The notes beneath the pieces are model-generated. The model searched no databases. It saw nothing but the letters and a program-made list of their open reading frames with translations, and had not been told where the DNA came from. Of a DNA stretch of 35,818 nt, positions 1 to 35,818 are shown one piece after another (within the stretch, counting starts at the first letter, position 1; the number at the start of each line of letters is the position of its first letter). Source of the DNA: a bacterium (GTDB lineage: Bacteria; Chloroflexota; Chloroflexia; Chloroflexales; Kallotenuaceae); the NCBI GenBank assembly GCA_016781505.1, contig JADDQF010000002.1:1-35818 (forward strand), given 5' to 3'. The position numbers were made by a program, and so were the translations under genes.

Positions 1-777
1 ACCGGTTCTACACGGGCATCTGGTGCGGCTGGTTCCGCTGGCGCGAGCCTGAATGCGGAAGCGCAAACGGCCGTCGCCCTCGCCAGCGATCCCGCAACCA
101 AAGCAACGCAAGCCGCCGAGGTAGCCACGGCCGAAGCCGCTAACACGGCGGTGGCCACGCCGGCATGTGTGGTCCGCCCCGAAGTAACGGAAGGGCCGTA
201 TTATGTAGATGTGGACCTGGTGCGCAGCGATATCCGCGAGCAAAAAGCAGGCACGCCGCTGGTCTTGACCTTTAATGTGCTGCAGGTGGCCGACAGCAGC
301 TGCACGCCGCTTGAAGGAGCCACCGTCGAGATTTGGCACTGTGACGCGGAGGGCGCCTATTCCGGCGTGTCCGATCCCGGCTTTGATACGTCGGGACAGA
401 CCTGGCTGCGCGGCGCTCAGGTGACCGACGCACATGGTGTGGCTACCTTTACTACGATCTATCCCGGCTGGTATTCGGGCCGCGCGGTACATATTCACTT
501 CAAAGTGTCGCCTAGCGCAGACAAAGTGTTTACCTCACAGCTCTTCTTTGATGACGCGCTATCGCAGCAAGTCTTTGCGCAGGCGCCGTATGCCGCGAAG
601 GGCTCCACGCAAGACACGCTCAACAGCACCGATAATATTTACCAGGACTTGCTGCTGCTTGATACCACACAGTCGAGTGACGGCTACGCTGCCACCTTTC
701 CCATCGGCATCGATCTGACGACGGTTGGCTCAGGCCAAAACACTGGCGGCCCCGGTGGCCCTCCTCCACGGCCCTAG
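1..777 (+). CDS. Secreted intradiol ring-cleavage dioxygenase-like protein (5' end cut by window)
   Basis: The frame is open from base 1, so the true start lies outside the window; 258 residues are visible. The first 50 or so are an Ala/Thr/Ser-rich linker (TGSTRASGAAGSAGASL...), typical of the spacer after a lipoprotein or secretion signal. The rest is an intradiol dioxygenase fold: PEVTEGPYY opens the domain, then GATVEIWHCDAEGAYSG and YPGWYSGRAVHIHF. By family knowledge the non-haem Fe(III) ligands are Tyr of EGAYSG, Tyr of PGWYSG and both His of HIH, and all four are present. These enzymes cleave catechol-type rings between the hydroxyls; the extracytoplasmic branch has poorly known substrates. 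The C-terminus is a Gly/Pro tail (GGPGGPPPRP). A GTG at 151 could be mistaken for a start but sits inside the continuous linker. No aromatic-degradation genes are adjacent, so the substrate is open. Confidence 0.85.
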   Translation, partial: TGSTRASGAAGSAGASLNAEAQTAVALASDPATKATQAAEVATAEAANTAVATPACVVRPEVTEGPYYVDVDLVRSDIREQKAGTPLVLTFNVLQVADSSCTPLEGATVEIWHCDAEGAYSGVSDPGFDTSGQTWLRGAQVTDAHGVATFTTIYPGWYSGRAVHIHFKVSPSADKVFTSQLFFDDALSQQVFAQAPYAAKGSTQDTLNSTDNIYQDLLLLDTTQSSDGYAATFPIGIDLTTVGSGQNTGGPGGPPPRP

Positions 778-788
778 GCAGGACAGCG

Positions 789-830
789 TACAACGACCAC
801 CATCGGCCAATACCCATGGCGGTCGTCGTA
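789..830 (-). terminator. Hairpin between convergent genes, candidate terminator of the M50 protease gene
   Basis: Arms 789-803 and 816-830 form a 15-bp stem around a 12-nt loop. Read on the minus strand, all 15 positions pair, two of them as G-U; on the plus strand those two become A-C mismatches. This points to the minus-strand transcript. There is no clear U tract and the hairpin is about 100 bases past the protease stop codon. Confidence 0.4.
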
Positions 831-932
831 TGCTCAGCTGTACGGGGGTCGATGCGCGTTGACGTTATGGTTAATCGTCGTGCAGAGAGATTGCAGGTAT
901 TGCAGTGCGGATCGAGCACAATCGTCGAGCCG

Positions 933-1679
933 CTAGCGCGAGCGCAGAACGGGCGCACCTTGATCATGCACCACCGGTGGCGGGACACGCCGATACGCCA
1001 AGCGGAGCGCTGCCAGCAGAATCAGCAGCGACAGACTGCTCCACAAGCCGGCCCAGACGATGGCGGGAATACCCGTGGCCTGGGCCATGATCTGCGCATC
1101 CGTTCGTGTCGCCCCACTCGCCGCCGATATTTGCACCAGATCAAAAACGCTATCGAGCGCATTCAGCATCATCTGCACTGCCAGCAACAACAAAAGGCTA
1201 TCGGCCCAGGTTTCGCGCAGCTTCCGTCCGGCACCATACAGCAGCGCCGCCAGCACTACGCCCGCCGCCAGCCCAAACAGGTTGCGCACAAACAGCAGCG
1301 ACAACACACCCAGCATCAATCCCAGCCACACCAGCACGCGCCGGGCGGGCACAGCCGACACCGACAGCAGAGTCAAAATGCCGCCAAAGATGGCGCTGCC
1401 GATATAGCCGGCGCTCACCACAATCCAACGGATGCCACCGGCCGATAGCGCAGTACCCGACAAATCCGGATGGACCACGAAGCGCCGGAATTCGCCTCCC
1501 GTCAGCACCGCCGCCAATCCATGGCTAAGCTCATGCACGAACGTGCCGTACAGCTGAAACGGATACAGCAACCAGCCCACAATTGGCACGCGCCATGCCA
1601 TGATCGTTGCCAGCGCTAGCCCCACGACGAGCAACACTTCACGCTGCCGCCAACCCAAACCACCATTCGGTCCGCTCAT
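933..1679 (-). CDS. M50B-type membrane zinc metalloprotease
   Basis: A 248-residue integral membrane protein. After the first hydrophobic segment (VLLVVGLALATIMAW) comes TFVHELSHGLAAVLTGG, an HExxH zinc site in a membrane context, followed by at least four more hydrophobic segments. This matches the M50B-like peptidases, small site-2-protease relatives that are widespread in actinobacteria and Chloroflexota and mostly uncharacterised. In the family the two His bind zinc and the Glu is catalytic. A GTG at 1691 gives four more residues and has AAGGA four bases upstream; ATG at 1679 is preferred for its codon, but the choice is uncertain. It follows a methyltransferase gene on the same strand with a 130-bp gap, so co-transcription is possible but not evident. 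Confidence 0.8.
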   Translation of the reverse strand: MSGPNGGLGWRQREVLLVVGLALATIMAWRVPIVGWLLYPFQLYGTFVHELSHGLAAVLTGGEFRRFVVHPDLSGTALSAGGIRWIVVSAGYIGSAIFGGILTLLSVSAVPARRVLVWLGLMLGVLSLLFVRNLFGLAAGVVLAALLYGAGRKLRETWADSLLLLLAVQMMLNALDSVFDLVQISAASGATRTDAQIMAQATGIPAIVWAGLWSSLSLLILLAALRLAYRRVPPPVVHDQGAPVLRSR

Positions 1680-1723
1680 ACCTACAAGCACCGCATCCTT
1701 GCTCGCTCCGCCCCACCTGATTG

Positions 1724-1739
1724 GGACGCTGCAGCGTCC
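1724..1739. repeat. Perfect 16-bp palindrome upstream of the M50 protease gene
   Basis: GGACGCTGCAGCGTCC is fully self-complementary. It sits 33 to 60 bases upstream of the M50 protease start, in the 130-bp gap after the methyltransferase gene. It could be a repressor site or a small hairpin; no U tract follows on either strand. Only the symmetry is seen; a role is inferred. Confidence 0.35.
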
Positions 1740-1821
1740 GCGCTTGTTGCAGCCCAGGCAGATTTACCTTCTGAAAGGTGGGCGCAAGTGTTGGCTGGTG
1801 TCGTTCAAACATGCTTGAGGT

Positions 1822-2841
1822 TTAGCGGCTTTCGTAGATTGTGGGACGATGAATATCCGGTTCCCAGCTGTCGCTGCTCACGAGCCACTCCTGCGGCAGC
1901 ACTTCCAGCGTCCCTGGCCCATATGTACACACACGAATGCGCCGCCGTTGACTTTCAGCCCGCAGCCGCTCCAACACAGTTTGCAGCACGCTGCCCTTGA
2001 ACGGGGTGTACAGGTAAAAGACGGTTCCATCCGCATAATCAACGTCGCGCGCATCGCCGTTGATGAAGGTAGTCCGGGCTAGATTCAAGCTTTCGGCCCG
2101 CAGCCGTGCGTATTCAACGTAGGCCGGCTCGTATTCGACGCCTTTGATCTGGGCGCTGCTGACCAGTCCCATGATGATCGCCACTCGGCCCAAGCCGGCG
2201 CCAAGGTCATACACCACGTCGTCATGGCTCAGCTGCAAGCGCCGGCTCAAATTCAGCACGATACGCGCGGGAGTCGGCTGATACAGCACCATCTCCGGTC
2301 CCGGTTGCAGCTGCAAGCGGGGCAGCTCATCAATCTGCAGCACCCCGTCGACGAAGGTGTCAAGTCCGTCATAGTGCGGCGGATCGCTCCAAATTTCCGG
2401 GTGATGGGGCTGTTCGTAGCGGGCAAGTAGCTGCATGCAGGCGGAGGGCGAAGAGCTATCTCGCCGCAGCTGCTCCCGCGCCAACGCAAACAGCTGCTCA
2501 TGTGCTTGCCGGAGGCGAAATCTTGCTGCGTCGGCTTGGCGCTTCAAAGCTCGGAGCTTTTTCTTCGGGCCCTTGTCCACGCCATCAATCAAGCGTTCCA
2601 GGCGCCCGATGATCTGCTCCGTCAGCACCCTGCACGCGTGCTCGCGCGGTCCAAAGTTCAGCACCTCGACAAGCGCCTGGTCGTTGGCGATCATGTCGAT
2701 CTGCGCGGCGATCTGCGCAAACAGCGTGTGATCGAGGAGCTCGCGTGCCATAGCTTGCCTAGCTGCTTCACAATCCGGTTGGATAACCGGCGGCCACAAG
2801 TATACCGCGGGAGGCACAACGCTCCGCGGCCTGGACAACAT
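1822..2841 (-). CDS. Class I SAM-dependent methyltransferase, DOT1-like fold
   Basis: A 339-residue protein. The N-terminal half is helical and charged (GPKKKLRALKRQADAARF). The C-terminal half holds a Rossmann methyltransferase core: DLGAGLGRVAII is motif I (SAM-binding glycines), KGVEYEPAYVEYAR is motif II with the acidic residue for the SAM ribose, and FINGDARDVDY is motif III. The spacing, together with VEYEPAYVEYA, resembles bacterial DOT1-like methyltransferases, so a protein substrate is conceivable but not shown. The post-motif strand FYLYTPFKG lacks a DNA-methylase-type [DN]PP[FY] motif. The ATG at 2841 has GGAGG directly abutting it, an unusable spacing, so the real start may be the ATG at 2751 (MARELLDHTLF) with AGG six bases ahead. 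Confidence 0.75.
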   Translation of the reverse strand: MLSRPRSVVPPAVYLWPPVIQPDCEAARQAMARELLDHTLFAQIAAQIDMIANDQALVEVLNFGPREHACRVLTEQIIGRLERLIDGVDKGPKKKLRALKRQADAARFRLRQAHEQLFALAREQLRRDSSSPSACMQLLARYEQPHHPEIWSDPPHYDGLDTFVDGVLQIDELPRLQLQPGPEMVLYQPTPARIVLNLSRRLQLSHDDVVYDLGAGLGRVAIIMGLVSSAQIKGVEYEPAYVEYARLRAESLNLARTTFINGDARDVDYADGTVFYLYTPFKGSVLQTVLERLRAESQRRRIRVCTYGPGTLEVLPQEWLVSSDSWEPDIHRPTIYESR

Positions 2842-2926
2842 CCTCCGCGTCGACCGAACGAATCCGCTGCAAGAACAGCCTTACCGCCTCCATGGTAGCA
2901 TGGTTCGCAGTTAACACGAGCACTGC

Positions 2927-4369
2927 TCAGACCGATGGCTGTGTGCGCCGACCATCATGCGTGGAGGGTGCGGCGGGCACGGTGATGGTAAAGGTCGTGC
3001 CACGGCCGAGCGCGCTGTTGACCGTGATAGTGCCGCCATGCGCCGCCACGATCCCTTTTGCAATCGCCAGCCCCAGGCCCGACGATCCGTTGCCCTGCTG
3101 ACGCGACGCGTCACCCCGGTAAAACCGCTCAAAAACATGTGGCAGCGCATCGGGCGCAATACCCGTGCCCGTATCTTGGACCCAGAGGTGAACGGATCGA
3201 TCAAGGGCATCGGCCGTCACCGTAATTGTGCCGCCAACCGGAGTGTAGCGCAGCGCATTGCTGAGCAGATTGCCGAGCACCTACGCCATACGCTCGGGAT
3301 CCACCTCAACCTCCGGCAGATTGGCTCCACCAGCGACGACCAGGTTGATCCCGCGTTCCCTGGCTTGGGCCTTGTATGCGGCAGCGGCCCGTTCGATCAA
3401 GGCTTGGGGCGCAACCGGCTGACGGGCGAGGGTGAGCTCTCCAGCATCCGCCAGCGACAGCGTGCGTAAATCGTCGATCAGGTGACGCAGATGCTGCGCT
3501 TCGGTGTGGAGCGTATCGAAAATATCCTGCTCAGGCGGGAGCTTGCCCTCGCGCAGCGCTTCGGTGTAGCCCAGAATAACGCTGAGCGGCGTGCGCAGAT
3601 CATGGGCAATATCGGCGGTCATCTGCCGCCGCAGGGTGCTGGCCTGGGCAAGATCGGTGCTCATCTGATTAAAGGAGGTGGCTAACACGCCTAGTTCATC
3701 GCGTGAGCGCACGGCCACCTGCTGGCCCAGCGCCCCTTTCGCCACCACCTGGGTCGCGGCGGTTAGCTCGCGCAAGGGCCGGGTCAGCGTTTGGGCCAGC
3801 ACAAAGCCGAGCAAGAGCGCAGCTGCTGTGGCACCGAGCGCGCTGTAGGTAATGGCGCGGGCTACGCGCTGCCGAAAGTCAGCCTCGGGGGAGCCGGGTC
3901 CTGACCGTGGACCACCAAAGCCGGCCAGCAGCCAGCCAACTACCGTGTTGTCGACAATGATCGGCATCGCCCGTGTGCGCTCGTCAAGCACCACCCGCGA
4001 GCCGGCTGGATGTCGTGGATTGCCCATGATTACCCGCCCGTCCGGCGCGACGAGCACCGGCCGCGGAGGGCCTGCTCCAACACCGTTCTGGCCGTCGGCA
4101 GCATCCTTGACCACCTGCTCCACGCCTGCCCAGCTGCCATTCGCGCGGTAATAGTGCGCCAGATCCGCCATCAAGGTCGGCTGTGCTCGCTCATTCAGAA
4201 ATTGCTCCAACGCGCGTTGCGTACGCTGGCCGACGAACACCGCAACCAGCAGCGCCCCCAGCAGCCCAACCACCAGAAACGCGGCCGTAAGCTTGAGCGT
4301 GAGGGAGCGCGGGTTGAACCATGACCGCCAGCCCGCCAGCCGACGCGTTGGGTGTTGCGTAGGCGTCAT
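2927..4369 (-). pseudogene. Sensor histidine kinase interrupted by an in-frame amber codon
   Basis: Together the two open segments encode a complete HAMP-containing histidine kinase of 480 codons. TM1 is about residues 28-46, an extracytoplasmic sensor 47-171, TM2 about 172-193, HAMP 194-245, and the phosphoacceptor His256 is in IAHDLRTPLSVILGYTEAL. After VDPERMA (residue 362) a TAG at 3281-3283 stops translation, and the same frame resumes at once with VLGNLLSNALRYTP, the N box of the ATPase domain, then the G1 box (DTGTGIAP) and G2 box (GSSGLGLAIAKG). In this family the residue before VLxNLLSNA is usually Gln, so a single CAG-to-TAG change explains the break. The shorter product would keep the His but lose the whole kinase domain. 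It lies 31 bp downstream of its response-regulator gene. A sequencing error or amber read-through are the alternatives. Confidence 0.85.
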
Positions 4370-4400
4370 CGTGTTTACCTGCTGTTACGGACAGCGCGCA

Positions 4401-5087
4401 TCACAACCCTGCCGCAAATCGATACCCAATCCCAAAAACCGTTTCAATATAGCGCGGGTGGCGCGGATCGGGCTCGATTTTAGCGCGCAGATTGCGAATA
4501 TGCACATCAATCGTGCGCTCATAGCCTTCATACGCCGTGCCCTGGAGTCGATCCAGCAATTCCAGGCGCGTAAAGGCCCGGCCCGGCGCTGCCATAAACG
4601 TAGCCAGCAAGTCGAACTCGGACGGCGTTAAGTCGACCCGCCGGTCGCCGACCGTGACCAGCCGCGCGTTGCGGTCCAGGGCAATATCGGCCGCGCGCAG
4701 CAGGTCCGGCTCGCTGGGATTCTGGCTGACCCGCCGCAACACCGCCCGGACCCGCGCGGTAAGCTCACGCGGACTGAAGGGCTTGGTCACAAAATCGTCG
4801 GCGCCGAGCTCCAGCCCCAGCACCTTGTCGTTTTCTTCCAGCCTGGCGGTCAGCACGATGATCGGCGCCTGTCCGTCTTTGGTGTACGCCCGGATAAAAT
4901 CGTAGCCGCCCATGTTTGGCATCATCAGGTCAAGAATAATCAGGTCCGGCCGTTCTTGGCGAGCCACCAGCAGGCCTTCATGTCCATCGGCGGCCGTGAC
5001 CACCCGAAAACCTTCTTGCGTCAGATAGCTTTGCACCATCCGCCGCAAGCTGGCGGTATCGTCAATAACTAAAATCGTTTTGCTCAC
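4401..5087 (-). CDS. OmpR/PhoB-family response regulator
   Basis: A 228-residue regulator. The receiver domain has the acidic pair Asp9-Asp10, phosphoacceptor Asp53 (LIILDLMMP), a Thr in IIVLTAR and the conserved Lys in TKPFSP. A linker leads to a winged-helix DNA-binding domain (DLTPSEFDLLATFMAAPGRAFTRLELLD ... RTIDVHIRNLRAKIEPDP ... YIETVFGIGYRF), the full trans_reg_C pattern. The start is placed at GTG 5087 because SKTILVIDD is the usual N-terminus; the longer frame from 5141 adds an Arg-rich stretch not seen in the family. It is transcribed ahead of the broken kinase gene. OmpR-type proteins bind tandem direct repeats about 11 bp apart, and such repeats occur at 5982-6012, upstream of yceI and htrA, which makes those genes likely targets. 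Confidence 0.93.
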   Translation of the reverse strand: MSKTILVIDDTASLRRMVQSYLTQEGFRVVTAADGHEGLLVARQERPDLIILDLMMPNMGGYDFIRAYTKDGQAPIIVLTARLEENDKVLGLELGADDFVTKPFSPRELTARVRAVLRRVSQNPSEPDLLRAADIALDRNARLVTVGDRRVDLTPSEFDLLATFMAAPGRAFTRLELLDRLQGTAYEGYERTIDVHIRNLRAKIEPDPRHPRYIETVFGIGYRFAAGL

Positions 5088-5189
5088 ACTCTGCTCTCTG
5101 GCTCGTAATTGATCGAGACGTACCTGGACGCGCCGCCGCAACAGTTACGCTGTCGCGGCAGCCTTCCCAACACCGTCGCGTATCGCCAA

Positions 5190-5921
5190 CTATTGCGGCG
5201 TTGCCACGAAGTCGATTTCGAGACGTACATTATCGCTCACACTGGCCACCTGTCGCACCTGCGGAATGGTTATGCCATAGTCAGCATAGCGAATCGTGGT
5301 TTGCGCCGTCCCTTCCAGCCGTGTTTCCGCTGTCGGCGTGGCCGTCACGTCAAAGGTCACTTGCTTGGTCACATCCCGGATCGTGAGGTTGCCGACAATC
5401 TGGAACGAATATGTTGCGCCACCTGCGCCCGCCGCCGGCAATCCTACGATCTTGATTGGCGTGAAGGTAATAAACTCGTACTGATCCGCGCTCAAAATCT
5501 GGTTCTTGATCGCCCGGTTGCGGAAGTCGCTGTCGGTGGTGAGCGTGCGGGCGTTGACCTGAATCGTGCCGACGCGCGTCTGGCTCGGGTCTTGCGGATT
5601 GACGGCCAGCTCACCGGCTACCTCGTCGGTCGTCCCGACCACGGTCTTGGGCGCGTTGTTTAACACCTCGTCGATCACGAACCGGGCCTCGGACTCGGCT
5701 TGCACAATCTGCGCCAAAATAACATCTACATCCGTCGTTGTGGCCGTAGTGGCCTGTGCGGCAGTGCCAGTGCTGGATGCGCTTGCGCTGCTGGATGCCA
5801 GTGGAATGGCGGAGATGGGAGCACTGGCTTCGGCCGGCGTGCGTAACACGGTGTAGCCAACAGCGCCCAGCAGCAGCACAATTGCGAAGACCCCAGCGGT
5901 GATCATTTTTGTGATATTCAT
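5190..5921 (-). CDS. Secreted or membrane-anchored YceI-family lipocalin-like protein
   Basis: A 243-residue protein starting at ATG 5921, with AAAGG about ten bases ahead. Residues about 6-26 (ITAGVFAIVLLLGAVGYTVL) form an N-terminal membrane segment or uncleaved signal, followed by an Ala/Ser/Thr linker to about residue 65. The remainder is a YceI domain: ARFVIDEVLNNAPKTVVGTT, VGTIQVNARTLTTDSDFRN, FITFTPIKIVGL, GNLTIRDVTKQVTFDV and the closing LEIDF strand. YceI proteins are periplasmic beta-barrels that bind long isoprenoid chains; the ligand here is unknown. It is divergent from an HtrA-type protease gene and next to a two-component system, which suggests an envelope-stress role. Confidence 0.9.
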   Translation of the reverse strand: MNITKMITAGVFAIVLLLGAVGYTVLRTPAEASAPISAIPLASSSASASSTGTAAQATTATTTDVDVILAQIVQAESEARFVIDEVLNNAPKTVVGTTDEVAGELAVNPQDPSQTRVGTIQVNARTLTTDSDFRNRAIKNQILSADQYEFITFTPIKIVGLPAAGAGGATYSFQIVGNLTIRDVTKQVTFDVTATPTAETRLEGTAQTTIRYADYGITIPQVRQVASVSDNVRLEIDFVATPQ

Positions 5922-5981
5922 CCGGTTTTTCCTTTCACCCTTATGGTGATCCAACCTGATGCGGCAAGCATACCGCCAGGA

Positions 5982-6012
5982 TGTTCAGAAATTGTTCAGA
6001 AGTTGTTGGGAT
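5982..6012 (-). promoter_or_regulatory. Tandem 11-bp-spaced direct repeats, candidate OmpR-type binding site
   Basis: TGTTCAGAA occurs at 5982-5990 and again at 5993-6001, and a degraded third copy, TGTTGGGAT, is at 6004-6012. All three are exactly 11 bp apart. This is the arrangement bound by OmpR/PhoB-family dimers. The block is 61-91 bases upstream of the yceI start and ends 127 bases before htrA, so it could act on either gene. The neighbouring OmpR-type regulator is the obvious candidate binder. The repeats are observed; the binding is inferred. Confidence 0.55.
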
Positions 6013-6138
6013 GCAATGTGCGTCCTGGCTCAGGGTGACTGATTGCGCTGCGCCTGCTCCCAGGAAGCGGGCATCCCTGGTCCACGAGTTGCTGACCTTG
6101 TTTGCGGCAAGCGAGCCGGGAAGGCGAAGGAGTGAGCG

Positions 6139-7410
6139 ATGTCGATCTATGGGAAGCAATCGTGGATCAGCGGTGTACTGCTCGTTGTAGCCTTGACGAG
6201 CTGTACACTCAACGAGTCCTCGACCGCAGGGGGAACGGCGGGGACTGCAGGAGCACAAGGGGCGGCAAGCACAGCGGCGCAAGCCCCGGCTCCATCGGCA
6301 GCCGCTGATGGAGCAGGAGCGCCTGTTTCCGGTGCGGCAGCCCAGGCATCAGAAACGGCGGTGGCGTCATTGGCGGCTACTCCCAATCCGAGGCCTACCG
6401 GTGCAGCTGCCGCTCAAACGCAATCGGCGGCTACGTCCACTGCAGCGCAGGGCGATGCCCTGGCGCTTGAGCAGGTCATCGGGGACGTGAACGAGCGTGT
6501 GGGTCCGGCAGTCGTTACGATCAGCACCGGCAGTGGCCTCGGTTCCGGCTTTCTGATTGACACCGAAGGGCATATTGTTACCAACAACCACGTCATCGCA
6601 AACGCACCCAACAATCAAGTGCTGGTCTCGTTTACGGGTCTTTTCGACACTCAGGGCCAAGTCGTTGGCACCGACCCAGACAGCGATATTGCCGTGGTCG
6701 ATGTGGAAGAATTGCCCGAAGGCGTGCAGCCGGTGGAGCTAGGCGATTCCGACCAGCTGCGGATCGGGCAGACGACAATTGCGATCGGCAATCCGCTTGG
6801 CCAAGAGCGAACCGTGACCAACGGGATCGTAAGCGCCGTCAACCGCACCATCGAGGAAGAGGCGGGCGGCTATGCCATCGGCGGCGCCATTCAAACCGAC
6901 GCCGCGATCAATCCCGGCAATTCGGGCGGTCCCTTGCTCGACGCTGCCGGTCGGGTCATCGGCATGAACACGGCGATCCTGTCGCAGAGCGGGACCAGCT
7001 CGGGCATTGGCTTCGCCGTTCCGGTCAACCTGATCAAAAAAATTGTGCCGGTGCTGATCGCCGAGGGCGAGTATCAACACCCGTTCCTGGGCGTGCAGAT
7101 GGCCGAGGTATCGACCTTCGCCGCGCAACAACAGAATCTGCCAAGCGCGGGCATCTTGATGCGTCCCGGTGGAGCTGACAGCCCGGCGGCGCAGGGTGGC
7201 CTAACCGACGCTGCGATTGTGACCGCGATCAATGGCGAGGAGCTAACCTCCACCGAGGATGTGATCGCGTATCTGGAGCTTAATACCAGCCCGGGCGACA
7301 CCGTCACCCTTAACGTCGTTGATCAAGACGGTACGCGGCGGGACGTGCAGGTTACTTTGGGTGCGCGGCCAAGCGTAGCCGATCGGGAGACCGCCCCGGC
7401 CACACCATAA
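6139..7410 (+). CDS. HtrA/DegP-type S1C serine protease lipoprotein with one PDZ domain
   Basis: A 423-residue protein whose ATG has AAGGAG six bases upstream. The signal sequence ends in a lipobox, ALTSC, predicting lipidation at Cys22. An Ala/Thr-rich linker runs to about residue 105. The trypsin-like domain has the triad His151 (TNNHVI), Asp183 (SDIAVV) and Ser262 (NPGNSGGPL). A single PDZ domain follows from about residue 315 (FLGVQMAEV ... LTDAAIVTAINGEEL). These proteases degrade misfolded exported proteins; with a lipid anchor it should act at the outer face of the membrane. The gene is divergent from yceI and shares an upstream region with OmpR-type repeats, like other htrA genes under two-component control. 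All catalytic residues are present. Confidence 0.93.
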   Translation: MSIYGKQSWISGVLLVVALTSCTLNESSTAGGTAGTAGAQGAASTAAQAPAPSAAADGAGAPVSGAAAQASETAVASLAATPNPRPTGAAAAQTQSAATSTAAQGDALALEQVIGDVNERVGPAVVTISTGSGLGSGFLIDTEGHIVTNNHVIANAPNNQVLVSFTGLFDTQGQVVGTDPDSDIAVVDVEELPEGVQPVELGDSDQLRIGQTTIAIGNPLGQERTVTNGIVSAVNRTIEEEAGGYAIGGAIQTDAAINPGNSGGPLLDAAGRVIGMNTAILSQSGTSSGIGFAVPVNLIKKIVPVLIAEGEYQHPFLGVQMAEVSTFAAQQQNLPSAGILMRPGGADSPAAQGGLTDAAIVTAINGEELTSTEDVIAYLELNTSPGDTVTLNVVDQDGTRRDVQVTLGARPSVADRETAPATP

Positions 7411-7613
7411 CGGTCACCGCCAAAGCGGGAGGGATGGTGGCAGGTGTCAAGGCCCACCTATACATCCCAAGCGCCTAACCAACGGTATTGCGCACGAACC
7501 TTGCCGGCGCTATTCGCGCATGACACTAGGCAGAGACAGCCATCAAAGTGGTAATTGCTCGATACCGCGCGCTGCAGCCTCGCAACATGGATCTTGAAAG
7601 TTGGACGCATTCG
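7411..7613. other. Non-coding stretch between htrA and the rplI promoter
   Basis: No gene is supported here. The only open frames are minus-strand ones that run into rplI and have no ribosome site or recognisable protein. No strong hairpin with a U tract follows htrA. The promoter and leader of rplI occupy the rest of this 336-bp gap. Confidence 0.6.
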
Positions 7614-7643
7614 TTGACGGACGATTGCCAAATGTGCTATTAT
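7614..7643 (+). promoter_or_regulatory. Sigma-70-type promoter of rplI-dnaB
   Basis: TTGACG (7614-7619) and TATTAT (7638-7643) are separated by 18 bp. A transcript would begin near 7650 and leave a leader of about 95 nt. The leader starts with a hairpin: GGCTTTCC at 7651-7658 pairs with GGGAAGCC at 7663-7670, with one G-U. Leader structures are common on ribosomal protein genes; autoregulation is only a possibility. Confidence 0.65.
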
Positions 7644-7746
7644 ACGGCCCGGCTTTCCGGTGGGGAAGCCGTTCGTATGTGATCCGCGGCTTCGTACCGC
7701 CATAAGATGTACCATAGTTCCGGCACCATGCCGAGGGTGGGTTTCG

Positions 7747-8262
7747 ATGAAAGTTGTCTTGATGCAAGATGTGCCGAATCTCGGCAAAGCCGGTGACATC
7801 AAAGAAGTTGCCGATGGCTATGGCCGCAATTACTTGCTGCCCAAAGGGTTTGCCACGATGGCGACGAAGGGCTTGATCAAGCAAGCTCAGGAGCGTGCCG
7901 AAGCTCAGCGCAAGCGCGACATTAAGCATCGGAGCGAAGCAGAGCAGGTTGCGCAGCGATTGAATGGCCAGACGGTGCGGTTTACGGTTCGTGTTGGTGA
8001 GCTAGACCGGCTCTACGGCTCGATCACCAACGTCGACGTAGCCGATAAGCTCCAGCAACAGATGGGAATTGAGGTCGACCGCCGCAAAATCGATCTGGGC
8101 GACCCAATCAAGCGCGCCGGCGTGTATTCAGTGCCGGTACGGCTCGCATCCGGTGTTGAGGCCCGGATCAATGTGGTCGTCGAGGGCGAAGGAGGCGAAG
8201 GCGCCGTGGCGACCGAGCCCGGAGCAAATGAGGCGACCACGGCCGAGACAGACACCCCATAA
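7747..8262 (+). CDS. rplI: 50S ribosomal protein L9
   Basis: A 171-residue protein. MKVVLMQDVPNLGKAGDIKEV and ADGYGRNYLLPKGFA are the L9 N-terminal signature that binds 23S rRNA. A long helix follows (residues about 40-75), then the C-terminal domain with LYGSITNVDVADKL and RRKIDLGDPIKRAGVYSVPVRL. The start is ATG 7747, preceded by GAGGG; an upstream frame from 7660 is non-conserved. An acidic tail (GEGGEGAVATEP...) extends some 25 residues beyond the usual end near 148. In many bacteria rplI follows rpsF-ssb-rpsR; here it has its own promoter and leads into dnaB, a pairing that is itself common. Confidence 0.97.
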   Translation: MKVVLMQDVPNLGKAGDIKEVADGYGRNYLLPKGFATMATKGLIKQAQERAEAQRKRDIKHRSEAEQVAQRLNGQTVRFTVRVGELDRLYGSITNVDVADKLQQQMGIEVDRRKIDLGDPIKRAGVYSVPVRLASGVEARINVVVEGEGGEGAVATEPGANEATTAETDTP

Positions 8263-8301
8263 TTTGTCATCGCGGTGTAAGACCGCAGCCTTGCCACAAG
8301 T

Positions 8302-8337
8302 CGATGTGTCGTGCTTTGATACAAGCACGGCACATCG
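8302..8337 (+). promoter_or_regulatory. Strong hairpin between rplI and dnaB
   Basis: Arms 8302-8316 and 8323-8337 (CGATGTGTCGTGCTT and AAGCACGGCACATCG) form a 15-bp stem with one G-U pair around a 6-nt loop. No U tract follows, so it is not a standard intrinsic terminator. It could be an RNA-processing or mRNA-stability element that lowers dnaB relative to rplI output. The structure is seen; the role is inferred. Confidence 0.5.
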
Positions 8338-8398
8338 TGCGTTTAGAGCCCTGTGTGGATGTTTTGTGGAAACCCTGTGACTGTGCCGGAGCAACACT

Positions 8399-9736
8399 GT
8401 GGAAAAGTCTTTACCGCATAATGATGCCGCCGAACGCGCAACGCTTGGAGCAATTTTTCTGGATCGTGAGGCCGTTGTTCCGATTGCTGCCTGGCTGCTT
8501 CCCGAACACTTTTACACCGAACGACACGCCTGGGTTTATGAAGCGCAGCTGGCCTGCTACAACCGCCGTACGCCGCCTGATCTTACCACGGTAGCCGACG
8601 AGCTACGGCGCAAAGAGCGTCTGGAGCAGCTGGGTGGTATCCCGTTCCTGATTGATCTGTCGAACTCGGTACCGACTGCCTACCACGTCGAGTATTACGC
8701 GAAAATTGTTGAGCGCACCGCAGTTCTTCGGCGCCTCATCCAGGCGGGCGGCAAAATCGCGGCCTTAGGCTTTGATGAAACCGACGATGTCGAGCAAACG
8801 CTGGACGCCGCCGAGCAGGAGCTCTTCAACGTTTCGCAGCGCCGCGGTATTCAAGGCTTTGTTCCGCTCTCACAAGTCGTCGATCAATACTACGAGTACC
8901 TGAGCGAGGTACAAGACCGCGGTCCGGAAATGGCCGGACTGCCGACCGGTTTCATCGACTTCGACCGCATGACCGGCGGCCTGCACAAGTCGGATCTGCT
9001 GATCTTGGCGGCGCGTCCCGGCGTTGGTAAAAGCAGCTTTGCGATGACGATGGCGTTTAACATGGCCATGCAACATCGCACGCCCGTCGGGGTCTTTGCC
9101 CTTGAGATGGGTCGCGATCAGCTGCTGCAGCGTTTGCTGGCCACGCACACCGGCATCGACTCACAGAAACTGCGCACCGGCCGCATTACCACCGGCGAGC
9201 TGACGACGCTGATGGATGCGATGGGCCAGCTTTCGGCGGCGCCAATCTATATTGACGATACGCCGGGCGTGACGGTTAATGAGCTGCGCTCCAAAAGTCG
9301 CCGGCTCCAGGCCGAGCATGGCCTCGAAGTCTTGATCATCGACTACCTGCAGCTGATGTCGGGCAGTGGCAAGCGCAACGACAATCGGGTACAGGAAGTT
9401 TCAGAAATCTCCCGATCACTCAAATCATTGGCACGCGAACTCAATATTCCGGTAATAGCATTATCTCAGCTTTCACGCGCTGTTGAAGGCCGCACAAGCC
9501 ACGTTCCGGTCCTTGCCGACCTAAGAGAAAGTGGATCGATCGAGCAGGACGCCGATCTTGTTATGTTTATTTATCGAGAAGAAATGTATGACAAGGATAC
9601 CGACAAAAAAGGTATTGCTGAGATTCATATTGCGAAACATAGAAATGGTCCGTTGGGAACGGTCAGCCTGTTTTTTGACCAGCGCACCACGCGTTTCCGT
9701 GATCTGGCGCCCTACCACTCACCGGCAGGATATTAA
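8399..9736 (+). CDS. dnaB: Replicative DNA helicase DnaB
   Basis: A 445-residue protein starting at GTG 8399 with GGAG eight bases ahead; MEKSLPHNDAAERATLGAIFLD is the normal DnaB N-terminus. The N-terminal helical collar runs to about residue 150 and the RecA-like motor follows. Walker A is ARPGVGKSS, Walker B is VLIIDYLQLM, and the C-terminal motifs LSQLSRAVE, LADLRESGSIEQDADLVMFIYR and IAKHRNGPLGT are intact. It unwinds DNA ahead of the replication fork as a hexamer. DnaD-domain and DnaC-type loader genes follow 96 and 867 bases downstream, consistent with a primosome operon. The stretch 9541-9660 is only 40% G+C by count, with AGA, ATA and TTA codons nearby, unlike the rest of the gene. 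No intein or frameshift was seen. Confidence 0.97.
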   Translation: MEKSLPHNDAAERATLGAIFLDREAVVPIAAWLLPEHFYTERHAWVYEAQLACYNRRTPPDLTTVADELRRKERLEQLGGIPFLIDLSNSVPTAYHVEYYAKIVERTAVLRRLIQAGGKIAALGFDETDDVEQTLDAAEQELFNVSQRRGIQGFVPLSQVVDQYYEYLSEVQDRGPEMAGLPTGFIDFDRMTGGLHKSDLLILAARPGVGKSSFAMTMAFNMAMQHRTPVGVFALEMGRDQLLQRLLATHTGIDSQKLRTGRITTGELTTLMDAMGQLSAAPIYIDDTPGVTVNELRSKSRRLQAEHGLEVLIIDYLQLMSGSGKRNDNRVQEVSEISRSLKSLARELNIPVIALSQLSRAVEGRTSHVPVLADLRESGSIEQDADLVMFIYREEMYDKDTDKKGIAEIHIAKHRNGPLGTVSLFFDQRTTRFRDLAPYHSPAGY

Positions 9737-9832
9737 TGTCGCGCCAAGCGAGCGCGGTGGACGGTCGGCAAGGGCCATGGTAGGATAAAATTAAGCGCAG
9801 CAGCATCCGTAAGGCACCTGGAGAGACGCGGC

Positions 9833-10519
9833 ATGACATTCATCGGCTTTTCAACTGACGATCCAATCAAGCTGCCGCGTGAGCTTTTTACCGACGTACT
9901 GCCGGCGATCACCCAGCCGGCCGAGCTTAAGGTCACGCTGCATTTTTTTTACCTGCTTCGCGGGAGCCGGCGCCGCCCACGCATGGTTGAATGGTCGGAT
10001 TTTCGTGGAGATGCGGAGCTAGCCCGCTCGCTACGGGCCGTCGCGCCACTGCGGCCGACCGACGACGTGCTGATCGAGGGCATCGAGGCGGCAGTGCGGC
10101 GTGGTACTCTGCTGCATGCCGCTGTACCGGAAGGGCCGCGAGTCGGCAACTGGTATCTCGCCAATACTGATCGCAATCGGCTGTGGATTGCGCGGATGGT
10201 CGAGGGCGATATTGCCTGGCTGCCGGTGCCGACGCCACCGCAACAGCGGCCAACGATCTTTCGGCTGTACGAGCAAAATATTGGTGTACTCACACCCATG
10301 CTGACCGAGGAGCTTAAGGAAGCTCAAGAGCGGTATCCGGCCGCCTGGTTGGAAGATGCTATTCGCGAGGCGGTACGCTCGAATAAACGCTCATGGCGCT
10401 ACATCCGTGCTGTACTTAATCGCTGGGCAACAAATGGGCGCGGGCCGCTGGTGGTCACACCTGACGAAGATCCATCAAAATATATTTCCGGCGAGCTGTC
10501 GGATATTATTAAGTTTTAG
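9833..10519 (+). CDS. DnaD-domain primosome protein
   Basis: A 228-residue protein, with GGAGAG upstream of its ATG. The N-terminal part (IKLPRELFTDVLPAITQPAELKVTLHFFYLL) fits a winged-helix-like region. The C-terminal part from about residue 145 is a DnaD/DnaB2 domain: IFRLYEQNIGVLTPMLTEEL, then YPAAWLEDAIREAV and NNKRSxRYI-type NKRSWRYIRAVLNRW. In Bacillus, DnaD bridges DnaA or PriA to the helicase-loading step. Its position between dnaB and a DnaC/DnaI-type loader supports the same role. A run of eight T at 9943-9950 lies in the coding region and could allow slippage. Function is inferred by domain and context; the exact partner proteins are unknown. Confidence 0.85.
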   Translation: MTFIGFSTDDPIKLPRELFTDVLPAITQPAELKVTLHFFYLLRGSRRRPRMVEWSDFRGDAELARSLRAVAPLRPTDDVLIEGIEAAVRRGTLLHAAVPEGPRVGNWYLANTDRNRLWIARMVEGDIAWLPVPTPPQQRPTIFRLYEQNIGVLTPMLTEELKEAQERYPAAWLEDAIREAVRSNKRSWRYIRAVLNRWATNGRGPLVVTPDEDPSKYISGELSDIIKF

Positions 10520-10603
10520 CTCAAGTATCCGGATGGTTTGCGGACGAGTGGCTGGGCGCTCGTGTCGCCCAAAGCCAGCTTCCAATCTAATATGGAATAG
10601 CTT

Positions 10604-11965
10604 ATGGACCCTATCTCTGACATTCTGGCGCGCATGCGCATCCCCGCGCCCGACGACAACATACAGGCAACGCCCGAGACATGTGCGCGCTGTAACGGCG
10701 CTGGGTTTTTGCGGTATGACGTTCCCTTTGGCCATCCGAACTTCGGTAAGCTCCACCCATGTGGCTGCAAAACACACGAGGTTTCGGCGAGTCGGGCCAA
10801 TAAATTTCGTCAGCTATCACACCTGGGACCGCTCGAGCACAAAAACTTTGCGAACTTTGATCTGCGCAAAGGCACAAGCGCTTTTAGCCGCGACGCGCTG
10901 CAGGTCGCGCAGCGGGTAGCCCAGGAATTCGCGGCGGCGCCCCATGGCTGGCTGGTGTTGACTGGGCCAAGCGGCACGGGAAAATCACATCTTGCAGCCG
11001 CCATTACCAATGCGATCCTGGATCGGCAGGAGGGCGCGCTGTGGGTTTTTGTGCCCGACTTCCTCGATCATCTACGGACGACCTTCAGTCCGCAAAGTGG
11101 TGTTTCCTATGACGAGCTTTTCACGACGGTGCGGGATGCGCCGGTGCTCGTGCTTGACGATCTCGGGGCGCAATCCACCAGTCCCTGGGCTGAAGAAAAG
11201 CTGTATCAGATTTTGTCGCACCGCTATGACGCGCGGAAGCCAACCGTGATCACCACCAGCAAGCTGATCGACACCTTTGACGGCCGCCTACGTTCACGCT
11301 TGCAGGATGCCGATTTGAGCCGCACCGTCAACGTCGTCGGCTACGCGTCCGAGGTGGTAAATCGGCTGATGGGCTTGAGCTACGATTTGATTCGGCGGAT
11401 GACCTTTGAAACGTTCGTGCCACAACCGTATAGCGCGGAAGAAGCACAGCGCAACCGCTACAATCTCGCCCAGGTGCATGGCATCGTGCAAAGCTTCGTG
11501 CGCGATCCACAGCAGCGGAAGTGGTTGGTGCTGATGGGCGTGCACGGTTGCGGCAAAACGCATCTAACGGCCGCCATGGCCAATGATCGCCTGTCTCGCG
11601 GCTTGCCCACATTGTTTATCAACACCCCTGATCTGCTGGACGCGCTGCGCGCATCGTTTGGCGGTGAAGGCTCCGGCGCGTACGATAAAGTATTTTTCGA
11701 GGTGCGGGCAACGCCGTTTTTGATCCTCGACGATTTCGGCGCGCAGTCGTCGACATCCTGGGCCAAAGAAAAGCTGTATCAGATCCTCAACTACCGCTAT
11801 AATGCGCAGCTGCCCACGGTGATTACCACCAACCAAACGCTGGAGGAGATCGACGCGCCCTTGCAGTCACGGATGAGCGACCAGGAATACTGTGGGGTGT
11901 TGGCGGTGCTGGCGCCCGATTTTCGCAAAACTCGCGGCGGTTTGTGGAAGCTCAAAGCGCGGTAG
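10604..11965 (+). CDS. Tandem DnaC/DnaI-type helicase loader with two AAA+ domains
   Basis: A 453-residue protein. A zinc-binding N-terminus (Cys27-x2-Cys30 ... Cys53-x-Cys55) resembles that of DnaI-type loaders. Two full IstB/DnaC-like AAA+ modules follow. Module 1 has Walker A TGPSGTGKSH (about 120-129), Walker B VLVLDDLGAQ, sensor 1 TVITTSK and the arginine-finger region GRLRSRLQD. Module 2 has Walker A MGVHGCGKTH, Walker B FLILDDFGAQ, sensor TVITTNQ and LQSRMSD. The motif W-A-x-E-K-L-Y-Q-I-L recurs after each Walker B, so the two halves look like an internal duplication. Known DnaC and DnaI have one AAA+ domain in about 245-310 residues. The dnaB-dnaD context supports helicase loading. 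Start ATG 10604 has GGA seven bases ahead. IS21-type IstB is unlikely since there is no transposase gene. Confidence 0.88.
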   Translation: MDPISDILARMRIPAPDDNIQATPETCARCNGAGFLRYDVPFGHPNFGKLHPCGCKTHEVSASRANKFRQLSHLGPLEHKNFANFDLRKGTSAFSRDALQVAQRVAQEFAAAPHGWLVLTGPSGTGKSHLAAAITNAILDRQEGALWVFVPDFLDHLRTTFSPQSGVSYDELFTTVRDAPVLVLDDLGAQSTSPWAEEKLYQILSHRYDARKPTVITTSKLIDTFDGRLRSRLQDADLSRTVNVVGYASEVVNRLMGLSYDLIRRMTFETFVPQPYSAEEAQRNRYNLAQVHGIVQSFVRDPQQRKWLVLMGVHGCGKTHLTAAMANDRLSRGLPTLFINTPDLLDALRASFGGEGSGAYDKVFFEVRATPFLILDDFGAQSSTSWAKEKLYQILNYRYNAQLPTVITTNQTLEEIDAPLQSRMSDQEYCGVLAVLAPDFRKTRGGLWKLKAR

Positions 11966-11996
11966 CAGGCGTACGAGGAGCGCGTTGCGGCTGCGG

Positions 11997-13340
11997 TTAC
12001 ACCAAAATGCGCTCTTCTGGGTAGCTGACCGGCGACGGATGCCGCGTCTGCGAGATGGTTGCGACCAGCGTAAGCGGACCGAGATGCCCCCAAATCATCA
12101 ACAGCGCCACCACGAGCTGCCCAAAGCCGTTGAGCTCGCCCGTCAGCCCTAGGCTGAAGCCGCAGGTAGCAAACGCGGACACCGCTTCAAAGAGCGCGTT
12201 CTCGAATGTTGTTTCCTGCGTCAACATCAGCAGCCAAGCGCCGACCGTCACCACCGCCACCGAGACAATCAAGATGGCCACAGCCTTTTGTATGGTGTCG
12301 CGGGAAATCGCGCGCCGACCAACCCGAATCTCATCGGCGCCCCGAATGTACGCGCCTGCGGCCAGCACCAAAACAGCGAACGTGCTGGTCCGAATGCCGC
12401 CAGCGGTCGAGGCGGGTGCTCCGCCGATAAACATCAAGCCCGTCAACGTCAGAACGCTGGCCGGCGCTAAGTCGGCGATAGGCTGCACATTGAAGCCCGA
12501 GGTGCGGCTGGCCACGACATGAAAAAAGGCCAGCAGGGCTCGACGGTCCAGAGGCACATCCCCGAACGCGCTTGGCCGCACACTTTCGCTCAGCAGCACC
12601 AGTGCTGTTCCGATTACGGTCAAGATCGCCCACATGCCAAGCGTGACCTTGGTATGCAAGGTAAAACGCGGATGGGTGCGCCAATCCAGCAGGTCGGCCA
12701 GTACGGGAATGCCAATGCTGCCGAGCGCAATCATAAGTGCAATCACAAACAGAGTAAAGGCATCGCTGGGAAAGGGATTGGTGGCCGTACTCCCTCCACC
12801 GCCGAACAGGTCAAAGCTCGCGTTGCAAAACGCGGAAACGCTGTGAAAGATCGCCAGATAGAGTGCCCGTGCAGGGCCAAACGATCCAGCCCAGTTAAGC
12901 CAGAGCAGGAGCGTCCCCAGCGCTTCGATTGCGAGCACGCCAAGCAACACCCGCTGCGTCAGCTTCATGATCGCCCACAGGTCGACCACACCGAGCGCGT
13001 CCCGCAGAGTTACGCGCTCAGCAAACGTAATGCGGCGGCCGAGCAGCCGAAAGATGGCCACGGCCAGCACCGTAAAGCCGATCGCGCCCAGCTGCATCAG
13101 CAGGAGCAGCACGATTTGCCCAAAGACCGAAAGATCGCGGCCCGGCTGGATGGTGGAAAGACCGGTCGTGGTCAGGGCCGACACGGCAGTAAACGCCGCC
13201 TCGCCCAGCGTCAGGGGACGGGTTGTGCCGGACCACGGCAGTGCGAGAAGGGCAGTTCCGGCGCCGATCAGCCCGAGTAGCCCGAGGCTGATCGAGACAG
13301 CCGGAGCGACCAAACGCCTGCGCTGCACACCTCGGTTCAT
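11997..13340 (-). CDS. TrkH/KtrB-type potassium transporter, pore subunit
   Basis: A 447-residue membrane protein with the four membrane-pore-membrane repeats of the Trk/Ktr/HKT superfamily. The pore loops read ALTTTGLST, FCNASFDLFG, SRTSGFNVQ and FATCGFSLG. The family carries a Gly in each loop as the K+ selectivity filter; loop 2 here has Ser (codon AGC) where NAGF is usual. The length matches KtrB better than the longer TrkH. The gene overlaps the upstream trkA-like gene by ATGA, so the two are translationally coupled and form one K+ uptake system. It converges on the loader gene with a 31-bp gap. Confidence 0.93.
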   Translation of the reverse strand: MNRGVQRRRLVAPAVSISLGLLGLIGAGTALLALPWSGTTRPLTLGEAAFTAVSALTTTGLSTIQPGRDLSVFGQIVLLLLMQLGAIGFTVLAVAIFRLLGRRITFAERVTLRDALGVVDLWAIMKLTQRVLLGVLAIEALGTLLLWLNWAGSFGPARALYLAIFHSVSAFCNASFDLFGGGGSTATNPFPSDAFTLFVIALMIALGSIGIPVLADLLDWRTHPRFTLHTKVTLGMWAILTVIGTALVLLSESVRPSAFGDVPLDRRALLAFFHVVASRTSGFNVQPIADLAPASVLTLTGLMFIGGAPASTAGGIRTSTFAVLVLAAGAYIRGADEIRVGRRAISRDTIQKAVAILIVSVAVVTVGAWLLMLTQETTFENALFEAVSAFATCGFSLGLTGELNGFGQLVVALLMIWGHLGPLTLVATISQTRHPSPVSYPEERILV

Positions 13341-14002
13341 CGACGACGGTTGGGGATCTGGCAGCCGAGCGCGTGCAAACGTTCTTGACTGCCCACAAAT
13401 ACAACATGATCCTCGACCTGAAACTCGTCGTCCGGTCCCGGCGCGAGAATAATTTCGGTGCCGCGGCGGATCACAATCGACAACACGCCGAACTGTTGCC
13501 GGACCTTAAGCTCCGCTAAGGTCTTACCGACCCATGCTTCCGGGACAGGTCGCTCGCCCGCGGCAACACCTGTCTGCTCGAACAGCACCTGGCTGATCTG
13601 GGGCGCCATTAACCGTGTCGCCAGGCGTTCACCGGCCTCTTGTTCGGGCAGCACAACCTCGGCAGCCCCGATCTTGAGCAAGATTTCAGCTTGACGCGTC
13701 GTGAGGGCTTTCGCCACCACATACCGCACGCCCAGATGCTTGAGCGCAACCACGGCAAGCAGATTGCTTTCAAAATCGCCAATCGCTACCACAACCGCAT
13801 CAAAATCGCTGACGCCGACCAGCCGCAGCGCGTCTTCGTCGCTTGCGTCTGCCTCCACCACATCGGCCAGCTGATCGGCCAGCTCTTGCACGATCTGCCG
13901 ATCATGGTCGATGCCGACCACGGTACACCCGCGCCGGTTTAAAGCCAGGGCGACGCCAGTTCCGAAACGTCCCAAACCGAGCACGGCATACTCGCGGGCC
14001 AT
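13337..14002 (-). CDS. TrkA/KtrA-type RCK regulatory subunit of potassium transport
   Basis: A 221-residue cytosolic protein. The RCK_N Rossmann domain opens with YAVLGLGRFGTGVALAL, a GxGxxG nucleotide-binding loop, followed by VVGIDHD, whose acidic residue contacts the ribose. The smaller RCK_C domain covers roughly residues 135-215 (GKTLAELKVRQQFGVLSIVI ... DDEFQVEDHVVFVG). In KtrA these domains form a gating ring responding to ATP, ADP or c-di-AMP. ATG 14002 is chosen because GAGGAGG lies just ahead and the protein begins as family members do; the longer frame adds an unconserved 32 residues. Coupled to the downstream transporter gene by a 4-bp overlap. Confidence 0.93.
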   Translation of the reverse strand: MAREYAVLGLGRFGTGVALALNRRGCTVVGIDHDRQIVQELADQLADVVEADASDEDALRLVGVSDFDAVVVAIGDFESNLLAVVALKHLGVRYVVAKALTTRQAEILLKIGAAEVVLPEQEAGERLATRLMAPQISQVLFEQTGVAAGERPVPEAWVGKTLAELKVRQQFGVLSIVIRRGTEIILAPGPDDEFQVEDHVVFVGSQERLHALGCQIPNRRR

Positions 14003-14097
14003 ACTGCCTCCTCGCGCCAATGTGGGAGACAATACGGCAACCGGGGAAGCGCTGTCAAGCAGCATCGCCGGTGGTTGAGGTGGCAGGCGCACTGGCA

Positions 14098-14466
14098 CTA
14101 TTCCCAGCGCTTGACGGCGCCACGCACACCCGCATCCCGCAGCTGCTGGGTCACAAACCCGCGTGCCCGGCGCAGTCGTCGCTGCTGCACCGCTGCCGTT
14201 ACATCCGCCCCGGCAATGACCCGGCCGTCACGCTCCACCAGCCCCAGCCCGCGCCACCACAAACGACGCGCCACGTCGTCCAGATCCGTGTCGGGTGGCA
14301 ACGCAACGCCGAGCAGTACTCCGCTATGCTGCTGTGGGTGATACACTCCGCGCGCAGCCGGCAAGCACAGCCGCCCTATGCCTCGCAGAACGTGCCACAG
14401 CCGCTGCATGTGTGTTGCGAATTGTGGTCTGGCTCGCCTGCGAGCCGATTGGCGAATTGCGCTCAT
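14098..14466 (-). CDS. Small hypothetical protein
   Basis: A 122-residue Arg-rich protein with AGGTG five bases upstream of the ATG. I do not recognise a family. No signal, membrane segment or cysteine pair stands out. The middle part (HSGVLLGVALPPDTDLDDVARRLWWRGLGL) has the balanced composition of a real globular protein, and the gene lies on the same strand between gluQ and trkA. A longer plus-strand frame covers the same DNA but reads as Pro/Arg/Ala-rich shadow sequence. Confidence 0.5.
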   Translation of the reverse strand: MSAIRQSARRRARPQFATHMQRLWHVLRGIGRLCLPAARGVYHPQQHSGVLLGVALPPDTDLDDVARRLWWRGLGLVERDGRVIAGADVTAAVQQRRLRRARGFVTQQLRDAGVRGAVKRWE

Positions 14467-14593
14467 GCCGCACCTGTGCTGAATGCCACGGTGATCCGCT
14501 TAAGTGTAGCAAAGCCGACCAGCATTGTCGAACAGGTGTTTCGCAATCAACTAAACAATTGCGGAAGCGATGGGAGCACGCGCATGCCCGGCA

Positions 14594-15568
14594 TCACACC
14601 AGCATTTGGGTTTCAATCACAATGTCATGTTTTGGCAAGCGTTCCAAATCGAGCAGGCCAACAAGCTCAGTCGGCCGTACCGCTTGTGGCGCGGATAGTA
14701 GCCCAGCCCAATGGGCCAGCCAGCCAATGATCGTTGGCGCGCCAATACCAGCGGCCCGCAAGGCTGCCACTGCAAGTGACGCATGACGCTTGGAAAGGCG
14801 CTGACCGACGTTGTCGATCAGCAATGGGACGTGGGCAAAATGCGGCGGCCGAAAGCCGAGCACGTGATGCAGCCACATTTGGCGCGCGGTGCTGTCGAGC
14901 AAGTCCGCGCCCCGCACCACATGAGTGATACCCATCAAACCATCGTCCACCACGACCGCGAGCTGATAGGCATGAACGCCATCCGCACGGCGCAGCACAA
15001 AATCGCCAGCGGCCAGACTAACCTGCTCGGAGTGCGGGCCCCGGCAAAGATCGTCGAAGTGAATGGACGTGGCGGTATGCGGCATACGGATGCGTAAACA
15101 CGGGCGCCGGCGCTTGGCGATTCGCTCGGCTTGCTCACGCTGGGATAAGCTCCAGCACCGGTTAACGCATTGTTCGCGCTGAGCGATACCGTGTGGCGCT
15201 GATGCCGCCGCGCGCACTTCAGCCCGCGTACAAAAGCAGGCATAGACCAAGCCCTCCCGCTTGAGCGTGGCTAACGCTTCCGCGTACAGACCCCGGCGCT
15301 CGTCCTGGCGGTAGGGCGCGGAGGGGCCGCCAATCTCCGGGCCTTCGTCCCAATCGAGGCCCAGCCAGCGCAAATCATGGAGCAGTTGGGCCGCATAGTG
15401 TGGCCGCGAACGATCAGGATCAAGGTCTTCCATACGCAGCACAAACGCAGCGCCGCGCTGCCGAGCGTCTAACCAGGCCAGCAGGGCAGTCCAAACATTG
15501 CCGAGATGGATCGCGCCGGTTGGGCTTGGAGCAAACCGGCCGCGAGCAGTGGGTATCGTGCGAGTCAT
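14594..15568 (-). CDS. gluQ: Glutamyl-Q tRNA(Asp) synthetase
   Basis: A 324-residue truncated glutamyl-tRNA synthetase relative without the anticodon-binding domain. GRFAPSPTGAIHLGNVWTALLAWL contains the HIGH motif, VLRMEDLDPDRSRP and LRWLGLDWDEGPEIGG are class I synthetase blocks, and QRLSKRH is the KMSKS equivalent. GluQ (YadB) attaches glutamate to queuosine at position 34 of tRNA(Asp). The zinc site is CFC (YACFCTR) plus CVNRC; E. coli YadB has Tyr-x3-Cys there, so the Tyr appears replaced by Cys. No queuosine synthesis gene is in the window. No clear ribosome site precedes the ATG. Confidence 0.93.
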   Translation of the reverse strand: MTRTIPTARGRFAPSPTGAIHLGNVWTALLAWLDARQRGAAFVLRMEDLDPDRSRPHYAAQLLHDLRWLGLDWDEGPEIGGPSAPYRQDERRGLYAEALATLKREGLVYACFCTRAEVRAAASAPHGIAQREQCVNRCWSLSQREQAERIAKRRRPCLRIRMPHTATSIHFDDLCRGPHSEQVSLAAGDFVLRRADGVHAYQLAVVVDDGLMGITHVVRGADLLDSTARQMWLHHVLGFRPPHFAHVPLLIDNVGQRLSKRHASLAVAALRAAGIGAPTIIGWLAHWAGLLSAPQAVRPTELVGLLDLERLPKHDIVIETQMLV

Positions 15569-15626
15569 AAACTATTGGCGAACGGAAGCACAGCGTCAGG
15601 CCAGGCAGCTGATCGATGGTTTTGCG

Positions 15627-16388
15627 CTAGCGCAGCTGGCCATAATACACCGTTGTATCATACTCAAACACGATCTGGCCATCCGCCTGGTGGGCCTCGA
15701 AAATGCGCTCAAGCTCGGCCAGCATCGGCGCGTGGTTGGGATGTCCCGCCTCGGGCGCGTACGACGACGACAACAAGCGGCCTTTCAAGCCCGCATAGTC
15801 GAAGCGCTGCAGGTTATCAAAGCAGTGACGCCGGTAGCCACCCGCGCCGAAGAACGGAGCGATCACCTCGTCGTCAACCTGCTTATGATTCACCAACGGA
15901 TAATCACTGGCATAGCGCTGCAGCATCTGTTCATACGCAGCCTGGAATGGCGCCGAGAGCGTGCGACGATCATTCCAGATCAGCACAGCCCAGCCGTGGG
16001 GCCGTAGGATGCGCAGAAATTCGGCCCGCACCCGGGCTTGATCAAACCAGTGAAAGGCCTGCCCGGCGGTAACAAAATCAACACTGCCAGGCGGCAGCGA
16101 CGTTGCTTCGGCAGGGGCAGCCAGGCTGTGGAAGCGCGGATAGTCGCTTAACAGCTGCTCGCCCGCTGCCCGCATCTCGGGATTGGGCTCGATCCCATAC
16201 ACGAGGTTGCCATGCTTCAGAAAGAGCTCGCTCAATATACCGGTGCCGGAACCCACATCCGCAATGATCGATGCCGGAGTCAGCTGGCACTCACCTGCCA
16301 GCAGATCGATAAGGGCGGGCGGATAGCCCGGACGGTATTTGATGTAGTTGTCGACTCTGGATGAAAAGCGACGGGTTGGATCGATCAT
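15627..16388 (-). CDS. Class I SAM-dependent methyltransferase
   Basis: A 253-residue protein starting at ATG 16388 (MIDPTRRFSSRVDNYIKYRPGYP), with AGGTG eight bases ahead; an upstream frame to 16430 is unlikely. Motif I is IIADVGSGTGILSELFL, motif II VYGIEPNPEMRAAGE, and the post-motif is FVTAGQAFHWFDQARVRAEFLRILRPHGWAVLIWND, the common methyltransferase-11 pattern including the QAFHWF block. The family includes ubiquinone- and trans-aconitate-type small-molecule methyltransferases and many unassigned members. Nothing adjacent indicates the substrate. It is followed by gluQ, 58 bases downstream on the same strand. Confidence 0.88.
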   Translation of the reverse strand: MIDPTRRFSSRVDNYIKYRPGYPPALIDLLAGECQLTPASIIADVGSGTGILSELFLKHGNLVYGIEPNPEMRAAGEQLLSDYPRFHSLAAPAEATSLPPGSVDFVTAGQAFHWFDQARVRAEFLRILRPHGWAVLIWNDRRTLSAPFQAAYEQMLQRYASDYPLVNHKQVDDEVIAPFFGAGGYRRHCFDNLQRFDYAGLKGRLLSSSYAPEAGHPNHAPMLAELERIFEAHQADGQIVFEYDTTVYYGQLR

Positions 16389-16510
16389 GGCAGCAGCACC
16401 TGTCCAAGCAGCGGCGGTTCTTGGCGTCAAGAACCATTGATGTCATTGTAAAAGCCATGGCAGGCGTGTCAAGTCAGGTTGCGGGGAGCAGGCAGTCAGC
16501 TGATTGTAAC

Positions 16511-16541
16511 TTGACAACCTACGAGAGTGGGTGTACATACT
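16511..16541 (+). promoter_or_regulatory. Candidate promoter of a short transcript
   Basis: A perfect -35 box TTGACA lies at 16511-16516. A -10 box could be TACATA at 16534-16539 (17-bp spacer) or CATACT at 16536-16541 (19-bp spacer); both are imperfect. Transcription would begin near 16547 and meet the intrinsic terminator at 16593-16633. Confidence 0.5.
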
Positions 16542-16545
16542 AAAC

Positions 16546-16633
16546 AAGAACATATGCGCAGAAGATATTGTCGACAACGCATGATCGCAGGCAAGGGCCG
16601 TGTTCCCCGGCTGGGGGCACGGCCCCTTTTTTT
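16546..16633 (+). ncRNA. Candidate short RNA or attenuated leader of about 85 nt
   Basis: The stretch runs from a TTGACA-type promoter to a strong intrinsic terminator. No gene with a ribosome site lies inside it. It holds the palindrome TTGTCGACAA and the terminator hairpin. It could be a small RNA or the attenuated leader of the 64-residue protein gene at 16746. An ATG at 16554 is in frame with that gene, but it has no ribosome site and the terminator lies between. It resembles no RNA family I recognise. Confidence 0.35.
16593..16633 (+). terminator. Intrinsic terminator
   Basis: GGGCCGTG (16595-16602) pairs with CACGGCCC (16618-16625), an inner CCCC/GGGG stem extends it, and seven T follow at 16627-16633. 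The T tract sets the direction as plus. The nearest upstream gene is on the minus strand, so this terminator has no coding transcript to end. Confidence 0.85.
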
Positions 16634-16745
16634 GCGGCATTGCCCATGCCTGCCGGCTTTGTCGCAACATCAAACAGCCGGTTCGGTACGCCCTTGTTCG
16701 CCCGCAGCCGCTTGCCCATTGGATGTGATACAAGGAGTGATCCGT
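16634..16745. other. Non-coding stretch between terminator and small gene
   Basis: With 16389-16633 this completes a 357-bp gap without a supported gene. Only the promoter, short transcript and terminator, and a ribosome site AAGGAG ahead of 16746, were recognised. No convincing second promoter for the small gene was seen. Confidence 0.5.
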
Positions 16746-16940
16746 ATGTCAGATCGTCGGAGTCAGCGTATCCGCCAACAGCTTCGTCAACATCCTAATC
16801 CGCGCGGCCGACATGATCCCGTCGCCTTTCATGTACAGATTCGGCGCGTTTACCAGCCGGCGGGTGAGTCGCCAACCGCCGCTGATCAGCACGCTCAGCT
16901 AGCCCGGCAGCTCCGCCGCCAGCGACAAGGCCGTGGGTGA
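16746..16940 (+). CDS. Small basic hypothetical protein (64 residues)
   Basis: The ATG has AAGGAG eight bases upstream, a strong site. The product is rich in Arg and Gln (MSDRRSQRIRQQLRQHPNPR at the start, LARQLRRQRQGRG at the end), with no cysteine or membrane segment. Such composition would suit a nucleic-acid-associated protein, but no family is recognised and no function is claimed. It lies downstream of an intrinsic terminator and 114 bp before the oligoendopeptidase gene. Confidence 0.55.
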   Translation: MSDRRSQRIRQQLRQHPNPRGRHDPVAFHVQIRRVYQPAGESPTAADQHAQLARQLRRQRQGRG

Positions 16941-17054
16941 CGGGCTGGCTTGCCATCCGTCTTGCTGACCACCGCGCGCTGCGTTGATCGCTGGGTGTGA
17001 TCCCTTGGACGAAGTTCCGTTATACTGGAGGGGAGCTACCAAGGAGGAACAACT

Positions 17055-18869
17055 ATGACCGGCACTGCAACCGCGTTGCCGCATTGGGATATGACGGTGG
17101 TGTACCCCAGCCTTGAGTCGCCGGAGTTCGAGCAAGGCTTTGCCACGGTCGTTCAGGACATCGCCGACCTTGCGCAACTCTTCGACGAGCAGGGCATCGG
17201 GGCTGACGGAGCGGACAGAAGCGCCGCAGCAGCGGTTACGACCTTTGAGCAGGTCATCGAGCGCTACAACGCGGTGCTGGATGAGACGCGTACGCTCAGC
17301 GCCTATATTTCCAGCTTTGTCGCGACCGACTCGCGCAATAACCTGGCTCAAGCCAAGCTGAGTGAGCTGCAGCAACATACGATGCGCTTGTCGCAGCTCA
17401 CCACCCGCTTCACGGCCTGGCTCGGCGCGCAGGATATCGAAACGCTGATCGCCAACTCCCAGGTGGCGCGGGACCACGCGTTTGCGTTACGCCGCGGTAA
17501 GCAGCAGGCGGAGCACCTGATGTCGCCCGCCGAAGAAGCGCTGGCCGCCGAGCTCAACCTCAGCAGCGGAACGGCCTGGACCAAGCTGCACAACACCGTC
17601 ACGTCCCAGCTCACAGTTCCGCTCGAGCGGGATGGTCGTACCGAAGTGCTGCCGATGAGTGTTGTCCGTAATCTCGCCTACGAAGCCGACCGCGATGTTC
17701 GCCGCAAAGCCTACGAAGCCGAGCTAGAAGGATGGAAGGGCGTGACCGTGCCGCTCGCCGCTGCGCTCAACAGCATCAAAGGCGAGGTCAACACGCTGGC
17801 CTACCGCCGTGGCTGGGAATCGCCCCTGGATGCCGCGCTTTTCACCAATAATATCGACCGGCAAACCCTGGACGCCATGCTCACGGCCGCGCGCGAAACC
17901 TTTCCCGACTTCCGTCGGTATCTGCACACCAAAGCGCGCGCAATCGGCGTTGGGCGGCTCGCCTGGTACGACATGTTTGCGCCGGTCGGCACCAGCACCA
18001 AGGTGTGGCCGTACGACGAGGCGACCACGTTTATTGTTGAGCAGTTCGGAACCTACTCGGATCGGATGAGCGAGTTTGCCGCTCGCGCATTTCGCGAGAA
18101 CTGGATCGACGCCGAGCCACGGCCAGGCAAACGTGATGGCGCATTCTGCACAACCTTGCGCGGGGCCGAGTCGCGCGTCTTTACCAACTACAAGCCAGCC
18201 TTCGGCGGCGTCAGCACACTCGCGCATGAGCTGGGCCACGCCTACCACAACTTAAACCTGGCACATCGCACCATGGTGCAGCGTTCGACGCCCATGACGC
18301 TAGCCGAGACCGCCAGCATTTTCTGCGAAACAATTATTCGCCAAGCGGCGCTCGCCAACGCCGATGCGCAGGAACAGATCGCGATTTTGGAAGCGTCGCT
18401 CCAAGGCTCGTGTCAGATTGTGGTCGATATCACAAGTCGTTTTCTGTTTGAGCAGCGGGTCTTCGAGACGCGCCGGCAGCGGGAGCTCACCGTGGACGAG
18501 CTGAATGCCCTGATGTTGGAAGCGCAGCGCGAGACCTACGGCGATGGCCTGGATCAGGACCTGCTCCATCCGTACATGTGGGCGATGAAGCCGCACTATT
18601 ACAGCACCGGCTTGTCGTTCTACAACTATCCCTACATGTTTGGGCTGCTGTTCGGTCTGGGACTCTACGCCCGCTACCAACGCGATCCCGAAGCGTTCAA
18701 GGCCAGCTACGACGAGCTGCTCGCATCCACCGGTCTCGCCGACGCCGCGACGCTGGCCGAGCGCTTTAATATCGACATCCGAACCACGGATTTTTGGCGT
18801 GCGAGCTTAAGCCTGGTGCGGGCTGATATTGATCGCTTCGAGCAGCTGATTGCGCCGGGCGCGCAGTGA
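17055..18869 (+). CDS. M3B-family oligoendopeptidase (PepF type)
   Basis: A 604-residue cytosolic zinc metallopeptidase. The ATG has a near-perfect ribosome site (AAGGAGG, eight bases ahead). The catalytic motif is STLAHELGHAYH (HExGH), with the third zinc ligand Glu in TLAETASIF, the usual 25 or so residues later. The long helical N-terminal half, the QLTVPLERDGR-like block and the C-terminal FYNYPYMFGLLFGLGLYARY match the PepF family, which cuts oligopeptides of roughly 7-17 residues. Length is normal for the family. TATACT at 17021-17026 could be a -10 box, but no good -35 accompanies it. A small gene follows 10 bp downstream. Confidence 0.93.
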   Translation: MTGTATALPHWDMTVVYPSLESPEFEQGFATVVQDIADLAQLFDEQGIGADGADRSAAAAVTTFEQVIERYNAVLDETRTLSAYISSFVATDSRNNLAQAKLSELQQHTMRLSQLTTRFTAWLGAQDIETLIANSQVARDHAFALRRGKQQAEHLMSPAEEALAAELNLSSGTAWTKLHNTVTSQLTVPLERDGRTEVLPMSVVRNLAYEADRDVRRKAYEAELEGWKGVTVPLAAALNSIKGEVNTLAYRRGWESPLDAALFTNNIDRQTLDAMLTAARETFPDFRRYLHTKARAIGVGRLAWYDMFAPVGTSTKVWPYDEATTFIVEQFGTYSDRMSEFAARAFRENWIDAEPRPGKRDGAFCTTLRGAESRVFTNYKPAFGGVSTLAHELGHAYHNLNLAHRTMVQRSTPMTLAETASIFCETIIRQAALANADAQEQIAILEASLQGSCQIVVDITSRFLFEQRVFETRRQRELTVDELNALMLEAQRETYGDGLDQDLLHPYMWAMKPHYYSTGLSFYNYPYMFGLLFGLGLYARYQRDPEAFKASYDELLASTGLADAATLAERFNIDIRTTDFWRASLSLVRADIDRFEQLIAPGAQ

Positions 18870-18879
18870 GGCGGATCTG

Positions 18880-19173
18880 ATGCCTCCATTGCAGCCGTCC
18901 ACGGACTCCGGCGCTCCCGTCCAGATCGTGGTTAAGCTGGTGCAAGGCTCGCAACCAGATCTGGAGGCCAGCCTCCATACGCTCTTTCGCAGCGCGGCAA
19001 GTCAAACGCCCGAGCCGCGTGAGCGCGCTGCGACGGCGGCCCAGCTGATGGGTCGTGGCGGCAGTGTAACGCTGGAGGCCGAGCGGGGAACATGGAGCCG
19101 CTATCGGGTCGCGGTCCGTGTGCAAGGCGTGCCCGTCACGATCGCGACGGTGGAGCTAACCGACGCCGGCTAG
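18880..19173 (+). CDS. Small hypothetical protein
   Basis: A 97-residue protein beginning at ATG 18880, with AGGCGG just ahead, 10 bp after the oligoendopeptidase stop; the two are probably one transcript. It appears to be a small alpha/beta protein (VQIVVKLVQGSQPDLEASLHTLF ... GGSVTLEAERGTWSRYRVAVRV ... TIATVEL) with no cysteine, signal or membrane span. A longer frame from 18850 overlaps the peptidase gene and is less likely. No family recognised. Confidence 0.6.
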   Translation: MPPLQPSTDSGAPVQIVVKLVQGSQPDLEASLHTLFRSAASQTPEPRERAATAAQLMGRGGSVTLEAERGTWSRYRVAVRVQGVPVTIATVELTDAG

Positions 19174-19180
19174 CAAACAA

Positions 19181-19219
19181 CCACGAGTTCGGAGTGTGTA
19201 ATCCGCTGCGGACTCGTGG
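19181..19219. terminator. Hairpin between convergent genes, likely bidirectional terminator
   Basis: Arms 19181-19194 and 19206-19219 form a 14-position stem with one G-U and one mismatch, beginning with eight perfect pairs (CCACGAGT/ACTCGTGG). It lies between the plus-strand small gene (stop 19173) and the minus-strand subtilase (stop 19245). There is no clear U tract. Confidence 0.5.
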
Positions 19220-19244
19220 TGCGGTGTTGGTCGTGAACTCCCAG

Positions 19245-20933
19245 CTAGCGCCTCAGCTCAGGCGGCAAAATCCCCTCCTCCAAAAGCCGCTTTGGCCAAG
19301 GTCGCCGCACGGTTGACACCGCTCGCCACGCGTTAACCATGCCTTCGCCAAAAAACCCATTCACGAGCGCCGTGCCTTCGCAGGTAGCGGTAAAACGAGG
19401 TGGCAAGTCGGGATAATCTAACACACGTCTGGCAGGACAGGCCCGATTGGTAGCACGCTCCTGCAACAGCCGCTCGGTTCGCTCGGGATCGAGCTTGATC
19501 CCGCCGGGACGCGCTTGGTCCGGCACGCCATACTGGCTGATAATTAAGGCAGCTACGCCCGCCGCGTGGGGCGCGGCCATTGAGGTGCCCTGGAGATAGC
19601 GGTAGTACGAGCACCCTTCTGCCTGGCAATCACGCACAACATCCGGAGCATTGGGCGTACCATCGGCGTTGAGCATCTGCTCGGACTCCAACAAGGCCTG
19701 CGGAAACGGCGCCAAGATTTGGTTTGTGGGCTGAAAGTATCGCTCCTCGCCCACAAAATCGCGCACATCGCCACCCGGAGCCGCCACGTCGGCTTGCTCG
19801 GTGCCGTAATTGGAGTAGTACGCTTTGCGGCCGGTCGGCCCGACCGATGTGACCGACACAACGCCGTTGCCTTCGGCCGGCAAGTGCAGGCATGTGTTGT
19901 CCACCTGGCGCTCATATGCGGTATCGGGTGGATAGTTCGGGCTTTCCGTATCGACTGTAGGTCGGCCCAGATCGAGGTTGCTGTTGCCGGCCGCAGCGAT
20001 CAGCGTGACGCCACGGCTGCGGGCATACTCCAGGGCGCGTTGCGTACCCTCGATAATTGTGCGCTGCTCCTGTTGCGCTTCCGGCGCGTCGGCGGGATTG
20101 TTGGCGCACAGAAATGCCCATGGATCGATATACAAGCTCATGTTGACGACGTCGATGCCGACATCGCCCGCGTAGGTTAGGGCATCCACCATCGGCTGCA
20201 GAAAAAAGAAGCCTTCGTCGTTGCCAACGCGCAGGTTAATCAGCGACACGTTTGGCGCAACGCCTGCGATACCCACCCCATTCAAGGGCGCGCCGATGAT
20301 GCCTGCGACGTGCGTCCCATGACCGCCTTCATCCACATCAATCGCATCGCCGTCCGGCACGAAATTACGGCTCAGCTCACGATTGAAGTTGGGCGCAATA
20401 TCGGGATGACTCCCATCTATGCCGGTGTCGATAATGCCAACCAGCACGCGCTTGTCGCCCTGTTGGAGCGCATGGGCCGCAGGCGCGTTGATCATCCGCA
20501 TATTCCACTGCCAGCGTGCCAGCGGCTCGCCCTGGGTCGTGCTGCGGGACGGTGACGGCTGCGCTTGCTTCACGGGGATGCCTCCAGCCTGGTCGCCTTG
20601 TAGCGCGGAGCTTGGGCTGTGGCTTACGGCGACTTGCCCCAACGCCGTGTTGCGGGCCACGCTCAGCAATGCCGGCTGCTGCCCGGCGGCTGTGGCAAAG
20701 TCCGCTCTGTATGCTTGCACGGTCGCCACGCCAACGGCCAGATTTTCGCGCACAAGCGTGCCGCCAGCCGCGGCAATAGCGGCACGGGCCTGCTCAGCCG
20801 TTGCCCTGCCGGCGTACACCACAACGTACTCCTGGGCGATCCCGCCGGCGTTAGCTGACTGCGGCTGGATACCCACGCCAAGCAGCAACACAAATCCCCA
20901 ACGGACGAGCCAGCCATACCGATTTCGTGCCAT
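19245..20933 (-). CDS. Secreted subtilisin-like (S8) serine protease
   Basis: A 562-residue protein starting at ATG 20933. A signal peptide covers about residues 1-29, ending SANA. An inhibitor-I9-like propeptide follows (YVVVYAGRATAEQARAAIAAAGGTL ...). The catalytic domain has Asp in GIIDTGIDGSHPD, His in DEGGHGTHVAGIIG and Ser in GTSMAAPHAAGVAAL, with the oxyanion Asn in LIAAAGNSN. Several cysteines, such as DCQAEGC, may form disulfides. It should be an extracellular protease matured by propeptide removal. No sorting motif or C-terminal repeat is seen. It lies 96 bp downstream of the cardiolipin synthase gene on the same strand. Confidence 0.93.
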   Translation of the reverse strand: MARNRYGWLVRWGFVLLLGVGIQPQSANAGGIAQEYVVVYAGRATAEQARAAIAAAGGTLVRENLAVGVATVQAYRADFATAAGQQPALLSVARNTALGQVAVSHSPSSALQGDQAGGIPVKQAQPSPSRSTTQGEPLARWQWNMRMINAPAAHALQQGDKRVLVGIIDTGIDGSHPDIAPNFNRELSRNFVPDGDAIDVDEGGHGTHVAGIIGAPLNGVGIAGVAPNVSLINLRVGNDEGFFFLQPMVDALTYAGDVGIDVVNMSLYIDPWAFLCANNPADAPEAQQEQRTIIEGTQRALEYARSRGVTLIAAAGNSNLDLGRPTVDTESPNYPPDTAYERQVDNTCLHLPAEGNGVVSVTSVGPTGRKAYYSNYGTEQADVAAPGGDVRDFVGEERYFQPTNQILAPFPQALLESEQMLNADGTPNAPDVVRDCQAEGCSYYRYLQGTSMAAPHAAGVAALIISQYGVPDQARPGGIKLDPERTERLLQERATNRACPARRVLDYPDLPPRFTATCEGTALVNGFFGEGMVNAWRAVSTVRRPWPKRLLEEGILPPELRR

Positions 20934-21029
20934 TCTGATCAACCCATCTCGGAGCCGCAACGGCTACCGCTACTTTTTCCGTTTGCCACACTACCTTTTA
21001 CGTTCGCAGTGGCCTTCTGGATGATTCGC

Positions 21030-22265
21030 TTACAACAGCGGTCGGAGCGGGAAAAGCACTGTTTCACTGAACTTGACGATGAGCGGACGCGTCTGCCATT
21101 TTTCCAACGTCAGCTCCACGGCGTTGGTGGAATCGTTGTCGAAGATATGCTCCATGTGTTCTGCCAGTGACTCATCATAAAATTCGACGTTAATCTCATA
21201 ATTGCCCGCCAGACTGAGGCGGTCGATGTTGGCAGTGCCAATGGTCGACCAAACGCCGTCAATGGTGGCTGTTTTGGCGTGTACCATCGCATTTTGGTAC
21301 AGGAGCAGCTTAACGCCGCCGGCCAACAGCGTGCTGTAAAAGCCGCGCGCCAGCCAGTCGGCCACGATATGGTTCGAGGTTTGGGGCAGCAGAATGCGGA
21401 CATCTACCCCCCGCTCGGCAGCCGAGAGCAGCCCGCGCAGAATCGCCTTGTCGGGAATGAAATAGGCCTGCGTCATGTAGATATGGTGCTGCGCCCGGTC
21501 GATTGCTTCCAGATACATCGCCCGAATTGGAAAAACGAGCATTCGCGGTATGTTGCGGTGAACTTTGATCCGTGGCTCCCAAACCTTGGTTCCCGTCTCG
21601 GCCAGGCGCGGCAGCCTGCCTTCACAATGCATGTTCCAAAAGTCGATAAACGCGTTCTCGAAATCCCACACTCTGGGCCCTCGCAGCCGGACATGCGTAT
21701 CACGCCATTGGGTCGCGTAGGGCGCGCCGATGTTGTAACCGCCCACAAACGCGGTCTTGCCGTCAACAACCAGGATCTTGCGGTGATCGCGGCCGTAGCT
21801 GCGTGGATCGAGCAGGCGCCAGGGCGGTGGAAAGATACGATACTTGAGAACATGCAGCGGTGGCGGGAACTGTTTGAAGTTGCGGGGCACGACCAAATTG
21901 GCAAAGGTATCAAAGATCACATAGACCTGGACACCGCGCTGGGTCGCGTGCAACAATTCGTGCTTAAACTGGCGCCCAACCCGATCGCCTTTCCAGATGA
22001 ATGTTTCCAGCAGAACTTCCTGCTGAGCGTTGCGGATCGCGTCCAGCATTGCCGCATACAGGTCCTCGCCATAGGTGTAGATTTGCACCTCATCTTCGCC
22101 GATCTGGGTAGGCGACTGGCGCGTGCGGGGAAAGCCACCTTGATCACGGTACCGTTTGCGGAACCAGTCGATGGTGGTTAGAACACCAATCACGCCAACT
22201 TGCAGTGCAAACAGCACGAGGAGACCGCGTTTGAGCAGATGGAACACGAAAGGGTGCAGTTTCAT
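21030..22265 (-). CDS. cls: Phospholipase D-type cardiolipin synthase
   Basis: A 411-residue protein with an N-terminal membrane segment (about residues 13-31, GLLVLFALQVGVIGVLTTI) and two PLD half-sites. The first HxKx4D is HRKILVVD followed by GKTAFVGGYNIG; the second is HAKTATID followed by GVWSTIGTANID. The family condenses two phosphatidylglycerol molecules, or PG and PE, into cardiolipin at the membrane. It has one N-terminal span rather than the two of E. coli ClsA, so it is closer to the ClsB/YwjE class. No strong ribosome site precedes the ATG. It is divergent from the nicotinate phosphoribosyltransferase gene across a 237-bp region. Confidence 0.88.
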   Translation of the reverse strand: MKLHPFVFHLLKRGLLVLFALQVGVIGVLTTIDWFRKRYRDQGGFPRTRQSPTQIGEDEVQIYTYGEDLYAAMLDAIRNAQQEVLLETFIWKGDRVGRQFKHELLHATQRGVQVYVIFDTFANLVVPRNFKQFPPPLHVLKYRIFPPPWRLLDPRSYGRDHRKILVVDGKTAFVGGYNIGAPYATQWRDTHVRLRGPRVWDFENAFIDFWNMHCEGRLPRLAETGTKVWEPRIKVHRNIPRMLVFPIRAMYLEAIDRAQHHIYMTQAYFIPDKAILRGLLSAAERGVDVRILLPQTSNHIVADWLARGFYSTLLAGGVKLLLYQNAMVHAKTATIDGVWSTIGTANIDRLSLAGNYEINVEFYDESLAEHMEHIFDNDSTNAVELTLEKWQTRPLIVKFSETVLFPLRPLL

Positions 22266-22426
22266 GGGCTGATTATCAACGAACCGCAGCTATTTTTCAA
22301 CAACAATTCTTGAACCAAGCGGTGGCAATGTCAGATGTTGGTACCCTTGGCACCGGTATTATTTTGCCATAGCCAAGCTTATTCCTGGCACAGTGCGCGG
22401 CTGGAATCAACGATACACAAGACCAC

Positions 22427-22462
22427 TGTACAGAATAACGACTTTGTGTTATAACAACACAA
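22427..22462 (+). promoter_or_regulatory. Promoter with overlapping inverted repeat ahead of pncB
   Basis: TGTACA (22427-22432) and TATAAC (22450-22455) are separated by exactly 17 bp. The inverted repeat TTGTGTTATAACAACACAA at 22444-22462 (7-bp arms, 5-bp centre) covers the -10 box, the right place for a repressor. NAD-salvage genes in other bacteria are controlled by NadR, NiaR or NrtR; whether one of them reads this site is unknown. Confidence 0.55.
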
Positions 22463-22502
22463 TAACATGGAAAACCTGCGACATGGTATGGAGGAGCTTC
22501 GT

Positions 22503-24044
22503 ATGCATGCACCAGCGCTGACTCAGGGCATTCTGTTCACGGATCAATATCAGCTGACCATGGCCCAAGTGTATTTCCGGCTCGGCATCCACGAGCAGCC
22601 GGCGCTCTTCGAGCACTTTTTTCGCTCATACCCCGACTATCGTCGGCACCAGGCAGGCTTTTGTGTCAGCGCCGGCCTAGAGCCGCTGGTGCACTGGATG
22701 CAGGAGGCCGCGTTTGGCGATGCCGAGATCGAAAGCCTGCGGTCCCAGCGCAGCCGTTCGGGAGAGCCGCTCTTCGCCGACGATTTCCTCCAGTGGCTGC
22801 GGCGGTCCGGCTCCTTCGACGGCCTAACTCTGCGGGCATTGCCGGAAGGCCGGGTCGCGCATCCCCACGTGCCGCTTACCGTAGTTGAAGGCCCGCTGGC
22901 CATGGCGCAGATTTTGGAAACGGCGCTGCTGAATCACATCAACTATCAAACCCTGATCGCAACCAAAGCCGCCCGGATGCGCGAAAGCGCCGGGGAAAGC
23001 CAGGTCTTGGAGTTTGGCCTGCGCCGGGCTCAGGATACCGGCGCAAACGCAGGCACACGCGCTGCCCTGATCGGCGGGGCCGATTTTAGCTCAAACCTGG
23101 GCATGTCGCTTGCGCTGGGCCTGCCCCCAAAAGGTACCCACGCGCACAGCATGGTGCAGGCGGCCATGGTGTTGGGGCTGGGCGAGATCGGCGCATTCCG
23201 CGCTTACGCCGAAACATATCCCGACGATACCTTGCTCTTGGTCGACACGATCGACACGCTGGGCAGTGGCATCCCGAACGCGATCAAGGTTTTTGAGGAG
23301 CTGAGGCGCAAAGGCCACACACCGATTGGCATTCGGCTGGACTCGGGCGACCTCGCCTATCTCAGCATTCAGGCCGCCAAAATGCTCAACGAGGCTGGCT
23401 TTCCCAACACCTCAATTGTTATGTCAAATGATCTGGATGAGCTGGTGATCTGGCAAATTCTGACCCAGATTCGGGCCGAGGCGCAGCACGAGGGACTCGA
23501 CCCCGAAGCGCTGGTCAAGCGGCTGGTCTTTGGCGTCGGCACGCAGCTGATAACCTCGACCGGTTATCCGGCCTTGGGCGGCGTGTATAAGCTGGTGGCG
23601 CTGCGCCAAGCCGACGAGTGGAAACCAGCCGTCAAGATTTCCGACTCGCCGGACAAGACCGCTAACCCCGGCCACAAGCGTGCCTGGCGCCTGTATGATC
23701 GACGTGGCCGAGCGACTGCGGATCTGCTGGCTTTGGCGAATGAGCCGGTTCAGGAGATGAGCGAGCTTGTGCTGCGCCATCCAGCCGACGTAACCAAAAC
23801 CCGCACCGTGCGCCAGGGCGAGGTCACGCTGGAAGCGTTGCACCAGGACATTTTGCGTGAAGGCCGCCTGGTGTATGAGTGGCCGACGCTGGAAGAGATG
23901 CGTCGAGCCCGGCGCGAAGACGTAGCCCGCCTGGACCCTGGTGTGCGCCGCCTGATTCACCCGCACATCTACCACGTCTCGCTCACCGACTCGCTATGGC
24001 AGCTCAAGTATGAGTTGATCGCCGCAGCCCGCGGCAACCGCTAA
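22503..24044 (+). CDS. pncB: Nicotinate phosphoribosyltransferase
   Basis: A 513-residue enzyme starting at ATG 22503, with GGAGGAG seven bases ahead. It makes nicotinate mononucleotide from nicotinic acid and PRPP, with ATP hydrolysis, in NAD salvage. Recognised blocks are [15 protein letters not shown] at the N-terminus, EFGLRRAQD with the substrate-binding Arg pair, [20 protein letters not shown] carrying the ATP-dependent phosphorylated His, [17 protein letters not shown] and [13 protein letters not shown]. The [21 protein letters not shown] segment is typical of the longer bacterial form. An upstream frame to 22467 would run through the inverted repeat region and is not needed. No other NAD gene is nearby. 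Confidence 0.94.
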
Positions 24045-24057
24045 GCGGTTACGTCAA

Positions 24058-24095
24058 CACCAAGCACCGCGCTGGAACTGGCACGGTGCTTGGTG
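24058..24095. terminator. Perfect 12-bp hairpin between convergent genes
   Basis: CACCAAGCACCG (24058-24069) and CGGTGCTTGGTG (24084-24095) pair without mismatch around a 14-nt loop. It lies 14 bases after the pncB stop and 18 before the stop of the opposing gene, so it probably serves both. A smaller hairpin (AACCGC/GCGGTT, 24036-24050) spans the pncB stop codon. There is no U tract. Confidence 0.55.
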
Positions 24096-24113
24096 AGCCG
24101 CGGTTACAAACGC

Positions 24114-24917
24114 TTAAATGTCCGGCGGCGGCTCCGGCTCGCCCAGCATATCGCTGTGCCAGCGCTCCAACCAGTCAAGCGCTTCCCGCAAGCGCCCATA
24201 ATGCAGATTGCGGTAGGAGCTGATTCCAAACTGACGATACAACCCACTGTACACGCCACCATATTCATTGCGGCGCGAGCGGGCCGCCAGCGTGTGCGCG
24301 ACGCGCCGCACCAGCCGTGCCAGCTCAAAGGAGGGCGCCGGCCGCTCCTCTTGGAGGCGGCCCCCAATCCGATTGCCCTCCTCGCGGTTGGTTTGCAGCT
24401 GGCGCTCAACCAGCATCTGCTGACGCGCCAGCGCCGCCTGCGCCATCATGCCTTGATACGCCAGCTCGGCCGGCTCCATCTCCGCAGGCTCCGGCAGCAG
24501 CGTGTCTTCCGGCCCAAATCCTTGGGGCTTGAACGCCTGCCACAGCACCGACGCACACTCCTGCTGATACAAGCTGAGCTTGGACCGGACCGCGGAGTTA
24601 ACCGACGCGGTGTCGATCATGGCTAGCCAGAGCGGCACCAGATCGACACGCAGCACAACATCACCGGCGATCGAACGCAAGCCTGACGACAATGTGCTGT
24701 GTGCAATGGCGGCTTGAACTGCTCCCTCCTCATCTAGACCAAGTGTCGCGCACAACCGGCTCAGTGGAACGTAACGCTCGTTTGCATCCAACTCTTGCAA
24801 CGCAATGATGTCTTCCTCATAAAAGACAGTGGTCGGATCGTGCCCATCACGGTTGGCATCCTGCATCACCAGGGCGCTCCCTTCTGCTACGCGTTCAGCT
24901 ATGCTAGCAGTGTGCAT
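24114..24917 (-). CDS. P22 antirepressor N-terminal-domain protein, stand-alone
   Basis: A 267-residue protein. Residues about 25-130 match the P22_AR_N fold of phage antirepressors: IIALQELDANERYVPLSRLCATLGLD, then the HSTLSSGLRSI turn, VDLVPLWLAMID and KLSLYQQECASVLWQAF. The C-terminal half is a charged helical region with a Gly/Tyr-rich block (YGGVYSGLYRQFGISSYRNL) that I do not recognise. In phages such domains bind repressor proteins. No phage gene is near, so this looks domesticated. ATG 24917 is used, but GTG 24869 has AAGGGAG seven bases ahead and may be the true start. A regulatory role is inferred only from the domain. Confidence 0.7.
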   Translation of the reverse strand: MHTASIAERVAEGSALVMQDANRDGHDPTTVFYEEDIIALQELDANERYVPLSRLCATLGLDEEGAVQAAIAHSTLSSGLRSIAGDVVLRVDLVPLWLAMIDTASVNSAVRSKLSLYQQECASVLWQAFKPQGFGPEDTLLPEPAEMEPAELAYQGMMAQAALARQQMLVERQLQTNREEGNRIGGRLQEERPAPSFELARLVRRVAHTLAARSRRNEYGGVYSGLYRQFGISSYRNLHYGRLREALDWLERWHSDMLGEPEPPPDI

Positions 24918-24983
24918 CAAGATTCGCAAACCAACTTAAGTAGCACAAAAGCGGTCAGTTTTGCTGGCGCTTACCCGATCAGA

Positions 24984-25019
24984 GCACAACCTCCTGACAT
25001 TGCCGCCAGGAGGTTGTGC
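24984..25019 (-). terminator. Perfect 13-bp hairpin after the TolB-like gene
   Basis: GCACAACCTCCTG (24984-24996) and CAGGAGGTTGTGC (25007-25019) pair fully around a 10-nt loop, 30 bases past the stop of the minus-strand TolB-like gene and upstream of the antirepressor-like gene. The U tract is missing, so termination strength is uncertain. Confidence 0.5.
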
Positions 25020-25048
25020 CTACATTGCGTTCAAAACCATTGGAGTTG

Positions 25049-26860
25049 CTACTGGTACCAGAGCGGCCACCGATCATCGACGTTGTTGTTGGTCAGCTGG
25101 ATCGCCCGGGGCAGCCCACCGTTCAGATCCATCCGGTAAATTTCGTAGTCGCCATCGGAGTTCGAGTCAAAGACCAGCTGTGAGCTGTCGCGGCTCCACG
25201 AGGCCGCGCCATCGTCGGCGGGATCATTCGTTAACCGCTGCTCGCCAGTTCCGTCGATGTTGATCAGGTACAGATCGCCCTGGCCGTTGCGGTTGGACGA
25301 GAAGACGATCCGGGCGCCATCGGGCGAAACGCGTGGAAAGTAGTTGTCGGCGGTTGGCGTGTTGGTCAGCGCCCGCGGATTGACGAGCGACACACTGATG
25401 TCCATGTCGGACATGAAGTTGTACTGCAGATCGGCCCGATAGACGGCGAACTTACCACCTTCGCAGCTCATAGCATAGACCAGTCCCGAGCCATCCGGCA
25501 GCCACGTGGGCGACTGGTAGACGCACTTCTTGTCGTTGAAGGCCAGGTACATGGGATACGCGTTGTCACGCGCGAACGGCTGCATTGCGAGTGTGGAAAA
25601 GTCGCCGTCTTGCACCACCAGCGCGATCTGCGTCCCATCGGGCGACACCGCCGGGTTGAAGAGCTGCGGAGTGGCCTGGCTGATGCTGTGTTGGCGGACA
25701 TCGCTCGCGTTGCCCAGCGAAATGCTGAACAGCTTGCGAATACCGCTATCACGCTTCGAGTCGGTCATCAGGCGGGGATAGTCCGTTTGGCCATAGGCCC
25801 GCCGCCAAGAGTAGGGCACCGTTTCCTGCTGGCCCGAGGTTATCTGAGTTACCGCCACGCCATTCTCGTCAGTGTAAAACGTTTCCCAATGATCGGCGGT
25901 TGCGCGCTTGGAGGCAAAGGCGACCGGTAAGTTGAAGTTGCCGTACTCGCCCGGCTGCCAGGGCTGGCCAAGGTGCGGGTAGCGCCATTGGAAGTAGTGC
26001 TGACCGACATTGCCCATCTCAACCCGGAACGCCGCCGCGTTTGATGGCGTGTACGTGACTACCCGTCGTTCATACAGCTGGACCAGCACATCTTTGTCGA
26101 CGCCTGCCACTTTAGCACGCACCCAGTACGCATCGGTGATCGGATAGCCGAAGGCAAACGTTCCATCAACCGGACCATTTTGGATAAAATCGCGGAAAAC
26201 GCGCGGCACATTATGGCCAGTGATCGTGTTATAGGTTACGATCTCGGTCGCCGGATCGCGGGCGAGATCGGCGTTATTCGTGCGATTACCGCTCTTGTCC
26301 AGCACGCTGCCAACACGCTGGCCGATCCGATCCGGATCGCGATAGCCGTTGTCGATGGTTGCCACGCCCTGGAACGACGCGTAGGTCGGCGCGCTGGGGT
26401 TTTCGTTGGCAGGATCGCCGGCTACGGGCACGTTGGCTGGCTGGCGCTGCACGTTATCCTCGAAGCCGATCGTGTCGCCGGTCTTGAGCCGCCCGGAGAC
26501 CATCTCAACTGTCAGCAGCCCGTTGGTCACGCCTCGTGCGCCGACAACCGACGGATTGTTGATCTCCATGCGCGCTTTGTCGAAGTACTGCACCTGGCGC
26601 AGGCCGTTCGGCGATTGCCGGTAAAACTCCTTGTAGTCGAACCAGGGGCTTGGTCCCCAGGTGTATGAGCGAGCCGCTCGTCCGTTGGCAACCGCCTCAT
26701 CACTGGCCCGCCAAACCTCGCCAAACACCGGCCGCGCATAGGCGAAGCGCCCCGTCCATGGCTCTGCTTCGGCCGGCACAACACCCGTCAGCGCCGTCAG
26801 TCCCAGCAAGGCAGCGGTTGTCCAGCGTCGCCAATTCCGTAGCTCAATGTTGATGCCCAT
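25049..26860 (-). CDS. Secreted TolB-like beta-propeller (PD40) protein
   Basis: A 603-residue protein from ATG 26860, with GAGGAGG eight bases ahead. A signal peptide ends near PAEAE (about residue 33). Residues about 35-350 form a region rich in Trp, Tyr and Asn (SPNGLRQVQYFDKARMEI, GVTNGLLTVEMVSGRLKTGD, GTFAFGYPITDAYW) that recurs in exported Chloroflexota proteins, as I remember it, and has no function I know. The C-terminal part has TolB/PD40 blades: FNPAVSPDGTQIALVV, SPTWLPDGSGLVYAM, YFPRVSPDGARIVFSSNR and the ASWSRDSSQLVFDSNSDGD blade. By blade count it may be a partial or open propeller. It is likely exported to the cell surface; binding partners are unknown. Confidence 0.8.
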   Translation of the reverse strand: MGINIELRNWRRWTTAALLGLTALTGVVPAEAEPWTGRFAYARPVFGEVWRASDEAVANGRAARSYTWGPSPWFDYKEFYRQSPNGLRQVQYFDKARMEINNPSVVGARGVTNGLLTVEMVSGRLKTGDTIGFEDNVQRQPANVPVAGDPANENPSAPTYASFQGVATIDNGYRDPDRIGQRVGSVLDKSGNRTNNADLARDPATEIVTYNTITGHNVPRVFRDFIQNGPVDGTFAFGYPITDAYWVRAKVAGVDKDVLVQLYERRVVTYTPSNAAAFRVEMGNVGQHYFQWRYPHLGQPWQPGEYGNFNLPVAFASKRATADHWETFYTDENGVAVTQITSGQQETVPYSWRRAYGQTDYPRLMTDSKRDSGIRKLFSISLGNASDVRQHSISQATPQLFNPAVSPDGTQIALVVQDGDFSTLAMQPFARDNAYPMYLAFNDKKCVYQSPTWLPDGSGLVYAMSCEGGKFAVYRADLQYNFMSDMDISVSLVNPRALTNTPTADNYFPRVSPDGARIVFSSNRNGQGDLYLINIDGTGEQRLTNDPADDGAASWSRDSSQLVFDSNSDGDYEIYRMDLNGGLPRAIQLTNNNVDDRWPLWYQ

Positions 26861-27029
26861 CGTAGGTGCCTCCTCAATCAAGAACCTGTGATGCATCAAC
26901 TATACGGACCAGCTCGTCTCGCCACGACGATAAAACGCTGATACGACCCCACAGTCCAGGTGAGACGGCTATCAGGTTGGAACGCGACTGAACGCAAAGT
27001 TGGGCTGCCCGGCTGGCCTAATGACTGCA

Positions 27030-27075
27030 AAAACACAGCTCCCACACGCCGGATGCCATGTGGGAGCTGTGTTTT
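27030..27075 (-). terminator. Strong terminator of the six-gene operon
   Basis: Arms 27030-27046 and 27059-27075 (AAAACACAGCTCCCACA and TGTGGGAGCTGTGTTTT) pair perfectly over 17 bp with a 12-nt loop. On the minus strand the stem ends in a run of five T (27029-27033), fitting an intrinsic terminator about 20 bases past the last gene. The plus-strand copy also ends in TTTT, so it may act both ways. Confidence 0.8.
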
Positions 27076-27095
27076 GTTGTTATCGTGAAGCTAGT

Positions 27096-27500
27096 TCAGC
27101 GCCACGGGTCGTCCGGCGCGAACCACATTACCTGCTCCTCGGTGCGCTGGTGCAGCTGGCCATCAACCCAGGTCTCGCTAACGCGGTGGCCCATAGCGAC
27201 CACACGTGCACTCCGCCGCTGGGGCAGGGCCGGCGGCCGCTGGGGAACAGTGGACTTAGCGACGGGCTGCTGCCGACGCTGCAGCCAGGCTAGCCCGGCT
27301 TCGGCTGCCAGTGTCGCGACGCCCAGGGCAACCACTTTGCCGGTTTCTTTCCACTGCGCCGGCAATCTGATTGGGCGTCGGGCCAGTGCACCGTTTGGGC
27401 GCCGAGCCAGTGGCAAGGCCAGGCGCGTGCCACACTGCCCGCAATACATTTGCTCAGCGGGATTGCCGGTAGCGCAGTGAGGACAAATCCGCTCCACCAT
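27096..27500 (-). CDS. Small zinc-ribbon membrane protein, last gene of the operon
   Basis: A 134-residue protein, with AAAGGAGGAG just ahead of the ATG. It opens with a zinc ribbon (Cys-Pro-His-Cys ... Cys-Gly-Gln-Cys, residues 6-24), followed by an Arg/Pro linker and a weak hydrophobic segment (VVALGVATLAAEAGLAWL, about 55-72). The C-terminal tail (VSETWVDGQLHQRTEEQVMWFAPDDPWR) is unassigned. The ribbon resembles that of the LPxWL-repeat protein three genes upstream. It starts 11 bp after the MutL-like gene. Function unknown. Confidence 0.75.
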   Translation of the reverse strand: MVERICPHCATGNPAEQMYCGQCGTRLALPLARRPNGALARRPIRLPAQWKETGKVVALGVATLAAEAGLAWLQRRQQPVAKSTVPQRPPALPQRRSARVVAMGHRVSETWVDGQLHQRTEEQVMWFAPDDPWR

Positions 27501-27511
27501 CGGCTCCTCCT

Positions 27512-29470
27512 TTACTTCCGCCGAAAAAATCCTCGCTTGGGCTGCGGCTGCAGCACCAAACCCTCGCGCAACGCCGCAACGTCATCACTTGATGATACCA
27601 CACCGACCGGATCGGCGCCCGCTCCATTCTTCGGCTCGGATTGGGCTTCAGTGGCAGCGGCTCCATTGGTTGCGCTCGCCGCAGCATTTGTGGTTTGGGT
27701 GGGCGCATAGGCCGTTTCGGGCGGCAGAGCGTCCAGAGCATCCATCCAACGCAGCAGCAGCTGCCGTCGTTGCTGCAGGTCGTCGGGCAACGCCAGGGGT
27801 CGCGGCCGCGCGTCGATGATCACGCCAAGCGCGCTGCCCACAATCGCCGCCTCGTCCGACAGCACTTCCGTACCCGCCTGATTCTGGCCGATCGCAATGC
27901 CGCCTACCGGCCGAATTCGGAGCGTGGCACGCTTACCCCGTGCCAGCGGCAGCCGCACAATCTCGCCGGCATGAACCGTGCGCGTGATCGGCGTGCCTTG
28001 GAGCGGCGTCAGCTCAACCTCCGCCATTTTCTTGCCCGCCGCCAGCTCACCCCGCGGCACGATCACGGTCGCGAGCGGCATATTGTTGAGCATGTCCATT
28101 TCCAACAAACACACGGCGGCGTCGGTGTTGATATGGGCCAGCGCGCCGCTGGCCGCGAGCAAGCTCCACTGATCGAGATACAGGTTGATCGCCAGCTCGC
28201 TGTCACGATAGGTTGGCTGGAGCCCATCCAGCAGCGCCAGAGCAGCTAAGCCTGGCCGGGGCGCGTCCACCATCGACCCGCCGGCAATAACCAGATCGAA
28301 CTGCGCGTCTTTACGCTCGTCGCGCAGGGCCTGATACGCAATCCCAATTGCCTCCCGCATCAGCGCATAGTCCAGCAGCAGATCGTCAAGGTCGGTAGCG
28401 ACCTGATGAGGCCGGATGGCCCGGTTCAGCAGCCGATGCGCCAGATCCTCGGCTTCAAGCTCAAAGGGCAGCCAGCGTTGGATTCCCTGTGACCCGCGCT
28501 GCTCCAGCACGGCCAGCGCCCCGAAACGCGTACCTAGCCGCCCAAAGATCGCCTCCGAGTAGTGATTATTGCTGGCCAGCAGACACGCAGTCGTGGCCGA
28601 GTCTGTGTTGACGGCCAGCACGTTGCGGTTAAAGCGCTGCGCCAAAAAGCGCACCATCAACCCCTGGTCTTCCGCCACGCTGCCCAGCCGCTCGTTGCGC
28701 AGCATGCGGAGCCGTTCCGCGCCCGGCAAAGCCGATACAATTTGTTCGGCATAGCGGCGACGCAGCAGTGCCCGCGTCGGCTCCAGCTGCGGTTGTCCAG
28801 GCAGGGGCAACACATTCGGCATAACTTCAATGGAAACGCCGTCGCCGATGTGCTGACGCACCTGATCCGCTGCAGCGCTGTTGCCGGCAAACACGACCAG
28901 TGGCGGTTGGGTGCTGTGTTGAGCCAGCAAGCCTACAATATGGGCCAGGCGCTGGTTTACCGAAACGTTGCCACCTTCCTGGCCGCCGGCAAAAACGATC
29001 ACATCGGGATTGAGGTAGGCCAACGCCGCGATATGGCGTCCGAGCTGCGTTCCGCCCTCATCCAAAGCGATGGTTTCCAGCAGCGTCGTGTAGGTGCTAC
29101 GGGCGGCATGCGTGGCGCTGCGGACCGACGCGTGACGCGACAGGCCGGCGACAGCGACCGAAAGCGTTCCCGCCGCGCTTGTTGTAGCTACCAGCCCATC
29201 AACGCCGTTGCCTGCGTCGTCTTGAGGATAGGCCAAATCTTCGCCGCGCAGCAGCTCGCGCGCGGTGATCTGCTCAATTTTTTGGACTGCTGCGATGATC
29301 GCCTTGGTGGGGTCATTGTCGGGCGGACCAAAGGTGCTGGGACTGGTGGCACGTGCGATCAGCCGATAGCTCTCATCCACCAGGTCGATCAACGCCACGT
29401 TGGTGGTATCCGGGCCGATCTCGGCGACAAGGAGCGCACCGTGCTCGGGTATCGAAGCAGTTTCTTCCAC
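27512..29470 (-). CDS. GlmL/MutL-like ASKHA-fold protein
   Basis: A 652-residue protein related to GlmL/MutL, the actin/Hsp70-fold partners of B12-dependent glutamate mutase. Matching blocks are LLVAEIGPDTTNVALIDL (phosphate-1 loop), SYRLIARATSPST, the LNPDVIVFAGGQEGG segment, VNTDSATTACLLA (second phosphate loop) and FDLVIAGGSMVDAPRPGLAALALLDGLQP near residue 420. In the first loop the usual Asp (DIG) is Glu (EIG). No mutase subunit or B12 gene is in the window. A C-terminal extension of about 70 residues is Ala/Thr-rich and ends KRGFFRRK. GTG 29470 is chosen as start because GAGGGAG lies six bases ahead; a TTG at 29485 would overlap the previous gene by four bases. Its role in this operon is unknown. 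Confidence 0.8.
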   Translation of the reverse strand: MEETASIPEHGALLVAEIGPDTTNVALIDLVDESYRLIARATSPSTFGPPDNDPTKAIIAAVQKIEQITARELLRGEDLAYPQDDAGNGVDGLVATTSAAGTLSVAVAGLSRHASVRSATHAARSTYTTLLETIALDEGGTQLGRHIAALAYLNPDVIVFAGGQEGGNVSVNQRLAHIVGLLAQHSTQPPLVVFAGNSAAADQVRQHIGDGVSIEVMPNVLPLPGQPQLEPTRALLRRRYAEQIVSALPGAERLRMLRNERLGSVAEDQGLMVRFLAQRFNRNVLAVNTDSATTACLLASNNHYSEAIFGRLGTRFGALAVLEQRGSQGIQRWLPFELEAEDLAHRLLNRAIRPHQVATDLDDLLLDYALMREAIGIAYQALRDERKDAQFDLVIAGGSMVDAPRPGLAALALLDGLQPTYRDSELAINLYLDQWSLLAASGALAHINTDAAVCLLEMDMLNNMPLATVIVPRGELAAGKKMAEVELTPLQGTPITRTVHAGEIVRLPLARGKRATLRIRPVGGIAIGQNQAGTEVLSDEAAIVGSALGVIIDARPRPLALPDDLQQRRQLLLRWMDALDALPPETAYAPTQTTNAAASATNGAAATEAQSEPKNGAGADPVGVVSSSDDVAALREGLVLQPQPKRGFFRRK

Positions 29471-29481
29471 TGTAAGCTCCC

Positions 29482-30135
29482 TCAAAACAACGTGCCTACT
29501 TGGGTAAACCAGTCGGCGATGATTTGGATCTGGTTTACGAGCGCCGTGAGGTAGGTGGTAACCGCCGACGCGAGAAACACCCCAAATGTTGCTAACACCA
29601 GACCACGACCAAGCCGGCGCACAAAAAAGCCGATCCCCGATGGCTTCTCGCCGCGCTGGCGATAGGTGAACGACACCAGGGTAACCACAACGGCCACAAC
29701 CAAAACAATCGTGCCCGCAATTGCGCTCACGTCCGTCGCTTGCAAACGGCGCAGCGCGACGGTATCCAGCAGTTGGGGCAGAATCGTCCCGCGTGCTGCT
29801 CCAACCAGTGCCACCGCGGCGCCCACTCCAAAAAGAACAGCCAGAGGGATGTTGGCCAGCGCTGATGCGCGCTGCCGCCCAAACCGCGTTGCGAGCAGTA
29901 GCAGCAGCAGGGCACTAACGCCCAGCACAATCAACGTTGGCAGCGACGTGGTGCTTGCGGCTTGCACAATCGACGGCACAAGGGTCTGACCAACCAGCAC
30001 GGCCGCGGCATATCCCAGGGCGACGCCGATCAGCAGATATTGGGCGAAGCGGTAAAAGGGATTATCGCCGACGACCCGGCTCAGCACCATCAGGCTCAGC
30101 AGCGTGGCAATGCCGCCGCCGACTAGCGGTCCCAT
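29482..30135 (-). CDS. Multi-span membrane protein of the operon
   Basis: A 217-residue, strongly hydrophobic protein with about six spans, such as YLLIGVALGYAAAVLVGQTL, TLIVLGVSALLLLLLATRF, IPLAVLFGVGAAVALVGAA, AGTIVLVVAVVVTLVSFTY and LVLATFGVFLASAVTTYL. ATG 30135 is preceded by GAGGAG and overlaps the end of the LPxWL-repeat gene by 13 bp, so translation is coupled. No transporter motif was recognised. The protein two genes upstream is of similar size and span density, so both may be membrane subunits of the same complex. Confidence 0.75.
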   Translation of the reverse strand: MGPLVGGGIATLLSLMVLSRVVGDNPFYRFAQYLLIGVALGYAAAVLVGQTLVPSIVQAASTTSLPTLIVLGVSALLLLLLATRFGRQRASALANIPLAVLFGVGAAVALVGAARGTILPQLLDTVALRRLQATDVSAIAGTIVLVVAVVVTLVSFTYRQRGEKPSGIGFFVRRLGRGLVLATFGVFLASAVTTYLTALVNQIQIIADWFTQVGTLF

Positions 30136-33100
30136 ACCTGCTCCTCAACCCCGCCCTCGTCGGCGCGCCGGGCGCGCCGGCCCAAAATCAGCGCCGGAAT
30201 CCCGCCCACAACAACTGCCGCGGCAAAGATCACATTGCCAATCGCCACCGCATCAACTTGCCGACCCAGCCGCTCACCGGAAACACCTTGGACGCGCGCA
30301 TAGGCTTCTGCATCACGCAGACCGGCCAGCAGGCTAACATTGGGAGCGGCTGCATATGGCTGCACTTGCGGCGCGATCTCGGCAGGCGTTAGCACCATGG
30401 TTTGCAAATCGGGATGCTCGCTGCGCACCTGCTCAAACCAGCCGCGCACATCGTCAACGTCGTCGGCCATGACCACCAGCAACGCCACATTATCCCAGCT
30501 ACATGCATCCGCCGTTCGCGCGCCACACATGCTTTCCATGGTTACGTCGTTGGTCCGCAGGTCGACCCCGTTGGCGTCCTGGGCAAAGAGCGCACCGAAT
30601 GCGGCATTACTCGCAAACCGGCGTAGCGCGAGCGAGCCGCCCGCCTTGAAGCCTAGGTTCACGTAGCCCAGGCCGTTAAGATGGTACAGATCGTTGAGGG
30701 CTTCGAGCTGCGCAACCCGTTCATTTGCCAATAACGCGCCTTGAGGATCGGTGCTGACAAACATCAGGGGCACGTCCCGGCGCCCCGCCAGCTGGCCAAC
30801 AAGCAGCTCCTCCAATGGCCGCAGCTCGGCCAGGCGCTGCGCGTCCCATTCATAGGCGAGCATCACGGGTCGGTTGGCCGGCAAGGCCGTTACCAGCTGC
30901 ACCGCGCCGGCAACTGTCGGTGCGGCTGCCGGTACCGCGCCAAAATTCAGTCCGAGCCGATCGCTCAACAGAATTGCGAGCACCGCCCCAATGATCAGCA
31001 GTGCAACCAATGCCAACACAATGGTCAGCACCCGCGAGCGACGGCGCTCTGGTACCTGCGGGGCTGGCTCCGCGGCCGGCTGCGTTTTGAGTTGGTCGAG
31101 CAGCTGCATGGACGCCACACGCTCCGGTGTGCGCACGACCTGCCGAGGCGCAGGGGCTACCACGACCGCTGGAGGAGCAGCCGGCTCTTCGGGTTCCTGG
31201 TCTACCCGCTGCAACCAGTTGGGCGCAGGCTCGGCAGCAGGTGCGGCTGGGGTGAGTGCGCTCTCATCCCTCAGCCAGGCTGGCAGATCGAGACCTCCTA
31301 TAAGGGCAGACTGTTCTGCGTTGGGTTGGTCCGCCGCCGCCGGTTGATCCGGCTCTTCCATCCAGGCAGGCAGCCCTCGCGACGGCTCCGTCGTTTTGAC
31401 TGGTTGATCGGGCAGATCACTCAGCCAGGAGGGCAGATCGGTGGTTGTGTCAGCCGCCGTGGGTGTGTTAGGCGAAGAGTTCTCCGCTTCGGCCAGCCAA
31501 CTCGGCAGCTCGGTAGTCGCTCCGGCGCTGGTGGGCGAGCTAGACGGCGCAGCATCGGCATCGGCCAGCCAGGCGGGTAGTTCAACTGTATCGGCTTTTG
31601 ATGCTGCGGCCGCGGGCGCCGTGGTCTCGGCTGGAGCCTCATAAACTTGGGCGGCACCGGCGTCAGGCGTGGTGTCACTCGTCCGCAGCCACTCCGGTAG
31701 TGCATCGGTTTCCGGGACAGAGTAAATTTCCGCGGTATGCGCTTCAACAGGACGCGCTTCGTCGGCTGGGGCATCCGGTAGCCCAAGCCAGGCCGGCCCA
31801 GCACCGGCCGACGCTGAGGGCAGCGGCTCGTCGGTCGCTTGTAACCAGGCCGGAAGCTCGTCGCTTGTAGCAGCCGTAGCGGTTGTCGGCGGTGTAGTTT
31901 CAGCTGCCGGCAGCGGCTCGTCAAGCAACCAGGCGGGCAGTGAATGTGTTGCGCTCGGATCGCTGCTTGCTGCTGGCGACGTCTGCTCCGCCACCACGTC
32001 GTTGCGTAGCCATGGCGGCAGCTCGTCCGTCGCTTGTGCCGGCGGCTGCGGGTCTGCGGCCGTGCTCGACGCTGCAAGATCACCGGTAAGCCAGGCGGGC
32101 AGCTCATCCGAGCTACCAGTTTCAGGCGCTGCAGCAGGCGCGGTCGCAGACTCGTCCATCAGCCAGGACGGCAATGCGGGTGCGTTACGGGCTGGAGCCT
32201 GAGATGCTGCAGGAGGCGCAGTCGGCGATTCTTCGATCAGCCAGGATGGCAGTGCCGATCCGCCATCAGCCTGAGCCTTTGCAGGAGAATTGCCGGCTGG
32301 ACTGGATGCGTCGCTGAGCCAGGCTGGCAGCGCATCACCCCCGGTTACAGTTGGAGCGTGCGGAGCAGGAGCCTCGCCAAGCTCACTGCCCCAGTCCGGT
32401 AGCGGAACATCCACGTCACCGGTCGGTGCTGCCGCGGCGGGCTCATCCTCCAGCCAGCTGGGAGGGCCGGACCTGCTCGCTTCAGGACTGGCGGTCGGCT
32501 GTTCGTCAATCAGCCAGCTGGGCAGCGTTGCCCCCGTGGTCGCGCTGGCCGTAGATTCTGCCGCTTCGGTCTGGCTCAACCAGTGCGGCAATTCAGTCGG
32601 AGTTTCAGCTGCCGCTGGCGACGCAGCCTGGTCAGCGCTTGGGGTTGGTGCCAAGTCATCGTTCCCGCCGAGCCAGGCCGGCAGCTCATCCTTGCCGGCC
32701 ACAGGAGCGCTTGGCTGGCCGCTGGATGTCCCGTAATCGCTGAGCCAGTCGGGCAGCTCGTTACCCGAGCTGGCCTGCGTTCCGGTTGCCGACACGGGCG
32801 TTGAACCGGCGTCGTCACGAAGCCACGCCGGCAGATCGTCCGCTGCCGGTGCAGGCTGTTCCTCCTTGGCGGCAACGTTCGCTGCAGCCGCTCCTTCGTC
32901 ATCCTGCCAGCTGGGCGTAGCCGATGGAGTAGCTGCAGCAGTGGAGGATGGCGCACCATCAATTTGCCGTAACCAGGCCGGCAAATCCTCATTGCTGGCC
33001 GTGGGTTGCAGTGGCGACCGCGACGCGCTGTCGTCACGCAGCCAGGCCGGCAGCTCGTCGGCCGTTGGCACCGGTGCAGATTCCGACGACGTAGCGGAAG

Positions 33101-33596
33101 GCAGCCAGGCAGGCGCCTGCTCAGTGGCAGGGCCTTGCAGCAGCTCAGGAGCCAGGTCGGGGTCGTCACGCAGCCACGCCGGCAGATCGTCGTTGCCGGT
33201 TCGAGCGGCGGGAGCCGCAGACGCCGGCGGCGTGGCTGAGCGCAACCACTCAGGCAGATCATTAGCTGGAGCTTCAGGTTCCGGTGCGGGAGTTGATTGT
33301 TGGAGCTGGGCTAGCCAATCCGGTGTTTGAGCTGCATTCGCCGCCGTTGGCTGCTCATCTTCCACGCCCATATCGGTTAACCAGGGTGGCAGATCAGCCG
33401 GCGGTGAGCTTGCTTGGCCCTGGACAGCGGCAGGCTGTGCGCCGGTTGGCTCGGCAGGCGCTTGTAGCCAGGCCGGCAGATCGGCAGGCGCCGAATTTCT
33501 GGGAGGACTGGCCACTGCGCCCAGCAACTGGCCACACTCTCCACAAAATTTATTTGTTTCAGGGTTGGACGCGCCGCAGCGCGGACATTTGGACAC
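30123..33596 (-). CDS. Zinc-ribbon protein with about 31 LPxWL-type motifs and a membrane-anchored C-terminal domain
   Basis: A 1157-residue protein from GTG 33596, with AGGAG six bases ahead. A zinc ribbon (Cys4-x2-Cys7 ... Cys18-x2-Cys21) is followed by residues 39-800, built of the motif [DE]-L-P-x-W-L plus acidic or polar residues, separated by Ala/Pro/Ser/Thr-rich linkers. I count 24 copies of LPxWL or LPxWM and about seven degenerate ones (TPDWL, PPSWL, APNWL), with the conserved Trp every 25 residues on average. Residues 856-877 and about 1116-1138 are membrane spans. Between them lies a roughly 240-residue alpha/beta domain (MLAYEWDAQRLAEL ... VPLMFVSTDPQG) with two cysteines. The ribbon and motifs should be cytosolic, suited to recruiting many partner copies. 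No function is known to me. Confidence 0.85.
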   Translation of the reverse strand: MSKCPRCGASNPETNKFCGECGQLLGAVASPPRNSAPADLPAWLQAPAEPTGAQPAAVQGQASSPPADLPPWLTDMGVEDEQPTAANAAQTPDWLAQLQQSTPAPEPEAPANDLPEWLRSATPPASAAPAARTGNDDLPAWLRDDPDLAPELLQGPATEQAPAWLPSATSSESAPVPTADELPAWLRDDSASRSPLQPTASNEDLPAWLRQIDGAPSSTAAATPSATPSWQDDEGAAAANVAAKEEQPAPAADDLPAWLRDDAGSTPVSATGTQASSGNELPDWLSDYGTSSGQPSAPVAGKDELPAWLGGNDDLAPTPSADQAASPAAAETPTELPHWLSQTEAAESTASATTGATLPSWLIDEQPTASPEASRSGPPSWLEDEPAAAAPTGDVDVPLPDWGSELGEAPAPHAPTVTGGDALPAWLSDASSPAGNSPAKAQADGGSALPSWLIEESPTAPPAASQAPARNAPALPSWLMDESATAPAAAPETGSSDELPAWLTGDLAASSTAADPQPPAQATDELPPWLRNDVVAEQTSPAASSDPSATHSLPAWLLDEPLPAAETTPPTTATAATSDELPAWLQATDEPLPSASAGAGPAWLGLPDAPADEARPVEAHTAEIYSVPETDALPEWLRTSDTTPDAGAAQVYEAPAETTAPAAAASKADTVELPAWLADADAAPSSSPTSAGATTELPSWLAEAENSSPNTPTAADTTTDLPSWLSDLPDQPVKTTEPSRGLPAWMEEPDQPAAADQPNAEQSALIGGLDLPAWLRDESALTPAAPAAEPAPNWLQRVDQEPEEPAAPPAVVVAPAPRQVVRTPERVASMQLLDQLKTQPAAEPAPQVPERRRSRVLTIVLALVALLIIGAVLAILLSDRLGLNFGAVPAAAPTVAGAVQLVTALPANRPVMLAYEWDAQRLAELRPLEELLVGQLAGRRDVPLMFVSTDPQGALLANERVAQLEALNDLYHLNGLGYVNLGFKAGGSLALRRFASNAAFGALFAQDANGVDLRTNDVTMESMCGARTADACSWDNVALLVVMADDVDDVRGWFEQVRSEHPDLQTMVLTPAEIAPQVQPYAAAPNVSLLAGLRDAEAYARVQGVSGERLGRQVDAVAIGNVIFAAAVVVGGIPALILGRRARRADEGGVEEQVWDR
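31208..33484 (-). repeat. Degenerate protein repeat: about 31 LPxWL-type motifs
   Basis: The motifs run from Trp43 to Trp794 of the encoded protein. The core LP-[ASPDEH]-WL is kept while linkers differ in length and sequence, so the repetition is selected at protein level rather than being a recent tandem DNA duplication. Variants after the core are RDD, RDE, IDE, MDE, SDx, AEA and QAT. Confidence 0.85.
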
Positions 33597-33605
33597 AACG
33601 CTCTC

Positions 33606-34232
33606 CTAGCGATCAAGGTAGGGCTGGTCGAGGCCAAGCAACACACGGGTGCTCGCAACAAGCGCGCCAATCCCGACGCCCAACAACAGGCCACGGGCAA
33701 CGCCCAGCACCGGGTAGGCTTCGATCCAATCCAGGGTAGCGCGCAGCCCAGGCATTAATGCTGCCCACGGCCCACTGGCTAACAAAAAGATGACGGCAAC
33801 GCCCAGAATGAGCGATGCTTCGCGCGGACGGACCTGCAACGCCCGCCACGCAGCGCGCAGCGCAAAAAACGTTAGCAGCGCCAGGAGCGAGCCGGCGAGT
33901 GGCTGATACACATAGCGCAACACTTCGCCCGTTACGGCCGCCATCACCGGCAGGCCGAGGCTGGGCAACAGACCAAGGGTAAACGTCGCGAGCAGGGCAA
34001 CCATCAGCACCAGACTGTATGGCCAATCGGCAGCACGATCAGCAATTCTCCGTCGATGGGTATTCAGGACGTTCAGGACGCCGAGCAGCAGCCCGCCCGT
34101 GACCACTAATGCGGCGATCTGGAGCAAACCATCGCTCAGCGCATTCGGCTGCACATACGCCGCCAGCACAATCACGCCTGCTGCCAAGGCAATCAGCAAA
34201 GGAAACCAGCGTCTCGCGTCACTTACCGGCAC
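33606..34232 (-). CDS. Multi-span membrane protein of the operon
   Basis: A 208-residue protein with about six hydrophobic segments (WFPLLIALAAGVIVLAAYV, LLQIAALVVTGGLLLGVLNVL, SLVLMVALLATFTLGLL, LLALLTFFALRAAW, SLILGVAVIFLLASGPW and VLGVARGLLLGVGIGALVA). Start GTG 34232 has AAAGGAG ahead. It sits 13 bp after the DUF6754-like gene and 9 bp before the LPxWL-repeat gene. No family is recognised. Size and topology are similar to the other membrane protein of the operon. Confidence 0.75.
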   Translation of the reverse strand: MPVSDARRWFPLLIALAAGVIVLAAYVQPNALSDGLLQIAALVVTGGLLLGVLNVLNTHRRRIADRAADWPYSLVLMVALLATFTLGLLPSLGLPVMAAVTGEVLRYVYQPLAGSLLALLTFFALRAAWRALQVRPREASLILGVAVIFLLASGPWAALMPGLRATLDWIEAYPVLGVARGLLLGVGIGALVASTRVLLGLDQPYLDR

Positions 34233-34245
34233 CCGTGGTCTCCTT

Positions 34246-35040
34246 TCAGCTCAGTTCGGGCAAGTTAAGCACCGGGGCAAGCACTTGCCACAGCAGCCCA
34301 CCAAGCAGCAGCGCAATCACCAGCCAGCGCAGCACGTCCTGGGTCAACAGCCGCGCTTTTGGCGCTGCGCTGTCGCTGAGATACGCCTCGGCTGCAAACA
34401 GCTCTTCGCCGATCAAGGTTGCTTCGGCGCTCAAGGCTAGCACCGGCAGGGCCGCCAGCGAGGTAGCAGCGGCAACCTGCGGAATACCATGCGCCGCGCC
34501 TTCCTCGGTAATCAAGAGCGCTTCCGTGCCGTAACTGCCTGCCGCAACACTCGCCGCCGGCGGTGCTACCCGATACCGGGCAGCAACACCGGCAGCATAG
34601 GCTGCTGGGGTGTTTTGGGCGACGAGCTGCACATTCTCAGGCCGGAAATCACTGGCGAAACCCGCCTGCCGATAGGCTTGATGGAATGTGCCGCGCAGGG
34701 CTGCATGGGCCACAATATCGCCGCTGGTGGCCATGACGGTACCGCCACGCTTGGTGGTTTCTTGCGCGATCCGTTGGGCGATCAACAGGCTGCCAAGCGT
34801 TTCCGCGGTGGGTGTGACTTGGGCAATGCTGCCCTGGTTGGGGCCGGTTGCAACATGGAGCGGCTGGCCCGACTCGGCAACCTCGCCGAAGAGCGTTCGC
34901 AGCCGGGTAATGCCTGGCAGGGGGCGAAACACAGGCAGGCGACCAGAACGCACGCGGAGGGCAAAGACCAGAACGAGGAGCGCCGTGCTAACAAGCAGCA
35001 AAAGCAGCAGAACGGCTGCAGGAGTCGAAGGAAATACCAT
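34246..35040 (-). CDS. DUF6754-like membrane protein, first gene of the operon
   Basis: A 264-residue protein from ATG 35040, with AAGGAA six bases ahead. An N-terminal span (residues 7-29, PAAVLLLLLLVSTALLVLVFALR) and a C-terminal span (about 239-257, WLVIALLLGGLLWQVLAPVL) flank an alpha/beta domain: FRPLPGITRLRTLFGEVAESGQPLHVATG, SLLIAQRIAQETTKRGGTVMATSGD, LRGTFHQAYRQAG and GTEALLITEEGAAHGIPQVAAATSL. This resembles the family I remember as DUF6754; the name is from memory. Function is unknown. As the first gene after a strong promoter it probably sets the level of the whole operon. Confidence 0.75.
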   Translation of the reverse strand: MVFPSTPAAVLLLLLLVSTALLVLVFALRVRSGRLPVFRPLPGITRLRTLFGEVAESGQPLHVATGPNQGSIAQVTPTAETLGSLLIAQRIAQETTKRGGTVMATSGDIVAHAALRGTFHQAYRQAGFASDFRPENVQLVAQNTPAAYAAGVAARYRVAPPAASVAAGSYGTEALLITEEGAAHGIPQVAAATSLAALPVLALSAEATLIGEELFAAEAYLSDSAAPKARLLTQDVLRWLVIALLLGGLLWQVLAPVLNLPELS

Positions 35041-35077
35041 ACACTTTCCTTACGCGTCGCCGCTTTTCTTCGCACCG

Positions 35078-35106
35078 AGTGTACAAGAAGTGAAAAAAAC
35101 TGTCAA
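35078..35106 (-). promoter_or_regulatory. Sigma-70-type promoter of the six-gene operon
   Basis: On the minus strand TTGACA (35106-35101) and TACACT (35083-35078) are separated by exactly 17 bp. Transcription would begin near 35071 and give a leader of about 30 nt before the ATG at 35040. The -35 box is perfect. Confidence 0.7.
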
Positions 35107-35114
35107 CACTCGTA

Positions 35115-35375
35115 CTATCGTAGCAAATTTTCTAGACGCGTCCATGCTGCCTCGTCCCCTAGCGCCGCAGCCATTCGGCCTATCTCAGCTTGCCACCCCT
35201 GGTGGGGCAGCAGCGGCTGCAGCAGCACCAGGCTCTGGCCGGCAACCAAGCCCAGCGGTCGGCCGATCCCAAGCAGGATCAGCGCGGGCGTGGCCAAACC
35301 CTTGTCACGCAGATAGTGGGCAACCTGCTCAAGCGATACGGTGGGCTCACGCTGGGGTGGTGGAGCCTGGTTCAT
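35115..35375 (-). CDS. Small hypothetical protein coupled to dtd
   Basis: An 86-residue protein. Its ATG (35373-35375) overlaps the dtd stop codon as ATGA, so translation is coupled. [45 protein letters not shown] looks like a helix followed by a single hydrophobic hairpin or membrane-associated helix. I do not know a family name. It ends just upstream of the operon promoter. Confidence 0.65.
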
Positions 35376-35818
35376 GGCTTCAGATCGTCGGTGTCGAGCC
35401 AAATCGTTACCGGGCCATGATTGACCAGCTGCACGTCCATCATGGCGCCGAAGCGGCCCGTCGCGACCACAAGGCCAAGCTCGCGCAGCACGACGCAGAA
35501 GTGATCTACCAGCGGCGCGGCGTGCTCCGGTCGAGCCGCATGCACAAACGATGGTCGCCGCCCTTTGCGTGTATCCGCCAGCAGCGTAAACTGCGACACC
35601 ACCAGCGCGGCCCCGCCCACCTCCAACAACGAGTGGTTGAACTTGCCCGCGGCGTCGGCAAAGATGCGCAGGTTGGCGATTTTGTCGGCTAAGCTGTTCG
35701 CTTCAGCCACGCTATCGTCTTGGCTAACGCCCAGCAGGATCAGCAGGCCGGCGTCGATCGCGCCGACCGTCTCACCTTCGACGACCACACGTGCTTCGGA
35801 CACTCGTTGAATCAGTGC
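35372..35818 (-). CDS. dtd: D-aminoacyl-tRNA deacylase (5' end cut by window)
   Basis: Reading past the first internal GTG to the window edge gives [20 protein letters not shown]; the family begins MRALIQRV or MRAVVQRV, so only about two codons are missing. 148 residues are visible. DTD hydrolyses D-amino acids from mischarged tRNA. The two active-site motifs are present: [17 protein letters not shown] (SQxT) and the Gly-cisPro motif in NHGPVTIW, where the family usually has NxGPx[13 protein letters not shown] and [12 protein letters not shown] are other conserved blocks. Length is normal. Confidence 0.95.

Follow-up and report, generated by a model that had tools for sequence, protein, structure and literature searches.

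Zinc-ribbon LPxWL-array and MutL-type ASKHA proteins encoded in a conserved Chloroflexota gene block with a separable membrane module

Gene block and transcription signals

A block of five to seven ordered genes spans several families and classes of Chloroflexota, and its stable core is a zinc-ribbon protein carrying an array of LPxWL motifs (g3), a MutL-like protein (g5) and a further protein, g7, which is located outside the DNA analysed here. Our preferred reading, given a probability of roughly 0.4, is that a membrane-tethered multivalent array acts with the MutL-type ASKHA protein and g7, and that a membrane module, separable from these, accompanies them. The block is widespread and yet we found no description of the gene cluster in the literature searched, which agrees with an earlier note on this DNA that knew of no role for the products; as far as we have found, the system as a whole is undescribed and mostly without named families. 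It is present in Chloroflexus aurantiacus (G026) and Herpetosiphon aurantiacus (G021), and is open to testing in cultured species.

The window, meaning the whole stretch of 35,818 nucleotides that was analysed, contains the following features.

35115..35375, minus strand: g0, conserved 86-aa protein with no family assigned, upstream neighbour of g1
35078..35106, minus strand: promoter-like TTGACA-17-TACACT between g0 and g1 (10/12 matches)
34246..35040, minus strand: g1, DUF6754 protein (PF20539, 3.5e-31), transmembrane segment (TM), Rossmann-like alpha/beta domain predicted to be cytoplasmic, TM
33606..34232, minus strand: g2, six-span membrane protein with conserved C-terminal GARGxLIGxALGxLxxGxRVLxGxDxPY
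30123..33596, minus strand: g3, 1157-aa scaffold with N-terminal zinc ribbon, LPxWL array, TM, extracytoplasmic alpha/beta domain, TM
33519..33596, minus strand: g3 zinc ribbon, CPRC...CGEC (PF13240, 27.1 bits against a cut-off of 25)
31208..33476, minus strand: g3 array, 29 PxW[LM] motifs, mean spacing 26.8 aa
30129..31034, minus strand: g3 C-terminal TM, alpha/beta ectodomain, TM (AlphaFold2 pLDDT 81.0, pTM 0.75)
29482..30135, minus strand: g4, six-span membrane protein with conserved GDNPxFR and GxxxGTLxPQ
27512..29470, minus strand: g5, MutL/GlmL-family ASKHA protein, likely start GTG 29470 (PF13941, 2.4e-53)
27096..27500, minus strand: g6, 134-aa zinc-ribbon protein (PF13240, 26.1 bits)
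27030..27075, minus strand: intrinsic terminator with perfect 17-bp stem, 12-nt loop and T tail

The earlier note had described g1 to g6 as a tightly packed six-gene operon lying between a promoter and a terminator. An ORF check recovered all six minus-strand reading frames at the positions it gave, and purifying selection was found on each of them. The packing was confirmed, with gaps of 13 bp (g1-g2), 9 bp (g2-g3), 11 bp (g4-g5) and 11 bp (g5-g6) and an overlap of 13 bp (g3-g4); the g4-g5 gap assumes that g5 starts at GTG 29470, which follows GAGGGAG, while the longest g5 reading frame runs from TTG 29485 and would give a 4-bp overlap. The 17-bp stem of the terminator was found exactly as described, at 27075-27030; a terminator scanner accepting loops of at most 8 nt passes over it solely for its longer loop. 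Profile searches also upheld the identification of g1 as DUF6754 and g5 as MutL, and the zinc ribbons proposed for the N-termini of two products, g3 and g6, both scored above the PF13240 cut-off. Membrane segments, claimed for four or five products, are clearly predicted in g1, g2, g3 and g4 and borderline in g6.

The promoter claim stood only in part: the sequence is present, but the transcription unit probably does not start at g1. Since the conserved gene g0 sits directly upstream, with a 4-bp overlap at the dtd stop, the promoter at 35106-35078 may be internal to the operon. Promoter-grade sequences in the stretch number two against 1.3 expected by chance, which is barely above chance.

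The first reading had overlooked g0, a seventh gene of the block. It was found as a conserved gene upstream of g1 in 17 loci, overlapping g1 in some Anaerolineae; within the window its HMM match scores 91 bits, and comparison with a same-genus genome gave 62% identity and a dN/dS of 0.25.

Gene order and the membrane module

Conservation of gene order in relatives, which the earlier note had named as its refuting test, was found for g1 to g5. Of 40 wide loci, nearly all keep both order and strand. Among 80 named Anaerolineae/Chloroflexi contigs, 67 keep the order, and contig ends cut the block short in the remaining 13. By tblastn, g6 follows MutL in L061, L063 and L064 and not in the other loci tested, and is limited to the window's family. 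One conserved, largely membrane-associated operon is supported, but not all six genes as a single unit: g1, g2 and g4 are separable, g6 is family-limited, g0 belongs to the block and g7 lies outside the window.

The genes g1, g2 and g4, together with the g3 ectodomain, form a separable module that several lineages lack at this locus. The locus of G004, a genome from the window's own family, likewise has no membrane genes and keeps the LPxWL protein and MutL-like protein. Where g1, g2 and g4 are missing, the LPxWL zinc-ribbon protein still adjoins MutL, and its C-terminus is amphipathic (L190, L192) or a single TM (L064); because these loci keep both, the array and its membrane tethering can both be said to recur. 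The natural occurrence of both forms, one having the membrane module and one lacking it, already gives a hint of the core components. A MutL-like protein with no adjoining LPxWL protein also occurs in some Chloroflexota loci (L197, L204, L206).

DUF6754 membership of g1 is clear (108.7 bits against a cut-off of 27); the protein carries a conserved GEE..A..AYL sequence, and its AlphaFold2 model has a pLDDT of 89.8 and a pTM of 0.81. PDB fold searches with g1 and with the g3 C-terminus returned generic Rossmann/RCK-like matches, none with E <0.001, and no Pfam family was matched by g2. Origin by duplication was rejected both for the g2/g4 pair and for the alpha/beta domains of g1 and g3, as neither pair has profile similarity.

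The g3 array and its resemblance to the FtsZ tail

The multivalent scaffold that the earlier note had proposed is supported by g3, whose 29 PxWL motifs compare with a mean of 0.05 and a maximum of 2 in shuffled sequences. The array is far above chance and unique within the genome, which has 25 [DE]LPxWL-coding sites in all, 17 of them within g3. Between g3 and its same-genus relative, identity is 75% at motif residues and 36% in linkers; the zinc ribbons are 73% identical. Residues 27-820 carry a net charge of -98.

The array could instead copy the C-terminal peptide of FtsZ in multivalent form, binding FtsA, SepF or another divisome protein and so setting the position of the Z-ring or septum or restricting it. 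The FtsZ C-terminus of the window's genome is DDLDIPPFLRNRRR, those of relatives end in DDLDIPPFLRN or DDLDIPAFLRR, and array motifs such as TDELPPWLRND have an acid at -4, an aliphatic residue at -3, Pro at -2, an aromatic residue at 0 and Leu at +1, frequently followed by Arg at +2. Chloroflexota with the system are often filamentous, and FtsA is present in relatives. FtsA, likewise an ASKHA-fold protein, possesses a site that binds the FtsZ C-terminal peptide (PMC5508204). However, the array aromatic is always W where FtsZ tails have F, the array flanks are acidic rather than basic, position -4 is mostly A or S in loci without the membrane genes, and FtsZ was found in 120 of 121 genomes, as against 173 of 301 for g5; likeness between short motifs is in any case weak evidence. 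We see only a small chance that an LPxWLR scaffold titrates or organises FtsZ-peptide binders, be they FtsA, SepF or the MutL-type protein itself, although such mimicry, if true, would be divisome or septum control of a kind not known elsewhere.

The MutL-type protein g5

The g5 product scores 182 bits against PF13941 (cut-off 27) and is related to a canonical GlmL-type protein with an hhalign probability of 99.6%. This family relationship would allow g5 to keep the presumed canonical GlmL role as an accessory to a coenzyme-B12 mutase, with the operon serving such an enzyme, but the score falls far below both GlmL equivalog cut-offs (73.0 bits against 475 for NF040745 and 73.4 against 600 for NF040744), and a Pfam scan of ORFs from the window found no glutamate or ornithine mutase subunit. 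In addition, canonical GlmL and an operon-type copy coexist at separate sites in two genomes (G218 and G321), and we regard a GlmL role as very improbable. To our knowledge there is no settled account of the role of the MutL-type ASKHA family, even in glutamate mutase operons.

Across the family the ASKHA residues are largely kept (phosphate-1 Gly in 38/39, phosphate-2 Asp in 30/39 and phosphate-2 Gly in 33/39), but the window's g5 has E22, N293 and D295. Because the phosphate-2 motif is degenerate in the window's genus, reading VNTDSATT in place of DxG, a nucleotide switch has possibly been lost there. The protein also has a C-terminal domain. Its basic tail (...KRGFFRRK) is kept in relatives within the window's order and, with a moment of 0.25, is not strongly amphipathic. 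Replacement of FtsA by g5 was considered and rejected, as hhalign gave a probability of 0.4% to FtsA and FtsA was present in 21 of 21 genomes searched.

Co-inheritance of g5 and g7

The g7 product is a barrel-sandwich protein with a KOW-like part at its C-terminus. Its gene comes after MutL in most Chloroflexota; in the window's order it is unlinked to g5 and adjoins histidine kinase and ATP synthase genes instead. The two genes are co-inherited: among 301 genomes both were present in 159, neither in 116, and 26 were discordant (14 and 12), giving a Fisher p of 3e-52 uncorrected for relatedness, with g7 called by a profile from which DUF11 proteins (those of L065 and L079) had been removed. 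Ten genomes of one genus are without g1, g5 and g7, and sister genera keep all three. The plasmids scanned held no relative of g7 and only weak, partial MutL matches.

The array, zinc ribbon and g7 might serve some other cytosolic client, such as a nucleic-acid or translation complex, with MutL linked functionally and without binding the array. Proteins associated with nucleic acids or ribosomes often have zinc ribbons and KOW-like C-termini, and the position of g7 in the window's order, away from MutL, fits this explanation, but the array protein tightly adjoins MutL across distant lineages, even without the membrane genes, and we consider a separate client unlikely.

Weak resemblance of g7 to the barrel-sandwich domains RnfC_N (1.8e-4) and NqrA_N (0.14), both below curated cut-offs, and the match of g2 and g4 to RnfA/RnfE in size and span number raise the idea of an Rnf/Nqr-type redox or ion pump, made up of the six-span pair, the ectodomain protein and g7. 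Profile comparison with RsxA/RsxE nevertheless gave a probability of 0.1-0.2%, g2 and g4 have no conserved Cys, and no ferredoxin or FMN-binding subunit is present among the products. With no membrane-subunit homology and no conserved cysteines a pump was rejected, its likelihood being close to nil. Anti-phage defence was likewise set aside, as g0-g6 and g7 had no PADLOC match (E 0.01), and a Pfam scan matched no product to the PilM, PilN or PilO families of type IV pili.

Proposed mechanism

In the membrane-tethered array that we favour, the tens of near-identical, acidic [DE]LPxWL motifs of g3 would lie in a disordered-looking cytoplasmic region tethered to the membrane by the C-terminal end of the protein. 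Through this array a cytosolic partner would be recruited in many copies; g5 is the likeliest candidate, as gene neighbourhood suggests, and would act together with g7. By likeness to actin-fold adaptors of the FtsA and PilM type, nucleotide may switch the grip or conformation of g5, and such switching would make the assembly a regulated clustering platform at the membrane surface. The accessory module of g2, g4, g1 and the g3 ectodomain may form a membrane core that links this platform to the outer side. The joining of a MutL-type ASKHA protein with a dense array of a single motif poses a testable question, namely what the LPxWL ligand is.

Comparison with known systems

DUF6754 (PF20539), of which g1 is a member, yielded no paper in the literature searched, and an operon context for it is described here. 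The likeness to Rnf/Nqr complexes, in the six-span pair, the ectodomain protein and the barrel-sandwich protein, is superficial, as the membrane subunits of the present system lack both homology and conserved cysteines. By sequence g5 belongs to the MutL/GlmL family (PF13941; NF040745, NF040744, TIGR01319), in which the phosphate and adenosine motifs are mostly kept. It differs from canonical GlmL in its extra C-terminal domain, in not lying beside a B12 mutase and in scoring below the equivalog cut-offs, and some genomes carry the g5-type protein alongside canonical GlmL. With the FtsA and PilM actin-fold membrane adaptors the system shares, by analogy only, the pairing, at the membrane, of an ASKHA protein with a partner's short linear peptide. 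It differs from FtsA in that g5 has no detectable sequence relation to it and the genome has its own FtsA, and from both adaptor systems in that the peptide is here repeated 29 times on a scaffold.

Gene cluster and transcription signals

The six minus-strand genes described as an operon in the earlier note (g1 to g6) were confirmed as open reading frames at that place. They encode a DUF6754 protein (g1), a six-span protein (g2), a zinc-ribbon scaffold with LPxWL repeats (g3), a second six-span protein (g4), a MutL/GlmL-like ASKHA protein (g5, termed MutL together with its homologues) and a zinc-ribbon protein (g6). The packing is as tight as had been claimed, with intergenic distances from g1 to g6 of 13, 9, -13, 11 and 11 bp, and the terminator 3' of g6 has a perfect 17-bp stem. 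The proposed promoter is a good sigma-70-like match, although such matches occur at a frequency near chance in this stretch. The cluster itself stands, but an upstream member, g0, which is a conserved upstream neighbour of g1, had been overlooked:

35375-35115, minus strand: g0, 86 aa, with a 4-bp overlap with the end of dtd
35372-35803: dtd (D-aminoacyl-tRNA deacylase), overlapping g0 by 4 bp

Because g0 is conserved in this position and overlaps dtd, transcription may begin further upstream, and given the 4-bp overlap the operon and dtd may share a transcript. In comparison with the same-genus locus L061, dN/dS was 0.08-0.14 for g1-g5 and 0.25 for g0, while g6 was saturated at synonymous sites, with a pN/pS of 0.25. 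By these sequence comparisons, the cluster genes are real and under selection. Immediately past the terminator, a gene in the same orientation (25049-26899) encodes a TolB-like PD40 beta-propeller protein.

Conservation of gene order

The gene-order check proposed in the earlier note was carried out, and the order g1-g2-g3-g4-g5 on a single strand was kept in nearly all of 40 wide loci. A search with the DUF6754 profile matched 516 stretches in total; among the best 80 named contigs, labelled almost entirely as Anaerolineales/Anaerolineae or unplaced Chloroflexi, 67 kept the g1-g5 order, and in the remaining 13 the cluster runs into the contig end. The presence of g6 after MutL is confined to the window's family. 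In six genomes (G008, G011, G014, G034, G036 and G049) MutL and DUF6754 are found near the ends of two separate contigs. The assemblies suggest that the g3 repeats break short-read assemblies, and the operon would therefore be under-reported in draft genomes.

The g3 motif array

Residues 41 to 792 of g3 hold 29 PxW[LM] motifs at an average spacing of 26.8 residues, in a disordered-looking, Ala/Pro-rich stretch with a net charge of -98. The stricter pattern [LVIM]PxW[LM] occurs 24 times, as opposed to at most 2 in composition-preserving shuffles, and the motifs hold 29 of the 31 Trp residues of the stretch. Identity to the same-genus relative is 75% at motif residues versus 36% in the linkers, with 83 of 87 P/W/L positions kept. 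The consensus is an acid, an aliphatic residue, Pro, any residue, Trp, Leu and often Arg; no comparable motif cluster was found elsewhere in the window genome. At L061 (5125-8900) the g3 repeats contain a frameshift or a sequencing error that splits the gene into two overlapping ORFs.

A conserved unit and a separable membrane module

At loci from other families (L190-L195 and L198) the zinc-ribbon LPxWL protein lies immediately 5' of MutL, most have g7 (a barrel-sandwich/KOW-like protein) after MutL, and the DUF6754 and six-span proteins were not found. A transmembrane helix is lacking from two of these scaffold proteins, which terminate instead in an amphipathic stretch, RGIFEAIRDWLSR, with a moment of 0.70. 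Within the window's family, the array at L064 (genome G004) ends with a single transmembrane helix, and MutL and g6 come next, this locus being without the ectodomain, g1, g2 and g4. At L062 (G003, the window's genus) g1 is broken, g2 is absent, and the first transmembrane helix of the scaffold leads into the apparent end of g4. Both loci lack the membrane module and represent natural minimal variants, although G003 may instead reflect an assembly error. Since the reduced loci keep them, the array, membrane tether and MutL form a conserved unit, and the remaining genes are separable at the locus.

Predicted structure of the membrane proteins

The AlphaFold2 model of g1 (pLDDT 89.8) has a Rossmann-like domain between two transmembrane helices; by the positive-inside rule, the Arg-rich segment that follows the first of them points to a cytoplasmic location for this predicted domain. 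The modelled g3 C-terminus (pLDDT 81) is an alpha/beta domain between two such helices, and the RRRSR preceding the first suggests that the zinc ribbon and array are cytoplasmic and the alpha/beta domain extracytoplasmic. PDB fold searches with g1 and the g3 C-terminus returned nothing beyond a generic Rossmann/RCK-like resemblance. The six-span proteins g2 and g4 each have their own conserved motifs, and neither has a conserved Cys. They were considered as relatives of RsxA/RsxE, and no relation was found to these or between g2 and g4.

g5 and its co-inheritance with g7

The g5 protein belongs to PF13941, and hhalign matches it to a canonical GlmL-type protein (99.6%), but its scores lie far under the GlmL equivalog cut-offs; G218 and G321 contain both a canonical GlmL and an operon-type copy. 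The ASKHA motifs are mostly retained across the family, whereas g5 of the window and two same-genus sequences are altered at the phosphate-2 motif, with Asp and Gly lost in the window protein. MutL of the window's order has an added linker and basic tail (KRGxFxRK); a tail of the LRxxVEEPKKRGxFxRK type is conserved in these C-termini (L065-L080), where g7 is unlinked, and is absent at most loci with an adjacent g7.

The N-terminus of g7 is barrel-sandwich-like, with weak RnfC_N and NqrA_N matches, and its C-terminus is KOW-like. It is found downstream of MutL in Anaerolineae and in most of the other families and is unlinked in the window's order, the window genome copy being located at C16:12523-13611 (L267). 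There it sits upstream of genes for a receiver-GAF-HisKA-HATPase hybrid histidine kinase, a protein carrying one weak receiver-like domain, and ATP synthase, with an MreB-like gene beyond. Across Chloroflexota, the scope of our survey, g5 and g7 presence agrees in 275 of 301 genomes (159 with both, 116 with neither; Fisher p=3e-52), counts that take no account of relatedness. Ten genomes of one genus (labelled "genus g5") in family f3 are without MutL, g7 and DUF6754, which other f3 genera retain. As MutL and g7 were lost together though unlinked, this is the best evidence for a shared function.

Other genes in the window

A gene for DnaB (8399-9733) and one of DnaD/DnaB_2-like type precede that of a 453-aa protein with two tandem AAA-type modules, IstB/DnaC-like and DnaA-like (10604-11962), which is a possible double helicase loader. 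A P22_AR_N antirepressor-type domain protein (24117-24929), adjoining a nicotinate phosphoribosyltransferase gene, is possibly a phage-like remnant.

Proposed mechanism and comparison with known systems

Most simply, these facts can be read to mean that the membrane-tethered, multivalent motif array of g3 would gather a cytosolic partner; binding, motif partner, complex and cellular role are what we infer. The first candidate partner would be g5, because it is the constant neighbour of the array and other ASKHA adaptors, FtsA and PilM, bind short peptides. FtsA binds a peptide of FtsZ (PMC5508204). A more daring reading, drawn from sequence likeness, is that the array could imitate the FtsZ tail peptide: the tails of these genomes, DDLDIPPFLRN, correspond to the motif position by position, but with Phe instead of Trp and a different flanking charge. 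Many Chloroflexota genomes have two FtsZ_C matches in the phylum search.

Among the systems tested and, as far as we know, beyond them, none unites these parts. The novelty lies at the system level, a judgement that is based on absent matches and the open-access literature and could be overturned; individually, g1 and g5 belong to known families.
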